From NCBI GenBank assembly GCA_002163135.1, contig MAAN01000031.1, positions 62,001 to 126,000 on the forward strand: a stretch of DNA of 64,000 nt, given 5' to 3'. The position numbers and the translations under genes are program-made. The first letter of the stretch is position 1, and the number at the start of each line of letters is the position of its first letter. The notes under the pieces are model-generated. The model was not told where the DNA came from. It saw only the letters and a program-made list of their open reading frames with translations, and searched no databases. The DNA is from Alphaproteobacteria bacterium 46_93_T64. GTDB taxonomy: Bacteria > Pseudomonadota > Alphaproteobacteria > Sneathiellales > Sneathiellaceae. Positions 1 to 64,000 of the stretch are shown here, piece by piece.

Positions 1-364
1 TAACGTTCCGCTGTGCATTTGAGTCAACAGATGGCGCTACTCCGCCCAGCGTCACATCATGATATAATGTGACGTTATCCCCGATTTCTGCGGTCTCACC
101 GATGACAACCCCCATACCATGGTCGATAAACAATTTTGATCCAATTTGAGCACCAGGATGGATTTCAATTCCTGTCATAAAGCGACTGAACTGAGAAATC
201 ATCCGCGCAATGAACCGCCAATTATGCTTAAAAAGAGTGTGCGCAATGCGATGAAAAACAATTGCGTGAAAGCTCGGATAAAGGAGAGCCACCTCAATTT
301 TAGAGCGTGCAGCAGGGTCTCGTTCAATAACTGCAGCAAGATCTTCGCTAATATGCTTGAACAT
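1..364 (-). CDS. cysE: Serine O-acetyltransferase, N-terminal part (runs off the window)
   Basis: Translating the minus strand from an ATG at 364 gives an open frame to the window edge that reads like CysE. There is an alpha-helical N-terminal region, then [10 protein letters not shown], the start of the left-handed beta-helix, then [19 protein letters not shown] and LYHDVTLGG, the hexapeptide-repeat active-site region with the DHG catalytic histidine motif. The family acetylates L-serine with acetyl-CoA, the first committed step of cysteine synthesis, in the cytoplasm. The start is supported by an AGGA element about 8 nt upstream and a plausible promoter further up. Only about 121 residues are inside the window; the C-terminal part that carries cysteine feedback control lies outside. 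Confidence 0.93.
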
Positions 365-395
365 TTGCCCATTCCTTCTGTATTGTGCGGCCTTT

Positions 396-424
396 ATAAT
401 AGCTGAATGCACAAGAGGTTACAA
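396..424 (-). promoter_or_regulatory. Putative sigma70-type promoter for cysE
   Basis: On the minus strand TTGTAA (419-424) and TATTAT (396-401) are separated by exactly 17 nt. The -10 element ends about 30 nt before the cysE ATG. Assigned by consensus match only. Confidence 0.5.
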
Positions 425-590
425 CGCGCCCGTCTTTTCGTGATATATTTATTGCCTGTGCTCTGTCAAGTTAGGGTGATTAATACTAAGATGAATTGTT
501 GCTTTTGTTGACGATGATCACAGATTATTGACGCAAGCCCCCTGTAAGTGTGCAGAACGTGTTTTTTGAAGATTAGGAACTTGGACCTAT

Positions 591-1244
591 ATGCCTGACG
601 TAATTTTTAATGGACCAGAAGGTCGCCTTGAAGGTCGTTACCACCATTCTGATGTGCCAAACGCTCCGTTGGCGTTAATTCTACACCCTCATCCACAATT
701 TGGGGGAACCATGAATAACAAGGTGGTCTACCACCTTTTTACAGATTTTAAAGAACGCGGCTTCTCGGTGCTGCGTTTTAATTTTCGGGGAGTCGGGCGA
801 AGCCAGGGCGATTACGATCAAGGTATTGGTGAACTTTCTGATGCAGCCTCTGCATTGGACTGGATGCAAACGCATAACCCTAATGCCCCGTCAGTTTGGG
901 TTGCCGGATTCTCTTTTGGGGCATGGATTGCAATGCAATTGCTAATGCGTAGACCTGAAATTGAAGGTTTCATCGCTGTTGCGCCGCCTGCGAACATGTA
1001 TGATTTTGCGTTTTTGGCACCTTGCCCTTCTTCAGGTATTATCGTTAACGGTCTGAAAGATATTCAGGTTCCGCCAAAAGATGTCCTTAAGCTTGTAGAA
1101 AAACTACAGGCCCAAAAAGGGATTACAATTCATCACTCCGAAGTAGACGATGCAGATCATTTCTTTCAGGAGAAAATTCCAAGCCTGATGGAAACCGTTG
1201 ATGAATACCTGAACATGCGCCTACTAGGTACAGACGAAGACTAA
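591..1244 (+). CDS. Alpha/beta hydrolase family protein
   Basis: 217 residues, matching the small bacterial alpha/beta-hydrolase family of COG2945 type in size and layout. The N-terminal HPHPQFGGTMNN segment is typical of the family. RFNFRGVGRSQG contains the strand-turn that follows the oxyanion region. VAGFSFGAWIA is the nucleophile elbow with Ser in GFSFG. A late Asp/His pair (DADHFF) can complete the triad. No signal peptide or membrane helix is visible, so it is probably cytoplasmic. The substrate is unknown; esterase or peptidase activity is only a family-level guess. It is a single gene, divergent from cysE, with a hairpin just after the stop. Confidence 0.85.
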   Translation: MPDVIFNGPEGRLEGRYHHSDVPNAPLALILHPHPQFGGTMNNKVVYHLFTDFKERGFSVLRFNFRGVGRSQGDYDQGIGELSDAASALDWMQTHNPNAPSVWVAGFSFGAWIAMQLLMRRPEIEGFIAVAPPANMYDFAFLAPCPSSGIIVNGLKDIQVPPKDVLKLVEKLQAQKGITIHHSEVDDADHFFQEKIPSLMETVDEYLNMRLLGTDED

Positions 1245-1258
1245 AAAAAAACTTTTCT

Positions 1259-1299
1259 AAACTTGAAGGTGCATTTGCAACCATTGCGCCTTCAAGTTT
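1259..1299. terminator. Strong hairpin between the hydrolase and sensor-kinase genes
   Basis: Arms 1259-1273 and 1285-1299 (15 nt each, one mismatch) enclose an 11-nt loop. On the minus strand the hairpin is followed by a long T run (complement of the A tract at 1243-1251), which would make a good intrinsic terminator for minus-strand transcripts. On the plus strand it lies between the hydrolase stop and the next Shine-Dalgarno but lacks a T run. It may stop antisense transcription or act as a weak plus-strand terminator. Confidence 0.55.
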
Positions 1300-1334
1300 A
1301 GAGTATGAGTTCATTGCGCTGCCCAAGGAGAAGA

Positions 1335-3023
1335 ATGGCGATTTTCAAAGCTATATCCGGTTTGTTCGCCAATGAACCCAAAAAATCGGATTCAGACAAA
1401 TCCAACGCTGATTTGTTGTCTGAAAATAAATCACTTCAACTGCAGTTATCTGAAGTGAAAGATGCTCTTGTGCATTGTCAGGTTGAGCAGGAATACGTAA
1501 ATGCGCTATTTGATGCTGCATTTTACTCCAGCTCCCAACTTAGTTCTATATCTGAATTAGAAACAGGCAAATTCCTAGATGTAAATGATGTCTGGACCCA
1601 AACACGTGGTATTTCACGTGACGAAGCTATTGGAAGAACTGCCGATGATTTAAATATCTGGGGTAAAGACAATTCCATCCGTGATCAAATAATCGATGAT
1701 ATTACGACCCACGGCCGCCTTCGCAATTATGAAACAAAATCCGAAATGCGTTCCGGTGAAATACGAGATTTCATTCTAAATGCTGAGATTTTGCAAGCAG
1801 GCGGAAAGTCGCTGCTTTTCTTCTCAGGCTATGACATTACAGATCGCAAAAAAATTGACCGTAATTTACGACGCAGCCAGAAACTGGATGCGGTAGGGCA
1901 ACTGACAGGCGGGATTGCCCATGACTTTAACAATTTGCTCGGTATTATTCTTGGAAACCTTGAGCTACTGGCAGAGAGAGTTCCCGAAGATGAAAGAATT
2001 CAAAGTTTATTGAATTCCGCCATTCATGGTGCTGAACGAGGAGCCAATATCACACGAAAGCTCTTAGGTTTTTCAAGTGAACATGCGTCAGGCAGCGAAA
2101 CCACAAATGTAAACAAACTCATCGAAAGCATTAAGGAACTGATCGCAAAATCAATAACAGCAACGACAACAGTGGAAACCCATCTTGCTGGCGACGCTTG
2201 GCTTGTCAACGTTGACCAAAGCGATTTGGAAGACGCTGTTATCAATTTATCTATGAACGCCCATGACGCAATGCCAGAGGGCGGGGTTTTATCCATAGAA
2301 ACTCACAACACAGTACTGGATGAAGATTTTGCCAAACTCAATTCTGATATCTCACCTGGTGAATATCTTGCGGTTAAGGTTACGGACAATGGGATAGGTC
2401 TGCCCGATGAAATTCGTGATCGTATTTTCGAACCTTTTTTCACGACAAAAGATCGTGGCAAGGGTACTGGCCTCGGACTTAGCATGGTCTTCGGTTTTAT
2501 TAAAAGAGCGAACGGTCATATTGAAATAGAGTCCACCGATGGCTCTGGCACTTCTGTTACTCTATTCTTACCAAAATGCACGACCCAGTTAGTCGAACCT
2601 CTTACGAAAGAAGTAATCCGGCCCCCGTTGCCCAAAGGAAGTGAAATAATACTAATCGTCGATGACGAACCTCATTTGGTAGAGATTGCAAAAACAAAAC
2701 TTGAAAATTTGGGGTACAAAACTTTTTGCGCGACAAACGGCGAGGACGCAATAAAGCTGCTCCATGAACATTCTGAAATAAATATGCTTTTCAGTGATAT
2801 TGTCATGCCGGGCGCTATAAATGGTTATCAACTTGCAGCCGTCGCACGAAGTGATCGTCCAGACCTAAAAATTCTTCTAACCAGCGGTTACTCGAGAGCT
2901 GAAGAACTTCTAACGCCAGAGATAGATGAAATAATTGGCGAAATCAGCAAGCTTTCACTCGCAAAGCCCTATACATACCAAAAACTCGCTTCCGCTATTA
3001 GATATACCTTGGATGCTGATTAG
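1335..3023 (+). CDS. Hybrid sensor histidine kinase (PAS - HisKA - HATPase - receiver)
   Basis: The start is set at ATG 1335 because AAGGAG lies just upstream; an in-frame ATG at 1305 has no ribosome site. The 562-residue product has a short coiled stretch (about 15-50), a PAS domain (about 55-170), a HisKA dimerisation helix with GGIAHDFNNLL (phospho-acceptor His196), a HATPase with NAHDAMPEGG, DNGIGLP and GTGLGLS boxes, and a C-terminal receiver with VDDEP, phospho-acceptor Asp488 in FSDIVMPG and Lys in LAKPY. No membrane helix is visible, so it should be a cytosolic sensor. The H-box type is common in alphaproteobacterial hybrid kinases. No response regulator is adjacent, so it is an orphan and its signal is unknown. 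Its last 4 nt overlap convergent anmK. Confidence 0.9.
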   Translation: MAIFKAISGLFANEPKKSDSDKSNADLLSENKSLQLQLSEVKDALVHCQVEQEYVNALFDAAFYSSSQLSSISELETGKFLDVNDVWTQTRGISRDEAIGRTADDLNIWGKDNSIRDQIIDDITTHGRLRNYETKSEMRSGEIRDFILNAEILQAGGKSLLFFSGYDITDRKKIDRNLRRSQKLDAVGQLTGGIAHDFNNLLGIILGNLELLAERVPEDERIQSLLNSAIHGAERGANITRKLLGFSSEHASGSETTNVNKLIESIKELIAKSITATTTVETHLAGDAWLVNVDQSDLEDAVINLSMNAHDAMPEGGVLSIETHNTVLDEDFAKLNSDISPGEYLAVKVTDNGIGLPDEIRDRIFEPFFTTKDRGKGTGLGLSMVFGFIKRANGHIEIESTDGSGTSVTLFLPKCTTQLVEPLTKEVIRPPLPKGSEIILIVDDEPHLVEIAKTKLENLGYKTFCATNGEDAIKLLHEHSEINMLFSDIVMPGAINGYQLAAVARSDRPDLKILLTSGYSRAEELLTPEIDEIIGEISKLSLAKPYTYQKLASAIRYTLDAD

Positions 3024-4093
3024 CTTTGGTCTGCGCTGAACAAGACTCCCCCTTGCGTCGGCGTGGGCACGCCTGTCGTTGTCGGCAGGCTCAAAGGCAA
3101 TTCATACAAGCTTCTGATGGCAAGGAACGCGAAAGCCTCTGCCTCTAGCTCATCGCCGCGCCAGCCAACATTCTCAACAGGTTCGATAGGGACGCCCACC
3201 TCTATCGCAATCTGTTCCATAAATAGGTTGTTCCTACGTCCCCCACCTGTAACAAGCCATCGCCTTGGCTTTTCTGCTAAATGATCAAGTGACTTTACGA
3301 TGGATTTGACAGTAAACGCTGTAAGTGTTGCCGCTCCATCTTCCAGCGACAAATGAGAAATCTCTATTTTGGAAAAATCATCACGATCAAGACTTTTAGG
3401 AGGTTTTTGATCAAAATACGGGTGCGCTAATAAAGCTTTCAAAGTGTTTTTATCGACCTGTCCCCTTCTCGCAATTTTCCCACTTTCGTCAAACGGAACG
3501 CCTGCTTTTGCTTGAACCCAGTCATCCAGCAACGCACTAGCGGGTCCCGTATCAAACGCAAGTATATCGGATCCATTCACATAGGTAACATTTCCAACTC
3601 CGCCCAAATTTAATATTGCAATGGGCCCTTCAAAGTTCTTCGCAAGCGCTTGATGATAAAGTGGGGCAAAAGGTGCCCCTTGCCCTCCTGCCGCGACATC
3701 TGCAGACCTGAAATCACAAATAACATCGATGTTGCATGTGCTCGCCAGCCGCTGTCCATTCCCGATCTGAACTGTTATCCCGTTTGGGGCATCATGGAAC
3801 AATGTTTGGCCATGAAACCCGATAACTGCGATCTCATTTGCCTCTAGTTTTGAACTGCTAAGTAGTTGAGAGACGGCAGCAGCATTCAAGTCTGTAAACT
3901 CATCCACAATCATTTGCGGGGCTGATCGTTTACCAAGATGTTCTTGAAAGCGACTTCTGAATGAGGGATCATAAGCGATAGAAATTGCTGGCCCGTGCAT
4001 TTGCACTTGAACACCATCTGTTTTTATCAAGGCGGCGTCGATACCATCCATAGAAGTACCGCTCATCAGTCCAATCGCCCAAACCATGTCCAT
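3020..4093 (-). CDS. anmK: Anhydro-N-acetylmuramic acid kinase
   Basis: 357 residues, full length for the family. IGLMSGTSMDGIDAAL at the N-terminus is the diagnostic AnmK ATP-binding motif. GFHGQTLFHD, NLGGVGNVTY and FDTGPASALLDDW follow in family order, and VTGGGRRN lies near the end. AnmK hydrolyses the 1,6-anhydro ring of anhydroMurNAc and phosphorylates it to MurNAc-6-P during peptidoglycan recycling in the cytoplasm. Two starts are possible, ATG 4093 or ATG 4087; the latter places the protein start closest to the usual family N-terminus. It is divergent from tyrS, a common alphaproteobacterial pairing, and convergent with the sensor kinase. Confidence 0.96.
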   Translation of the reverse strand: MDMVWAIGLMSGTSMDGIDAALIKTDGVQVQMHGPAISIAYDPSFRSRFQEHLGKRSAPQMIVDEFTDLNAAAVSQLLSSSKLEANEIAVIGFHGQTLFHDAPNGITVQIGNGQRLASTCNIDVICDFRSADVAAGGQGAPFAPLYHQALAKNFEGPIAILNLGGVGNVTYVNGSDILAFDTGPASALLDDWVQAKAGVPFDESGKIARRGQVDKNTLKALLAHPYFDQKPPKSLDRDDFSKIEISHLSLEDGAATLTAFTVKSIVKSLDHLAEKPRRWLVTGGGRRNNLFMEQIAIEVGVPIEPVENVGWRGDELEAEAFAFLAIRSLYELPLSLPTTTGVPTPTQGGVLFSADQS

Positions 4094-4208
4094 CTAATTA
4101 TTCGCGCCTCAATTTATCAATCGGGAAACCAGTTCTTTTAATGTGCGCCAAGAATGTGCTACAGGACTGTTTCTGTCTATTTCTTATAACATAACAAATA
4201 TAGATCAA

Positions 4209-5462
4209 ATGACCGAATTACGCTCTGATTTTATGAAAACTTTCGTCGAACGCGGGTACATGCATCAATGTACCCATCTGGACGAACTGGATACGGCCTT
4301 TGCTGAAAAGCAAGTTACGGCGTATATCGGCTTTGACTGTACGGCCCGCAGTCTTCACGTTGGTAGCCTGATGCAAATCATGATTTTGCGTCGCATGCAG
4401 CAAGCTGGGCATAAACCGATCGTCCTTATGGGCGGCGGAACCACGAAAGTAGGCGACCCTTCTGGTAAAGATGCGAGCCGCCCAGTCATTACTGATGAAA
4501 TTATTCAAAATAATATGGATGGTATTAAATCTGTCTTTGAAAAATTCATCAAATTTGGTGATGGCCCAACCGATGCGATCATGGTCAATAATGATGATTG
4601 GCTAAGTGGTCTTGGCTACATTCAATTCCTCCGCGAATATGGTCGCCATTTCTCCATCAATCGAATGTTGACCTTTGAAAGCGTCAAAATCCGACTTGAG
4701 CGTGAACATTCTTTAAGCTTCCTCGAGTTTAACTACATGATCTTGCAAGCCTACGACTTCGTAGAGCTTATGAAACGTCATGGCTGTACTCTGCAAATTG
4801 GGGGGTCTGACCAATGGGGTAATATTGTCAACGGAACTGAGCTAGGCCGCAGAACTAATGGTTTTGATCTGTTTGGCTTGACGACACCGCTTCTCACAAC
4901 TGCCTCTGGCGCCAAAATGGGAAAGACAGCGGCGGGTGCTATCTGGCTTAATGATGATATGCTGTCGGCTTATGATTACTGGCAATTCTGGCGAAACACA
5001 GAAGATGCAGACGTCGGAAAATTCCTTCGCTTGTTCACAGAGCTTCCAATGAGCGAAGTCACGCGTCTTGAAAATCTGGAAGGTGCCGCACTGAACCAAG
5101 CCAAGAAAATTCTGGCAAACGAATGTACGCGTTTGGCACACGGGGATGCTGCAGCAACTGAAGCTGCTGAAACTGCACGGCGAACCTTTGAAATGGGTGA
5201 AACTGCAGAAACACTGCCAACCACTGAAATTCCAAAAACCGAGCTGGATGAAGGAATTCCTGCGTTTGCTTTGTTTAATCGTGTGGGTCTTAGCCAGTCC
5301 AACTCCGAAGCACGCAAACTAATTAAGGGGGGCGGTGCTCGCTTAAACGACGAGAAAATAACCGATGAAAAACTGGTTCTGACGTCAAACGACGTCAATG
5401 AGACCGGACGCATCAAATTATCTTCTGGTAAAAAACGGCATCACTTGATTTTGCCAAATTAA
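4209..5462 (+). CDS. tyrS: Tyrosyl-tRNA synthetase
   Basis: Class I synthetase charging tRNA-Tyr. HVGSL (His50) is the HIGH-type signature and KMGKT (from Lys236) is the KMSKS-type loop; GGSDQWGN and YDYWQFWRN are TyrS-specific. A C-terminal S4 RNA-binding domain covers about residues 350-417 ([17 protein letters not shown] and following). The frame is open back to 4143, but the family N-terminus ([16 protein letters not shown]) fits a start at ATG 4209. The Shine-Dalgarno there is weak, so the start is not certain. Length is about 417 residues, normal for bacterial TyrS. Confidence 0.97.
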
Positions 5463-5474
5463 GTAACACAAAAT

Positions 5475-5502
5475 GGGCGACATGCTTTACGGTTTGTCGT
5501 CC
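5475..5502 (+). terminator. Possible intrinsic terminator of tyrS
   Basis: Arms GGGCGACA (5475-5482) and TGTCGTCC (5495-5502) pair with one mismatch and a 12-nt loop; GATTTTTG follows. It overlaps the 3' end of the convergent DUF3971 gene. Confidence 0.45.
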
Positions 5503-8500
5503 GATTTTTGTTCGCCCTCAGATGGATTTGGATTTGTGCTCCCTGCATCTGTCCAAGGCTCAAAAAACATCCGGCGCAGAATACCGGGTGCAAATGCGGA
5601 CACGGGGTTTACTGTAATTGTTGGATTATCGCTTTCCCCTTTCAGTTTGTAGGAAAAGCCAAAAATACCTTCACCTTCACGGCCAACAAGCAATCGGCCG
5701 AGGATCGGGATATTTCCAAGTATAGAATTCAGTGTATATGCTGGAATAACAGTCCCAAAACCGTCAATCGTACCATTATCCTGATCGACCTTGCCGGAAA
5801 ATGTAAGCCCAATTGCACCAACAGCCCTGAAATTCTTAGTCGTGATAAGACCATTTGTATAGGTAAATGGCCCTTCGATAGTATCGAAAGTCATTCCATC
5901 ATTTTGCAAAAGTTCAACAATTCCGGTCAGCGATCCAATTGTTAGTATTTTACCAAGTACAGGCGCGTCAATGATACGCATTTTCTCGATTTTTACCTGC
6001 CCCGAAACAACACTGTCTTCCTTTGTGTCATCTATATCAGCAATGACACTTAGTGTTCCCTCGCGACTATTATCATAGACATCTATGCCGCGAAGGAATG
6101 TCCCAGCCTGCATCGAAGTAAATGTAAGATGTCGGCCGTTGCTTTGTGGTGTTATGCTAAATTTTACTTCGTGGGCGCCTTCAAGTTTGGCAACAATCTC
6201 ACTATTACTAACGAGACCATTTGAATAATTTGCGTACCCAGCGACAGAAGTTAATGAAAGCCCATCGTCAAGCAACGCGTTCTCGATAGCCAGATTAACG
6301 TTAAAATTTAAATCATCCTTTTCCGGGCTCTCTTTTTTATCCGCCTTATTATCGTTAGCCGCGTCATCGCTTTCCATAAAGGGAAATAGATCAAGGGTAC
6401 GGCCATTAACAGTGACGTTGTACGTTTTGGGATTCCTTCGGCTGATGATCAGAGAAAGATCATTTTTGCCAAAAGCCAGTTTACTAGCCGAAAAATTCAA
6501 AAGCCCGGCATCGTCCAGCTCAGCCTCACCAACTAACTCCATATTTTCCGAGCTTAATCTGATGTTGGAAAGTTTCGTATTTCCCTTACCATCTGTTTGG
6601 AATTGAGCCCCGAACAAACCTCTAACGCCAACAGGTTTTGATAGCTTAATTTCTGGAATATCCAGTGTTGATTCCAAAAGATTAAGCGTCACAACGCCAA
6701 GAGCTTTCCCATCTCCCTTCAGATCCACACCAACTGATGCACCAACGGATCCCTTTAAATATGGCGTATCAATCAAACCCAGCTCGGCCCTTGCTTTGTC
6801 ATCCAGCTTAGCAACTACTTCATATCGCCGATCACCCGCGCGTTTTCCTTTAAACCACGATTGAAAGGAAATATTAGCCTGAGTGTTTTGAATATTTCCG
6901 GTCCCTTTTACTGTTAGTTTTTCAGGCGTCACTAAAACGGCCATATCAGCATTGGATAAGCTCATATCCTCAAAAACGTTTGGAATGAAAGCGTTTTCAA
7001 ACTGGCCTTTAGCTTCAAAGTTTACACGCTCTAACGTCAAGTCGTCTTTAAGCGGAAAAACAAACTGGGCATCAACTTTACCAACTCCGGTCATTTTCGC
7101 AGGTACAATTCCATAAGGCGTAGAGAAACCAAGAGGTTCTTTATCCAAGAATTCAAAAATCTTGCGGCTTTCTCCGATAACAGAGAGTGTTATGTCAGCA
7201 GTTTGGGTGTCTTTATCAAAGTCATAAAGTAAAACGTCGCCTGTTGGTACAGCGAGGCCATGCACTTCACCAACCAAATCAAACACATGAATTTGCTTTT
7301 CAGTCAGGATTGCCTGCCCTTTAATATTACGCACCTTCGGCAAAGGTGAATAATAATCGGTGCTGACACCCTGAAAACTAAACTTAAATTCAATAGCCTT
7401 ATCTGGTATTTTTCCGCTTTCAAGAACACCTACAGGAAGATCCACACGGAAAGTTATATCACTGGCATGCCCGTCACTAATATTTGTGCTCACCCATTTA
7501 TAAGCATCTGCGGCGGCTGAATAAGGCCAATAAATCCCAACATCCTTTGCCATAACATCAGAAGTACTGCCTTCGATAGACATTCCAAACCCTTTGTCGG
7601 AATTCTCAAATGTTCCGCTCATTGTGATTTTCGGGCCCAGTGTCTCAATGTTCATTACATTGATATTGACCGCATTAAAAGGAGCTGCGCTATGTCCTTC
7701 AACCATCACAGATTTTAATTCTACGGGAATTTTATACAATTCGGGTAAATCAACCTGCCCCACACCAGTATTAAGGACAAATCCAACCTGAACGGGTTCA
7801 AATTTGGGATTTAGGGCAACACTGACGTCTCCAGACAAAGCCAGTCCAACACCCGTCAATTTTTCAAGATCGGGATGTTCTTTCGCCAGCATTTTCAGCG
7901 GAAACTCTTGAATATTTGTTCGCAAAATTGTGTTTTGTGAAGTTGGATCATAGGCTGCATTAACAACCAAATTGATCATCTCTTCACCAAAATGCGCGTC
8001 CCCTTGTAATCGTCCATTTAGCCCCATTTCAGATTTCCACACTACAAGGTCTGCAGAAGTCACCTGCCATAACTTTTCTAACTTCTCGTCTTCGACAAAT
8101 AAGGAAAATTGATAAACTTCTAGTCGTTCAAGATAAGCTGTTAAATCAGAACCACCCGTACGTTTTCCCAAATCGAATAACAGTTTGTGTATAGCGTCCG
8201 GTGTCGTGTCTTGTTGAACGGCCGCAACGGTTTTTTCCTCTGTCAAACCAGTATAACTATACCCAAGCCGCATAGTACCGCTTCGAGTTCGAGTTAAAAC
8301 GACTTCAAGTCCGGTAAATTCCAACCCCGACGGTGCAACTCTACCTTTCATCAAGGCATCCCCGCTAAAGGTAACCGTGACTGCGGGAATATAAGCAACC
8401 GTTTCTTCATCCTTTTTCACCGACATGTTTGTCATGCCGAACACCAAGTTCTTGTCTCTGCTATCCCACAGTAGTTCCAACCCATCAAAAGCCAAATTCA

Positions 8501-8666
8501 GCTCGGGATACTGATCTGCAATAATTTGGTCAACATAGGGACCTAAAAATGAGAGAGAGACTGGCCCACGGCTTAGCGCCGCCACCAGAAGGAGTGCTAT
8601 CAGGAAGCCAAGCACCAAAACGCTTAAGGCAGTCCGAACCAGTATTTTTGAAGCTGTTAATACCAA
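5487..8666 (-). CDS. DUF3971 / AsmA-like (YhdP-type) envelope protein
   Basis: 1059 residues with one N-terminal membrane helix (about 10-32: LSVLVLGFLIALLLVAAL) and the rest predicted as periplasmic beta-rich repeats. The start of the soluble part (SRGPVSLSFLGPYVDQII and following) is characteristic of the DUF3971 N-terminal domain. The C-terminal AsmA-like region includes ILTIGSLTGIVELLQNDGMT and ends in a Pro/Ser-rich tail. The family includes E. coli YhdP and relatives of TamB, thought to carry phospholipids between membranes. The predicted start is TTG 8666 without a clear ribosome site, so the exact N-terminus is uncertain. It is divergent from glnE. Confidence 0.85.
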   Translation of the reverse strand: MVLTASKILVRTALSVLVLGFLIALLLVAALSRGPVSLSFLGPYVDQIIADQYPELNLAFDGLELLWDSRDKNLVFGMTNMSVKKDEETVAYIPAVTVTFSGDALMKGRVAPSGLEFTGLEVVLTRTRSGTMRLGYSYTGLTEEKTVAAVQQDTTPDAIHKLLFDLGKRTGGSDLTAYLERLEVYQFSLFVEDEKLEKLWQVTSADLVVWKSEMGLNGRLQGDAHFGEEMINLVVNAAYDPTSQNTILRTNIQEFPLKMLAKEHPDLEKLTGVGLALSGDVSVALNPKFEPVQVGFVLNTGVGQVDLPELYKIPVELKSVMVEGHSAAPFNAVNINVMNIETLGPKITMSGTFENSDKGFGMSIEGSTSDVMAKDVGIYWPYSAAADAYKWVSTNISDGHASDITFRVDLPVGVLESGKIPDKAIEFKFSFQGVSTDYYSPLPKVRNIKGQAILTEKQIHVFDLVGEVHGLAVPTGDVLLYDFDKDTQTADITLSVIGESRKIFEFLDKEPLGFSTPYGIVPAKMTGVGKVDAQFVFPLKDDLTLERVNFEAKGQFENAFIPNVFEDMSLSNADMAVLVTPEKLTVKGTGNIQNTQANISFQSWFKGKRAGDRRYEVVAKLDDKARAELGLIDTPYLKGSVGASVGVDLKGDGKALGVVTLNLLESTLDIPEIKLSKPVGVRGLFGAQFQTDGKGNTKLSNIRLSSENMELVGEAELDDAGLLNFSASKLAFGKNDLSLIISRRNPKTYNVTVNGRTLDLFPFMESDDAANDNKADKKESPEKDDLNFNVNLAIENALLDDGLSLTSVAGYANYSNGLVSNSEIVAKLEGAHEVKFSITPQSNGRHLTFTSMQAGTFLRGIDVYDNSREGTLSVIADIDDTKEDSVVSGQVKIEKMRIIDAPVLGKILTIGSLTGIVELLQNDGMTFDTIEGPFTYTNGLITTKNFRAVGAIGLTFSGKVDQDNGTIDGFGTVIPAYTLNSILGNIPILGRLLVGREGEGIFGFSYKLKGESDNPTITVNPVSAFAPGILRRMFFEPWTDAGSTNPNPSEGEQKSDDKP

Positions 8667-8751
8667 AACGTGCTATTCACTTTATTAACTGTCATCAAAC
8701 CCATAAATGCCTTGGATTGATACACTATGACTGATTTTGGGACCAATAGAT

Positions 8752-11718
8752 ATGCCTGCATCCGAAATTTTATCGTTCCTAGACGAAATCAATCTACTCC
8801 CATCTCCGTCTAATTCAGATTATCTTCGGATTGGGTTGGAAAATTGGACTGAGCTATGCGCGCAGGATCCCGAATTATCCAATGTGGCGAATGAATTGGG
8901 CAATTCTAAGGACGGCACTAAAATATTAGCATCTATCTTTGGAAACAGTCCATATTTAAGCCAATGCGCGTTAGGGGATACCGATTTTCTTGTCTATCTT
9001 TTGCGAAATGGCAGTAAGAAAGCTCTCAAATATATCTATAACGAACTGAAAAACACCGCGCCCCCAGAAGTTGATCAATCTGTCATTATGAAATCCTTGA
9101 GGGTTGCAAAAAAACGTGTTGCGCTTCTAACGGCACTTGGCGATTTGGGCCACGCGTTATCTCTGAACAAAATTACACGGACACTGTCCGAATTTGCGAG
9201 TGAAGCAACGAACCGCTGCTTATCTCATTTGCTCTTAGCTGCGCATAATAAAGGCGATCTCGCTCTCCCACATCCTGAAACACCAGTTAAAAACTGCGGT
9301 GTCATTATTTTGGGTATGGGAAAACTTGGCGCGTTCGAACTAAATTACTCTAGCGACATTGATCTAATTGTTCTGTTTGACTCAGAAAAGATAAATTATA
9401 CTGGCCGAAAATTCATGGACGATTGTTTCGTCCGCATCACCCGAAATCTTGTAAAGATGATGCAGGAGCGCACCGCAGATGGGTATGTTTTCAGAACTGA
9501 TCTAAGGCTGCGCCCTGATCCCGGCGCTACGCCGATCGCACTTCCTCTTGCAGCAGCTCACACCTATTACGAAAGCCAAGGGCAAAATTGGGAAAGAGCC
9601 GCAATGATTAAGGCCCGCCCAATAGCGGGCGATATAAACGCAGGGGATGAGTTTGTTACTTTCCTCAGACCGTTTGTCTGGCGCAAATTTTTAGACTTTG
9701 CAGCGATCGCGGATATTCAGGCAATAAAATCCCAAATTCATACGCATAAAGGTTTTGCAGAAATTGCACTTGATGGGCACAACATCAAAATTGGTAGAGG
9801 CGGCATTCGTGAGATAGAGTTTTTCTGTCAGACGCAACAGCTTATAGAAGGGGGCCGCAACCCTGCCCTTCAGACCTCCACTACTCTTGGTACATTGAAC
9901 GCGCTTGTCGTAGCAGATAAAGTTGGAGCCACAGTTCGGGACGATCTTGAAAAAGCATATATCTTCCTGCGCACACTGGAACATCGTTTGCAGATGATCA
10001 ACGACGAACAGACGCAACTCCTCCCAGATAAACCAGAAGAGCTTGATCAGCTCGGTATCTTTATGGGTTATGACGATCCAGCCATATTCCGATCTGAACT
10101 CGAACAAACACTAAATGTTGTTAAATCCCATTATGACAACCTCTTCAAATTTGAAGAAAGCGTCGAGCGAACAGTGGGACGGCTAGTCTTTACTGGATCA
10201 GATAATGACCCTGAAACCCTTATATCTTTAAGCGCTTTAGGATTTGAAGATACATCGGCTATTTCCCAGATTATCCGTGAATGGCACCATGGTCGTTATC
10301 GGGCGACGCGTACAGTGCGCGCGCAACAGCTTCTCACAGCCCTCATGCCCACAATTTTGGAGGATCTAGCAGATACAGTAACTCCCGACGCAGCCTTCAT
10401 GCGGTTCGATGCGTTTTTGAAAAAACTGCCTGCTGGAGTTCAACTCTTTTCACTTTTCAATGCCCATCCACGCCTCTTGAAACTTGTTGCTAAGATTATG
10501 GGGATGGCACCTGAACTTGCGGACCGATTATCGGCAAACCCTCTCTTATTGGATGGTGTGCTATCACCAGATTTCATGGGTCCAATACCTGACCGTGCAG
10601 ATCTTATTGATGATCTAAATCTGATGCTTGAATCTGCGCGAGATTTTCAGGATATTCTTGATATTTCGAGACGTTGGCTCAATGACCTAAAATTCAGGAT
10701 TGGGGTTCAGATTCTCAGCAATATCAATGGAGAGTTTCAGTTTGGCGCCACAGTGACAGCGGGTGCTAGTCTTACAAAAATTGCTGAAATCACCATGCAA
10801 ACTCTTTTGGCATTAGTGGAGGCTGAACTTGCGGCAAAGCACGGGTATGTTCCCGGCGGCCGCTTTACCGTAATTGCTGCGGGTAAGCTAGGCAGTTATG
10901 AAATGACACCAAAATCAGATGCTGATCTAATTTTTGTTTATGATCTACCAGAGGAAGATGTACTGACGGACGGAGAAAAGCCCATTCCGCCAGGCCTTTA
11001 TTATACCCGTTTGTCACAACGCTTTATAAACGCTTTAAGTGCTCTGACTGGCGAAGGGATACTCTACGAAGTAGATATGAGACTGCGCCCACATGGAAAT
11101 TCGGGTCCACTCGCCCTTTCACTTTCCGGCTTTCAAAAATATTATATGGAAGATGCGTGGACATGGGAGCATTTAGCCCTCACGCGTGCTCGTTCTATCG
11201 CAGGCGATACTGATCTTCAAAGTGAGGTAAACATCGTTCTTTCGAAGATAATTCAAACGAAGCGGGATACGAAAACCATATCGACAAATTTACTTGATAT
11301 GCAAAAACGTTTGCATAAAGAACATGCGTCAAAACCCTTCTGGGCCCTAAAGCACTATCCCGGCGCTTTAATGGATTTGGAACTTATCTGTCAGTATCTT
11401 AAATTGGTACATGGAAATGATCATCCTGAAATCCTTACCACCAACACAATTGAGAGTTTTCATGCGATGGCAGCCCAAAGTGTTCTGGATGAAGACACAG
11501 CGAAACTGCTGACGAGCGCTATGATCCTCTATCTAAATCTACAAGGCTTGATCCGACTATCGCTCAAAGACCGGATCGTCACAGACACCGTCCCCACCGC
11601 CCTTAAAGAAGCACTCTGTCTTGCCGCTAAGCAACCGAATTTCGATCTTCTGTCTCAACATATTGAAAAAACAGAAAAACAAGTCTCAGAAATTTTCGAA
11701 AAGATCATTGGCAAGTAA
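8752..11718 (+). CDS. glnE: Glutamine synthetase adenylyltransferase / adenylyl-removing enzyme
   Basis: About 989 residues with the duplicated architecture of GlnE. The N-terminal nucleotidyltransferase has GMGKLGAFELNYSSDIDLIV (residues about 190-210). The C-terminal one has AAGKLGSYEMTPKSDADLIF (about 710-730). Both keep the Asp-x-Asp metal motif, so both the deadenylylating and adenylylating halves look intact. Each half is followed by its linker: RLRPDPGATPIA and RGGIREIEFF in the first, RLRPHGNSGPLA in the second. The enzyme controls glutamine synthetase activity in response to PII. ATG 8752 is preferred over an in-frame TTG at 8737. It is probably monocistronic or co-transcribed with bcp 80 nt downstream. 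Confidence 0.97.
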   Translation: MPASEILSFLDEINLLPSPSNSDYLRIGLENWTELCAQDPELSNVANELGNSKDGTKILASIFGNSPYLSQCALGDTDFLVYLLRNGSKKALKYIYNELKNTAPPEVDQSVIMKSLRVAKKRVALLTALGDLGHALSLNKITRTLSEFASEATNRCLSHLLLAAHNKGDLALPHPETPVKNCGVIILGMGKLGAFELNYSSDIDLIVLFDSEKINYTGRKFMDDCFVRITRNLVKMMQERTADGYVFRTDLRLRPDPGATPIALPLAAAHTYYESQGQNWERAAMIKARPIAGDINAGDEFVTFLRPFVWRKFLDFAAIADIQAIKSQIHTHKGFAEIALDGHNIKIGRGGIREIEFFCQTQQLIEGGRNPALQTSTTLGTLNALVVADKVGATVRDDLEKAYIFLRTLEHRLQMINDEQTQLLPDKPEELDQLGIFMGYDDPAIFRSELEQTLNVVKSHYDNLFKFEESVERTVGRLVFTGSDNDPETLISLSALGFEDTSAISQIIREWHHGRYRATRTVRAQQLLTALMPTILEDLADTVTPDAAFMRFDAFLKKLPAGVQLFSLFNAHPRLLKLVAKIMGMAPELADRLSANPLLLDGVLSPDFMGPIPDRADLIDDLNLMLESARDFQDILDISRRWLNDLKFRIGVQILSNINGEFQFGATVTAGASLTKIAEITMQTLLALVEAELAAKHGYVPGGRFTVIAAGKLGSYEMTPKSDADLIFVYDLPEEDVLTDGEKPIPPGLYYTRLSQRFINALSALTGEGILYEVDMRLRPHGNSGPLALSLSGFQKYYMEDAWTWEHLALTRARSIAGDTDLQSEVNIVLSKIIQTKRDTKTISTNLLDMQKRLHKEHASKPFWALKHYPGALMDLELICQYLKLVHGNDHPEILTTNTIESFHAMAAQSVLDEDTAKLLTSAMILYLNLQGLIRLSLKDRIVTDTVPTALKEALCLAAKQPNFDLLSQHIEKTEKQVSEIFEKIIGK

Positions 11719-11798
11719 TTGACCCGCTTGAACACTCTCCTATACTACAATCCATCCACCGCATAATTAATGAAAAACGATACTAAAAAGGAAAAACC

Positions 11799-12260
11799 AT
11801 GCTGGAAGAAGGCCAACAAGCTCCTGCCTTTAATATGCCAACAGACACTGTTGGCGAGGTCAGCAATGAAACTTTAAGCGGGAGCCCATACGTTATTTAT
11901 TTTTACCCAAAAGACGACACTCCCGGTTGCACCAAAGAAGCCATTGGCTTTACAGAACTCAAAAATGAGTTTGATGCTTTAAGTGTGAAAATCATAGGGA
12001 TTTCAAAAGACACACTCGCCAAACATGAAAAATTTCGCACCAAACATGAGTTGGACATAATTTTGGCCAGTGATGAAGATGGTGCAATGTGTGAAGCGTT
12101 TGGTGTTTGGGTTGAAAAGAACATGTACGGACGTAAATACATGGGGATTGAGCGTGCTACATTTTTAATGGATGCAACTGGCACAGTTCGAAAAATTTGG
12201 CGGAAAGTTCGCGTTAAAGGGCATGTTGATGCCGTCTTGGAGGCAGCCAACACACTATAA
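11799..12260 (+). CDS. bcp: Thioredoxin-dependent thiol peroxidase (Bcp/PrxQ family)
   Basis: 153 residues with the thioredoxin fold of peroxiredoxin Q. YFYPKDDTPGCTKEA contains the peroxidatic Cys44 and its conserved Pro/Thr. In the E. coli type the resolving Cys is five residues later, but here that position is Ile49 (GCTKEAIGF). A second Cys lies near residue 96 in GAMCEAFGVW and could resolve instead, or the enzyme may work as a 1-Cys type. It reduces hydroperoxides in the cytoplasm. AAAAGGAAAAACC precedes the ATG and serves as ribosome site. Confidence 0.94.
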   Translation: MLEEGQQAPAFNMPTDTVGEVSNETLSGSPYVIYFYPKDDTPGCTKEAIGFTELKNEFDALSVKIIGISKDTLAKHEKFRTKHELDIILASDEDGAMCEAFGVWVEKNMYGRKYMGIERATFLMDATGTVRKIWRKVRVKGHVDAVLEAANTL

Positions 12261-12289
12261 CGAAGCCCTAATACCCAAAGTTCGACAAC

Positions 12290-12718
12290 TCAAGACACGG
12301 AGGAGTTTAAGACCCCTCGAATTTTCTCTGCATTCTCTTTAATAAGTGTCATGTCGCCCATAATACCGGGAGGTCCCGGTTTTACATCCGTATGGCGCGG
12401 CAGTACATGAAAATGCAGATGAAAAACTTCCTGCCCGCCTGCAGCTTCGTTGAATTGCTGTAACGTAATTCCGTCGGCATTGAACGCGGTTTGTAGTGCA
12501 TGCCCCATTTTTTGGACAGTATCCATGCAAGCGGTTAATTGGGCACTTGTAGCATCCAGCATATTGCGGGCAGGTGTTTTGGGGATAACCAAAACATGAC
12601 CATTCGCGCGTGGCATAATGTCCATAATCACCACCGTATGGTCATCTTCATAAACCTGTTCAGATGGGATTTCGCCCCTCAATATTTTTGCGAATATATT
12701 CTCGTTATCATAGGTCAT
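12290..12718 (-). CDS. HIT family nucleotide-binding protein
   Basis: 142 residues from ATG 12718, chosen because AAGGGA lies about 6 nt upstream; the frame extends further but without support. It carries the histidine triad FHLHFHVLPR near residue 100, an N-terminal IFAKILRGEIPSEQVYED block and GHVLVIPKTPARN, all typical of Hint/HinT-like hydrolases that cleave nucleoside phosphoramidates or dinucleoside polyphosphates. No partner is implied by the neighbours. It is divergent from the DUF455 gene and convergent with bcp. Confidence 0.92.
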   Translation of the reverse strand: MTYDNENIFAKILRGEIPSEQVYEDDHTVVIMDIMPRANGHVLVIPKTPARNMLDATSAQLTACMDTVQKMGHALQTAFNADGITLQQFNEAAGGQEVFHLHFHVLPRHTDVKPGPPGIMGDMTLIKENAEKIRGVLNSSVS

Positions 12719-12838
12719 GTTTTTATCCCTTATCTGCCAGATGGACGACTTCAATCGAAGGCAATCGAAATATCTGGAACTTTGCACCCAGTTTAAGATA
12801 TATCGTGAGTGAGTTCTCTTTTAAACGATAGATTTTTC

Positions 12839-13642
12839 ATGATTACCTTAAGCGATTTAGCGCTGGAAGTTCTAAATACGGCTGACGCAACAGCAAAAGC
12901 CGTCCTAAGTCGGAAGAATGCCGAAATTTGGCGGTCAAATCCGCAAATGCCTGTGGGAAACTCAACGCCACCGGATCGCCCCGCTCGGCCTGAAAAGCCA
13001 GATTTAATTAATCCACATGACATGCCGCGAAGACGTGGTCAGTCAGAAAAATCACGTGCAACTCTTCTTCATGCCGTTCTTCATATTGAGCTTAATGCCA
13101 TTGACCTGGCTTGGGATATGGTCGCTAGATTCAACTCTCATGAAATGCCGCGAGAATTTTTTGATGATTGGGTGATCGTCGGCGATGAAGAAGGTAAGCA
13201 TTTCATGCTTTTGTCTGACAGAGTTGCTGAGCTCGGGTATTCCTACGGTGACTTTCCAGCTCATGATGGTCTTTGGGAAGCAGCTTATGATACGCGCAAT
13301 GATATTGCCGCACGCCTTGCCATTGTTCCAATGGTATTGGAGGCCCGTGGACTAGACGTTACACCCGGAATGATTACTCGATTCGCAAAAATGGAAGATT
13401 TTGAGAGCATAAAGATACTGGAAATAATATTGGCAGAAGAGATCGGGCACGTGGCTTCTGGAAACCGGTGGTTTCATTACATCTGTGGTAAAACACAAAA
13501 AAGTCCCAAAGAATACTGGCAAGATTTAGTCCGCAAGAACTTTAGAGGCCTTTTAAAACCTCCTTTTAACGAAGAGGCGCGTACGAAAGCGGATATGACA
13601 CCAGACTATTATTTACCCCTTGTTGAACGACACAAACCATAA
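12839..13642 (+). CDS. DUF455 family ferritin-like protein
   Basis: About 267 residues. Four helices each supply acidic or His residues in a diiron-like pattern: HIELNAIDL (about 84), GDEEGKHFML (about 117), MVLEARGLD (about 165) and LAEEIGHV (about 200). The DUF455 family has this ferritin-like fold and is found widely in proteobacteria; the reaction is not established. The short conserved N-terminal proline-rich stretch TPPDRPARPEKP is also typical. ATG 12839 is used; GTG 12809 is in frame but neither has a strong ribosome site. No membrane helix is seen, so it is probably cytoplasmic. Confidence 0.85.
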   Translation: MITLSDLALEVLNTADATAKAVLSRKNAEIWRSNPQMPVGNSTPPDRPARPEKPDLINPHDMPRRRGQSEKSRATLLHAVLHIELNAIDLAWDMVARFNSHEMPREFFDDWVIVGDEEGKHFMLLSDRVAELGYSYGDFPAHDGLWEAAYDTRNDIAARLAIVPMVLEARGLDVTPGMITRFAKMEDFESIKILEIILAEEIGHVASGNRWFHYICGKTQKSPKEYWQDLVRKNFRGLLKPPFNEEARTKADMTPDYYLPLVERHKP

Positions 13643-13682
13643 AGCTCATCTGTTCATTAGCAGACAACCAAATTAGTGCCAG

Positions 13683-13711
13683 TTGATATTTTCATTAAAA
13701 TTTGCTTAATA
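13683..13711 (+). promoter_or_regulatory. Putative promoter of the M23 peptidase-bactofilin operon
   Basis: TTGATA (13683-13688) and TTAATA (13706-13711) are 17 nt apart, about 50 nt before the start codon at 13760. Consensus match only. Confidence 0.5.
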
Positions 13712-13759
13712 GACCCGGTTCAGATCAGCGCTAAATGTGCCTTGATGAGTGGGGAGTGA

Positions 13760-15226
13760 ATGAAGAAATTTTCAGTGTTCGAACGCGCGTTTGCGCCTAG
13801 ACAGATCATCATTAGTACTGGTGGCCAGCCCAAATACGTGCATCTTGGACGAAAAACACAAATCGCAGCTCTAGCAGGCTGTGTGTCAATGGTGGCGCTT
13901 ATTGGTGGTTTGGTTCTTTATACAGCCAACCAAAATGACGCTCTAGGATACCAAAATAAACAACTTACGTTGCTTCAAGACAAAGTGCGCGACATTTCTT
14001 CAACTTTGCTGCATTCCCAGTCTAATCTTTCACTGGCGAAATCAGAGTTGGATCAACAGTATGCGAGACTTGAAAATATCCTCTCTCAACGTCAAAATCT
14101 TGAAATTACGTTGCAAACGGCAACTGCAAATCTTGAGCAAAAGGCTCATGACATAAACAGCCGGGATCAGTATGCTGACGATCTGGAAAACCGGATTAAC
14201 TTATTGTCGACGCGTCTTGCACATACAAATACACGAAGCGAAGAGCTGTCTTTAAAAATTACCAAGATTAACAAGGCACTTTACGAAACGACTGAAGAGC
14301 GTGATTTACATGCTGAAGGCAAATTAATTGCGCAAAAGAAACTGTCTTCCCTTAATCGGGAGTTGCAGATGTTCCAGTCGACCAAGGACGAGATTTACAA
14401 AGAACTACAATCAACCAGAACCCGACTTTCTACTTTTGAAAAAGATCGAGTTGCAAGTGAGTTGATGGTAAGTGAATTAAAAAATCAGGTGAATGATTTA
14501 AAGGATAGAATTTCAACAATATCTCACAAAAACAAAGCCTTAATCGCAAGAGTTCACCAACAAGCTGAAGAAGGAATTGATGCTCTTGCGGAGACGATTA
14601 CACTTACAGGTCTAAATCCAGAAGAAGTGTTATCGCTGGATAACGCTGAAGGCAAAGGTGGCCCTTTCTATGGCCTTTCAAATACGCGCAAACTACTAAA
14701 TATAGAACAGCGTTATCATGAGGATGCTCAAAAGATGGAGGCTAGTCTGATCAAATGGACGACACTAAATGCCCTCATGAAAAACATCCCGCTCGCGCGT
14801 CCTGTTGATACTGGCTATATCACCTCCAGTTTTGGTAAGCGCCGCGACCCCGTAACTAAAAAGCGTGCGTTTCATTCAGGCGTCGATATTAGTGGTCCAA
14901 AAAATTCCAAAATTTTGGCAACAGCCCCCGGTAAAGTCATATTTGTTGGCCGAAACGGTGCTTACGGACTAATGGTAGAAATTGACCACGGGCAAGGATT
15001 TAAGTCCAAATATGGACATCTTAAAAAGACGCACGTGAAAAAAGGCCAGCAAATCGCATTTCGCACAAAAGTAGGCACAATGGGATCCACCGGCCGTAGC
15101 ACCGGACGCCATGTGCATTACGAAATTACCTACAATGGTGAAAATCAAAATCCATCAAAGTTTTTTAAAGCTGGCAATTACGCCTTTAAAACCAGTAGCA
15201 TGTCTGAGCAAAAACCATCTAACTAG
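13760..15226 (+). CDS. Membrane-anchored M23 peptidoglycan endopeptidase (LmdC-like)
   Basis: 488 residues. A short cytosolic head is followed by one membrane helix (about 35-57: IAALAGCVSMVALIGGLVLY), a long periplasmic coiled coil (about 60-275) and a C-terminal M23/LytM domain (about 350-470). The zinc ligands are present: His372 and Asp376 in HSGVD, and His453 in HVHYE with His451 as catalytic partner. The domain is therefore expected to be active and to cut peptide crosslinks in peptidoglycan. The next gene is a bactofilin 21 nt downstream. Such peptidase-bactofilin pairs shape the envelope in other alphaproteobacteria, where the cytosolic tail binds the bactofilin polymer. GGGGAG upstream of ATG supports the start. 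Confidence 0.92.
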   Translation: MKKFSVFERAFAPRQIIISTGGQPKYVHLGRKTQIAALAGCVSMVALIGGLVLYTANQNDALGYQNKQLTLLQDKVRDISSTLLHSQSNLSLAKSELDQQYARLENILSQRQNLEITLQTATANLEQKAHDINSRDQYADDLENRINLLSTRLAHTNTRSEELSLKITKINKALYETTEERDLHAEGKLIAQKKLSSLNRELQMFQSTKDEIYKELQSTRTRLSTFEKDRVASELMVSELKNQVNDLKDRISTISHKNKALIARVHQQAEEGIDALAETITLTGLNPEEVLSLDNAEGKGGPFYGLSNTRKLLNIEQRYHEDAQKMEASLIKWTTLNALMKNIPLARPVDTGYITSSFGKRRDPVTKKRAFHSGVDISGPKNSKILATAPGKVIFVGRNGAYGLMVEIDHGQGFKSKYGHLKKTHVKKGQQIAFRTKVGTMGSTGRSTGRHVHYEITYNGENQNPSKFFKAGNYAFKTSSMSEQKPSN

Positions 15227-15247
15227 CTAAAGAAGGAAACGCGATCG

Positions 15248-15688
15248 ATGTTTTCAGCAACTAGTGACAAGAAATCCCGTTCAGGGGGAAGTAGTGTGGA
15301 CATGCCTTCAATCATCGCCAAAGGCTTGGTAATTAATGGAAACCTTGAATGTGACGGTGAGTTACAGATAAACGGTATAGTCGTGGGTGATATACGGGCT
15401 GAAAAACTCACATTGGGCGAAACGTCCCATGTGACAGGCAATATTTCAGCAGCTGAAATATTGATACACGGCAAAGTGGATGGTAATTTAAAAGGTGAGG
15501 ATGTATGTATCTTCGCTTCCGCCAGTGTTAAAGGTGACGTTACTAACAGCTCGCTTAGTATTGAGCCTGGCGCAGTTATAGATGGTCATTGCAAGCACAG
15601 TGATAGCCCGCGAGATACGGCTGAAACGGTTGCCCTGTTCGACAACAGCCAAACTACAACTGGCGACGAGTTCTTCGGAAAACGATAA
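15248..15688 (+). CDS. bacA: Bactofilin (polymer-forming cytoskeletal protein)
   Basis: 146 residues with the bactofilin domain at about 20-115. It starts with IIAKGLVINGNLECDGELQI and continues as short beta-helix repeats (VVGDIRAEKLTLG, VTGNISAAEILIHG, VDGNLKGEDVCIFA, VKGDVTNSSLSIE). Disordered N- and C-terminal tails flank it, as usual. Bactofilins assemble without nucleotide into filaments at the inner membrane and localise cell-wall enzymes. It is in an operon with the upstream M23 peptidase; AAGGAAACG precedes the ATG. The last 27 codons, stop included, have a diverged second copy about 1.8 kb downstream. The gene symbol follows common usage for alphaproteobacterial bactofilins. Confidence 0.94.
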   Translation: MFSATSDKKSRSGGSSVDMPSIIAKGLVINGNLECDGELQINGIVVGDIRAEKLTLGETSHVTGNISAAEILIHGKVDGNLKGEDVCIFASASVKGDVTNSSLSIEPGAVIDGHCKHSDSPRDTAETVALFDNSQTTTGDEFFGKR

Positions 15689-15745
15689 TTAAAGAGCCAT
15701 AACTCCCCCCCAAACGGCATTTTTGTTGCCACATCTGTGCTTTAT

Positions 15746-15770
15746 GCCGGTGGGCTGGTCTGCCATCGGC
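15746..15770. terminator. Weak hairpin between bacA and the diguanylate cyclase
   Basis: GCCGGTGG (15746-15753) pairs with CCATCGGC (15763-15770) including one G-T pair, loop 9 nt. There is no T run on either side, so it is a weak terminator candidate for these convergent genes. Confidence 0.3.
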
Positions 15771-15804
15771 CAAGAGGGATCATAGACCTGTTAATTATGT
15801 CGGC

Positions 15805-17181
15805 TCATGGAACCTTTTTGGCTCTTTTGGCTGCATACATACGCTTGTCTGCCCAATTCAGTATTGCATCAATACTATCTGCATCATCTGGATAAACAGC
15901 AGAGCCAATACTTGCGCTGATTTGTAATCGGTTTCCATCAATGCTCGCCAAACCCATCAAGTTGGCATCTAGATGTTGACGAATGGTCTGCATGTCTGCT
16001 TCGTGATGAATATCATTGACTAAGATTAGAAACTCATCACCTCCGGTTCTCGCCACTGTGTCGGTTGCCCTTACACTGGCAAGCATTCTTCTCGCCGCCT
16101 CAATTAACAAGCCATCCCCTACTTTATGTCCCAAGCTATCGTTGACGATCTTGAAATCATCTAAGTCGAGACAGAAAACACCGAAAGCTGAGTTATAGCG
16201 TTTACTATAGGACATAACTTGTAACATTCGGTCATCCAGTAAACGTCTATTTGGTAAATTCGTCAGATGATCATAAAATGCCAAGTCTTGATTGAGCTGT
16301 TTTGACAAAGATAGCTTCGTGACCAAATAGCCAAATAAACACGCCGTTAGGATACCAAAACTATGCAACAGCAGAATGAGAACGTCATTTGATTTCCAGC
16401 CGTCTAATGGCATCGCAGCAATTTGCCAAGTTCCATTAGGTAACCTAATTGATGAAAATATGGCATCTTGAGAAAACAGCTCGATATTACCCACAATTAT
16501 ATCGCCGTGCTTCCCTAAACCACCTTTTCCTCTTACAGCAAACATAGTTTTCTGTTGTATTTCGTCAAAGTTAGCTGATCTGAAAAAGCCTTCCGTCTCA
16601 ATCACTATGGAAGCTAATCCCCAGTAAGTAGACTTATTTGGTCCAAGGTTCTCCGCCACGTTAGTCCGAGTAAAAATAGGCGTTCTTACAATAAAAGCAT
16701 TCCCACCCTGAACGAGGTCTATAGGGCCTGCCACTATGGTTCCTTTTGAGTCGATTGCTCTCTTTACTGCGGGCCATTGTTTAGCACTTTTTTCATAGTT
16801 CAGCCCTAAAGCCGCTTCATTGCCGGAAAGAGGATAAATGTGGGTAATAACATTATCCCTAGCCAATCCTATATTTCTAATATTGCGTCCAGCTATTATT
16901 ATTTCTCTGGCGATCTGATTAAATTCATTTTCATCAATATCAGGATGCGTCGATACATGAGCCATTAGGCCTGCTGACAAGAACAGCATTGAATTGAATT
17001 CACCTTCAATCTTCGCACGTACAGTTGCCACTTTATCAATGGTAGCACTGCGTTTCCTCTCGTGCTGATTAGAAAGTAGTAGACTTATAATAAGTTCAAA
17101 ACATACTAAAAATATCACAAACGTGAGTAGTCCGATAAAAATATGCGGAAGATCATGTTTAGCAATGCGTAATTTTACCAT
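15805..17181 (-). CDS. CHASE-domain diguanylate cyclase
   Basis: 458 residues. TM1 (about 14-36) and TM2 (about 268-292) bracket a periplasmic CHASE-type sensor with IRNIGLARDNVITHIYPL and GPIDLVQGGNAFIVRTPI. The cytosolic GGDEF domain (about 300-455) has the intact active site GGDEF (380-384), the DxLTxLPNRR entry motif (YDHLTNLPNRR) and a DLDDFKIVND metal loop. RATD (from Arg371) lies exactly five residues before GGDEF, so the c-di-GMP inhibitory I-site is present. It should make c-di-GMP in response to an external small ligand. There is no EAL domain. It is flanked by bacA and a relic of a bactofilin 3' end, which suggests insertion at this place. Confidence 0.93.
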   Translation of the reverse strand: MVKLRIAKHDLPHIFIGLLTFVIFLVCFELIISLLLSNQHERKRSATIDKVATVRAKIEGEFNSMLFLSAGLMAHVSTHPDIDENEFNQIAREIIIAGRNIRNIGLARDNVITHIYPLSGNEAALGLNYEKSAKQWPAVKRAIDSKGTIVAGPIDLVQGGNAFIVRTPIFTRTNVAENLGPNKSTYWGLASIVIETEGFFRSANFDEIQQKTMFAVRGKGGLGKHGDIIVGNIELFSQDAIFSSIRLPNGTWQIAAMPLDGWKSNDVLILLLHSFGILTACLFGYLVTKLSLSKQLNQDLAFYDHLTNLPNRRLLDDRMLQVMSYSKRYNSAFGVFCLDLDDFKIVNDSLGHKVGDGLLIEAARRMLASVRATDTVARTGGDEFLILVNDIHHEADMQTIRQHLDANLMGLASIDGNRLQISASIGSAVYPDDADSIDAILNWADKRMYAAKRAKKVP

Positions 17182-17505
17182 AGCTGTCTTCGATGCGATT
17201 ATGACTTAAAGAGGATTAGATAAAGCACAATAGAGACGCGTAATATCTTAAAATATGAGCATGAAATTAATTTTGCGTAACAACTATATTATAATTATTC
17301 AATTAGCATTCGAGCTGCCATGAAAAGACAATATCTCATTGCCGCAAGGTAATTAGGTCGTTGCACGAATTCAGTTCGTAAGTAGAACAAGTACATGGAA
17401 CTAGACTTAGATTATACATGCTAAATAAGACGAGTGGATCTAAAGTCAAAGTGGTGCCAAATAACCATCAATAAATATACTTAGCCGGGTGGTCGATTGC
17501 GTCGT
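17182..17505. other. AT-rich intergenic stretch upstream of the diguanylate cyclase
   Basis: No open frame with coding character is seen. The part nearest 17181 should hold the promoter and leader of the minus-strand cyclase. The remainder is AT-rich and, judging from what follows at 17506, probably scrambled remains of an older rearrangement. A small RNA cannot be excluded. Confidence 0.4.
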
Positions 17506-17586
17506 CCCCGAGATACGGCTGAAAAGGATGCTTTATTCGATAACAGCCAGATCACAACTAGCGACGAGTTCTTCAGAAAAAGATAA
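17506..17586 (+). pseudogene. Relic of a second bactofilin gene (3' end only)
   Basis: These 81 nt align without gaps to the last 81 nt of bacA (15608-15688), with 13 differences by eye (about 84 percent identity). The reading frame and stop are kept: PRDTAEKDALFDNSQ then ITTSDEFFRKR and TAA, 21 of 26 residues identical to the bacA tail. Nothing upstream encodes the bactofilin fold, so this is a fragment. It is followed at once by the terminator at 17589-17615, which may be the original terminator of the bactofilin operon. Confidence 0.8.
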
Positions 17587-17588
17587 TA

Positions 17589-17615
17589 AAAAAGGGCCCT
17601 GTAAGGGCCCTTTTT
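17589..17615. terminator. Bidirectional intrinsic terminator
   Basis: A perfect 12-bp stem (17589-17600 with 17604-17615) carries a GGGCCC core and a 3-nt loop, with A run on one side and T run on the other. It serves ndk on the minus strand and, historically, the bactofilin side on the plus strand. Confidence 0.9.
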
Positions 17616-17638
17616 CAAATCTGCTAACTGATTAGCTA

Positions 17639-18061
17639 TTAGCCAACCAATTCAGAACCTGCAAAGAAATATGCAATTTCAATTGCTGCATTTTCAGCGC
17701 TGTCAGAACCATGAGCTGAGTTAGCTTCGATGCTTTCAGCAAATGTTTTACGGATTGTGCCTTCATCCGCATCTTTTGGGTTTGTTGCGCCCATTACGTC
17801 GCGGTTAGCTGCGATAGCGTTTTCACCTTCAAGAACCTGGACAACAACTGGACCAGAGATCATGAAATCTACCAGTTCGCCAAAGAAAGGGCGCTCTTTG
17901 TGCACTGCGTAAAATGTCTCTGCATTTTGGCGGCTCATTTGGATGCGTTTTTGCGCAATAACACGAAGACCCGCGTCTTCAAGCATTGCATTGATTTTGC
18001 CTGTAAGGTTACGGCGAGTCGCATCGGGTTTAAGAATTGAGAAAGTACGTTCAATAGCCAT
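17639..18061 (-). CDS. ndk: Nucleoside diphosphate kinase
   Basis: 140 residues from ATG 18061 ([14 protein letters not shown]), the standard Ndk N-terminus; GTG 18070 and ATG 18067 are in frame but add non-family residues. NSAHGSDS holds the phospho-histidine used to move the gamma phosphate from ATP to other nucleoside diphosphates. [18 protein letters not shown] is the conserved nucleotide-binding block. Length is normal for bacterial Ndk. It is divergent from the ABC-F gene and followed by a strong terminator. Confidence 0.97.
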
Positions 18062-18210
18062 TGTCATCACTCTGGTTATGTTGGGAATAAAAGATATTTT
18101 CGCGCCTTATAGCTGTCCTCGAGGCAGGCTGCAACTGATTTACCGTTTTTTTCTGAAATGAGCCCGTATTTTATTGTTCCGGACGGGAAAAACCTATAGA
18201 GCTTCCCCCC

Positions 18211-20127
18211 ATGTTACATATTAAAGAAATCACATACCGCGTCGCGGGCCGTATTCTCCTTGAAGATGCCAGCGCCCATATTCCTCCCGGACATAAAGTT
18301 GGCCTTATCGGCAGAAACGGAACCGGAAAATCTACGCTGCTTAAGCTCATTACTGGAGAAATCCATAGTGATGCAGGTAAGATACATCTGCGAAACGGTG
18401 CGCGCCTAGGTGTGCTGCCACAGGAAGCACCTTCCGGGCCTGAAAGCCTGCTTGAAAGTGTGCTTGCTGCTGATGTAGAGCGCAATAAACTGCTCGCAGA
18501 GTCGGAAACAGCAGAAGATCCCTTACGGATCGCTGAAATTCATACACGCCTTGCCGATATTAGTGCCCATACAGCAGAAAGCCGGGCCGCGAAGATCTTA
18601 TCAGGTCTCGGTTTTGATCATGAAGCGCAACAGCGTCCCTGCTCCTCCTTTTCTGGTGGTTGGCGGACACGTGTTGGCCTAGCTGGTACTTTGTTTTCGA
18701 ATCCTGATTTGCTTCTACTGGATGAGCCGAGCAACTATCTCGACCTTGAAGCGACATTGTGGCTGGAAAGCTTTCTCCGTAACTACCCTCAAACATTGAT
18801 CATTGTCAGTCATGACCGTGATTTGCTGAACAATGTAGCCACTTCCATTATCCATTTGGAAAATAAGGGTCTCATCAAATATACGGGCAACTACGATTTC
18901 TTCGAAAAAACACGTGCAGAACGACTTGCTCAAAATGCATCAATGGCGAAGAAACAAGATTTGCAGCGTAAACATCTACAATCATTTGTAGATCGCTTTA
19001 AAGCCAAGGCATCAAAAGCCCGCCAAGCACAAAGCCGTGTTAAAATGTTGGAGAAAATGAAACCGATTGCTTCCATGATGGAAGAATATACGGTCAATTT
19101 TGCATTTCCAGCGCCGATACCACTTTCGTCCCCAATTATCTCCATGGAAAGCTGCACAGCTGGTTACTCTGAGAACAAACCAGTCTTGCAACGACTGGAC
19201 CTGCGGATTGATATGGATGACCGTATCGCTCTACTTGGACCGAATGGCAACGGTAAGTCGACATTTGCCAAGCTTTTGGCAGGTCGCCTCCAGCGACAGT
19301 CTGGGCATATGCAAAAATCCTCGAAACTCAAAATCGGTTTCTTTGCCCAACATCAATTGGACGAGATGAACCCCGATGAAAACGCGTTTCAGCATTTACA
19401 GGAAAAACTTGGTAAGGCTTCCGAATCTCAAGTTAGATCAAAGCTTGGTCAATTCGGCTTTTCAAAAGACAAATCCGATGTTCCAGTCAGACAGTTGTCT
19501 GGTGGTGAGAAATCACGCCTGACATTCTGTTTGCTCTCCATTGATAAACCCCACTTATTAATCCTTGACGAACCGACCAACCATTTGGACGTGGACGCTC
19601 GTGAGGCACTTGTACAAGGTCTGAATGATTACGAGGGCGCCGTTCTTCTAATTAGCCATGATCCGCATCTTGTAAGCCTCGTTGCAGATACTCTATGGCT
19701 TGTCGCTGATGGAACTGTGTCTGCGTATGACGGTGACATCAACGATTACAAAAAACTCGTGATGGAGCAGGCACGCGCCGGCGCGTCTAGTAAAAAAGAC
19801 CGGGTAGAAGTTGTCGCCGGTGAGCAAAAAGCTGACAAAAAACCTCGGTTAAGTGGCAAAGAAGCGCGGAAAGCCCGCGCAGCTGCACGAGCAGCCCTCT
19901 CTCCAAAACGTAAAGAAATCGGCAAATTGGAGAAAAACGTTCAAAAGCTGGAACAAGAAAAATCCGCTTTAGAGGTCAAACTTGCGTCGCCAGGAACCTA
20001 TGACAAAGGACCTGAATTTCAGGCCAAACTGGTTGCGGAAATTGGCAAGCTAAAAGCTGCACAAGAAGCAGCCGAAGCCATATGGATGTCAGGTCTTGAA
20101 GAGCTTGAATCCTTGGAAAATACGTAA
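18211..20127 (+). CDS. ABC-F family ATPase
   Basis: 638 residues with two ABC domains and no membrane segment. Walker A motifs are GRNGTGKST (about residue 33) and GPNGNGKST (about 345). Signatures are FSGGWRTRV and LSGGEKSRL, and Walker B/D-loops are LLLLDEPSNYLDL and LLILDEPTNHLDV. An inter-domain linker of the P-site tRNA-interaction type lies at about 235-300 (KARQAQSRVKMLEKM). A charged C-terminal coiled coil (about 550-635) is of the Uup/YheS kind. ABC-F proteins bind the ribosome and ease stalled or difficult translation. The exact subfamily (YheS-like versus Uup-like) is not settled here. There is no clear ribosome site before ATG 18211. Confidence 0.92.
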   Translation: MLHIKEITYRVAGRILLEDASAHIPPGHKVGLIGRNGTGKSTLLKLITGEIHSDAGKIHLRNGARLGVLPQEAPSGPESLLESVLAADVERNKLLAESETAEDPLRIAEIHTRLADISAHTAESRAAKILSGLGFDHEAQQRPCSSFSGGWRTRVGLAGTLFSNPDLLLLDEPSNYLDLEATLWLESFLRNYPQTLIIVSHDRDLLNNVATSIIHLENKGLIKYTGNYDFFEKTRAERLAQNASMAKKQDLQRKHLQSFVDRFKAKASKARQAQSRVKMLEKMKPIASMMEEYTVNFAFPAPIPLSSPIISMESCTAGYSENKPVLQRLDLRIDMDDRIALLGPNGNGKSTFAKLLAGRLQRQSGHMQKSSKLKIGFFAQHQLDEMNPDENAFQHLQEKLGKASESQVRSKLGQFGFSKDKSDVPVRQLSGGEKSRLTFCLLSIDKPHLLILDEPTNHLDVDAREALVQGLNDYEGAVLLISHDPHLVSLVADTLWLVADGTVSAYDGDINDYKKLVMEQARAGASSKKDRVEVVAGEQKADKKPRLSGKEARKARAAARAALSPKRKEIGKLEKNVQKLEQEKSALEVKLASPGTYDKGPEFQAKLVAEIGKLKAAQEAAEAIWMSGLEELESLENT

Positions 20128-20147
20128 AGCTGTTGGTTAGCTTTACG
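20123..20147. terminator. Compact shared terminator between the ABC-F gene and holC
   Basis: CGTAAAGCT (20123-20131) and AGCTTTACG (20139-20147) form a perfect 9-bp stem with a 7-nt loop. The hairpin includes the TAA of the plus-strand gene and the TAA of minus-strand holC; a T-rich run follows on the plus strand. Confidence 0.7.
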
Positions 20148-20592
20148 CTTTCTTTTTCCAGCCGCCGGCTTCTTGTTGCCAATAGGTAACATCGATACCT
20201 TCGGCTTTCATGTCCGTCCAGCGTTGCCGCGCTGCTTGCAGATTTTGAAGATCGTTGCCATCAAACATATACAGGCAACGATCAAAATCTGCGACATCTG
20301 GCGCGGCACTATCTTCCAACAACACTAATACAGATGCGTTGTTCACATTACCCGAATGTTCCGTTGTCAGAAGCAAGGGCTGGTCTTCTGGCACGGCATC
20401 TTGATCGATGCCATGAGCTAAAAAAGAATTAGCTGAAAAAGTCCACAGAGAAGCATTCAGATGCATCATCAACTCATTCTCTTTAACCCGAATGAGCGCT
20501 CTCATGCCTCGCTCGTTTACCTTTTCAAGTAAACGAGGCAAAGCTTGATCAAGCGGTTGTGCTTGCAAATGATAGAAACTGACTTCTGTCAT
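20143..20592 (-). CDS. holC: DNA polymerase III subunit chi
   Basis: 149 residues. VSFYHLQAQPLDQALPRLLEK at the N-terminus and LLTTEHSGNVNNASVLVLL with DRCLYMFDGND in the second half match HolC. Chi links the clamp loader to SSB during replication. The family is poorly conserved but the order holC-pepA on one strand is standard in proteobacteria; holC follows pepA by 8 nt here. It ends inside a compact bidirectional terminator. Confidence 0.93.
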   Translation of the reverse strand: MTEVSFYHLQAQPLDQALPRLLEKVNERGMRALIRVKENELMMHLNASLWTFSANSFLAHGIDQDAVPEDQPLLLTTEHSGNVNNASVLVLLEDSAAPDVADFDRCLYMFDGNDLQNLQAARQRWTDMKAEGIDVTYWQQEAGGWKKKA

Positions 20593-20600
20593 TTAAGGAC

Positions 20601-22106
20601 TTACTTTCCTTCGTGATTTTTACGAATGAATTGATCCAAAAGACGAACGCCATAACCTGTACCGCCTTTTGGCACTGTTGATGTGTCTTTTTTGGACCAT
20701 GCCATACCGGCGATATCAAGATGTGCCCACGGAGTATCATTTACAAATTTTTGTAAAAACTCGGCCGCTACGATAGAGCCTGCACCACGCCCGCCAGTTC
20801 CAATATTTTGCAAATCAGCAATTGGAGATTTGACTTGTTTTGCGTATTCCGGCTGCATAGGCAAACGCCACACACCCTCACCCACTGTTTTACCAGCAGA
20901 GAAAATCTGATCTGCCAAATCATCATTATTTGCAAATAGACCTGCATTTTCATGGCCGAGAGTAATGATGATCGCCCCTGTTAATGTGGCTAAGTCAATC
21001 ATCAATTCTGGATCAAAGCGGTCTTGTGTGTACCAAAGTGCATCAGCAAGAACCAAACGACCTTCCGCATCGGTATTCAAGATCTCAATGGTTTGACCTG
21101 ACATCGACGTGACGATATCGCCAGGACGTTGCGCGTTCCCATCAGGCATATTCTCAACCAATGCCACTACACCAATGACATTCACTTTAGCTTTCCGACC
21201 TGCAAGGGCTTTCATTAATCCTGTTACAGTACCGGCGCCGCCCATATCCCATTTCATTTCTTCCATGCCAGGGCCTGGTTTCAACGAAATACCGCCGGTA
21301 TCAAAGCAGACGCCTTTACCAACAAAAGCTATTGGCTTTTTAGATTTTTTGTTTGGGGCACCATTCCAGCGCATAATTGCCATCCGGCTTTCACGAACTG
21401 ATCCTTGGCCAACACCAAGAAGCGCTCCCATACCAAGACGAGCCATTTTATCTTCATCAAGGATTTCTACTTCCACGCCCAGACTTGTAAGCTCTCGGCA
21501 TTTGTCCGCAAAGCTCTCAGGATAAAGAATATTTGCAGGTTCACTCACCAGATCCCGCGTCAAGAAAACACCTTCTGCAATGGCCTCCAAATCAGTGAAT
21601 AACTTCCGTGCACCGCTGGACGCTTTACAGGCGACCGTCATTCTAAGGAGTGACGGTTCGCTCGCATCGTCCTCATCAGTTTTATATTTGGCAAATCTAT
21701 ACGAGCCCAACTTGGCGCCAAATGCTACATGCGCTGCCGCCTCATTATCCCGCAGATCATTGCTTTCAAGACCATCGAGAATCACCGTCACGTTTCTGGC
21801 ACCCGATGTATTCAATTTGCGAACAAGGCTACCGCCAAGACTTTCAAAATCAACAAGCTTCAAATCTTCTGGTTCACCGACACCAAATAGAACAACCCGA
21901 GATACGTCCATATCCTGAGGTGCCAGGATTTCCAGCAGATCCCCTTTTTTGCCTTTAAATCGGCTTGTCTCTAAAGCACGTGATAAAACACCGCCTGTGA
22001 TGTCATCCACATCCTGAGCCATGGGGGATAAAGTATTATCCGCAAAAACCGGAACGGCAAGCGAACCGCGCTTTGGTAAGGATATTTCTGAAAAAGCGAA
22101 TTTCAT
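20601..22106 (-). CDS. pepA: Leucyl aminopeptidase (M17)
   Basis: About 502 residues from ATG 22106, chosen by an AGGTG element about 9 nt upstream and by the family N-terminus; the frame is open to 22196 without support. FVGKGVCFDTGGISLKPG and NTDAEGRLVLADAL are the M17 metal-binding and catalytic signatures; KWDMGGAGTV lies between them. It is a two-metal, hexameric exopeptidase that removes N-terminal residues in the cytoplasm; some PepA proteins also bind DNA. It is co-transcribed with holC. Confidence 0.96.
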   Translation of the reverse strand: MKFAFSEISLPKRGSLAVPVFADNTLSPMAQDVDDITGGVLSRALETSRFKGKKGDLLEILAPQDMDVSRVVLFGVGEPEDLKLVDFESLGGSLVRKLNTSGARNVTVILDGLESNDLRDNEAAAHVAFGAKLGSYRFAKYKTDEDDASEPSLLRMTVACKASSGARKLFTDLEAIAEGVFLTRDLVSEPANILYPESFADKCRELTSLGVEVEILDEDKMARLGMGALLGVGQGSVRESRMAIMRWNGAPNKKSKKPIAFVGKGVCFDTGGISLKPGPGMEEMKWDMGGAGTVTGLMKALAGRKAKVNVIGVVALVENMPDGNAQRPGDIVTSMSGQTIEILNTDAEGRLVLADALWYTQDRFDPELMIDLATLTGAIIITLGHENAGLFANNDDLADQIFSAGKTVGEGVWRLPMQPEYAKQVKSPIADLQNIGTGGRGAGSIVAAEFLQKFVNDTPWAHLDIAGMAWSKKDTSTVPKGGTGYGVRLLDQFIRKNHEGK

Positions 22107-22215
22107 AATTGACACCTGATAGTTGAAAATTAAGGCCTCTAGGGGTTCTTTATTCTCTCCTGAATACCTTAGCGCGCGACGAGTATCAATAAACAACTGC
22201 GATCAAGCAGCAGTA

Positions 22216-22245
22216 TTGACAGCTATCGCACATTCATTTTATTCT
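22216..22245 (+). promoter_or_regulatory. Putative promoter of the XRE-GNAT operon
   Basis: TTGACA (22216-22221) is a perfect -35 hexamer. TATTCT (22240-22245) follows after 18 nt and overlaps the first operator repeat. The transcription start would fall inside the operator array. Confidence 0.5.
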
Positions 22246-22278
22246 CATTTATGGGAAATATTCTCAAAAATGGGAAAA
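22241..22278 (+). promoter_or_regulatory. Tandem 19-bp palindromic operator for the XRE regulator
   Basis: Two head-to-tail 19-bp units (22241-22259 and 22260-22278) read ATTCTCATTTATGGGAAAT and ATTCTCAAAAATGGGAAAA. Each has an inverted TTCTCA...TGGGAA core. The array ends one base before the regulator ATG at 22280, covering the -10 and the ribosome site. That placement suits autorepression. Confidence 0.65.
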
Positions 22279-22279
22279 A

Positions 22280-22834
22280 ATGAATAATTTGCTCACTATC
22301 AAGCTTGCTGAACGTCTTTTACTACTGCGGAAAAGCAAAGATCTGTCTTTGGAACAGTTGTCAGTCGAAAGCGGTATAAGCCGGTCAACACTTTCAAGAC
22401 TGGAGAAAGCCGAGGTTAGTCCGACGACAGAAATTCTCGGTAAGCTTTGTGCTGTTTATGGGCTCTCCTTAACGCGGATGCTATCAGCGGTCGAAGACAG
22501 TTTCGAAAAAGTCATCCGAGTTAAAAACCAATCTTTATGGGAAGATAAAACTACTGGCTTTAACCGTCGTTCGATTTCCCCGCCCTCTAACTCTCTTGCA
22601 GCTGAAGTTGTAGAATGTCAGTTAAGAGCTGATACTCATCTTTCGTATGACAGCCCATCCATAGCCGGGCAAGAGCACCACCTGATTATGTTAGATGGCT
22701 ACCTTGAGCTCACTATTGAGGCGGAAAAACACTGTTTGAATGCAGGTGACAGCCTTCGATACAAATTGTTCGGTGCTTCAAAATTTGAAACAACAAAGCG
22801 CTCTCCCGCAAAATACCTGCTTGTTTTAATCTGA
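22280..22834 (+). CDS. XRE-family regulator with C-terminal cupin domain
   Basis: 184 residues. An HTH of XRE type covers about 8-65: LLLLRKSKDLSLEQLSVES then GISRSTLSRLEKAEVSPTTE is a classic helix-turn-helix. A cupin-type sensor domain covers about 105-180 (GQEHHLIMLDGYLELTI, LNAGDSLRYKL). Such HTH-cupin proteins usually repress a neighbouring catabolic or acetyltransferase gene and bind a small ligand in the cupin. It is followed 8 nt later by a GNAT acetyltransferase, so the two form a small operon. Two tandem palindromes end right at its start codon. The pair separates pepA from lptF, which are often adjacent in relatives, so it may be an insertion. Confidence 0.9.
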   Translation: MNNLLTIKLAERLLLLRKSKDLSLEQLSVESGISRSTLSRLEKAEVSPTTEILGKLCAVYGLSLTRMLSAVEDSFEKVIRVKNQSLWEDKTTGFNRRSISPPSNSLAAEVVECQLRADTHLSYDSPSIAGQEHHLIMLDGYLELTIEAEKHCLNAGDSLRYKLFGASKFETTKRSPAKYLLVLI

Positions 22835-22841
22835 GGCTTAT

Positions 22842-23369
22842 ATGGAACAAATAAAAATAAGAGAACTTGATTCAAAGGATCTGCTTAGCAATTTAAAGGA
22901 CCTCGCAACAATCCTGCACGCGTCTGTAAGTGCCGGTGCAAGTGTTGGTTTTATATTGCCTTACTCCCCAGAAGACAGCGAGGATTTCTGGAAGAGCAAG
23001 GTCTACCCAAGTTTAAAAAACAAGGATAGACTTCTGCTTGTTGCCACTGTAGACAAAAAAATAGCGGGTACAGTGCAACTGGATATGGACATGTTACCCA
23101 ACCAAGTTCACCGCTGTGAAGTATTAAAACTCTTAGTACATCCTGAATTTCGTCGGAAAGGGATTGCGCGGAAACTAATGATTGAACTAGAAAAACGAGC
23201 CGATTACTTTGATCGTTCCCTTATTACTCTTGATACTCGTACAGGTGATACAGCAGAGCCGTTTTACCGATCTTTAGGTTATGAAATCGCAGGCGTTATC
23301 CCGGGTTATTGCCGTGCAGCAGAAAAAGCGCACTACGATGCGACAACATACATGTATAAAAGGCTCTAA
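22842..23369 (+). CDS. GNAT family N-acetyltransferase
   Basis: 175 residues with the GNAT core. VATVDKKIAGTVQLDMD is the central strand pair. LLVHPEFRRKGIARKLMIELE is the acetyl-CoA binding motif A (the Arg-x-x-Gly-x-Ala variant). TRTGDTAEPFYRSLGYE is the C-terminal helix and strand. The substrate is unknown. It is translated from the XRE transcript with TGAGG as ribosome site and is probably under XRE control. Confidence 0.92.
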   Translation: MEQIKIRELDSKDLLSNLKDLATILHASVSAGASVGFILPYSPEDSEDFWKSKVYPSLKNKDRLLLVATVDKKIAGTVQLDMDMLPNQVHRCEVLKLLVHPEFRRKGIARKLMIELEKRADYFDRSLITLDTRTGDTAEPFYRSLGYEIAGVIPGYCRAAEKAHYDATTYMYKRL

Positions 23370-23438
23370 CTCCGTCTTTTTTATAGCATTTTTATGCTTC
23401 TTTATGGCGCTCTTTATTTCAATCGCTATACTGCCGCC

Positions 23439-24584
23439 ATGAAAAAGATCAACTGGTACATAATTTCTCAACTTTTAGGCCCCATTGCCTTCATAACCTT
23501 TACGATGACGGGTATTATCTGGTTGTCGCAAACGCTGCAATTTGTGGAGAAACTGATTAGCGGTCTGCCTATCAGTACCTTTTTGTATCTGACAGTATTG
23601 TTGATCCCGGGCATATTGAAATACACACTCCTTTTGGGCTTATTTTTCGGAACACTTTTTGCCTTTAACAGGCTTTATACCGAGTCTGAAATTGTCGTTA
23701 TGTGGGCGGCAGGGCTCAGTAAGTGGGCCCTTGCCAAACCCGCTTTATACGTTGCGATCTTGGTCTCTCTAGTCCTGTATGGATTAGGTTTTTTTCTGGC
23801 CCCTTATGGTATTCGCACTGTTAAGGAACTTCGTTATGAATGGCGAGAAAGCCTGGCTTCGGTTGTCCTCAGAGAAGGTGTTTTCAACTCTCTTTCAAAA
23901 AACGTAACCGTTTATGTTCGAGAGAAAACGAAGTCAGGAAAACTCATTGGTATTTTGGTACACGATGAACGAAACATCGAAAAACCGGTGACCTATATGG
24001 CGCAAGAAGGCGCATTTATAAAAACCAAAGATGGCCCCCGCTTCATTATGAAAAACGGTAACCTGCAAGAAGTTCAAAAAGATCAAGCTAAACTGAGTAT
24101 CTTGTATTTTGACGACTACACACTTGATGTCAGTCAGTTTGAAAAAAAGAGCTCTACGTTTTGGCTGAAACCTGAAGCGAGATACTTTGGCGAACTTATC
24201 TGGCCAGAAGAAACAGAGCTAACAAGAAGAAACGCCGGAAAAATACGCAAAGAATTACACACCAGAATTATATTGCCCATATATGCTTTTGCTCTGGTAT
24301 TTATTGCAATAGCGGGTGTGTTGAGCGGCGAATTTTCACGTCGAGGACGCGTAAAGACACTCCTTGCCGCGAGCGTTTCAGGAGTAGGCTTGCTAATTAC
24401 TGCGATGGCTTTGTTCAGTTTAGCCAGTTCAAACCCAGGGCTTATCCCACTCCTTTATTTACTTCCTATCTTTTCAACTGTTGCTGCTGCCCATTTGGCG
24501 GCAGGCGGAAAATTCTCGATCCCTTTTGGCAATAAAAATAAAACCCAACCCCCTCACCTTCCAACAGAGGGAATTGCTAAATGA
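23439..24584 (+). CDS. lptF: LPS export ABC transporter permease LptF
   Basis: About 381 residues from ATG 23439 (MKKINWYIISQLLGP), the family N-terminus. Three membrane helices lie near the N-terminus (WYIISQLLGPIAFITFTM; LYLTVLLIPGILKYTLLLGLFF; ALYVAILVSLVLYGLGFF), then a periplasmic jellyroll domain (about 140-270) and three C-terminal helices. LptF with LptG forms the permease that lifts LPS out of the inner membrane, powered by LptB. TATACT at 23427-23432 lies only 7 nt before the ATG. If used as a -10 the mRNA would be almost leaderless, but no matching -35 is seen. Confidence 0.95.
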   Translation: MKKINWYIISQLLGPIAFITFTMTGIIWLSQTLQFVEKLISGLPISTFLYLTVLLIPGILKYTLLLGLFFGTLFAFNRLYTESEIVVMWAAGLSKWALAKPALYVAILVSLVLYGLGFFLAPYGIRTVKELRYEWRESLASVVLREGVFNSLSKNVTVYVREKTKSGKLIGILVHDERNIEKPVTYMAQEGAFIKTKDGPRFIMKNGNLQEVQKDQAKLSILYFDDYTLDVSQFEKKSSTFWLKPEARYFGELIWPEETELTRRNAGKIRKELHTRIILPIYAFALVFIAIAGVLSGEFSRRGRVKTLLAASVSGVGLLITAMALFSLASSNPGLIPLLYLLPIFSTVAAAHLAAGGKFSIPFGNKNKTQPPHLPTEGIAK

Positions 24585-25675
24585 AACTTTGGGGCACCCT
24601 CTCCATATATCTTGGAAAGCAGTTTTTGAGAAATGTCGGAATCATTTTTGCAGCTCTAATCTCAATAATATTTCTTGTGGATTTTATTGAATTGCTTCGA
24701 AAATCTGCCGACAAAGAAAACATAACTGTTTTACTCATGCTGCAAATGACATTGATGCGCTTACCGACACTAGCTCAAAAACTTTTGCCCTTTATCGCCC
24801 TATTTGGCGGCATGCTGACTTTCTTCAGAATGTCCAGAACCAACGAATTAACTGTTATTCGAGCGTCTGGTGTTTCTGCGTGGCTTTTCCTGATGCCCTC
24901 TCTCGCCATTGCATTTGTTGGGGGCATATTCATTCTGACAGTTATCAACCCAATTGCAGCGGTTATGGAAACTCATGCAGCGCAATTGGAAAATAAGTAT
25001 TTTGAGAAAAAAACTAATCTTTTGCAGCTTTCATCTAAGAACCTATGGCTTAGGCAAGTGGATGATGATGGCCTATCGGTAATACATGCTCTTGGTGCGA
25101 TTAATCAGGGAGTTGACCTTACTGATGTTATTATATTTCAGTATGACAAAAACGAACAATTTACTGGCCGTATCGAAGCCTCCCACGCGAGGCTTCGTAA
25201 AGGATACTGGGATCTGGAGGATGTCCTTCTCACCAGCCCGGAACTGCCCGGTACTTTTCTCGATACACTGCAATTGCAGACATCTTTAACGGTTGCACAA
25301 ATTCAAGAAAGTTTTGCCCCTCCAAAAAACCTGTCGATCTGGGATTTACCTGCTTTTATAGACACTTTGGAAGAAGCAGGCTTTTCTGCGCTAAAACATC
25401 GTATATACTGGCATAGCTTGATTGCGGGACCTGTTCTGCTACTTGCAATGGTTCTTGTTGCTGCAACCTTTAGTTTGCGGGCGACAAGAAGAGGTCGGAC
25501 AGGATTGTTAGTTATGTCGGGGATTGTGACTGGATTTGTGTTTTATTTCTTTACGGATATTATTCTAGCCTTGGGCTTGGCTGGCACCTTACCTGTGTTA
25601 ATGGCCGCGTGGACACCCGCCGTTGCCATCACATTACTAGGCCTTTCCATGATGTTCCATCTGGAGGATGGCTAG
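24581..25675 (+). CDS. lptG: LPS export ABC transporter permease LptG
   Basis: 364 residues overlapping lptF by 4 nt (ATGA), so translationally coupled. It has the same six-helix permease plan as LptF with a periplasmic beta-jellyroll at about 130-265. The N-terminal YLGKQFLRNVGIIFAALISI, PFIALFGGMLTFFRMSRTNELTVIRASG (coupling region to LptB) and SLRATRRGRTGLLVMSGIVTG are typical. It forms the heterodimeric exporter with LptF and connects to the LptA-like bridge and LptD, which is encoded next. Confidence 0.95.
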   Translation: MKLWGTLSIYLGKQFLRNVGIIFAALISIIFLVDFIELLRKSADKENITVLLMLQMTLMRLPTLAQKLLPFIALFGGMLTFFRMSRTNELTVIRASGVSAWLFLMPSLAIAFVGGIFILTVINPIAAVMETHAAQLENKYFEKKTNLLQLSSKNLWLRQVDDDGLSVIHALGAINQGVDLTDVIIFQYDKNEQFTGRIEASHARLRKGYWDLEDVLLTSPELPGTFLDTLQLQTSLTVAQIQESFAPPKNLSIWDLPAFIDTLEEAGFSALKHRIYWHSLIAGPVLLLAMVLVAATFSLRATRRGRTGLLVMSGIVTGFVFYFFTDIILALGLAGTLPVLMAAWTPAVAITLLGLSMMFHLEDG

Positions 25676-25678
25676 AAC

Positions 25679-27841
25679 ATGCGAAATTTTCTAGCGCCCC
25701 TTCTTGCATCAACGTTTTTGACGGTTGCATCCATACAGACTGTGCAGGCAGCGACTAGTCCATCTAGTCTTGACCTGAATGCGCAATCTCTATTTAGCGC
25801 AGACGAGATCAAGTATGATAAAGCCAATGAGATTGTAACAGCCTCTGGAAATGTAGAAATTGTTCAGGGCGATCGTATCTTAAAAGCCGATAACGTCATC
25901 TACAGTATTCGAGAAGATAAAGTTAATGCTGTAGGTAATATCGTACTTCTAGAACCTTCAGGTGATGTGTTATTTGCAGATAAAATTGAACTTTTCAATG
26001 AGTTAAAAACTGGTGCTATTCGTGATATTCGAATTTTGTTTACCGACAACTCGCGTTTGGCAGCACAAAGCGCTGTTAGGGTCGATGAAAACAAAACAAT
26101 AATGAACAAAGCAGTCTACAGTACTTGTCGGTTATGTGAAACTGACCGTAATGCAGCCCCACTTTGGCAGGTCAAGTCGGCAAAAGTTGAACACGACAAA
26201 CAAGCAAAAACAATTTCATATGAGCATGCTGTTCTGGAGTTTTATGGTGTCCCGATAATTTACACCCCATATTTCAGCCATCCAGATCCATCAGTAGAAC
26301 GAGATAGCGGCTTTCTCGCTCCTTCAGCGTTTGATTCATCAACTCTCGGCTACGGAATTACAGTTCCGTACTACTATGCCATATCGGACGATAAAGATAT
26401 GACCATAAGCCCGACGATTACCACCAAGGAAGGTGTGCAAATCGCCACAGAATACCGTCAAGCATTTGAAACTGGTGCTTTGTCATTGGATGGCTCACTC
26501 ACTTATGTCGACGAGCGGACGACCACAAACGTAAAAACTGGTGAAAAAGAATTCCAAGGACACATCCGAGGCGTGGGAGAATTCGAATTTCGTAAAGACT
26601 GGAAGTGGGGCTTTGACTTCTTCGCAACCTCAACAGACACGTATTTGGATAAATACGATATAAGTGGTGAAGATTCTCTGACTTCTACTGCTTATGTTGA
26701 GGGTTTACGTGGACGAAATTTTGTCAAGGTAAGTGCCATTGCGTTTCAAGGATTAAAAGAAGAAGATGACAGCGGAACAACACCATTTGTCCCAGGCTGG
26801 TTGGAATATTCATACGTAGGCGAGCCTGATAAATTTGGCTCACGTTTCAGCATCGATGTAGATGGCTTAACACTTGTGCGATCTGACGGACAAGATACCA
26901 ATCGCCTTTCAGCCTCTGTAGGATGGCATCTGCCTTATACCTCGCCTTCTGGCCAGGTTATTACTCTGGATACCTCTCTGCGAGGCGATGCGTATTATGC
27001 CAGCGACCAATTGGATGATCCCTTTGATCCCACAAGCGATACATCTAATAATTTCACCGGTCGCGTTATCCCGTCAGTTTCTTTAAAATGGAGTTATCCA
27101 TTTGTAAGACAGGCCGGAAGCGTTCGCCAAACTATTGAGCCGATTGTCGAAGCCGTTTGGTCAGAAGCCTTTGGAAGTAAGAATACGCCCAATGAAGACA
27201 GTTTGAGTTTTGAATTTGATGATACCAACTTATTTGGCTTCAACAGATATGCCGGTTTGGATCAAGTAGAAGAAGGGGCTCGCCTCAACTACGGATTGAA
27301 TTTTGGATTTTATGGCGAAAACGGCGGCTACACCTCTCTTCTTTTAGGACAGAGCCTTTACGAAAACAGTAAATCAGACTTTGCAGATGAAAGCGGCCTT
27401 GATGAACAATTTTCTGACTATGTCGCCAGACTAGAAATTCAACCAACTGAGATGTTCAAATTCACTCAACGCGTTCGTCTTGGGCAGGACGATCTTAGTT
27501 TCGCCCGGAATGAAATTGATTTGACGTTTGGATCCGAGAATAACTGGTTCAACCTTGGCTACCTCAATTTGAAAGATGATCAGGCTGCTGCTGGGATTGA
27601 GAGCCACCATGAAATCAATTTTGCAGGGAAACTTAAACTGTCTGAATTCTGGAGTAGCTACGGATCCTACCGGCGAGACCTTGAAAACAATGGCTCGTCG
27701 ATCGAAGGTGTCTTTGGGTTTGAATATTTGGATGAGTGCTTTGGCTTCGCGTTGGAAGCCACTAAAAAATTCACGCGAGACCGGGACGTTGAACCTTCCA
27801 CGACAATCGGTTTTAAGATCAGGTTACTCCCCTTTAATTGA
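25679..27841 (+). CDS. lptD: LPS-assembly outer-membrane protein LptD
   Basis: 720 residues. A signal peptide ends at about residue 24 (SIQTVQA-A). An OstA/LptA-like N-terminal domain lies at about 40-150 (IKYDKANEIVTASGNVEI). The rest is a large beta-barrel. A CxxC (STCRLCETD, about 150) follows the N-terminal domain, and a single late Cys lies in DECFGF near residue 690, a Cys layout different from E. coli LptD, which uses two adjacent C-terminal Cys. It inserts LPS into the outer leaflet with LptE. It is in one operon with lptFG, 3 nt downstream of lptG. Confidence 0.95.
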   Translation: MRNFLAPLLASTFLTVASIQTVQAATSPSSLDLNAQSLFSADEIKYDKANEIVTASGNVEIVQGDRILKADNVIYSIREDKVNAVGNIVLLEPSGDVLFADKIELFNELKTGAIRDIRILFTDNSRLAAQSAVRVDENKTIMNKAVYSTCRLCETDRNAAPLWQVKSAKVEHDKQAKTISYEHAVLEFYGVPIIYTPYFSHPDPSVERDSGFLAPSAFDSSTLGYGITVPYYYAISDDKDMTISPTITTKEGVQIATEYRQAFETGALSLDGSLTYVDERTTTNVKTGEKEFQGHIRGVGEFEFRKDWKWGFDFFATSTDTYLDKYDISGEDSLTSTAYVEGLRGRNFVKVSAIAFQGLKEEDDSGTTPFVPGWLEYSYVGEPDKFGSRFSIDVDGLTLVRSDGQDTNRLSASVGWHLPYTSPSGQVITLDTSLRGDAYYASDQLDDPFDPTSDTSNNFTGRVIPSVSLKWSYPFVRQAGSVRQTIEPIVEAVWSEAFGSKNTPNEDSLSFEFDDTNLFGFNRYAGLDQVEEGARLNYGLNFGFYGENGGYTSLLLGQSLYENSKSDFADESGLDEQFSDYVARLEIQPTEMFKFTQRVRLGQDDLSFARNEIDLTFGSENNWFNLGYLNLKDDQAAAGIESHHEINFAGKLKLSEFWSSYGSYRRDLENNGSSIEGVFGFEYLDECFGFALEATKKFTRDRDVEPSTTIGFKIRLLPFN

Positions 27842-27868
27842 TGTAACCTCAAAATAAGTTGTTAGATG

Positions 27869-27896
27869 CTATTCTTATCCAACGGTGATAGAATAG
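27869..27896 (+). other. Hairpin in the lptD-surA spacer
   Basis: CTATTCTTATC (27869-27879) pairs with GATAGAATAG (27887-27896), 10 bp with one bulge and a 7-nt loop. There is no T run, so it is not a typical terminator. It could tune or process the lptD-surA transcript. Confidence 0.4.
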
Positions 27897-27932
27897 TTCA
27901 CTCATTTTAAGTATGTTTTGATAAATCAAGTG

Positions 27933-29198
27933 ATGGTCATGCGGAAAGTTCTAAACAGTCTATTTATAGCAACATTCTTAACTCTCTCAGCCAGCCAAAT
28001 CGCGGCGCAGGAAGTTCAGAAAATAGTTGCCATTGTAAATGAAGATATTATCTCCGGCTTCGATGTAATCCAGCGGATTAACATGACCATTTTTATGGCG
28101 GGCATGCCGAACAATAATAAAACTAGAAAACAACTAGTGGGCTCAACTATCAATGCTTTAATTGATGAACGACTAAAAATTCAAGAGACCTCACGTCGCA
28201 ACGTTGAAGCGAGTGATCAGGAAATCAGCAGCGCTCTTGAGAATATTGAAAAGCGTTTCAAAATACGTTCTGGCCATCTGGAACAAGCTCTTGCAACCAA
28301 GAATATTGATATAGATTCCGTTATTGACCAAGTCAAAGCGACAATCGCCTGGGACAAACTTATCCGCAAACGTATTGTCCCTCGCGTTAACATTACAGAA
28401 GCTGAAGTCAAAGCTGCTCAAGTAAAGGTGCGGGCAAACAAGGGGAAAACCGAGTATCTGATTAGAGAGTTTTTTCTGCCTATCTCCACGCCAAGGGAAG
28501 AACCTGAAGTTAGAAAATTCATTCAAGGTATGTATGAACAACTTAAAAAAGGGGCAAGCTTTTCCCGAGTAGCCACGCAGTTCAGTAAAGGCCCAACGGC
28601 TGCAAAAGGTGGCGCCGTCGGTTGGCAAATGCTGGAGGACATGGACCCTTCCGTTGCACAAGTAGTAGCGACAACAAAAAAGGGGAGAGTAACTAAACCC
28701 ATCCGTACGACCGATGGATATTATATGGTAGCAGTTCGTGAAGTTCGCAAAATACTAAGTGATCAAGCAACAGACAGCCGCATGGATCTTAGCCAGATTG
28801 CGATCCCGCTCTCCCTTGCAGAGAAAAACGGATTTAAAGAAAGTCAGATTAGGCTCGCGCAATCGCTTAGTAATTTTGTAGATGACTGCAAATATCTGCC
28901 AACACTATTTAACCAGATTTCGAATGGCGGAAGCGGCAAAATGGGTCAGGTCAAATTAAGTAATTTACCTGAGAAATACCAAAAACTTGTTGTCAATCTT
29001 CAAAGCGGGGATGCTAGCGTGCCCTATCTTGATAAGGACATTTACCGTATTTTTATTGTTTGCAAACGACAAGATGCGCAAAAACAAAGCGATAGCGAAG
29101 ACGCAATCCGCCAGCAAATCGGCAACAAACGGATTGAAGCGCGAGCGGATCGATACTTGAAAGATCTACGCCGTGAAGCCGTTGTTGAATCCCGATAA
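27933..29198 (+). CDS. surA: Periplasmic chaperone / peptidyl-prolyl isomerase SurA
   Basis: About 421 residues. The start could be ATG 27933 or ATG 27939; both lie just before a signal peptide cut after SQIAA-Q. The SurA N-terminal chaperone domain (about 30-170) begins VQKIVAIVNEDIISGFDV. A parvulin domain lies at about 175-275 (REFFLPISTPREEPEVRKF; FSKGPTAAKGGAVGWQ), and a second, degenerate parvulin-like stretch (about 290-395) follows. SurA escorts outer-membrane barrels, including LptD encoded just upstream, to the BAM machine. It is in the conserved lptD-surA-pdxA-rsmA order. Confidence 0.93.
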   Translation: MVMRKVLNSLFIATFLTLSASQIAAQEVQKIVAIVNEDIISGFDVIQRINMTIFMAGMPNNNKTRKQLVGSTINALIDERLKIQETSRRNVEASDQEISSALENIEKRFKIRSGHLEQALATKNIDIDSVIDQVKATIAWDKLIRKRIVPRVNITEAEVKAAQVKVRANKGKTEYLIREFFLPISTPREEPEVRKFIQGMYEQLKKGASFSRVATQFSKGPTAAKGGAVGWQMLEDMDPSVAQVVATTKKGRVTKPIRTTDGYYMVAVREVRKILSDQATDSRMDLSQIAIPLSLAEKNGFKESQIRLAQSLSNFVDDCKYLPTLFNQISNGGSGKMGQVKLSNLPEKYQKLVVNLQSGDASVPYLDKDIYRIFIVCKRQDAQKQSDSEDAIRQQIGNKRIEARADRYLKDLRREAVVESR

Positions 29199-29237
29199 TA
29201 CGATAAGTAGCAATTACCCTTTATTGACCGTAAACGG

Positions 29238-30227
29238 ATGGAACAGATGAGCCAAGAGGCCTTGGTATTAACTATGGGCGATCCGGCTGGTATCGGCATT
29301 GAAATTGCTACGAAGGCTTGGATCGCGCGGAAAAGTGAACAAATTTCACCGTTTGTTCTGGTCGGTGATGCTTCTTTGATTGAATTTCAGGTAGGAAAGC
29401 TTTTCTCAGACGTTGCAATCGAAATAGTAACGTCAGTTAAGCAAGGAATAGAATGCTTTGAGGGTTCTCTTCCCGTAATGGATCCCCATCAAGGGCAAAC
29501 AGATTCCGAGAAAACGTTAGCTGCTATTGAATTAGCCACCAACCTTTGTCAGATCGGTGCGGCCACAGCCATGGTCACAAATCCAATCCAAAAGAAGCGA
29601 TTATATGATGCCGGTTTTAGTCATCCAGGCCACACAGAATATTTAGCAGACCTTACAGGTGCTCCCGGTAAAGCCATCATGATGTTTGCCTGTCCTGGGT
29701 TAAAAGTTGTTCCTGCAACTATTCACATTCCCCTTGAAAAAGTTCCTGAATCAATTTCAGAAGAGCAACTAGAATATATTATCCGCACGACGATCAAGGA
29801 CCTAAAAAGTCGCTTTGGCAAAGAAGATCCGCGAATTGTCGTGGCTGGTCTTAATCCTCATGCAGGGGAAGAAGGTAGTATCGGGCGACAGGAATTGGAA
29901 ATTATCGGGCCACTTGTCGAAAGATTATCAAGCGAAGGCCTCCACGTAACTGGTCCCTACCCGTCAGATAGTTTGTTCCACGCAGCTGCACGCCAAAAAT
30001 ATGACGCTGCTATATGTATGTATCATGATCAGGCCTTGATACCAATTAAGACAATCGATTTTGACCGTGGTGTAAACGTTACACTAGGCCTGCCTATTAT
30101 TCGCACCTCACCGGATCATGGAACAGCGGAGGATATTGCGGGTAAAGGTATCGCAAATCCAGCAAGTTTGATCGCTGCGATCAATATGGCAAATGAAATG
30201 GCTATTAGGCTTAAGGAAACTTCATGA
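29238..30227 (+). CDS. pdxA: 4-hydroxythreonine-4-phosphate dehydrogenase
   Basis: 329 residues. [17 protein letters not shown] at the N-terminus, [25 protein letters not shown] (substrate and metal region; abbreviated use of the family block), [13 protein letters not shown] and [16 protein letters not shown] near the C-terminus are PdxA signatures, with His and Asp metal ligands retained. It oxidises 4-phosphohydroxy-L-threonine in the DXP-dependent pyridoxal phosphate pathway. Its end overlaps rsmA by 4 nt. Confidence 0.96.
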
Positions 30228-31063
30228 TGGATGACGGCGCCTCTCTTCCCCCGCTACGGGATGTGATTAATCAATATGGTCTTCGTGCTGAGAAGTCGTT
30301 GGGCCAAAATTTTTTGCTGGATCTCAATTTAACAGGCCGCATTGCAAGATGCCCGGGTTCTCTTGAAGGGGAAACTGTTCTTGAGATTGGCCCAGGGCCA
30401 GGCGGTCTCACACGTGCCATCCTATCGGCAGGTGTAGAAAAGCTCATTGCTATTGAAAAAGACACGCGTTGTCTTGCTCCACTACAAGATGTAACTGACG
30501 CATTTGGCGGACGTCTCACTGTTATCAATGGAGATGCGCTTAAGATTGACGAGACTGAATTACTCGGCACTAAGGCGCACATTATTGCAAATCTACCCTA
30601 TAACGTCGCAACACCACTCCTGATTAAATGGCTCAAAAAGCGTGAGCATTTTAAATCTATGACGCTGATGTTTCAAAAGGAAGTTGGGGATCGTATTACC
30701 GCAGTCCCAAGAACAAAGTCCTACGGCCGCTTGTCAATTATATGTCAGTGGCTTTGTGAAGTTTCGCCGCAGTTTGATATCTCGCCTCGCGCCTTTACAC
30801 CGCCGCCTAAAGTCACTAGTACTGTTGTGAAACTCGTTCCAAGAGAGACGCCCATTTATCCCGCGGATCTAAAAATACTGGAGAAAACAGTGGCCGCAGC
30901 GTTTGGGCAAAGGCGTAAAATGCTACGAGCAAGTTTGAAGCCGCTTGGCGGGCCGGCCGAAGAGTATCTGCTCGCAGCAGGAATTAAACCAACACAGCGA
31001 GCAGAAGAACTTTCAGTTGAAGAATTCTGCCGTCTATCAGAAATTTATCGCCAAAATCAATAA
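30224..31063 (+). CDS. rsmA: 16S rRNA (A1518/A1519-N6) dimethyltransferase
   Basis: 279 residues. [10 protein letters not shown] at the N-terminus, SAM-binding [15 protein letters not shown] (about 57), the acidic AIEKD after strand 2 and the catalytic IANLPYN motif (about 125) identify RsmA/KsgA. It dimethylates two adjacent adenines in the 3' terminal helix of 16S rRNA. It overlaps pdxA by 4 nt upstream. Its 3' end overlaps convergent gmk by 7 nt. Confidence 0.97.
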
Positions 31064-31719
31064 CCTTCACGCAGCGCATCAACAAAGGTCAGCAAACCGG
31101 TTCTGCGAATACGCCGAACTCGCTCTGCTTGCAATATGGCTTTCACTTCCTGAATGCACCTATCTACATCGTCATTGACAACAACATAATCGTATTCCGC
31201 CCAATGGCTAATTTCTTCTGAGGCCTTGGACATACGTTCAGCAACGACTTCATCACTGTCTTGAGCTCGGCTTTTCAATCGTTTCTCAAGTGCTTTAGTA
31301 GAGGGCGGTAGCACAAAAATACTCACAAGATCGTCACCCGACTTTTGCGCTAATTGTTGTGTTCCTTGCCAGTCAATATCAAACAAAATATCATTACCGT
31401 TCGCTAAAGCTTCGCGGACTGGCTCACTTGGAGTTCCATAATAGTTACTGAACACCTTCGCGTGTTCGAGTAATTCATCACGATTTACAAGCAGATTAAA
31501 CTCCACGGGCTCCATGAAATAGTAATCCTTGCCATCCACTTCACCCGGACGGGGTGCACGTGTTGTAGCTGATACCGACATCGACAATCTGTCGTCATCC
31601 TCTAACATCGCGCGGGAAATGGTTGTTTTTCCTGCACCGGACGGGGAAGACAGAACGAGCATAAGCCCGCGCCGATCAATATCTACTGTTTCTACTGTTT
31701 CTACTGTCTGATTTGACAC
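31057..31719 (-). CDS. gmk: Guanylate kinase
   Basis: 220 residues. The P-loop [10 protein letters not shown] (about 25), [15 protein letters not shown] (GMP binding) and [11 protein letters not shown] are GMK signatures. It converts GMP to GDP in the cytoplasm. Translation seems to start at GTG 31719 with AAGG upstream. The first 13 residues include a Thr-Val-Glu repeat (TVETVETV) encoded by three 9-bp units, ahead of the normal family start near Leu19. gmk follows yicC by 9 nt, a common pairing. Confidence 0.95.
31682..31708. repeat. Three tandem 9-bp units inside the gmk 5' end
   Basis: TCTACTGTT TCTACTGTT TCTACTGTC read on the plus strand, three copies with one final-base change. They encode repeated Thr-Val-Glu on the minus strand. 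Unit length is a multiple of three, so gain or loss would keep the frame. Confidence 0.85.
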
Positions 31720-31728
31720 GTTAAAGCC

Positions 31729-32625
31729 TTATTCAATATTTTGAACTTGTTCACGAAGGCGATCGATAATCACTTTCAGGTCAAGTCCAATTTGGGTTAA
31801 TTCTTTATCGTTAGATTTGGAACAAAGGGTATTTGCTTCGCGGTTAAATTCCTGACAAATGAAATCCAGACGCCGGCCAATCCCTTCATCTTTATCACTG
31901 GCTAAAACATCACGTGCAGTCACCACATGACTGGCTAAACGATCAAGCTCTTCGGAAATATCGGCTTTCGTCGCCAGCATCGCCAACTCTTGTTCAAGTC
32001 GATCAGCGTCAATGGTTGTGCTCCCGCTGAGTAATGCCTCCATTTGTGTGTTTATCCGCGCTCTAACATTTTCTGGGCGAAGCGCAGCCACATTAAGAGC
32101 CTTTTGACTCAGCATTGCAATTTCATCAAGCTGGCCGTTAAGTACTGGGAGCAATTGTGAGCCTTCTTCAATCCGCGTTGCTAACAGATTATCAAAAAGA
32201 CCGTTCAAAGAATTTGTTAACGCCTGCTCCAATGCTAGTTGTTCTTTGTCATCAGCATTTGATTTATCAGATTGTTCGATAACACCTTTGAGCCCCAACA
32301 GACCATCAATCCGAGCGGCTTCTATCCCGCCCTGTGAGGCTTTATCTTTGGCAACAGAAATGAGTTCATCAAGGAGAGCATGATTAACTTGATACTCGTT
32401 TTTCCCGGAAGATTGATTTAGTTGCAGGTGCAAATTAACCGTACCGCGCTGCAATCTGCTTTTTAGGTTTTTGCGAGCAGATTCTTCCACCTTGTCAAAA
32501 CCATAGGGAATACGACAACGAATTTCCAAACCACGGCCGTTTACGCTTTTGGCTTCCCAAAGCCAAGAGTAATCAGCATAGGCGCCGCTTATACGGGCAA
32601 ATCCAGTCATACTTTGCAAAGTCAT
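31729..32625 (-). CDS. yicC: YicC family endoribonuclease
   Basis: 298 residues. SMTGFARISG at the N-terminus, WEAKSVNGRGLEIRCRIPYG, RLQRGTVNLHLQL and the C-terminal KDEGIGRRLDFICQEFNRE with NTLCSKSND are the YicC N and C family blocks. E. coli YicC is a ring-forming endoribonuclease involved in turnover of a small RNA. GAGG lies upstream of the ATG. It is in tandem with gmk; the next gene upstream on this strand is the unknown membrane protein. Confidence 0.94.
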   Translation of the reverse strand: MTLQSMTGFARISGAYADYSWLWEAKSVNGRGLEIRCRIPYGFDKVEESARKNLKSRLQRGTVNLHLQLNQSSGKNEYQVNHALLDELISVAKDKASQGGIEAARIDGLLGLKGVIEQSDKSNADDKEQLALEQALTNSLNGLFDNLLATRIEEGSQLLPVLNGQLDEIAMLSQKALNVAALRPENVRARINTQMEALLSGSTTIDADRLEQELAMLATKADISEELDRLASHVVTARDVLASDKDEGIGRRLDFICQEFNREANTLCSKSNDKELTQIGLDLKVIIDRLREQVQNIE

Positions 32626-32719
32626 GGTAGCCTCTCACTTCAATTGAACAATGACTGTGTATATCGTCATTTGAGACGCCGAACAAGAAAGCACGTAACA
32701 TTTAAGATCTAGGGATACT

Positions 32720-33859
32720 TTATTTAATCTTCACAGGTTGTTGGTACCGGCTGCGAATGAAAGACGAACTGGCTCCAACAAGGAACGAGATCAAACTAAC
32801 GGCGATATCTTTTTGTAATCCGGTGATTTGGTCAACGAATGAGAAACCCAGAAACACTCCCAATCCCAACACACCACCAATAGCAGCGCGAATAGCAATA
32901 CCCGGACTGCGCTCTTTTTCATATCGACGTGCCTTAACTTCCCTTGCAATTGAGAGTGCTACACATGCAAGAACTCCCATAATCCCCCAAACGAACGACG
33001 CGGCGGAACCAATTGACAGCATGATTTCTGAAGCAAAATCTTCAACAAACATTCGTTGGGCAAGTGAACGCAAAAGCAATAACCCGGGAAGGAGGACGAG
33101 CACCAAGGCCGAAACAACCATCGGAATCACCCAAAACATTCCTACCGAAGCGCAGCTGTCAGAAATAGTTTTCCCGTTGACCTTGTCTGCTGAGTAGGTG
33201 GCTGACACTACATTTCTATAAGCGTTTTTAAGGGGTGTCATCGTTGTCTCTGTTTTGTTCGAGACGGAAAGCGTTTGGGCTTTGGCGATCGCGGCATCCA
33301 ACGCGTTAAGTTGTTCATTTCCGGCAGAAGATGGGTGATGTAGAAAGAAACCAGCCAGCAAAATTGCATGATTTAGCAAATTTTCAATTTCCGGCTCCTC
33401 CTCCTTTGCTTCAGAATTAACATTAACAGGATTATTCGGCTGGAGAATTTTCGGCTCAAGTGAAGAATCTTCTGTGTTTTCTGATACTGAAGCCAATTTG
33501 GGCTCAAACTGTATTGAACCCTTTACAACTTTCGATGAATCTGGCTCATTCGCCACCTTCACCTTTTTTTCGAAAGCAGGTATCTCCGGTTTTGGATCAG
33601 GAGGTGCAATTTGTTTCTGTGTCACTTGCTGAATTAGCTTTAGAGCAGCGACAGGGTCCGCGAGGATCTCGCTACCAGGAGGCGAAGCGTCCTGCTTCGG
33701 TATAGGTAGTTTAGGTGAATTTTTACCCAACGCCTTGTCAATTATTTGATCCGTGTTTTCATGCATGTTTGCAACTTCTTTACGAAGCTCATGCAGGCAT
33801 TCTCTCAAATCACGACGTTGTTTTAACAGGGTTTGAATGGAATCACTTGTCACTGACAT
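32720..33859 (-). CDS. Unrecognised protein: cytosolic coiled coil plus four membrane helices
   Basis: 379 residues, not assigned to a family. An N-terminal coiled coil (about 5-45) is followed by a long Pro/Glu/Lys-rich linker (about 46-160), a helical segment (about 165-235) and four predicted membrane helices at about 240-262, 279-302, 319-337 and 345-362. It has no signal peptide. The last two helices resemble the paired helices at the end of many uncharacterised bacterial membrane proteins. AAGGAG lies about 13 nt upstream of the ATG. It sits between yicC and mltG, blocks that are often contiguous in relatives, so it may be a lineage-specific addition. Function unknown. Confidence 0.75.
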   Translation of the reverse strand: MSVTSDSIQTLLKQRRDLRECLHELRKEVANMHENTDQIIDKALGKNSPKLPIPKQDASPPGSEILADPVAALKLIQQVTQKQIAPPDPKPEIPAFEKKVKVANEPDSSKVVKGSIQFEPKLASVSENTEDSSLEPKILQPNNPVNVNSEAKEEEPEIENLLNHAILLAGFFLHHPSSAGNEQLNALDAAIAKAQTLSVSNKTETTMTPLKNAYRNVVSATYSADKVNGKTISDSCASVGMFWVIPMVVSALVLVLLPGLLLLRSLAQRMFVEDFASEIMLSIGSAASFVWGIMGVLACVALSIAREVKARRYEKERSPGIAIRAAIGGVLGLGVFLGFSFVDQITGLQKDIAVSLISFLVGASSSFIRSRYQQPVKIK

Positions 33860-33941
33860 TCTGCTTTGCCACTCCTTCTCAGTTCGTTTGAAGGTATGAC
33901 GTTCACAAAGCCTTTTTGTGCCAATTTCTATACTATAGGCG

Positions 33942-34919
33942 CTATTTTTTCTTCTTAAGCTTACGCCAGTTTCTCACGTTACGATTATGCTCTGCCAATG
34001 TTGATGCAAAAACATGCCCGCCTTTTCCGCTTGCAACGAAGTATATATCCTTGGTTTGCATCGGCTCTAATACAGCCTTCAAACTCTCAAGCCCCGGATT
34101 GCAAATAGGCCCCACTGGCAGCCCACGTATTGTGTAGGTATTGTATTTATTAATGGCTGCGAGATCTTTTTTAGAGATTGAGCGCCCCAGATCCTTCAGA
34201 CCATTTGTAACACCATAAACAACTGTCGGATCAGATTGCAGGCGCATCTTTTTCTTAAGCCGGTTAATGAAAACTCCGGCGACATGCGCCCGTTCTGAGG
34301 CCAAACCAGTTTCTTTCTCAACTATGGAAGCAAGAATGAGCAGTTCTTGTTTTGTCTTCACCAAAATATCAGGCTTGCGGTTTGCCCACAGTTTATCAAG
34401 ACTGGTATTCATCGAATTTTGCATTCTGCGCGCTACGATATCCCGTTTATCACCTCGGCTGAACTGATAGGTTTCAGGAAGAACCGAGCCTTCAGCTAGT
34501 GTGATTGAAAGCGCACCTGATAACACCGAATTTTTTCGGATCAGGTCGGCGACTTCACGGCTTTGCAAGCCTTCAGGTATAGTCAAATAATGAGCGATCG
34601 ATTTACCGGAAACCAACACAGCCAAGACGTCTTCACTTGTTGAGCCTTGACTAAATTGATATTCGCCCGCTTTTAGTTTTTTCTCTTGGGATTTAGCACG
34701 AACACCAAAGATGAAGGCAATGTCGTTATGAATAACGCCGGCGTTTTGTAGCTTTTTTGAGATTGCCCTTAGTCCTGATCCTTTTTCCAGAACCAGAACG
34801 ACATCTTCTATCAGCGGGCCTTGTGTCGTGAACAAGTGCCACCCGTAAGCAGCAAAGCCGCCTACTGCAGCTGAAGATAGAAGGAGCAGGGCAAAAAAGA
34901 AGATTAAAAAGCGCTTCAT
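33942..34919 (-). CDS. mltG: Endolytic transglycosylase MltG
   Basis: 325 residues. One N-terminal membrane helix (about 5-27), a LysM-like domain (about 40-105) and a YceG catalytic domain follow. ILASIVEKETG carries the catalytic Glu; VAGVFINRLKKKMRLQSDPT, LPVGPICNPG and VASGKGGHVFA are conserved. MltG cuts nascent glycan strands near the membrane and helps set strand length. It follows fabF by 18 nt in the mltG-fab cluster. Confidence 0.96.
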   Translation of the reverse strand: MKRFLIFFFALLLLSSAAVGGFAAYGWHLFTTQGPLIEDVVLVLEKGSGLRAISKKLQNAGVIHNDIAFIFGVRAKSQEKKLKAGEYQFSQGSTSEDVLAVLVSGKSIAHYLTIPEGLQSREVADLIRKNSVLSGALSITLAEGSVLPETYQFSRGDKRDIVARRMQNSMNTSLDKLWANRKPDILVKTKQELLILASIVEKETGLASERAHVAGVFINRLKKKMRLQSDPTVVYGVTNGLKDLGRSISKKDLAAINKYNTYTIRGLPVGPICNPGLESLKAVLEPMQTKDIYFVASGKGGHVFASTLAEHNRNVRNWRKLKKKK

Positions 34920-34937
34920 CCTGCCTCGCAGAAATAA

Positions 34938-36197
34938 TTAGACCCGTTTCATCACCAAACTAGCATTGGTTCCACCGAAACCAAACGAGTTGGAAAGAAC
35001 AGCATCAACTTTTTTCTCTTGTGCGACATTTGGCACAAGGTTCAGATCCAGACCATCAGATGGATTTTCCAGATTAATTGTTGGAGGCAATACACCTTCT
35101 GTCATCGCAAGGATGGAGAAGACCGCTTCCACACCACCAGCAGCACCTAATAGATGGCCAATAGCTGATTTAGTCGAAGACATTGCAAGTTCCGGAGCCG
35201 AGCTTGCAAACAAACGTTTAACCGCGCTAACTTCAATTTCATCACCGAGCGGTGTTGATGTACCATGAGCGTTGATGTATCCGATATCTTCCGGGTTAAG
35301 CCCAGACTTACGAAGTGCCATCGCCATTGCGCGGTAGCCGCCGTCACCATCACTTGCAGGTGCTGTAATGTGATAGGCATCGCCTGAAAGGCCATAACCT
35401 ACGACTTCTGCATAGATTTTTGCACCGCGTTTTTTTGCATGTTCATATTCTTCAAGAACAACAACGCCAGCGCCCTCACCCATAACAAAACCATCGCGGT
35501 CTTTATCATAAGGACGAGATGCCTTAGTTGGATCGTCATGGAAGCCTTTGGACAAAGCTTTAGCAGACGAGAAACCCGCAAAACCGATCCGGCACATAGC
35601 AGCTTCTGCACCGCCAGCGACCATTACGTCTGCATCATCGTCCACGATCATGCGAGCCGCATCACCAATAGAGTGCGCACCTGTAGAACAAGCAGTCACA
35701 ACCGCATGATTTGGGCCTTTAAATCCATGACGAATTGAAACCTGACCAGAGATCAGATTAATCAATGCACCTGGAATAAAGAACGGGCTGATGCGTCGCG
35801 GCCCTTGTTCGTGCAATTTTATTGAGTTTGCTTCAATAGAAGGAAGACCACCAATACCAGACCCAATCGATACGCCCGTTCTGGTGATTTCTTCTTCTGT
35901 TTCAGGCTTCCAGCCTGAATCCGCAATGGCTTCGTCAGCCGCAGCGATACCATAAATGATAAAGCTATCTAATTTGCGTTGTTCCTTAGGGGCCAACACA
36001 TCGTCGACCCTAAAGGAATCCGGTATATTTTCATCGATAGGTACTTCGCAGCCGTATTTAACCGTCAAGTCTGTTGTATCAAACTTGGTGATCATACCGG
36101 CACCAGATTCTCCATTGATCAAACGTTCCCAGCTGGGTTTAACACCATTCGCTAAGGGAGTTACAAGACCAAGACCAGTGACAACTACACGACGCAT
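34938..36197 (-). CDS. fabF: 3-oxoacyl-ACP synthase II
   Basis: 419 residues. It is a thiolase-fold condensing enzyme with active-site Cys in VVTACSTGAHSIG and the two His in AHGTSTPLGD and AIGHLLGAAGG. GFGGTNASLV at the end is typical. It elongates acyl-ACP with malonyl-ACP in type II fatty acid synthesis and supports temperature-dependent unsaturation. It lies downstream of acpP with 59 nt between, in the fabD-fabG-acpP-fabF order. Confidence 0.97.
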   Translation of the reverse strand: MRRVVVTGLGLVTPLANGVKPSWERLINGESGAGMITKFDTTDLTVKYGCEVPIDENIPDSFRVDDVLAPKEQRKLDSFIIYGIAAADEAIADSGWKPETEEEITRTGVSIGSGIGGLPSIEANSIKLHEQGPRRISPFFIPGALINLISGQVSIRHGFKGPNHAVVTACSTGAHSIGDAARMIVDDDADVMVAGGAEAAMCRIGFAGFSSAKALSKGFHDDPTKASRPYDKDRDGFVMGEGAGVVVLEEYEHAKKRGAKIYAEVVGYGLSGDAYHITAPASDGDGGYRAMAMALRKSGLNPEDIGYINAHGTSTPLGDEIEVSAVKRLFASSAPELAMSSTKSAIGHLLGAAGGVEAVFSILAMTEGVLPPTINLENPSDGLDLNLVPNVAQEKKVDAVLSNSFGFGGTNASLVMKRV

Positions 36198-36256
36198 GAT
36201 AATTCCTATCGAAGAAAGAGTTTGCGAAGAACTATAAAACTTTTAAAGGCGCAGAA

Positions 36257-36487
36257 TTAAGCTGCGTCGATGAAGGTGATAGCGTCTTTCACTGTCAGAA
36301 TTTTTTCTGCAGCATCGTCAGGAATTTCGATACCGAATTCTTCTTCGAATGCCATAACAAGTTCAACAGTGTCCAGGCTGTCAGCGCCTAGATCGTCGAT
36401 GAAGCTGGCTTCGTCGCCTACTTTTGCTTCTTCAACACCAAGATGTTCAATTACGATTTTTTTTACGCGTTCAGCTGTATCACTCAT
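36257..36487 (-). CDS. acpP: Acyl carrier protein
   Basis: 76 residues, acidic. [17 protein letters not shown] contains the Ser that carries 4'-phosphopantetheine. It carries growing acyl chains for the Fab enzymes and lipid A synthesis. A 195-bp spacer upstream and its high demand suggest its own promoter. AGGAT lies just ahead of the ATG on the minus strand. Confidence 0.98.
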
Positions 36488-36633
36488 TAGTTCTATCCTT
36501 AGATATACCGGCTATTAAATTACAAATTATTCCTTACCGCCAGTGACCACAAATTACAAGGGACAACAAGCGGCTAAATCTCGTGGCGTTCCTAACATAC
36601 TTTACAGTCATTGCAAAGAAAACCTGTTACATA

Positions 36634-36660
36634 CTTCTAATCATCAAAAGCAATTAGAAG
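36634..36660 (-). other. Hairpin between fabG and acpP
   Basis: CTTCTAAT (36634-36641) and ATTAGAAG (36653-36660) form a perfect 8-bp stem with an 11-nt loop, just after the fabG stop on the minus strand. No T run follows, so it is at most a weak terminator or pause site. The rest of the 36488-36682 spacer should hold the acpP promoter. Confidence 0.4.
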
Positions 36661-36682
36661 CACAATGTGGTCAAATCATGAC

Positions 36683-37423
36683 CTAGATCATTGCCATCCC
36701 GCCATTTACGTGCAGAGTTTGCCCTGTGATATAGGCTGCTTCATCTGAAGCCAGATACAAAACAGCCGCCGAAATATCCTTTGGATCCCCAAGGCGCCCT
36801 GCGGGTACATTTGTCAGTAATTTGCTTTTCTGATCATCAGTAAGTTCATCTGTCATAGCCGTGGCAATGAAACCCGGTGCAACACAATTTACAGTAATTC
36901 CGCGCCCTGCAACTTCTTGACCAAGTGATTTAGACATACCAATCATTCCGGCCTTGGACGCCGCATAATTCATTTGGCCAGGATTACCAGTTACGCCAAC
37001 GATAGAAGTAATTCCGATGATACGGCCATTGCGACGCTTCATCATTCCGCGCAGGCTGTTCCTAGACAGTTTGAAGGCCGCCTTTAAATTCACGTCCATG
37101 ACGACGTCCCAATCTGCGTCTTTCATGCGCATTGCAAGGCCGTCGCGTGTAAGACCTGCATTATTCACCAGAATATCGACCTGCCCCATTGCCGCGTCTG
37201 CATCTTTAATCAGATTGTCCACAGCTTCCATATCAGACAGATTACACGGAACGACATGAACGCGATCACCACCGATTTCGTCAGCAAGTGCCTTCAATGC
37301 ATCTTCTCTCGTTCCAGAAATCGCTACTGTAGCGCCAGCTGCATGTAAATCTTTTGCAATAGCAGCACCAAGGCCACCAGACGCACCGGTTACAAGTGCG
37401 CATTTACCTGAAAGGTCAAACAT
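36683..37423 (-). CDS. fabG: 3-oxoacyl-ACP reductase
   Basis: 246 residues, classical SDR. The N-terminal TGASGGLGAAIA is the NADPH-binding glycine motif, NNAG follows, and the catalytic Ser-Tyr-Lys are in GITSIVG and YAASK. The C-terminal VNGGMAMI is standard for FabG. It reduces 3-oxoacyl-ACP in fatty acid elongation. It lies 41 nt downstream of fabD. Confidence 0.97.
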   Translation of the reverse strand: MFDLSGKCALVTGASGGLGAAIAKDLHAAGATVAISGTREDALKALADEIGGDRVHVVPCNLSDMEAVDNLIKDADAAMGQVDILVNNAGLTRDGLAMRMKDADWDVVMDVNLKAAFKLSRNSLRGMMKRRNGRIIGITSIVGVTGNPGQMNYAASKAGMIGMSKSLGQEVAGRGITVNCVAPGFIATAMTDELTDDQKSKLLTNVPAGRLGDPKDISAAVLYLASDEAAYITGQTLHVNGGMAMI

Positions 37424-37464
37424 TAATATCTCCCGCTTCCCTGCTTTATGATGTGCAGGACAAA

Positions 37465-38418
37465 TTAAAGTGATTTTAAAAAGGCTTCAATGTCAGCAGG
37501 CCCTTGAATAGCGCTGCCCTTCATTTCCTTGTTAATTCTACGCACCATGCCGGACAGGATCTTACCTGTACCAAGTTCAAACAGAGACTCGATGTCCTGA
37601 GTTCCCATAAATAGAACACTTTCGCGCCATCTGACACGGCCAGTTACTTGTTCTATTAAGAGCGAGCGAATTGTTTCTGGATCGCTCACCTCATCAGCAG
37701 TTATGTTTGAAACAAGTGGTACTGACGGCGGCACGATTTTTACGTCAGTGAGTTTTGCGGCCATTTCATCGGCGGCAGGCTGCATTAGCGGGCAATGGAA
37801 AGGCGCGCTAACCGGAAGCAACATGGCTTTACGAACACCTTTTTCTTTCGCAAGCTCAATCACACGCTCAACCGCTTGTTTATGACCGCTTAAGACAACT
37901 TGCCCGACAGCATTATCATTCGCCACGACACAAATACCGTCCGCATCAGCGGCCGCGGCGGCTTCAGCGACGAGCTCTTCCACCGGCTCAATATCCATTC
38001 CAAGAAGAGCCGCCATCGCGCCAAAACCAACAGGGACCGCTTTTTGCATGGCAAGTCCTCGTGCTTTTAAAAGACGCGCCGTATCAGCGAGTTCCAAAGA
38101 ACCAACAGCTGTCAAAGCAGAATATTCGCCAAGGGAATGACCTGCTACAAACGACGACGCATCGGAAAGCTTAAAATTGCCTTCACTTTCCAGAACCCGT
38201 GCAACGGCGACACTCACGGCCATCAAAGCTGGTTGCGTGTTTTCAGTCAGCGTTAAATCTTCAATCGGACCTTCATACATAAGGCTTGTAAGTTTTTGGC
38301 CGAGGGCATCATCAACTTCTTCAAATACTTGTGCTGCCACTGGAAAGGCTTCAGCAAGTTCCTTGCCCATGCCGACAGTTTGGCTTCCCTGCCCTGGAAA
38401 AACGAATGCGCGTTTCAT
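37465..38418 (-). CDS. fabD: Malonyl-CoA-ACP transacylase
   Basis: 317 residues. FPGQGSQTVGMGKEL at the N-terminus, the nucleophile elbow GHSLGEYSAL, and SAPFHCPLMQPA with the catalytic His are FabD signatures. It loads malonyl groups onto ACP. It is the first gene of the minus-strand fab cluster and is divergent from rpsF. Confidence 0.97.
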   Translation of the reverse strand: MKRAFVFPGQGSQTVGMGKELAEAFPVAAQVFEEVDDALGQKLTSLMYEGPIEDLTLTENTQPALMAVSVAVARVLESEGNFKLSDASSFVAGHSLGEYSALTAVGSLELADTARLLKARGLAMQKAVPVGFGAMAALLGMDIEPVEELVAEAAAAADADGICVVANDNAVGQVVLSGHKQAVERVIELAKEKGVRKAMLLPVSAPFHCPLMQPAADEMAAKLTDVKIVPPSVPLVSNITADEVSDPETIRSLLIEQVTGRVRWRESVLFMGTQDIESLFELGTGKILSGMVRRINKEMKGSAIQGPADIEAFLKSL

Positions 38419-38489
38419 TATAATTGGTCCGTTCTAGTTAAACTTATGTGACACAGTCATATTACTTAAGAATATCCTGTCAAGCCTAC

Positions 38490-38517
38490 TTGCATAAAGT
38501 AGATAAATCTATATAGT
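38490..38517 (+). promoter_or_regulatory. Putative promoter of the rpsF operon
   Basis: TTGCAT (38490-38495) and TATAGT (38512-38517) are 16 nt apart. Transcription would start near 38524 and give a leader of about 95 nt before rpsF. Confidence 0.6.
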
Positions 38518-38537
38518 CCGCCGCCTCAATACTCCTT

Positions 38538-38553
38538 GCCGACGGAGGTCGGC
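38538..38553 (+). promoter_or_regulatory. Leader hairpin of the rpsF operon (possible S6:S18 site)
   Basis: GCCGAC and GTCGGC form a perfect 6-bp stem with a GGAG loop within the predicted leader. In many bacteria rpsF leaders carry a structure bound by the S6:S18 complex for autogenous control. Whether this hairpin belongs to that class is not settled by eye. Confidence 0.4.
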
Positions 38554-38618
38554 TACGTCTGTCCAGTTGATGATAGTCATTAACACCAGACACCAAAAGC
38601 CATAAGGAGCTTATACAT

Positions 38619-39050
38619 ATGCCTCTATATGAGACAGTTTTTATTGCCCGTCAGGACATTTCAAGCCAACAGGTTGATACACTGACCGAACAAATGTCCA
38701 GCTTTATCACTGAAGGCGACGGTACCGTTGCTAAAGTTGAAAACTGGGGCCTTCGCAATCTTGCTTATAAAGTTAAGAAAAACCGTAAAGGCCATTACGT
38801 ACTTTTGAGCATCGATGCACCTGCTGTAACAGTTAAAGAAATGGAACGTAACCTTCTTCTTAGTGAAGATGTACTACGTCACATGACTTTACGTGTTGAA
38901 GAGCTTGAAGAAGGCGATTCAGTAATGCTGCAAAGCAAAAGCAGTCGTTCAGGCGGCCGCCGTGATCGTGATGAAGAAACCAAATCCGAAGCTGCTCCTG
39001 CTAAAAAAGAAGAAGAAGCAACTGAAGTAACTACAGAAGGGGAAGAATAA
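38619..39050 (+). CDS. rpsF: 30S ribosomal protein S6
   Basis: 143 residues. The S6 ferredoxin-like domain covers about 1-95: [30 protein letters not shown] and [16 protein letters not shown]. An acidic, lysine-rich tail (about 105-143) extends it, as in several alphaproteobacteria. S6 pairs with S18 on the small subunit platform. AAGGAG precedes ATG. Its TAA shares a base with the ATG of rpsR. Confidence 0.98.
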
Positions 39051-39283
39051 TGTCTGATGCACGTCGTCCATTTTTCCGTCGCCGTAAGACTTGCCCTTTC
39101 ACTGGTGAAGGTGCACCAAAGATCGATTACAAAGACGTAAAGCTTCTACAACGTTTTGTTTCCGAGCGCGGTAAAATCATGCCAAGCAGAATCACTGCCG
39201 TTTCAGCTAAGAAACAGCGTGAACTTGCTAAAGCTATCAAACGCGCACGTAACATTGCGTTGCTGCCGTTTGTTGTAAAATAA
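39050..39283 (+). CDS. rpsR: 30S ribosomal protein S18
   Basis: 77 residues, basic. [20 protein letters not shown] then [20 protein letters not shown] and [21 protein letters not shown] are the S18 family blocks. It binds S6 and 16S rRNA. Translationally coupled to rpsF by a 1-nt overlap. Confidence 0.98.
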
Positions 39284-39329
39284 GTAACACCGGGTAGGCG
39301 GTTCGCCGCCTGTTCCGATAGTGGGATAT

Positions 39330-40283
39330 ATGATTAAGGACATAAGCATTAGTGCATCCCTCGGGATTGCCAGTACACTATTTTTATCACTCTCTTTAAT
39401 TGGAGCTGGTGAAAACGCAGTGAATACAAATGCTTTTCAAGCATTGTCCTTAATGACTTTATCAGTCATCCCCTTGTTCATTGCTGGACTAGGTTGGGGT
39501 TTGACAGGTGGAGTGGTTTCAGTGGTAACGGGTGCCGTTGTCGCTGCAGCTTTTATAGCTCCGCTTTTCAGTCTGACATACGTTTTGACTTGCGGCCTAC
39601 CAGTTTTGGCCATCACACGCCAATCATTGCTATGGCGCGAGGAAAACGAAAAAATATTCTGGTATCCAGTATCGAACCTTTTCGGTGTTTGGGTGCTTGT
39701 TAGTATCACTCTGTCATGTATGGCAATCGCCTTGCTTTATATGAACGAGGAATTGAGGAACGCTTTGATCACACAGTTTGATCAGATCATTCCACAGCTC
39801 CAAAAACAGGGTGGTGTATTTGCGACGGTGACTGCCGAAAAAGTTGTCTGGCTTATGCCTCAGTTTTTTGGGCCGTTTTGGGGAATTGTTCTCATGATGG
39901 GCGGTTGTCTGGCACAAGGTGTGCTGGTACGCTTTAAAAAGAATGTTCGTCCAAGTCCGGAGTTTTCCGGATTAAAAATGCCAAAATGGGTGGCAATTGT
40001 GACAATTGGAGTGTTCGTGTTCGGCACGTTCTTCAATGTAGCAGAACCTATTATTGGTGCCGTTGTTCTAACACTGGAAATCGTCTTTTTTCTTCAGGGA
40101 ATTGGCGTTATCCATAGGGTATCCAGGAGCTGGAAATTCCGCTCCGCTATGTTGGCTGCGGTGTATTTGATTATGATTTTAATGTTCTGGCCTGTGTTAG
40201 TGGTTGCACTACTCGGGCTGGTCGATAGTTGGGTTGGATTTAGAGAGCGTTTAGACGCGATCCCCAGCCAGGAGGAAGACTAA
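39330..40283 (+). CDS. DUF2232 integral membrane protein
   Basis: About 317 residues from ATG 39330 (an in-frame GTG lies at 39321). It has about eight predicted hydrophobic helices, including [39 protein letters not shown] and [20 protein letters not shown]. This DUF2232 protein stands between rpsR and rplI in many alphaproteobacteria, and its 3' end overlaps rplI by 1 nt, so it is part of the ribosomal operon. The fold resembles the S component / YybS type; no reaction is known. Confidence 0.88.
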
Positions 40284-40858
40284 TGGAAATTGTATTGCTG
40301 GAGCGTGTTGAAAAACTCGGTCAAATGGGTGATGTCGTTACTGTAAAGAACGGCTACGCTCGCAACTTCCTGTTGCCACAAGGTAAAGCCCTTCGTGCCA
40401 ACAAGGAAAACCTAAGCGCTTTTGAAGCGAGAAGAGTACAGCTCGAAGCTGACAACTTGAACCGCAAAGATGAAGCACAAAAAGTTGCTGAAGAGCTGGA
40501 AGGTAAAGTTGTTATGCTTATCCGCGCAGCCAGTGAAAGCCAGCAGCTTTACGGTTCTGTAAGCACACAGGATATTGCACGTATTGTTACTGAGAACGGT
40601 GTAACTGTAGACCGCAAACAAGTTGTGATGGACAAGGTTCTTAAAAACCTTGGCCTACACGAAGTTCGTGTTCGTTTGCACCCGGAAGTAAGTGTTGGCA
40701 TCTTTATCAACATTGCACGTTCTGAAGAAGAAGCCGTAATTCAAGCACGTGGCGAGTCTGTTGAAGAAGCTGCAGAAGCTGCTTTGGACGCACGGGATGA
40801 AGCAGTTGCGAGTAAATTCGAATCAACTGCTGATCATGGAGAAGAAGGCGAAGATTAA
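40283..40858 (+). CDS. rplI: 50S ribosomal protein L9
   Basis: 191 residues. [19 protein letters not shown] then [19 protein letters not shown] is the L9 N-terminal domain. A central helix (about 40-75) leads to the C-terminal RNA-binding domain (about 80-148). An acidic tail of about 40 residues extends beyond the usual 150, which is common in alphaproteobacteria. It is the last gene before a strong terminator. Confidence 0.98.
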
Positions 40859-40887
40859 TACTCTTCCTTTTCAATCACTGATATAAG

Positions 40888-40920
40888 AAAACGGCACCAT
40901 TAATTTGGAGCCGTTTTTTT
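40888..40920 (+). terminator. Intrinsic terminator of the rpsF-rplI operon
   Basis: AAAACGGC (40888-40895) pairs with GCCGTTTT (40910-40917), with CC/GG inside after an A-A mismatch. T residues continue to 40920. It lies 30 nt after the rplI stop. Confidence 0.9.
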
Positions 40921-40942
40921 TATGCCAAAACGTGAATATTCG

Positions 40943-41037
40943 TTATCCCCAAGCTTTCTTGACATTTTGTCAAAGTTATAAGGGGTTTATAGTAGTTTTC
41001 CACGTTTTCCACAGGCTGTGAATAACTGTTATCCACA
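40943..41037 (+). promoter_or_regulatory. Cluster of DnaA-box-like sequences upstream of dnaB
   Basis: Two 9-mers match TTATNCACA exactly: TTATCCACA at 41029-41037 (plus) and TTATTCACA at 41017-41025 (minus). Near matches are TTTTCCACG (40996-41004), TTTTCCACA (41005-41013) and TTATCCCCA (40943-40951). The last four are packed in 42 bp. A TTGACA-TTT-TGTCAA dyad at 40959-40973 lies among them. The cluster ends 65 nt before the dnaB ATG, as expected for DnaA control of dnaB transcription. Confidence 0.7.
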
Positions 41038-41102
41038 TAAATCGACAAAAGATACTTGAAAATCGTGCTCTGCAGGCCGGCTCCTTGTGTTACAAATTTC
41101 GA

Positions 41103-42578
41103 ATGGAAAGTACTATCGACACACCCAATATGAATGAGGGAGATACGTCCTCCCCTGCCTATCGCTCGATGCCGCATAATCTGGATGCTGAACGCGATCT
41201 GTTAGGCGCCATCCTCATCAATAACGAGGCTAGCGCGAAGGTAAGTTCTTTCCTAAAGCCAGAGCATTTCTTTGAGCCTGTACATTCTCGAATTTTCGAC
41301 GCTGCATCTGTTCTGATTGACCGGGGGGAAATAGCAGATCCGATCACGTTGAAATCCTATTTCGAAAATGACGAAGCTCTAACTGATATCGGCGGTTCAC
41401 AGTATTTGGCCCGCCTTGCTGCCTCTGCAACGACAATTATCAACGCAGAGAACTACGGGAAAATCGTTTACGATTTGGCCCTGAGACGCGAACTGATCAA
41501 TCTTGGCGAACAGATCGTTAATACGGCCTTTGATTCAGAGTTGGACGAGACATCGGCAACTCAAATCGAATTTGCGGAAAAGCAGCTTTTCGCATTGGCT
41601 GAAAGCGGCAGTCACGAAGGCGGGCTTACTCCCGTCCGTGTGGCTGTAAATATTGCCGTTAAATCCATTGAGGATGCGTTTCAGCGCGATGGCAATCTAG
41701 TTGGCGTCACGACCGGTCTCCGGGACATGGACGCCAAACTCGGCGGGCTCCACAAATCGGACTTGCTGATCCTTGCGGGGCGCCCGTCGATGGGTAAAAC
41801 GTCGCTTGCGACGAACATCGCGTATAATGCTGCGAAAGCACATCATGCATCTGGGGGGAAAGAGGGCGCCTCGGTTGGATTTTTTTCATTGGAGATGTCA
41901 GCCGAACAACTTGTAGGGCGTGTGCTGGCTGAAGCCACTGAAATTAGTTCAGAAAAATTGCGTCGCGGCGATATAACGGATGAAGAATTTGCCAATCGCC
42001 TTGTCCCGCAAAGTGCTTTGCTTTCTGAGTTACCGCTTTATATTGATGATACACCGGCCATTTCGATTGCTGCGATGAGGACGCGCGCGCGGCGACTTAA
42101 ACGCAGTCATGGTTTGGGGTTGATCGTTGTTGACTATCTTCAGCTTATGAAAGGTAGTGGCCGCGGAGACAATCGCGTACAGGAAATATCCGAAGTGACG
42201 CAAGGTTTGAAGGCTATTGCAAAGGAACTGGAAATCCCGGTTATCGCACTTTCCCAGTTATCGCGTCAGGTTGAAAACCGCGATGACAAACGACCCCAAT
42301 TGTCTGATCTCCGCGAATCTGGATCGATCGAGCAGGATTCGGACGTTGTAATGTTTGTGTACCGAGAAGAATATTATGAAGGCCGTAAAGAGCCGACGGA
42401 AGGCACACCTGAACATCTTGAATGGCAAGAACGTATGGCTCGGGTGCATAACATGGCTGAAGTCATCATAGGCAAACAACGGCACGGACCAATTGGTAAT
42501 GTAAAACTAATGTTCCAGCCCGAGTTTACGCGATTTGGAGACTTGGCACTGGACCAATATTTGCCGGAGCAATACTGA
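41103..42578 (+). CDS. dnaB: Replicative DNA helicase
   Basis: About 491 residues from ATG 41103 (the frame opens at a TTG at 41085, and ATG 41130 is a third choice). The N-terminal helical domain begins MPHNLDAERDLLGAILINNE. The RecA-like domain has Walker A GRPSMGKTSLATN, FFSLEMSAEQL, and VVDYLQLMKGSG (Walker B) with ALSQLSRQVENR and DLRESGSIEQDSDVVMF. It unwinds DNA at the fork. Upstream are several DnaA-box-like sites. Its stop overlaps alr. Confidence 0.97.
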   Translation: MESTIDTPNMNEGDTSSPAYRSMPHNLDAERDLLGAILINNEASAKVSSFLKPEHFFEPVHSRIFDAASVLIDRGEIADPITLKSYFENDEALTDIGGSQYLARLAASATTIINAENYGKIVYDLALRRELINLGEQIVNTAFDSELDETSATQIEFAEKQLFALAESGSHEGGLTPVRVAVNIAVKSIEDAFQRDGNLVGVTTGLRDMDAKLGGLHKSDLLILAGRPSMGKTSLATNIAYNAAKAHHASGGKEGASVGFFSLEMSAEQLVGRVLAEATEISSEKLRRGDITDEEFANRLVPQSALLSELPLYIDDTPAISIAAMRTRARRLKRSHGLGLIVVDYLQLMKGSGRGDNRVQEISEVTQGLKAIAKELEIPVIALSQLSRQVENRDDKRPQLSDLRESGSIEQDSDVVMFVYREEYYEGRKEPTEGTPEHLEWQERMARVHNMAEVIIGKQRHGPIGNVKLMFQPEFTRFGDLALDQYLPEQY

Positions 42579-43690
42579 TGGACCCGCGGCTTGCTGGTGG
42601 ATATGTAACCGTTGATCTTATTGCGATCCAGCAAAACTACCGCTTCTTAAGTGAAAACTTGAAAGACAGTGAATGCGCAGCAGTTGTAAAGGCTGATGCG
42701 TACGGTTTGGGAGCTCACAAAGTAGCCCCTGCCCTTGCAGAAGCTGGCTGCCGCAAATTTTTCGTGGCGCTCCCCGAAGAAGGCATCGAAATACGCAAGC
42801 ATCTTCCTGAAATAGAGATTTTTATTTTAGGCGGGTTATTTGATGGCTGTGAAATCCTGTACATACATGAACGCTTAGCACCGGTTCTCAATTCGATTGA
42901 AGAAATAAAAATTTGGTCCAACCTAACAGAAGAACATGGGCCTTTACCCGCTATTCTTCACCTAGAAACAGGTATATGTAGATTAGGGCTTAACGAAAAA
43001 GACGTTCGCATACTCGCTGATAATCCCGCAATGATGGACGGTATCGAATTCGATTATGTTATGAGCCACTTGGCAAGTGCAGATAAGCCAGATGACCTTC
43101 AAAACAAAGCACAGTTAGCACAATTCAAATTTCTTCGCGAACTGCTGCCGGAAGGGTTGCAACAAACTCCAGTATCATTTGCAAATTCCAGTGGGATTTT
43201 TTTGGGAAACGACTACCTTTTTGATCTGGCAAGACCCGGAATAGCCCTGTTTGGCGGGAACCCGACACCGGAAAAAGAAAACCCCATGCAGGAAGTTGTT
43301 CAGTGGCAAGGAAAAATCCTGCAAGTTCAGGACGTTGACAGCGAAAAACCCGTTGGCTATGGTGCGACTTATCGAACTACTGGAAAAACTCGTATTGCTA
43401 CTGTCGCAATCGGCTATGCAGACGGCTATTTCAGGTATCTTGGTAACAAGGCAGAATGTTCGATAAATAATAAACGGGTGCCGGTGGTGGGACGAGTATC
43501 GATGGACATGATTGCCGTTGATGTAACATCCATCCCCAGGGAAGAGTGTAAACGGGGTGATTTAGTCAATTTGATTGGCGGGGGCATAACGCTGGATGAA
43601 CTAGCGAACAAGGCCGAAACTATCTCCTACGAAATCCTCACGTCCCTAGGACATCGCTGCCACCGCAGGTATCTGGAAGCTGGGATTTAG
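42578..43690 (+). CDS. alr: Alanine racemase
   Basis: 370 residues, fold-type III PLP enzyme. AAVVKADAYGLGAHKVA near residue 35 holds the PLP lysine. The second catalytic base Tyr lies in VGYGATYRTTG, and VGRVSMDMIAVDVT is conserved near the C-terminus. It makes D-alanine for peptidoglycan. Its ATG overlaps the dnaB TGA by one base, so the two are co-translated. Confidence 0.96.
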   Translation: MDPRLAGGYVTVDLIAIQQNYRFLSENLKDSECAAVVKADAYGLGAHKVAPALAEAGCRKFFVALPEEGIEIRKHLPEIEIFILGGLFDGCEILYIHERLAPVLNSIEEIKIWSNLTEEHGPLPAILHLETGICRLGLNEKDVRILADNPAMMDGIEFDYVMSHLASADKPDDLQNKAQLAQFKFLRELLPEGLQQTPVSFANSSGIFLGNDYLFDLARPGIALFGGNPTPEKENPMQEVVQWQGKILQVQDVDSEKPVGYGATYRTTGKTRIATVAIGYADGYFRYLGNKAECSINNKRVPVVGRVSMDMIAVDVTSIPREECKRGDLVNLIGGGITLDELANKAETISYEILTSLGHRCHRRYLEAGI

Positions 43691-43701
43691 GGCCAAACTG
43701 A

Positions 43702-44478
43702 ATGGAATGGAATTTTCTGGCGGCAATTGGCCGTGTGACACTTCGCTTTATGGCCGCGGTTGGACATCTGTCGCTGTTTACTGTTCAAACAGTAAAACAT
43801 ATTACTCTCCCACCTTTCTATCTTAGGATCTTTCTCCGCCAACTAATGAGCATTGGATACTATTCGTTACCCGTTGTTGGAATGACTGCGTTGTTCACAG
43901 GCATGGTTCTCGCGTTGCAAATTTATGTTGGTTCTTCACGATTTAACGCAGAAAGTGCTGTTGCAACGATCGTGGTGATTGGTCTTACTCGTGAACTCGC
44001 CCCTGTATTAAGTGGTTTGATGATCGCTGGCCGAGTTGGCGCTGCGATAGCTGCCGAGATTGGTACAATGCGTGTGACAGAGCAAATAGATGCTCTTGTC
44101 ACCCTATCGACCAACCCCTATAAATATCTGGTTGCCCCCAGGGTTCTCGCGGGCGTAATCACCTTGCCCATACTGGTCTTGCTAGCTGATATCATTGGTG
44201 TTTCAGGCGGCTACCTAGTTGCAACAGAATCTCTCGGCTTTAATCCAAGCTCATATATAAAAAACACATTTGATTTTCTAGAAACTCGCGATGTTGTCTC
44301 TGGATTGATTAAATCTTCCGTGTTTGGATTTATTGTTACTCTCATGGGGTGCTATCACGGTTTTAATTCAACAGGCGGCGCCCAAGGTGTCGGACGCGCA
44401 ACAACAAACGCCGTTGTCTCGTCCTTTGTCTTGATTTTGATCAGCGATTACTTCCTGACTGTAATGTTGCTTGATTGA
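43702..44478 (+). CDS. MlaE-type lipid ABC transporter permease
   Basis: 258 residues with five or six membrane helices. GMTALFTGMVLALQIYVGS, RELAPVLSGLMIAGRVGAAI and AAEIGTMRVTEQIDALVTL are the MlaE family core. It pairs with the ATPase encoded next to move phospholipids between membranes and keep outer-membrane asymmetry. The MCE-domain partner (MlaD) is not in this window. Confidence 0.94.
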   Translation: MEWNFLAAIGRVTLRFMAAVGHLSLFTVQTVKHITLPPFYLRIFLRQLMSIGYYSLPVVGMTALFTGMVLALQIYVGSSRFNAESAVATIVVIGLTRELAPVLSGLMIAGRVGAAIAAEIGTMRVTEQIDALVTLSTNPYKYLVAPRVLAGVITLPILVLLADIIGVSGGYLVATESLGFNPSSYIKNTFDFLETRDVVSGLIKSSVFGFIVTLMGCYHGFNSTGGAQGVGRATTNAVVSSFVLILISDYFLTVMLLD

Positions 44479-44485
44479 TCTAGAT

Positions 44486-45262
44486 ATGAGCGAAACCAGC
44501 AAAATAAGCCTTAAAAATGTAAGCAAGTCGTTTGGCTCAAAGCATGTCCTGAATAATTTGTCGCTGGAAATAGCAGAAGGCGAATCTCTTGTTGTTATTG
44601 GCGGCTCTGGCACAGGCAAATCAGTGATGCTCAAATGCATACTGGGGCTACTTGAGCCTGATTCTGGTGAAATTTTTATCGATGGTCAGCAGGTTGTAGG
44701 CATGTCACCGAGCAAACGTGAAGCATCGCTTAAGAAAACAGGCATGCTCTTCCAGTATGCTGCTTTGTTTGACAGTTTACCTGTGTGGGAAAATGTCGCT
44801 TTTGGCCTTATGCAGGCTCATGGCATGGCCCGCAAAGACGCAAAGGATGTTGCAATCGAAAAACTGGCACTGGTTGGTTTGGGCGCAGATATGGCGAACC
44901 AAAATCCGTCGGCTTTATCGATTGGAATGCAAAAACGAGTGGGCCTCGCCCGCGCCATCGCAACAAATCCCGAGATCATATTCTTTGATGAACCCACAAC
45001 TGGCCTTGACCCGATTATGGGTGACGTGATCGATAATCTGATCCGTGACTGTACAAAGCATTTGGGGGCAACAACCCTAACCATTTCTCATGATATGGAA
45101 AGTGCACAAAAAATTGCCGACAAGATCGCACTGATCTATAAAGGCAGTGTTGTGTGGGTGGGCCCGGCAAGTGAAATTGACCACTGCGGAAATCCATATG
45201 TAGAGCAGTTTGTTCGGGGCGATATTGAGGGCCCTATTGAGCTGGATATTTTAAAACCCTGA
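44486..45262 (+). CDS. MlaF-type ABC transporter ATPase
   Basis: About 258 residues from ATG 44486. Walker A GGSGTGKSVMLK, a Q-loop region (MLFQYAALFDSLPVWENVAF), a signature-like ALSIGMQKRVGLARA (unusual Ile-Gly in place of Gly-Gly) and Walker B IIFFDEPTTGLDP are present. It powers the upstream permease; the signature here reads LSIGMQKR rather than LSGGQ/LSGGM, a deviation to note. An in-frame TTG at 44471 overlaps the permease end. Confidence 0.94.
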   Translation: MSETSKISLKNVSKSFGSKHVLNNLSLEIAEGESLVVIGGSGTGKSVMLKCILGLLEPDSGEIFIDGQQVVGMSPSKREASLKKTGMLFQYAALFDSLPVWENVAFGLMQAHGMARKDAKDVAIEKLALVGLGADMANQNPSALSIGMQKRVGLARAIATNPEIIFFDEPTTGLDPIMGDVIDNLIRDCTKHLGATTLTISHDMESAQKIADKIALIYKGSVVWVGPASEIDHCGNPYVEQFVRGDIEGPIELDILKP

Positions 45263-45276
45263 CAGATTGGGCCAGT

Positions 45277-46662
45277 ATGGCGCGAGCAACTGAAATATAT
45301 TCCTGCCAAACCTGCTCTAGCAGCTACAAAAAATGGCAAGGAAAATGCGACACCTGCGGTGAATGGAACTCAATTGTAGAGGAAACCGGCAAGGAAGCCG
45401 TTCCAAAGGGGCTATCAACTGGCAAGGGTCGTAATCTGGTCTTTACTTCATTGGACGAAGATACCATTGAACATAAAAGGCACATGTGCGGCCTTGCTGA
45501 ACTTGACAGAGTTTTGGGCGGCGGTTTTGTTCCAGGATCTTCCATCCTCATCGGCGGTGACCCCGGTATTGGTAAATCGACGATCCTGCTGCAAGCTGTT
45601 GGTATCATGGCCAAACGTGGCCACAGCTGCACTTACATTTCAGGTGAGGAAGCTACCCAGCAAATATCCATGCGTGCACGTCGCTTAGGACTGCAAGATA
45701 GCCCTGTTCAGCTGGCATCCGCCAATTCGCTTCGTGATATCGTGACTAGTCTAGAAAAATCCAAAGCACCCGACCTGCTGATCATTGATTCAATCCAAAC
45801 TATGTATGCGGACAATATCGACAGTGCGCCCGGTTCAGTATCGCAGGTCCGTGCCTGCTCGCAGGAACTCATTCGCCTGGCCAAGAAAATTGGATGTGCG
45901 CTTATGCTTGTTGGGCATGTCACCAAAGACGGGCAAATCGCCGGTCCGCGTATATTGGAACATATGGTCGACACAGTTCTGTATTTTGAAGGGGATCGCG
46001 GCCATCAATTCCGGATCCTACGCGCTGTCAAAAACCGTTACGGTGCAACTGATGAAATCGGTGTCTTTGAAATGACGGATAAAGGGCTTAGCGAGGTTGC
46101 CAACCCCTCCTCTCTTTTCTTAAATAATCAGGACAGGGAAATCAGCGGCTCCTCGGTCTTCGCCGGCATGGAAGGTACGCGCCCCCTGCTTGTAGAAATT
46201 CAAGGACTGGTCGCGCAATCACAACAAGCAACGCCAAGACGTGCCGTCGTTGGTTGGGACTCCAGCAGGCTCGCAATGATTCTGGCAGTGCTGGATTCAC
46301 GTTGTGGTTTGTCTCTATCTGGTATGGAAGTATATCTAAATGTCGCTGGCGGATTACGAGTTCAAGAGCCCGCAGCAGATCTAGCCGTTGCAGCAGCCCT
46401 TGTTTCTTCAATATCTGACATCCCGGTACCCGAAAACAGTATCATTTTTGGTGAGATTGGCTTATCTGGTGAAGTACGTGCCGTAGGACAGACGGACGCC
46501 CGTCTGAAAGAGGCAGCAAAACTTGGATTTACGGCAGCAATTATTCCGCGAGGAAGCAAGGTGAAGAAATCGACTTTAAAAATCATTGAAGTTGAGCATC
46601 TATCGGAAATCGTCCGACTGTTCACCGGTAAAAAACCTGATCAATCGGTCAAGGCTAGCTAG
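45277..46662 (+). CDS. radA: DNA repair protein RadA
   Basis: 461 residues. An N-terminal zinc finger has CQTC and CDTCGEW (Cys4). The RecA-like ATPase has Walker A GGDPGIGKST and Walker B LLIIDSIQT. The RadA-specific motif is KNRYG (KNRFG in most). A Lon-like C-terminal domain (about 350-450) is present without protease function. It works in recombination branch migration and fork recovery. TTGGGCCAGT lies upstream of the ATG without a strong ribosome site. Confidence 0.96.
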   Translation: MARATEIYSCQTCSSSYKKWQGKCDTCGEWNSIVEETGKEAVPKGLSTGKGRNLVFTSLDEDTIEHKRHMCGLAELDRVLGGGFVPGSSILIGGDPGIGKSTILLQAVGIMAKRGHSCTYISGEEATQQISMRARRLGLQDSPVQLASANSLRDIVTSLEKSKAPDLLIIDSIQTMYADNIDSAPGSVSQVRACSQELIRLAKKIGCALMLVGHVTKDGQIAGPRILEHMVDTVLYFEGDRGHQFRILRAVKNRYGATDEIGVFEMTDKGLSEVANPSSLFLNNQDREISGSSVFAGMEGTRPLLVEIQGLVAQSQQATPRRAVVGWDSSRLAMILAVLDSRCGLSLSGMEVYLNVAGGLRVQEPAADLAVAAALVSSISDIPVPENSIIFGEIGLSGEVRAVGQTDARLKEAAKLGFTAAIIPRGSKVKKSTLKIIEVEHLSEIVRLFTGKKPDQSVKAS

Positions 46663-46671
46663 GACGTAGGA

Positions 46672-47364
46672 ATGGAAGAACTGCCAATCAATATCACAGA
46701 CGCAGTAATCCTGCTGATCCTCCTTATTTCTGCAATCTTCGGATTTGCAAGAGGATTTGTGAAAGAGGTACTCTCCATCACTGGGTGGGTTGGAGCTTCA
46801 TTTCTGGCACTCTATTTATTCCCTTTATTGAAACCTTATGTCCGCGTCTACGTCGATAACTTATTGATAGCCGACATCCTTACTGGCGCTGGAATTTTCA
46901 TCCTCAGCCTGGTAATATTATCCTTTATAACCCACGCTATCTCAGAGAAAGTAAAGGCTTCCGCTCTTGGGGCACTTGATCGTTCACTTGGGATATTTTT
47001 TGGTATCGCGAGGGCCGCTATCCTCATCGGAATTACATGGCTTGCATATGTACAGTTTATTCCGCCTAAGGACCGCCCTATCTGGATTACAGATGCAAAA
47101 ATGCTTCCCATTGCAAAAGCCAGTGGGGAATTCGTGGCGCGGCTAACACCGCCTGACATGCAAGCCAATTTACGCATCGCCGCAGAAAGCGCAGGAGAAT
47201 CTGCTGGATCTGCAAAAAAAGCATATGAAGCAATCCCTGAAGCGGTTCGAGATGATGTTGAAAAGACCGTCAAAGGGGCCATGGACAAGTTGGATAAAGG
47301 ATACGACACGAAATCCCGCCAGCAAATGGAAAATCTCACTAAAGGTACCCAGGTAAAACCATGA
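46672..47364 (+). CDS. CvpA family membrane protein
   Basis: 230 residues. Four N-terminal membrane helices (about 10-125) include AVILLILLISAIFGFARGFVKE, a CvpA signature, and a hydrophilic tail (about 150-230) follows. CvpA is a colicin V / envelope-homeostasis factor of unclear mechanism. It stands directly before purF with a 4-nt overlap, a conserved arrangement. Confidence 0.9.
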   Translation: MEELPINITDAVILLILLISAIFGFARGFVKEVLSITGWVGASFLALYLFPLLKPYVRVYVDNLLIADILTGAGIFILSLVILSFITHAISEKVKASALGALDRSLGIFFGIARAAILIGITWLAYVQFIPPKDRPIWITDAKMLPIAKASGEFVARLTPPDMQANLRIAAESAGESAGSAKKAYEAIPEAVRDDVEKTVKGAMDKLDKGYDTKSRQQMENLTKGTQVKP

Positions 47365-48833
47365 CCAAATTTGATATGTTTCCCCAGTACAGCAATCCGT
47401 TCGATGATGACAAACTGCATGAAGAATGTGGTGTATTTGGTATCTACGGCCATGAAGAAGCATCGGCCCTGACAGCGTTGGGATTGCATGCACTTCAACA
47501 CCGCGGACAAGAAGCTGCCGGCATCGTTAGTCTGGATGGCAAGCGCTTTCATAGCCATAAAGCCATGGGAAAAGTGGGAGATAACTTTTCCACTGAAGAA
47601 GTTATCAAAAGCTTGAAAGGTAACGCAGCACTTGGGCATAACCGATACGCAACAACGGGCGGAACCGTTATTCGTAATGTTCAGCCGATTTTCGCCGACC
47701 TTGCCAATGGTGGCCTTGCAGTAGCACACAACGGAAACCTGACAAACGCGACAACTCTCCGTAAACAGCTCGTCGCTGAGGGAAGCATTTTCCAGTCTAC
47801 AATGGATACAGAAGTCATTATCCACTTGATTGCAAATAGTAAGAAAATCAAAGTCGTAGATCGCATTGTTGATGCAATGCATAAAATTACGGGCGCCTAT
47901 TCCCTTGTCGCACTCACCAGCAAAAAGCTGGTCGGTATGCGGGACCCCCATGGCGTTCGGCCACTGGTTCTTGGAAAGCTTGATGGTGCGTATATTCTAA
48001 CATCTGAAACTTGCGCACTTGATATTATCGGTGCTGAATTTATTCGCGATGTAAAACCGGGTGAAGTCGTAATCGTTGATCAAAACGGTATTAATTCGAT
48101 CTCACCTTTCACGGCACCACCGCAACGCTTCTGTATTTTTGAGCATATCTATTTTGCGCGCCCTGACAGCGTTCTTGAAAATCGCTCTGTATACGAGGTT
48201 CGAAAATCTATCGGTCGCCAACTCGCTATTGAAAACCCAGTGGAGGTTGACGCCGTTATTCCTGTTCCAGACTCAGGAACACCTGCTGCAATCGGATATG
48301 CAGAGCAGTCGGGTATTCCGTTCGAACTTGGTATCATCCGAAATCACTATGTCGGCCGTACCTTTATTGAACCAACAGACCAGATCCGTCATTTGGGTGT
48401 TAAACTGAAACACAACGCTAACCGGTCTATGATCGTAGGCAAGCGGGTCGTCTTGGTTGATGACAGTATTGTGCGCGGGACAACATCTACCAAAATTGTT
48501 CAGATGGTTCGCGAAGCAGGCGCAACAGAAGTTCACATGCGCATTGCAAGTCCGCCAACCTCACACTCTTGTTTCTATGGCGTCGACACACCTACTCGCC
48601 AGAAACTCCTTGCTGCCCAGTATAATTTGGAAGAAATGTGCAAATTCATTGGCGCTGATAGCCTCAGCTTCATCTCACTAGATGGCCTCTATGTTGCCAT
48701 GGGTGAAAAGGGCCGCAATTCAGAGCAGCCACAGTATTGTGATGCCTGCTTCACCGGTGACTACCCAATTAGTCTTGTTGACCATGACAGTGGTGCAGAT
48801 GAAGAGCTGACATTGCTCGCAGAAAGCTCTTAA
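47361..48833 (+). CDS. purF: Amidophosphoribosyltransferase
   Basis: 490 residues. A short propeptide precedes the nucleophile Cys23 in LHEECGVFGIYGHE. The glutaminase domain continues to about 240 (QHRGQEAAGIV, GHNRYATTGG). The phosphoribosyltransferase domain carries VVLVDDSIVRGTTSTKIVQM, the PRPP loop. It makes 5-phosphoribosylamine from PRPP and glutamine, the first step of purine synthesis. It overlaps cvpA by 4 nt. Confidence 0.97.
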   Translation: MTKFDMFPQYSNPFDDDKLHEECGVFGIYGHEEASALTALGLHALQHRGQEAAGIVSLDGKRFHSHKAMGKVGDNFSTEEVIKSLKGNAALGHNRYATTGGTVIRNVQPIFADLANGGLAVAHNGNLTNATTLRKQLVAEGSIFQSTMDTEVIIHLIANSKKIKVVDRIVDAMHKITGAYSLVALTSKKLVGMRDPHGVRPLVLGKLDGAYILTSETCALDIIGAEFIRDVKPGEVVIVDQNGINSISPFTAPPQRFCIFEHIYFARPDSVLENRSVYEVRKSIGRQLAIENPVEVDAVIPVPDSGTPAAIGYAEQSGIPFELGIIRNHYVGRTFIEPTDQIRHLGVKLKHNANRSMIVGKRVVLVDDSIVRGTTSTKIVQMVREAGATEVHMRIASPPTSHSCFYGVDTPTRQKLLAAQYNLEEMCKFIGADSLSFISLDGLYVAMGEKGRNSEQPQYCDACFTGDYPISLVDHDSGADEELTLLAESS

Positions 48834-48846
48834 GGCAGTATTTGAT

Positions 48847-49545
48847 ATGAAAAGATTTGAAGGCAAGACCGCTCTTGTTACTGGAGCCTCTCGCGGTATT
48901 GGCGCGGCGATTGCGAAAGCACTCGCGGCTGAAGGCGCTCACGTTATTCTTGTTGCCCGCTCTGTCGGTGCACTGGAAGAGGTTGACGATGCAATCCAGA
49001 ATGCAGGTGGTAGCGCGACACTAGTGCCTCTTGACCTAACTGACACTAATACAATTGACGGCCTCGCGTCTCCTTTGTATGAACGATGGAAAAAGCTCGA
49101 CATTTTGGTGGCGGCTGCAGGAACTCTTGGCAAGCTCACCCCCCTTCATCAATATGATCCAAAGCTTTGGGAAGATGTTTTCAAGCTGAACGTTCATGCC
49201 AATTGGCGCTTAATTCGCGCACTCGACCCGCTCCTACGTGCGAGTGAGAACGGTCGTGCTCTGTTTGTCACAGATGGGCCCGCAAGTGAAACCAAGCAAT
49301 ATTGGGGCGGTTATGCGGCCTCAAAAGCAGCATTGAACGAAATGATCCAAACATATGCTGCGGAAACCGCTAAAAGTAATCTGAAGGTGAACCTGATCGA
49401 CCCAGGTCCAGTTGCAACAAAACTACGGCTTTCGGCATATCCAGGAGAAGATCAGAGCACTTTACCAACAGCTGACGACAAGGTTGAGCTCTTTCTAAAC
49501 GCACTTGATGTCTCCTACACAGGCAACGGAAACTTGATTAAATAG
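48847..49545 (+). CDS. SDR family oxidoreductase
   Basis: 232 residues. TGASRGIGAAIAKAL is the NAD(P)-binding motif; LDILVAAAGTLG replaces the usual NNAG; the Tyr-x-x-x-Lys is YAASK. The catalytic Ser of most SDRs seems to be in TDGPASE, so the active site is not fully typical. The substrate is unknown. It follows purF by 13 nt, as in many alphaproteobacteria. Confidence 0.9.
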   Translation: MKRFEGKTALVTGASRGIGAAIAKALAAEGAHVILVARSVGALEEVDDAIQNAGGSATLVPLDLTDTNTIDGLASPLYERWKKLDILVAAAGTLGKLTPLHQYDPKLWEDVFKLNVHANWRLIRALDPLLRASENGRALFVTDGPASETKQYWGGYAASKAALNEMIQTYAAETAKSNLKVNLIDPGPVATKLRLSAYPGEDQSTLPTADDKVELFLNALDVSYTGNGNLIK

Positions 49546-49590
49546 TCCATCGGCAAGGGCATAACATTTGCGCCCCCGCTTATTTCCGGT

Positions 49591-49639
49591 CATGATATAT
49601 CCAAAATAAAACATTCCAAAAATGGAAGGGTATATCATG
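49591..49639 (+). promoter_or_regulatory. Hairpin that sequesters the ribosome site and start codon of the next gene
   Basis: CATGATATATCC (49591-49602) can pair with GGGTATATCATG (49628-49639), 12 bp with one G-U. Inside, TTCCA (49614-49618) pairs with TGGAA (49623-49627) around an AAAA loop, with an 11-nt A-rich bulge at 49603-49613. The Shine-Dalgarno GGAAGGG (49624-49630) and the AUG (49637-49639) are wholly inside the stem. As DNA it could also be an operator. Confidence 0.7.
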
Positions 49640-50680
49640 ACGTCCACCGAAATCGCTTCAATCAAAGCTCAAGCAGAACTTCATCATGCCTACTTTTTAG
49701 GTCTGCAACTTATGGTATCCAGCCGTAAGGGCCCAGAAGTTATGGAAGAATGGATGTTCAGGCTTTTTCGTCGCCAACATCTCGATAAATTCCTCAGTAG
49801 CTTTCAGAAACTGGACCTCCAGGGCGAGCCTGACGCAGTGGCTTGCGCTAAATACCACGTTCTATCAAATGCGATCGGCGGTGTTGCCGTTGAATATATG
49901 GAAGAAAGTGACAAGAAAGCGTGGGTTCGCTTTCGTTATCCTCGCTGGATGTATGATGGGCCGGCACTCTGCGGTGTCCCTGTTGGCGTTGGACGCGGAT
50001 TTATGCGCGGTTGGTACGCCCACAATGGTGTGTCCCTCGAAAATCCGCGGCTTGGGTATGTGTGTGTATCTGAAGACCTTACCGGTGAATTCGGGTTTTG
50101 CGGATATTTCAAAGAATATGATCACGACCTAGAAGACGACGAGCGCTTGCAGTTTGCTAAAGGCGAACTTCCCCCGCCTTATAATCCTGATCACCAGCCA
50201 AGCCCCCCAATCACTGAATGGAGTGAAGATCGTCTGGAAAAAGCGAATCGAAACTACGCCATGGAATATGTCCGAAATGGCTTAGTTCAACTTTCAACAA
50301 TCATTGGCGACGCAGAAACACAGGAATTAGGTGCTCTTTCTGCGCGTCTTATTGGACTGCAATATTACCCAAAAATAGCTGCTATCGTTGGTGCGACGGA
50401 CGGTACAGTAGAAGATGCACGGGATTTCCTTATCTCAATGATGAATGGCATGGGTGATAAGACGACACTTCTGGCTAATTCTAACGAGAAACATGCTGGG
50501 TTTGAACACAGTGGTCTTCGTATTGTCAGAGGCCTTGAAGGGGCCTCTCGCGCTTTGATTATGAATTGCTGGCGTGAACTTTGGCTCGGCTGTGTAAGAT
50601 CTCATAGGGAAATGCTCACCCTTGAGATGCAACAGATAAACGAAGATAAATTGTTATGGCAGGTTCAAAGCCTACGGTAG
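49637..50680 (+). CDS. Unrecognised protein of 347 residues
   Basis: The start is ATG 49637, which has GGAAGGG 6 nt upstream; an upstream in-frame ATG at 49622 has none. The product is soluble, with no signal peptide or membrane helix. It has an N-terminal helical part (about 1-70), a compact aromatic-rich core with RFRYPRWMYDGPALCGVPVG and GRGFMRGWYAHNG (about 105-145), LGYVCVSEDLTGEFGFCGYF and a helical C-terminal half. The core loosely recalls proteins of the aminothiazoline-carboxylate hydrolase-like group; this is weak. The abutting minus-strand WYL regulator is convergent. Function unknown. Confidence 0.7.
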   Translation: MTSTEIASIKAQAELHHAYFLGLQLMVSSRKGPEVMEEWMFRLFRRQHLDKFLSSFQKLDLQGEPDAVACAKYHVLSNAIGGVAVEYMEESDKKAWVRFRYPRWMYDGPALCGVPVGVGRGFMRGWYAHNGVSLENPRLGYVCVSEDLTGEFGFCGYFKEYDHDLEDDERLQFAKGELPPPYNPDHQPSPPITEWSEDRLEKANRNYAMEYVRNGLVQLSTIIGDAETQELGALSARLIGLQYYPKIAAIVGATDGTVEDARDFLISMMNGMGDKTTLLANSNEKHAGFEHSGLRIVRGLEGASRALIMNCWRELWLGCVRSHREMLTLEMQQINEDKLLWQVQSLR

Positions 50681-51358
50681 CTACAAGTTTTTAATATAAT
50701 CCTGAAAAGATCTTCCGGGGCGAATATGGAAAAGCGTATCCGTCCCGGTAACAGATTTAAATTTATCAACTCGAAAGTTCCTAAATCCGTCTTTACTTTC
50801 GCACCATGCGGTCAGCAACCAAACTTCATCAAATGTGGTAAGCCCCAAAGGCTGTATAATGCGTTGCGTGGCAACACCTTCCAACGACACATAGTGTGCA
50901 TTTAATCTTTCCTTTCTGTTGATAGCATTTCTAAGCATCGTTAGTATATTGCCCTCAAACTGACCTTCCCCTGGAAAATTGGAATGGGCCAGTAACGGCG
51001 CATCCATAAATCGTTCCCGGACTTGTTCAGGAAGCACAGCGCTAATTTTTCCCATTGTTCTAGACGCCGCATCAGATAGATCTTTATCACTTCTGCTTGA
51101 GACCATGCGAAGACCAAGCACCAATGCATCCAGTTCATTTTCATCAAAATGCAGAGGTGGTAAGAAAAAGCCACCCTCAATTTGGTAGCCAATTCCCCCT
51201 TCACCTCGAACTGGCGCACCTAATCCCTGCAACATACTCATATCGCGATAAATCGTTCGCACGGAGACACTGTATTTCTGCGCAAGCGTTTCAGCGGATA
51301 TTGGTCGGCGAGCGACACGCAAGTCATCCAGAATTTCAAATAATCTTATTAATCTCAT
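50681..51358 (-). CDS. WYL-domain HTH regulator (YafY/DeoR type)
   Basis: About 225 residues from ATG 51358 (a frame extension to 51373 runs into the operator). An N-terminal winged HTH (about 1-60) has AETLAQKYSVSVRTIYRDMS. A WYL domain (about 130-210) carries the conserved HYVSLEG, RIIQPLGLTTFDEVWLLTAW and FRNFRVDKF. WYL proteins sense nucleotides or small molecules. It faces a divergent gene across an 84-bp spacer with a perfect palindrome, so it probably regulates itself and that gene. It abuts the preceding unknown gene without spacer. Confidence 0.9.
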   Translation of the reverse strand: MRLIRLFEILDDLRVARRPISAETLAQKYSVSVRTIYRDMSMLQGLGAPVRGEGGIGYQIEGGFFLPPLHFDENELDALVLGLRMVSSRSDKDLSDAASRTMGKISAVLPEQVRERFMDAPLLAHSNFPGEGQFEGNILTMLRNAINRKERLNAHYVSLEGVATQRIIQPLGLTTFDEVWLLTAWCESKDGFRNFRVDKFKSVTGTDTLFHIRPGRSFQDYIKNL

Positions 51359-51364
51359 GTCACA

Positions 51365-51385
51365 CCCTGACATAAATTGTCAGGG
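51365..51385. promoter_or_regulatory. Palindromic operator between the WYL regulator and its divergent target
   Basis: CCCTGACA (51365-51372), TAAAT, TGTCAGGG (51378-51385): a perfect 8-bp inverted repeat with 5-bp spacing. It lies 6 nt upstream of the regulator ATG and 57 nt upstream of the divergent gene. Confidence 0.75.
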
Positions 51386-51442
51386 ATGTCACATATTGTT
51401 CTTTCAACACCAAATCACGGTGGCAACGCTTTAGGAAAACAT

Positions 51443-52072
51443 ATGTTAAACAAACACTTAAATAGCTATTCTGTAATGGGTTTCGCAACTTTCAACAAAC
51501 GCCCCGGCGTGGAAACAAGTGCTATAATTGACGCCTCGTTAAATTGGAGTCGCGAGTTTTTGGGCCCGCTGGAAGGGATTGGCTTTCACTGCCTTTTCCA
51601 AAATATGAACGGTGGCTTTGCCGACATCATATTAGCAACCGACTTTGAAGCGCTGGGGCAAATGAACGAGGACTTTAGCTCATCTGAAACCTCAGCGAAA
51701 ATGATGCAGTTGTTGGACCCAGACAGCATCAAGCTAAATGCAATGGCAATATCACAAGAGGGATTTACACCGCCCGAAGATTTTTCCTGCCTTGAAGTGG
51801 GTTTTATGAAATCTGAGACCTCTTCAAAAGAGCAGATTCTAAAACATTCTCAGATGTTGGAAGAAAATTATTTGAGAAAATTTGATAACACTAAAGGGCA
51901 TTTTATCGGGGAAATTGAACCGGGATCTTACACCGATGTCACTTTTGGACGAACGTTGGGAGATACCCGAAAAATCTGTATGGATTTCGACAATGATCAA
52001 ACCGCAAAAGAGTTCTTATCTTTGTTTGACCCAAGTAGCTTCAAATTAGATTTCTGGTCATTGCTCGCATAA
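51443..52072 (+). CDS. Two-repeat protein of unknown function under WYL control
   Basis: 210 residues from ATG 51443, chosen because TAGGA lies 7 nt upstream; earlier in-frame starts overlap the operator. The two halves resemble each other: VMGFATFNKRP...FADIILATDFEALG...LLDPDSIKL, and LEVGFMKSETS...YTDVTFGRTLGDTR...LFDPSSFKL. Each half reads as beta-helix-beta-beta-helix, like tandem ferredoxin-like (dimeric alpha-beta barrel) domains. No signal peptide. It is divergent from the WYL regulator; a terminator hairpin follows. Function unknown; small-molecule binding or monooxygenase-like roles are guesses. Confidence 0.75.
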   Translation: MLNKHLNSYSVMGFATFNKRPGVETSAIIDASLNWSREFLGPLEGIGFHCLFQNMNGGFADIILATDFEALGQMNEDFSSSETSAKMMQLLDPDSIKLNAMAISQEGFTPPEDFSCLEVGFMKSETSSKEQILKHSQMLEENYLRKFDNTKGHFIGEIEPGSYTDVTFGRTLGDTRKICMDFDNDQTAKEFLSLFDPSSFKLDFWSLLA

Positions 52073-52075
52073 AAA

Positions 52076-52099
52076 TGGGCGGGAAATAAATCCCGCCCA
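52076..52099. terminator. Bidirectional intrinsic terminator
   Basis: TGGGCGGGA (52076-52084) and TCCCGCCCA (52091-52099) form a perfect 9-bp stem with AATAAA loop. It serves the two-repeat protein gene (plus) and der (minus). Confidence 0.92.
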
Positions 52100-52102
52100 A
52101 AA

Positions 52103-53440
52103 TCATTTTTTGTCTTTTGCATAAGGGTTATTTCCTGTCCGTGGGAATAACCTTATGGGAACTGCGGGCATATCAAAATCTTCCCGCAATCCATTGATTA
52201 AATAGCGAATATACGCATCTGGAAGTTCGCCGCGAGACGACATAAACAGAGAAAAGGTTGGTGGACGCGATTTAACCTGCGTTATATACCGAACCTTCAG
52301 GCGGCGTCCTTTTGCCATCGGCGGCGGATGCCGTTCAAGCATCAATTCAAGCCAGCGGTTCAACTGTGATGTTGGAACACGCTTATTCCAAAGATCATAG
52401 ACTTCAAGAACACTTGGCAGTAAATTCTCGAGCCCCCGTCCGGATAAAGAGGAAAGTGTCACGACCGGCACGCCCCGTACCTGTGGCAAGGATACCTGCA
52501 ATTTGCCGCGAATATGCTTCAACATCGCAGGGCGATCTTTCACCGTATCCCATTTATTAACGGCGACAACAAGGGCACGGCCTTCGTTAATCACGTGTGA
52601 AGCAAGCGTAAGATCCTGCTTTTCAAACGAGACATCAGCGTCAATGACCAAAACAACGACTTCGGCCATATTAATGACCCGCAAGCTGTCAGCAACTGAA
52701 AGTTTCTCCAGTTTCTTTTGAACCCGGGCTCGTTTTCGAATACCCGCTGTGTCCACAAGCTTGATTTTCTGGCCTTCGAATTCCCATTCAACGGCGATAG
52801 AATCACGTGTGACACCCGCCTCTGGTCCAGTTAGCAGGCGCTCTTCACCAAGTAACTTATTAACCAGCGTTGATTTTCCAGCGTTTGGACGCCCGACAAT
52901 TGCCAAATGCAATGGACGATCTTTTGCCGCAACTTCCTCAACTTCCCCTTTTTCAAAAGGAAGAAGGAAATCAAACAAATCACCAAGACCTTCACCATGC
53001 TCTGCCGACAAGGGAAGAGGATCCCCAAGTCCCAGAGAATAAGCATCTGACAATTCGGCATGCGCCATTTTGCCTTCACACTTATTCGCGATTACGATCA
53101 CGGGGATTTTTGCTTTGCGAAGCCAGCCCGCAAAATGCTTATCCATTGGAGAAACGCCAATACGGGCATCATAAAGCATCAACGCCACATCCGCTTCTTC
53201 AAGCGCTGTTTCTGTCTGGCGGCGCATACGACCTTCCAGACTATCGTCAAAAGCTTCTTCAAGACCCGCTGTATCGATCACCTTGAATTTCAAGGAACCA
53301 AGACTTGCGTTACCTTCACGGCGATCACGTGTCACGCCCGGGGTATCGTCAACCAGCGCCAGTCGTTTACCGACTAGTCGATTGAATAGAGTAGACTTCC
53401 CCACATTGGGGCGTCCTATAATTGCAACTGTAAATGACAT
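52103..53440 (-). CDS. der: Ribosome biogenesis GTPase Der (EngA)
   Basis: 445 residues with two tandem G domains. First: [35 protein letters not shown]. Second: [39 protein letters not shown]-terminal KH-like domain (about 355-440) includes [18 protein letters not shown]. It acts in 50S assembly. Gene order YfgM-like, bamB, der is standard in proteobacteria. Confidence 0.97.
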
Positions 53441-53447
53441 AAATTAA

Positions 53448-54800
53448 TTAGCGATAGGCCACAAGTTCGGCATCGTCCGTTAAGATAAATAACATTCCCC
53501 CGGCAACAACAGGTGCGATGGACGCTGTATCAGACAACTCCATCTTCCCTAAGATTTGGCCATCATAGGGGGAAACAGACACCCCAATACCGTAATTATT
53601 CACTAAAATCAAACGATCACTTGCTAAAACTGGTCCAGACCACACAATCAATCCTGTTTTATCCTCAGGATCTTCGAATTTCCCTAAGGCACGGACCCAA
53701 CGGATCAGTCCATTTTGGCGGCTTAAGCAAACCAGTTCACCATCAGTAGTCACCACATAAATAAAGTCACCTGCCACCCACGGCGTTTGTAATGTCGCGA
53801 GTTCTTGATCCCATTTTCGATTTCCAGTGCGAACATCGATACCGACCATATGTCCAGAATAGCTGGCAGCAAATGCCATCCCGCGATCAATAACTGGATA
53901 AGCATTGATATCAGACAAAGAAGTCAGTGAGCTATAACGGCGTTTACGTTGCAGCTGGTCACTCCACGCTTGCTCGCCATTATCGGCTCGCAGAGCATAA
54001 AGCTCTCCGGATGAAAATGGCACAATTACAGTACCGTTATCTACAGCAGGGCTAGCAGCACCCAAAAGACCTGTAGATTCAACGCCGCCTTCGAAATCCC
54101 ATTTGGTTTCACCGGTTAAAACGTCAAGCGCGTATATCCGGCTATCAAAGGTTACAACAAATACGGTTTCTTCAGCGACAGTTGGAGCCGCACGCAATGG
54201 AACGCCCAATTGTTTTTTCCAGTACATGCCGCCACTGTTTGGATCAAGGGCAAAGACTTCTCCAAACGACGTTGTTGCAAATAATCGACCATATCCAATT
54301 GAAAGGCCGCCACCGACGGTTCCCTCTTCCTCTGATCTTGGCGTTAGATTAACAACCCATAGCTCTTCCCCTGATTCTTGTGAAAATGCGCGCACGCGGC
54401 TCACACTATCCATCACAAAAACAGTGCCGTTCGCGACAATAGGTTTAGATGACAAACGATCGACATCGTCCGATCCTTCGCCAATATCGACGCGCCAAAC
54501 CTCTTCCAAGTCACCATCGAGTGTCAGATGATGCATCGCGTGGCTAGCTGACCCACCAGATTGGGGCCAATTTTCGTTACGATATGGGGCTGGAAGACGA
54601 ACGGTAACGTCCGCCAAGCCTTCATCAGGCTCCAAAGAGTGTTCAAGTGCCAAAATGGAAATACGCTCCCCTGGCAGGGGTGGCTCCTCCGCTTCACCCA
54701 TCCAATCGGTAAAACTGCAACCTGCCAGTCCCGCTATCATGCCAGTAAGCAATGCCCATTTTCCAAATGAAATGGCTAACTTTTTCACTTTTCGCCCCAC
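53448..54800 (-). CDS. bamB: Outer-membrane assembly lipoprotein BamB
   Basis: About 450 residues. A lipoprotein signal ends at LAGCS (lipid Cys about 28). An eight-bladed PQQ-like beta-propeller follows, with repeated ALDPNSGGMYWKK, ALDVLTGETKW, ALRADNGEQAW and GIDVRTGNRKWD blades. BamB supports BamA in outer-membrane protein folding. The start is GTG 54800 with GAGGAAA in front; a second GTG lies at 54788. It is 7 nt from der. Confidence 0.95.
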   Translation of the reverse strand: MGRKVKKLAISFGKWALLTGMIAGLAGCSFTDWMGEAEEPPLPGERISILALEHSLEPDEGLADVTVRLPAPYRNENWPQSGGSASHAMHHLTLDGDLEEVWRVDIGEGSDDVDRLSSKPIVANGTVFVMDSVSRVRAFSQESGEELWVVNLTPRSEEEGTVGGGLSIGYGRLFATTSFGEVFALDPNSGGMYWKKQLGVPLRAAPTVAEETVFVVTFDSRIYALDVLTGETKWDFEGGVESTGLLGAASPAVDNGTVIVPFSSGELYALRADNGEQAWSDQLQRKRRYSSLTSLSDINAYPVIDRGMAFAASYSGHMVGIDVRTGNRKWDQELATLQTPWVAGDFIYVVTTDGELVCLSRQNGLIRWVRALGKFEDPEDKTGLIVWSGPVLASDRLILVNNYGIGVSVSPYDGQILGKMELSDTASIAPVVAGGMLFILTDDAELVAYR

Positions 54801-54829
54801 TTTCCTCTTATCGCCTTTTCAGAGGCGTT

Positions 54830-55474
54830 TTACTTTGCACCCAAGGCTTGTACCAATTGCTCGGCTCTTGCCTTAATACCACGCGGCACATCTGCACCGT
54901 CCTTAAGTGCAGAAAGGGCTTTGATTGCCTCGTCCTTTTTGCCTTCTTTCAAATCGCTAAGTGCCAACAATTCCTGCGCAGAATGGGCCCATATATTTCC
55001 AGCGGTCTCAACGCCCGAAACCCGTGTTCGAACTTCTTCTGCTGTACCGTTATCAATAAGGTAATATGCAGCTAGTATTTTCGCAGCGACTTTAAATTCT
55101 TCATCCACATCGCTTATAGCCAGCGCGTCGTATACGGCGACAGCATCGGTCCCTTTGCCCGCAGCGATTAATGCGCGCGCTTGCCTTAGACTTGCTAGCG
55201 CTTGATAGCCACTATTGCCTTCGGCTGCCAAAGCGGCATAAGCATCTGATGCTTCTTCAAACTTTGCTTCACTAACCAACCGCGAGGCTTCTTCCAGCTG
55301 GCGCCCTTGTTCCTGCGATTGAGTGAGTTGGTAATTTTTCCATCCAACAACTGCGGCTGTTATCGCAACCACACAAACAGAAGCCGCGATGACATACTTC
55401 CCATAAACATTCCAAAGTTCGAGGGACTTGTCTTTGCGGACGTCTTCATCCACTTCGTTAAAAATATCGGACAC
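54830..55474 (-). CDS. Tetratricopeptide-like membrane protein of the YfgM/DUF2133 type
   Basis: 214 residues. A short cytosolic part (SDIFNEVDEDVRKDKSLELWN) precedes one membrane helix (about 29-48: YVIAASVCVVAITAAVVGW). A periplasmic helical repeat region has EASDAYAALAAEGNSGYQAL and QARALIAAGKGTDAVAVYDA. In E. coli YfgM is an accessory partner of SecYEG and of periplasmic chaperones. Placed directly before bamB, as is usual. Confidence 0.9.
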   Translation of the reverse strand: MSDIFNEVDEDVRKDKSLELWNVYGKYVIAASVCVVAITAAVVGWKNYQLTQSQEQGRQLEEASRLVSEAKFEEASDAYAALAAEGNSGYQALASLRQARALIAAGKGTDAVAVYDALAISDVDEEFKVAAKILAAYYLIDNGTAEEVRTRVSGVETAGNIWAHSAQELLALSDLKEGKKDEAIKALSALKDGADVPRGIKARAEQLVQALGAK

Positions 55475-55566
55475 GAATTACTCCAGTATGGCTTGAATTT
55501 GTCGGATAAAATAAACTGCCTGCGATAGGAACGCAAACGCTGTTACCTTATATTCTTAAAAATATG

Positions 55567-55588
55567 GCCTTGATTTGACGATCAAGGC
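55567..55588. promoter_or_regulatory. Perfect 8-bp dyad upstream of the YfgM-like operon
   Basis: GCCTTGAT (55567-55574), TTGACG, ATCAAGGC (55581-55588). It lies in the 168-bp divergent spacer between the minus-strand YfgM-like-bamB-der operon and the plus-strand small membrane protein. As RNA on the minus strand it would be a hairpin followed by CATATTTTT, i.e. terminator-like. Operator or terminator. Confidence 0.45.
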
Positions 55589-55642
55589 ACATAAATCAAA
55601 AAAATATAACTTTCAAATAAGAATTATGAGGACTTATTTAAA

Positions 55643-55828
55643 GTGTTTGAGAAAAATCTGCTTCATCTTGTGGCATTAGTCATGGCACTTTTTCTGGTTT
55701 TACCAGGATTTCTTTATTATATGCGAAAACCCGGCAAACAAACCCCATTTCGAAATATTGCCCTGTGGACCATACTTGGGCTGATTACCGCCCTGCTTTA
55801 TTCATTGTATATGAAGAATTCACAATAG
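55643..55828 (+). CDS. Small two-helix membrane protein (possible truncated aspartic-protease anchor)
   Basis: 61 residues from GTG 55643 (GAGGAC about 9 nt before). Two membrane helices: LVALVMALFLVLPGFLYYM (about 10-28) and NIALWTILGLITALLYSLYM (about 38-57). The layout resembles the N-terminal membrane part of the TIGR02281-type clan AA aspartic proteases. The frame continues open for 74 codons after the TAG (55829-56053), so the gene may be truncated by a nonsense mutation. As a stand-alone small protein its role is unknown. Confidence 0.55.
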   Translation: MFEKNLLHLVALVMALFLVLPGFLYYMRKPGKQTPFRNIALWTILGLITALLYSLYMKNSQ

Positions 55829-56053
55829 GATCTGGAGAAAAGACAGAAATCGGTCGCAAAAAATTTCGTCCAACGGGCCTTCCCGGGGCGTGCAAAAGAT
55901 TTTCAAGTCCAACAGTCCAAACGAGGCACTGTTGTCATTCCTTTCAATCCTCGCGGTGCCAACTCACATGTTTTCGGGTGGGATGGTTTTAATCAGGGCT
56001 CGGCGCTCGTCTTAGCGTCCGCTATACATCATCCATATATCCGAACGGCGTAG
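55829..56053 (+). pseudogene. In-frame continuation after the TAG of the small membrane protein
   Basis: After the TAG at 55826-55828 the same frame stays open for 74 codons to a second TAG at 56051-56053. It has no ATG of its own. The conceptual peptide includes FVQRAFPGRAKDFQVQQ and RGTVVIPFNPRGANSHVFGW. It vaguely recalls the strand region before the catalytic DTGA of clan AA proteases, but no DTGA is present. It could be a decayed gene end, stop-codon readthrough, or chance. Confidence 0.35.
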
Positions 56054-56335
56054 CTATTAAACATATATTTCCACTACGTCCTTGGCATCGTTATAGTCAG
56101 CTTTTAAGACCCTCGCTACCGCGCCTAAATGGCTCCAAACCATCGGTATTTCGCGAAATAGAGTCTTTTTCCTAACAAAATTAATATGGCACACAAACGA
56201 TCTAAATGCAAGTTTTCTAATGTCTTAAAATCATCATAATTTTGATCCCATTTCGACCAAAATTAGCGTTTACGTTAAATTCATGGATTAACACTATGCT
56301 GAATACAGTTTCAGTAAATAGTTGGGAGTATTGTT
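56054..56335. other. Intergenic stretch with no recognised feature
   Basis: About 280 nt, AT-rich toward the right end. No tRNA fold, tmRNA, terminator or coding frame was seen. A TATGCT at 56295-56300 could be a -10 for the small ORF at 56336, but no good -35 was found. Confidence 0.4.
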
Positions 56336-56506
56336 ATGGCCGGGAACTTTTTGAACAAAGAAAAGCAAGCGATCGCACAAAACCTAATTGATACGTGCGG
56401 ATTGCAACGGGCATTACATGCGGCTCAGCAATTCGGGTGGCATGATATCGCAACAAACATCTCTGAGAAAATTGATCAAGCAATGTATTCTCAGACACGG
56501 CATTAA
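56336..56506 (+). CDS. Small hypothetical protein (56 residues)
   Basis: ATG 56336 is preceded by GGGAG 7 nt upstream. The product begins MAGNFLNKEKQAIAQNLIDT and ends in EKIDQAMYSQTRH. It is helical and soluble, with one Cys and one Trp, and has no signal peptide or membrane helix. It is not recognised. Position and ribosome site support a real gene, but length alone does not. Function unknown. Confidence 0.55.
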   Translation: MAGNFLNKEKQAIAQNLIDTCGLQRALHAAQQFGWHDIATNISEKIDQAMYSQTRH

Positions 56507-56680
56507 ATTGAATACCCCTCCAACGGATCTTGAAGCCATCTCTCCTCCACCCTCACTTTTGGGATTATCGACATCATCACAACAACTGTATCCACGGTTG
56601 CCGTAAAACACGCCTCTAAGCCATTTGGATAATACTTATAGAGAAATGCGCAACTGAGAATGATAAGGGTGAATCAGAAA

Positions 56681-56730
56681 AAAAGCGCTTCAAACCAGAG
56701 CTAATTTGAACAGGCAGACCAAAAGCGCTT
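56681..56730 (-). terminator. Paired self-complementary repeats, likely guaA terminator
   Basis: AAAAGCGCTT occurs exactly at 56681-56690 and 56721-56730. Because AAGCGCTT is its own complement, the two copies can pair as a stem with a loop of about 30 nt. On the minus strand the distal copy is followed by a T run (complement of the A run at 56678-56684), as needed to end the guaA transcript. Confidence 0.6.
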
Positions 56731-56742
56731 TAAAAACTAGAT

Positions 56743-58290
56743 TTATTCCCACTCAATAGTCCCAGGTGGTTTTGATGTTGTATCATACACCACGCGGTTA
56801 ATACCTTGAACCTCGTTGATGATACGCGTTGAGACGCGCCCCAAGAACTCATGTTCAAACGGGTAATAATCTGCAGTCATACCGTCAGTGGAGGTTACAG
56901 CGCGCAAGGCACAAACATAATCGTAGGTGCGATTATCACCCATCACACCAACTGTACGTACAGGAAGCAATACAGCGAAAGCTTGCCAGATTTTGTCGTA
57001 GAGACCAGCGTTCCGAATTTCTTCGAGATAAATGACATCAGCTTTACGCAAGATATCCAACCGTTCACGAGACAAATCTCCGGGAACACGAATTGCAAGC
57101 CCTGGACCCGGGAACGGATGGCGATCAACCAGATCTTTTGACATCCCAAGCTCACGTCCAAGGGCACGCACTTCGTCTTTGAACAATTCGCGGAAAGGTT
57201 CAAGAAGCTTCAAATCCATACGTTCAGGCAAACCGCCTACATTATGGTGAGACTTAATCGTAACGCTTGGACCACCGGCGAAAGACACAGATTCGATCAC
57301 ATCCGGATACAAAGTTCCCTGTGCCAAGAATTTTGCACCGCCAATTTTCTTAGCTTCAGCCTCGAAAACATCGATGAAAATTCGACCAATAATTTTGCGT
57401 TTGGTTTCAGGGTCAGATTGCCCCTCCAGTTCAACCAAGAACTGTTCCGACGCATCACAATGGATAAGTGGAATGTTATATTGATCCCGGAACAAGCTAA
57501 CCACCTGTTCAGATTCTCCGGTTCTCATTAGCCCATTATCCACATATACGCAAGTCAGCTGGTCGCCAATTGCTTCATGGATAAGGACAGCCGCAACAGA
57601 ACTGTCAACGCCGCCAGACAGGCCGCAAATGACTTTACCATCGCCGACTTGACGGCGAATGGCTTCAATGGATTGTTCTTTAAAAGCCGCCATTGTCCAA
57701 TCACCTGCGAGACCGCAAATTTTATGAACAAAATTAGAAATAAGGAGATGGCCTTTTGGTGTGTGTACCACTTCGGGGTGGAACTGTACGCCGTAGAACT
57801 TCTTCGCTTCGTTCGCAATGACTGCAAATGGAGCACCTTTAGATGTTGCGACGGTCGCAAAGCCTTCTGGAATACTGGTAACTGTATCCCCGTGGCTCAT
57901 CCAAACTTGATCGCTTGTCCCTTTGTCCCAGAAACCTTCAAACAGGTCACAGTCTGCAGAGATATCCAATATGGCGCGACCAAATTCTTTATGTTCTGGC
58001 TCTTCTACTGTACCGCCAAGTTGGGCACACATTGTCTGCTGCCCATAACAGATACCAAGAACTGGAACTCCTAAGTCGAACACTTTATCTGGCGCGCGCG
58101 GCGTTTCATCGCCGATAACCGATGCTGGTCCACCAGAAAGAATAATGCCGCTAGGACTGAAACTGTCCAGCTTCTCCGCAGCAGTATTAAAAGGAACGAT
58201 TTCGCTATACACACCAGCTTCGCGGACCCGGCGCGCGATAAGCTGAGTGACCTGACTTCCGAAGTCAATGATCAAAATGCTGTTTTTCAT
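56743..58290 (-). CDS. guaA: GMP synthase (glutamine-hydrolysing)
   Basis: 515 residues. A GATase domain has nucleophile Cys in GICYGQQTM and the His/Glu in [10 protein letters not shown]. The ATP-pyrophosphatase P-loop is [13 protein letters not shown], and the C-terminal dimerisation domain ends [17 protein letters not shown]. It aminates XMP to GMP using glutamine. guaB, for the preceding step, lies about 4 kb away on the same strand. Confidence 0.98.
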
Positions 58291-58402
58291 AGACGGTACT
58301 TAACGGTACAACGCTTTAAAGTCCAGCAGGATTGTTAGGATTGAATACCTTTTTTGACAAGAAAATCCGGTAAGATCGCCGTCCATGCCAAAGCTAGACT
58401 GT

Positions 58403-58714
58403 TTAAACACTCCCTGCACGTTCTACCACCAGAATACGCGCCTCTCCTTCAGGGTGCGCAACATGTTCGTCACCAGCCTCCGCATGGAATATGTCGCCCG
58501 CAGAAAGTCGCCATATTTTCTCTCCAGACTGATCTCGAGTGTGCATGTTCACGATACCGCTTAGAACAACAAAAACTTCAGGTCCATCATTGATGTGCCA
58601 CTTGTAGGGTTTGTCTGTCCAATGCAGACGAACTGTTGCCCCATCTATCCGTTCGACATCCAGGGCATCCCATGCTTTTTCTCCAATGAAATCGGTCGAT
58701 TTAATCACGCGCAT
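58403..58714 (-). CDS. Small cupin-domain protein
   Basis: 103 residues, a single cupin barrel. YKWHINDGPEVFVVLSG is cupin motif 1 (His and Glu ligand positions) and GDIFHAEAGDEHVAHPEG is motif 2 (late His). A metal site is plausible. No catalytic role can be assigned. It is divergent from the AraC regulator across a spacer with two palindromes, so it may be regulated by it. Confidence 0.85.
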   Translation of the reverse strand: MRVIKSTDFIGEKAWDALDVERIDGATVRLHWTDKPYKWHINDGPEVFVVLSGIVNMHTRDQSGEKIWRLSAGDIFHAEAGDEHVAHPEGEARILVVERAGSV

Positions 58715-58741
58715 AATTTTGGTTCCAAATAGATTAACGTA

Positions 58742-58796
58742 AAAGAGAGTATTCTCTTTATAATCAGACGGCTGGTATTAGAGTATTATATTCTCT
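58742..58796. promoter_or_regulatory. Two related palindromes between the cupin and AraC genes
   Basis: AAAGAGA-GTAT-TCTCTTT (58742-58759) is a perfect 7-bp inverted repeat. AGAGTATTATATTCTCT (58780-58796) is an imperfect version with the same AGAG/CTCT ends. Their midpoints are about 38 bp apart. They are candidate binding sites for the AraC regulator or another factor. Confidence 0.5.
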
Positions 58797-58846
58797 GCAA
58801 ATTCGGCTAGTTTGTATTCTGCTTTTTAATAGGCTTAGCTTTGGAA

Positions 58847-59593
58847 ATGAACACCCCCGCAACGTTATATCTATGGCATGGTTACAGTCTTTTTATTGGC
58901 GCCGTAACTGATAATGGTCTGCACCGCCATTATGCACTTCAACTTACACTCAGCACTGATAATAAATTTACAATCACAACAGAAACAAAAGACCTGCAAA
59001 CAAGATTATATCTCAGCGATATTGAGGAATTGCATTCTCTCGATAGTGAGCAAAGTACAGTTGCCGTTTTATTGGTTGAGCCAGACAGTGCGTATGGCAG
59101 CACTCTTAAACAAAAAATCACAATCGATTTCTCAGAAAAGATCCAAGACAAATGCATATCCCTCCCCTTTCCACACAACGAAATAGAAGCAGCAGACTAT
59201 GTAACTCAAATCGGTGCCTTTTTGGGCATTGAGAATACAAGAAACAACGGTCAATCAGATAGGATTACAAAAGTAATAGATTTTTTGGCAAATAATAACG
59301 GAGACAGCTTCTCTGCCAAGGCAATGGCGGAACTCGCCAACCTATCAGAAAGTCGCTTTCTTCACTTATTTACGGAGCAAATGGGTCTCCCTTTTCGACG
59401 ATATATCAAATGGAAGCGATTACTCGATGCGGTTAATGCTGCATCAAAGGGAAACTCCCTAACTGAAGCCGCGCATCTCGCAGGTTTTTCAGATTCAGCA
59501 CATCTAAGTCGAGTTTTCAGAGAAATGATTGGCTTCACACCCTCAAAAATTTTGCAAGACAGCAGGTTCGTTCAAGTCATCATATGTGATTAG
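58847..59593 (+). CDS. AraC family transcriptional regulator
   Basis: About 248 residues from ATG 58847 (in-frame TTG at 58841). An N-terminal cupin-like sensor begins LYLWHGYSLFIGAVTDNGLH. The C-terminal double HTH (about 150-245) has FSAKAMAELANLSESRFLHLF and SLTEAAHLAGFSDSAHLSRVF with GFTPSKIL. It is divergent from the small cupin gene and 43 nt upstream of the transglutaminase-like gene. Ligand unknown. Confidence 0.9.
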   Translation: MNTPATLYLWHGYSLFIGAVTDNGLHRHYALQLTLSTDNKFTITTETKDLQTRLYLSDIEELHSLDSEQSTVAVLLVEPDSAYGSTLKQKITIDFSEKIQDKCISLPFPHNEIEAADYVTQIGAFLGIENTRNNGQSDRITKVIDFLANNNGDSFSAKAMAELANLSESRFLHLFTEQMGLPFRRYIKWKRLLDAVNAASKGNSLTEAAHLAGFSDSAHLSRVFREMIGFTPSKILQDSRFVQVIICD

Positions 59594-59635
59594 GTTTATT
59601 TTCACCTCCAGTAACATCAATTTTTTGGAGCCAAA

Positions 59636-60346
59636 ATGAACCATTCAATCTATCTCGAAGAGAGCAAAATGCTGGATTTTTCCAGTGAGACCATAAAGCA
59701 TATGCCTGAATGGAAAATCTGGAACAAGTTGAACAAAACAGAACGCGCCGGAGCCATTTACAATTTCGTCCGAAACGACATTGCGTTTGGATATAATAGA
59801 TCAGATCTACAACCGGCATCAGAGGTTCTCGAAGACGGTTATGGGCAATGTAATACTAAGGGCACGCTATTTATGGCCTTACTTAGAAAAGCAGGTATAC
59901 CGTGCAGATATCACGGTTTCACAATCAATAAAAAATTGCAACGCGGCGCCATACCTGAGGCTTTCTATTTCCTGGCCCCAAAAAGTATTGTTCACAGCTG
60001 GGTGGAAACATATGTGGATGGCAAATGGATCAATCTCGAAGGATTTATTCTCGATGATCCATATCTTCAATCTGTGCAGCTAATGCACGCCGACACAAAA
60101 GGTGAATTTTTCGGCTACGGTATCGCAACCAAAAACCTTCAGAACCCAGGCGTTAACTGGTGCGGTAAAGATACGTATATTCAAAAAGAAGGTATTGATA
60201 ACGATTTTGGTGTGTTTAATACACCTGATGACTTTTTTGAGCGGCACGAAGGGAACGAATCCGGAGTTAAAGGTTGGCTTTATTCCAACTACCTGAGGCA
60301 TTTTTTCAATAGAAATCTTGAAAACATAAGAAGCCGGCGCGTGTAA
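59636..60346 (+). CDS. Transglutaminase-like superfamily protein
   Basis: 236 residues without a signal peptide or membrane helix. The core has catalytic Cys72 in GYGQCNTKGTLFMALLRKAG and His120 in HSWVETYVDGKWINLEG. The usual third residue Asp is Glu135 here. Such proteins are mostly proteases or amidases rather than cross-linkers. GGAGCCAAA lies just before the ATG. Probably co-transcribed with the AraC regulator. Substrate unknown. Confidence 0.85.
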   Translation: MNHSIYLEESKMLDFSSETIKHMPEWKIWNKLNKTERAGAIYNFVRNDIAFGYNRSDLQPASEVLEDGYGQCNTKGTLFMALLRKAGIPCRYHGFTINKKLQRGAIPEAFYFLAPKSIVHSWVETYVDGKWINLEGFILDDPYLQSVQLMHADTKGEFFGYGIATKNLQNPGVNWCGKDTYIQKEGIDNDFGVFNTPDDFFERHEGNESGVKGWLYSNYLRHFFNRNLENIRSRRV

Positions 60347-60355
60347 CGACCGGCT
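60332..60355. terminator. Bidirectional terminator between transglutaminase-like and TPR genes
   Basis: AGCCGG (60332-60337) and CCGGCT (60350-60355) form a 6-bp GC-rich stem; CTTTAG follows. The left arm lies inside the end of the plus-strand CDS. Confidence 0.55.
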
Positions 60356-60357
60356 CT

Positions 60358-60840
60358 TTAGCTATGTTTTTCTCTATAGTCCGCAACGGCCCGCTTCAGA
60401 AGCGTGTATTCAGCGCAGCCAAAAGTACAGACATCGTCGAGGCGTGCCAAATGCGCTTCAGCTTTAAGTAAATTGCCAATCTTCAAATACGCCTCGCCGA
60501 CATATTCATTCGCCCCTTTGTGATTGGGGTTTATGGCCAGTGCTTTTCCATATGCGTCAAAGGCATCGTCCATCTTTCCCAATTGCCGATTAGCAAAACC
60601 TAAATAATTATAGGCATCAGCATTTTGGTTATCTGTTTTCACGACAGATGAAAAAGATTGAACGGCTCCGGCCCAGTTTTTTTGATCTATAAACTGCTTA
60701 CCCGCAGCAAAAGCCGGATCCATTGGCTTTTCAGCTTTTGGAGTGTCAGAACTGCTGCCCATGCCAAATACAATTTCTGCACTCAATAGCTGGGTTGCCG
60801 CAATTGCATACAATACTACAAACAAGCGCCTGAATTTCAT
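60358..60840 (-). CDS. Periplasmic TPR-repeat protein
   Basis: 160 residues. A signal peptide of about 24 residues (FVVLYAIAATQLLSAEIVFG) is followed by helical TPR units at about 45-140: AVQSFSSVVKTDNQNADAYN, LGKMDDAFDAYGKALAINPN and KIGNLLKAEAHLARLDDVC. A late Cys pair (CTFGC) could form a disulfide. It probably mediates protein contacts in the periplasm; role unknown. Confidence 0.85.
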   Translation of the reverse strand: MKFRRLFVVLYAIAATQLLSAEIVFGMGSSSDTPKAEKPMDPAFAAGKQFIDQKNWAGAVQSFSSVVKTDNQNADAYNYLGFANRQLGKMDDAFDAYGKALAINPNHKGANEYVGEAYLKIGNLLKAEAHLARLDDVCTFGCAEYTLLKRAVADYREKHS

Positions 60841-60960
60841 GGTTTGCCCTCGCCGATATTCTAAAGTTAAGTCACTTTACTATATTATTATCGTAAGAGG
60901 CTAGCAGTACTGGCGTATTAGTTGAGCACTATCACACATTTGCAGCACACAATTTAGTGA

Positions 60961-62265
60961 TTAGTCTTCATCACGGACCAGTATGGCCGTGAAAAACCCA
61001 TCCGTACCATATAGATCCGGAGTGAGTTCCAAAAACTCGCCATCCGCGGTTCCATCCAAACCGGCATCTGACCAGGCGTCAGATACTTTCCGGATTTTAA
61101 AATCAGTGTGATTTTTAAGGAATGCTGTTATTTGATCTTTATTTTCCGCCTCAAGAATAGAACAAGTAGCGTAGACTAATTTACCGCCAGGAGCGACATA
61201 ATCAACAGCAACATCAAGGATATCGGCTTGCATTTTCTGAAGCTCTTCAAGGCGTTCAGCACTTAAATGCCAGCGTTGTTCTGGTTGGCGACGCCATGCC
61301 CCCGAACCACTGCACGGGACATCAGTGAAAACGATATCCATCTTGTCCAACAATTGTTCAAGAATAGGGTTTGGGCCTTCGTCAGTGGCAAGTACATGAG
61401 ATTGTACGACAAGTAAATTAGCCCGCTTACAGCGTGATGCGATATCACGCATTCTGCGTTTATCGATATCAAGAGCATAGATTAGCCCTTCATTGGACAT
61501 ATCAGCGCCCATGGTCAGTGTTTTACCGCCGCCACCGGCACAATAATCCATGATTTGTAGACCTGGACCAGCTTCTGCAAGCAACGCAGATACCTGTGCT
61601 GCTTCGTCCTGAATTTCCAGAATACCTTCGGTCACTAAGTTATGAGTACTCAAGTTTTGGCGATTTTCGACAACAATACCAACTGGGGACAATTCAGTCG
61701 CCCGAACTTCAATTCCTTCGTCCTTCATTTGCTTAAGAACGCTGTCTCTGTCGGATTTCAAACGGTTTACCCGGAAAGTCAGAGGTGCACGCGTGGAATA
61801 GGCTGCCATAATAGCATTGGCTCGGCTGCCATATTGGTTTTTGATAAGATCGCTAAGCCAGTCTGGAAAATTACCTTGAACAAAATCAGGCATTTCCGAC
61901 AAATCCAACCCAGTCAAATTGTTAAGCGCTACGACTTCTTCATCTGAAGGAATCTCAAGGGCATGAGCGCCTTGAAAATTATTTGTGATAACGTCATCGA
62001 CAGCTTGACCATCCAGCAGAATGCTTGCCACGATGGCTCGGGTACGATTGCTTTGGGTTAGTTCGACTTTTTCAATAGCCCAATCAACTTCACCCAAACG
62101 GCGAAGAAGGGTGTAGAGAAACTCTGACACCCAACGCCGATCCTTTGATCCTGCGTAGCGGCGGGTACGAAAGTATCCGCCCACCACCTGTTCCGCCCGC
62201 CCGGTTGTTCCGAATATTGTTTCTAGTAGGTCAACAACGGCGCTTAGGCGAGCTGAGGGTGTCAT
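60961..62265 (-). CDS. RsmB/NOP family RNA methyltransferase
   Basis: 434 residues. A helical N-terminal region (about 1-130) with RRWVSEFLYTLLRR and SAM-binding MDYCAGGGGKTLTM are present. The two catalytic Cys are in TDVPCSGSGAWRRQPE and YATCSILEAENKDQI. The family makes 5-methylcytosine in rRNA. It resembles RsmB more than RlmI, but the exact site is not settled. The length is typical of the alphaproteobacterial rsmB-like proteins next to guaB. Confidence 0.92.
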   Translation of the reverse strand: MTPSARLSAVVDLLETIFGTTGRAEQVVGGYFRTRRYAGSKDRRWVSEFLYTLLRRLGEVDWAIEKVELTQSNRTRAIVASILLDGQAVDDVITNNFQGAHALEIPSDEEVVALNNLTGLDLSEMPDFVQGNFPDWLSDLIKNQYGSRANAIMAAYSTRAPLTFRVNRLKSDRDSVLKQMKDEGIEVRATELSPVGIVVENRQNLSTHNLVTEGILEIQDEAAQVSALLAEAGPGLQIMDYCAGGGGKTLTMGADMSNEGLIYALDIDKRRMRDIASRCKRANLLVVQSHVLATDEGPNPILEQLLDKMDIVFTDVPCSGSGAWRRQPEQRWHLSAERLEELQKMQADILDVAVDYVAPGGKLVYATCSILEAENKDQITAFLKNHTDFKIRKVSDAWSDAGLDGTADGEFLELTPDLYGTDGFFTAILVRDED

Positions 62266-62286
62266 AGCAGTATCCTGTCAAAAGAC

Positions 62287-63774
<1,488 letters not shown>

Positions 63775-63811
63775 TCATAACGGCAAGTTTTGAAATTCCT
63801 AGCTCTAAAAT

Positions 63812-63852
63812 GAGCGACAGCCATTTTTTTGACAAATGGGTTTCTGTCGCTC
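63812..63852 (-). promoter_or_regulatory. Two-part hairpin in the guaB leader
   Basis: Outer arms GAGCGACAG (63812-63820) and CTGTCGCTC (63844-63852) are 9 bp perfect; inner arms CCATTT (63821-63826) and AAATGG (63834-63839) add 6 bp. It lies between rlmE and guaB about 65 nt upstream of guaB. It could be an rlmE terminator, an attenuator, or an operator. Confidence 0.5.
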
Positions 63853-63887
63853 TATCTTAGCAATAAATCAGCCAATTAGGAGCAGAA

Positions 63888-63908
63888 CGGCGAAACAAAA
63901 AGTCGCCG
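63888..63908 (-). terminator. Likely terminator of rlmE
   Basis: CGGCGA (63888-63893) and TCGCCG (63903-63908) form a 6-bp GC-rich stem immediately after the rlmE stop on the minus strand. TTCT follows, so it is a weak terminator. Confidence 0.45.
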
Positions 63909-63910
63909 AT

Positions 63911-64000
63911 TTATTCTTTATTACCTCTAAAGCCCGTCGCAATCACATAAGCTTCACGCGAATCTGCTCGGCTGGCTTCAGGTTTGGCATGACGAACAAC
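63911..64000 (-). CDS. rlmE: 23S rRNA (U2552-2'-O) methyltransferase, C-terminal end
   Basis: The last 29 codons of a minus-strand gene that enters from beyond the right edge. HAKPEASRADSREAYVIATG then FRGNKE and TAA match the conserved end of RlmE/FtsJ, where the KP-x-ASR-x-x-S and YVxATGF motif ends the Rossmann methyltransferase. The enzyme 2'-O-methylates U2552 in the 50S A loop. Confidence 0.8.
   Translation of the reverse strand, partial: VVRHAKPEASRADSREAYVIATGFRGNKE

Follow-up and report, generated by a model that had tools for sequence, protein, structure and literature searches.

A bacterial gene that closely follows a housekeeping operon may be transcribed by read-through, and the usual answer to this is a terminator. 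RBS-occluding riboswitches and thermometers sequester the ribosome binding site (RBS), and in IS10 and IS50 the read-through mRNA folds over the transposase RBS, while the own-promoter mRNA does not. For phage T4 gene e, longer, upstream-initiated transcripts with the Shine-Dalgarno (SD) and/or the AUG in a helix are described (PMC3014915), and the same leader-hairpin device is described for I-TevI (PMC2988022). The nearby promoter gives transcripts that do not include the 5′ side of the helix and that are translated, and T4 soc and 49 are listed among the genes with buried RBSs (PMC3014915, PMC2988022). In Vibrio, read-through serves activation, unlike the insulator proposed here (PMC10971746).

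We analysed a 64,000-nt stretch of DNA from the marine Alphaproteobacteria bacterium 46_93_T64, of the genus Sneathiella (the window), in which the RBS and the start codon of a gene of unassigned function lie in a large inverted repeat (Table 1). An earlier note had claimed a 12-bp stem with one G-U pair plus a 5-bp inner stem, with GGAAGGG and the AUG at 49637 fully paired. The hairpin was confirmed, and repeat search added two further outer pairs, giving arms of 14 nt each that are 93% complementary, contain one G-U and are spaced by 25 nt. The inner stem TTCCA/TGGAA stacks onto the outer stem. Folding of 49560-49660, which the note had proposed as a check, gave a minimum free energy (MFE) structure of -24.9 kcal/mol (z -3.73) in which the SD (49624-49630) and the AUG (49637-49639) are both paired, and none of 200 dinucleotide shuffles was equally stable. 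This gene was ranked among the 244 genes predicted in the window and a further 236 kb of its genome (300 kb in all). It came first in the cost of opening the RBS (20.0 kcal/mol, with a median of 5.4 and a 95th percentile of 10.6) and first again in the length of the longest perfect arm of an inverted repeat across the RBS (11).

Table 1. Features of the hairpin locus and of the genes before it, in window coordinates
Feature	Position	Strand	Description and basis
Putative purF gene	47361-48833	+	First gene of the supposed upstream operon; before the SDR gene in 9 of 11 orthologues
SDR-family gene	48847-49545	+	PF00106; supposed source of read-through; directly upstream in 11 of 11 orthologues
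Candidate -35	49568-49573	+	TTGCGC; 17 nt before the -10; best score in the 135-nt L001 region, p(shuffle) = 0.37
Left (5′) arm of outer stem	49589-49602	+	GTCATGATATATCC; covers the candidate -10 and discriminator; repeat search, species-specific pairing
Candidate -10	49591-49596	+	CATGAT; inside the left arm; promoter comparison of orthologues
Predicted transcription start	49603	+	Seventh base after the -10, first A past the left arm
A-rich 5′ bulge	49603-49613	+	Predicted 5′ end of own-promoter mRNA; folding and orthologue comparison
Inner hairpin	49614-49627	+	TTCCA-AAAA-TGGAA; stem 49614-49618/49623-49627, loop AAAA; folding, orthologues
Shine-Dalgarno	49624-49630	+	GGAAGGG; sequence; GGAAG invariant in the alignment of 10 orthologues
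Right (3′) arm	49628-49641	+	GGGTATATCATGAC; SD end, spacer and start codon; repeat search
Gene of unassigned function	49637-50680	+	347 aa (352 aa from 49622); ORF; AF2 pLDDT 92.8

The in-frame ATG at 49622 was rejected as the start because in the orthologues L006, L008 and L010 the conserved AATGG carries its ATG in another frame than that of the gene; the start was therefore placed at 49637. The encoded protein had no Pfam match at E<=0.5 and no NCBIfam match above the cut-off (one, to an unrelated family, lay far under it at E 0.059). PDB sequences matched only at E 0.1 or worse, a Foldseek search of the PDB gave no match at E<=0.001, and a viral collection held no relative at the sensitivity of the scan. 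The AF2 model is confident (pLDDT 92.8). Structural comparison matched the C-terminal part of the model to Bet3/TRAPP subunits (Z up to 13.1; 151 residues at rmsd 3.0) and, at a lower level, the H-NOX domain and the phenol-sensor domains of MopR/PoxR (Z about 8), values that in helical proteins can reflect merely a common arrangement. We take this Bet3-like fold to be of the V4R type, and a small-molecule-binding role is possible on the basis of the model. By record title, the relatives of the protein are alpha- and gammaproteobacterial, many of them from marine assemblies.

One homologue per genome was found in 23 of 24 Sneathiella genomes, with at least 69% identity in ten (the window's included) and 47-49% in 13; genome G017, which is 56% complete, gave none. 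The ten and a copy from a metagenome assembly (L046) are the 11 orthologues of this study, the window's being L001, and the 13 belong to a sister clade. L043-L045 and L047-L049 were left out, since their contigs are equal in length to contigs of loci already included. In all 11 orthologues the SDR stop lies on the same strand 29-71 nt before a conserved ACATTCC, the shortest distance being that of L003. The gene before SDR is presumably purF, as judged from its sequence; the two orthologues outside its count in Table 1, L002 and L006, are on contigs that start inside the SDR gene. On the other side, a gene for a WYL-type regulator adjoins the hairpin gene. In the sister clade, the gene was not behind the purF-SDR pair in the 11 genomes examined, where der was directly next on the opposite strand in four and further on in three more. 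The sister-clade homologues sit elsewhere; in 10 of the 13 the neighbour is a PaaA/PaaC-family gene. These ten (L014, L016-L023, L025) all carry upstream an inverted repeat of the type ATGATACA...TGTATC, which is possibly a phenylacetate-type operator. No repeat of this type was identified in the stretch examined upstream of L012, L013 and L015, which are not PaaA/PaaC-adjacent, and a similar inverted repeat lies ahead of a different gene in the genome of the window (L101, near 16270).

The arms of the hairpin are complementary across the orthologues, with letters that mostly differ by species. The window has GTCATGATATATCC/GGGTATATCATGAC, L003 has AAGCGTCT/GGACGCTC with a non-standard last pair, L004 has GCGGAC/GTCCGC, L006 has TGCTTGC/GCAAGCA and L009 has CTGTGTTC/GGACACAG; arm letters are common only to the close pairs L001/L002 and L005/L007. 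Because the MAFFT alignments A1 and A4 misplace the left arms, no pairs were counted on them, and an alignment-free permutation test was employed. Among 100,000 permutations, none was as good as the pairing of left arms with the right arms of their own species, neither for the 11 orthologues nor for nine of them (without L002 and L007); for seven (without L001, L002, L005 and L007), about 2 in 10,000 were as good. The weakest case was L008, whose own arms pair at -8.3 kcal/mol and whose right arm pairs with the left arm of L001 at -18.1 kcal/mol. The search of relatives for compensatory changes, a further check of the earlier note, thus found pairing kept with different letters. Since the letters change and the pairing is kept, this comparison of sequences favours RNA pairing over a DNA operator of fixed sequence. 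Inside the arms, all 11 leaders have an inner core made up of AACATTCC, which reads AACGTTCC in L009, then a loop of 4-5 nt that varies, then AATGGAAG, as taken from the alignment for 10 orthologues and from the promoter comparison for L046, and AAC(A/G)TTCC is kept at the inner hairpin. We also observed that AACATTCC...AATGGAAG (49610-49628) is conserved in its letters beyond the need of pairing.

We identified -10-like hexamers (TATGAT, TACAAT, TAGAAT, TAAACT, TAGACT) at the place of the window's candidate -10 in seven other orthologues. The summed sigma70-like promoter score of the 11 leaders was above all 500 shuffle sets, and in 8 of 11 leaders the -10 of the best promoter ends 10-15 nt before ACATTCC, which would put the start where the left arm ends or just beyond. 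Examples are TTGCAG-17-TATGAT in L007, TTGCCG-18-TATGAT in L005, TTGATC-18-TACAAT in L003 and GTGACA-17-TAGACT in L046; in L002, L006 and L010 the best-scoring promoter was elsewhere and the -10 was placed by position. As read by eye in the 11 leaders, the left arm ends 0-8 nt past the -10. The seventh base after the -10, where the start is expected, is A in 8 of 11, and the predicted 5′ UTR of the own mRNA is 31-42 nt across the orthologues. The candidate promoter of the window is weak, with 7 of 12 consensus bases and the shuffle value of Table 1 for this sequence alone, and the case for a promoter therefore rests on the comparison of orthologues. A strict E. coli promoter scan of 49300-49760 called none on the plus strand and one on the minus strand (0.8 expected), and none was called in the leaders of L008 and L010. 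From the orthologue comparison we infer a promoter with its start site at 49603. Transcription starting inside the hairpin had been named in advance as a finding that would speak against the hairpin as a leader structure. The comparative analysis predicts just such a start, and the proposed function shifts with it, from the own mRNA to read-through RNA.

To open the SD and AUG, a mean of 10.8 kcal/mol was needed in read-through RNA versus 5.8 kcal/mol in own RNA, the former being higher in 10 of 11 orthologues (Wilcoxon p=0.003); for the window the values were 18.0 and 6.0 kcal/mol. With 3′ windows of 20-100 nt, the mean difference was 4.2-5.1 kcal/mol, and read-through RNA was higher in 9-10 of 11. 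The effect was large in L001, L005 and L007 (17-19 kcal/mol in read-through RNA), moderate in L002, L003, L004, L006 and L010 (8-10.5 kcal/mol), slight in L009 and L046 (near 6 kcal/mol) and reversed in L008 (4.7 kcal/mol in the long versus 8.1 kcal/mol in the own RNA). The AUG is mostly unpaired in the read-through RNA of L004 (0.85) and L008 (0.91). The own RNA of the window retains the inner stem, so that opening costs 6.0-9.7 kcal/mol, and with a 60-nt 3′ context just 0.05 of its SD and 0.03 of its AUG is unpaired. A terminator-like site was identified upstream in L008 (0.5 expected in shuffles), a single case that would fit a relaxed need for the hairpin; the same scan gave none in 49300-49760 of the window and none in L010, although a repeat there had looked like a terminator by eye. 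When the leaders of 243 genes were cut at 34 nt, the median drop in opening energy was 0.2, the largest drop was that of the window gene (13.9) and the next that of an XRE gene (13.7). None of 20,000 random draws of 11 genes reached the mean drop of the orthologues; this control cut every leader at a fixed length (34 or 20 nt) and did not use predicted starts. The sister-clade homologues, which are without the hairpin, had a mean of 6.0 versus 10.8 kcal/mol (p=0.005), for 12 of the 13 (L015 was too short) and with an SD window slightly different from that of the orthologues.

Taken together, these results suggest that the inverted repeat is probably a read-through insulator. The reading draws on what computation shows, namely the fold itself, compensatory changes specific to each species, the order of the genes, the difference in opening energy and a second locus of like design. 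RNA entering from the co-directional purF-SDR genes would carry both arms and would fold with the SD and AUG buried, so as to be poorly translated. In the own promoter, the -10 and discriminator would fall within the left arm or immediately next to it, with RNA starting at about the first A past the arm. As it would start past the left arm, the own mRNA would be without the 5′ strand, which would leave at the RBS no more than the short inner stem. Insulation alone leaves the inner stem and AACATTCC unexplained; they may tune the translation of the own mRNA.

The second locus was third in the 244-gene RBS ranking. It carries a short gene that we take to be phasin-like (L102:6884-7333, minus strand; orthologues L108-L129), 59 nt after a gene that is presumably proC; a Pfam match was not found for the short gene. 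Its leader, TATATTCTCTTC-TTAAACAAAG-GAGAGAATATATG, links a -10-like hexamer to the RBS/start region. Here too the arms pair species-specifically with changing letters, and none of 100,000 permutations was as good (n=21 of 22 loci, with L115 left out and L127, whose proC match ends 900 nt upstream, kept). The proC gene ends 58-85 nt before the phasin-like start in 20 of the 21, and a CTTTAA element is kept in 17. We took the best -10-like hexamer 16-20 nt after CTTTAA to choose the RNA start. The opening energy fell from 10.2 to 2.8 kcal/mol when the RNA started past the hexamer, with a fall in 16 of 16 (p=1.5e-5); the 16 exclude L112, L126, L127 and L128, which are without CTTTAA, and L122, where the predicted start is within the SD. 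For control genes cut at 20 nt, the median drop was 0.8. The hairpin locus and the proC-phasin locus fit one model, in which the -10/discriminator doubles as the anti-RBS strand.

Other structured leaders were observed in the window. The RBS structure of an XRE-type regulator gene (22220-22300, plus strand), divergent from the gene at 20601-22196, was second of 244 at 16.7 kcal/mol. Among eight orthologous leaders that were folded, those of L132, L133 and L134 have strong hairpins with other letters and the rest do not; this hairpin may be either an operator or a further instance of the device. A further hairpin, CCCTGACA-ATTTA-TGTCAGGG (51350-51395, minus strand), surrounds the start listed for the WYL regulator gene and was fifth of 244 at 14.8 kcal/mol.

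We considered other explanations of the inverted repeat. The one that survives best, although we regard it as unlikely, is a regulated RNA leader, in which the gene would be transcribed mainly from a start before the left arm and the RBS hairpin would be opened by a ligand, a protein, a small RNA or a helicase. Such a leader would account for the covarying arms; the inner AACATTCC...AATGGAAG is letter-kept as a recognition element would be, and a protein could bind the A-rich bulge. However, promoter-like signals lie in or beside the left arm in 8 of 11 orthologues, and L003 has just 29 nt between the SDR stop and ACATTCC. A search of Rfam 15 gave no match at the gathering score, so the ligand-opened leader envisaged in the earlier note was not found to belong to a known riboswitch or leader family; a search relaxed to E<=10 gave 10 weak matches (best E 0.18), each of which fell far short of its gathering score. 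Moreover, the core pattern occurs at 24 places in 24 genomes, 10 of them here and 14 elsewhere, against 12 places for its reversed version, used as a control. On these counts there is no sign of a regulon, and a motif regulon was rejected.

It is improbable that the palindrome is a DNA operator over the -10 and the start codon that binds a dimeric repressor. As DNA the arms are indeed 14 bp with one mismatch, and they overlap the candidate promoter, so the near-perfect palindrome seen in the earlier note holds good. The adjoining WYL-type regulator gene would also suit an operator, as would the same arm letters in L001/L002 and in L005/L007. However, the letters change between most Sneathiella species while the pairing stays, and every such change would oblige a conserved regulator to acquire a new specificity; the fixed-sequence repressor site that the earlier note gave as its alternative is thus disfavoured. 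We give very little credence to neutral upkeep, in which the arms would serve no function and would be kept complementary by template switching at replication. Repair of palindromes in this way could yield compensatory changes without selection; against this, the arms join a promoter region to an RBS at two unrelated loci, and the homologues that are not behind the SDR gene are without the hairpin. An RNA thermometer, which the paired RBS and AUG had suggested and in which warming would melt the hairpin and start translation, is scarcely credible and was rejected, as folding of the long RNA from 4 to 60 °C left the SD at most 0.03 and the AUG 0.00 unpaired.

The read-through insulator thus remains our preferred reading. 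Perhaps, and here we are more tentative, it is a general operon-insulation device of bacterial chromosomes, in which selection would also act on the -10 and discriminator of an internal promoter in a second role, that of anti-RBS strand, so that translation proceeds only from the own promoter, with at least two uses in Sneathiella and with coevolving arms. If true, an RBS-burying arm within the promoter would be a compact alternative to the terminator, one that is translational and invisible to annotation. With arms that coevolve at two loci on the chromosome of a single genus, the device would count as an ordinary bacterial option, and it could be searched for in any genome through species-specific promoter-RBS pairing. 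A word search of the open-licence literature returned no report of such a device on a bacterial chromosome.

In its sequestration of the RBS the locus is like riboswitches and thermometers; unlike them, it has no Rfam match, does not melt up to 60 °C and has a predicted own mRNA without the 5′ arm. Unlike the mobile elements IS10 and IS50, it concerns a single-copy gene (23 of 24 Sneathiella genomes) with no match to a transposase family. The likeness to T4 gene e and I-TevI is the sequestration of the RBS and start in a predicted long transcript, which is weak or absent in L008, L009 and L046. In T4, the promoter is a phage late promoter and the purpose is timing, as shown by experiment. The present locus, described by computation, differs in its predicted sigma70-like promoter, its place on a bacterial chromosome behind purF-SDR and its genus-wide compensatory changes. 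A device that silences read-through RNA is thus already described for phage T4; what would be new here is that it is chromosomal and that its arms coevolve across a genus.
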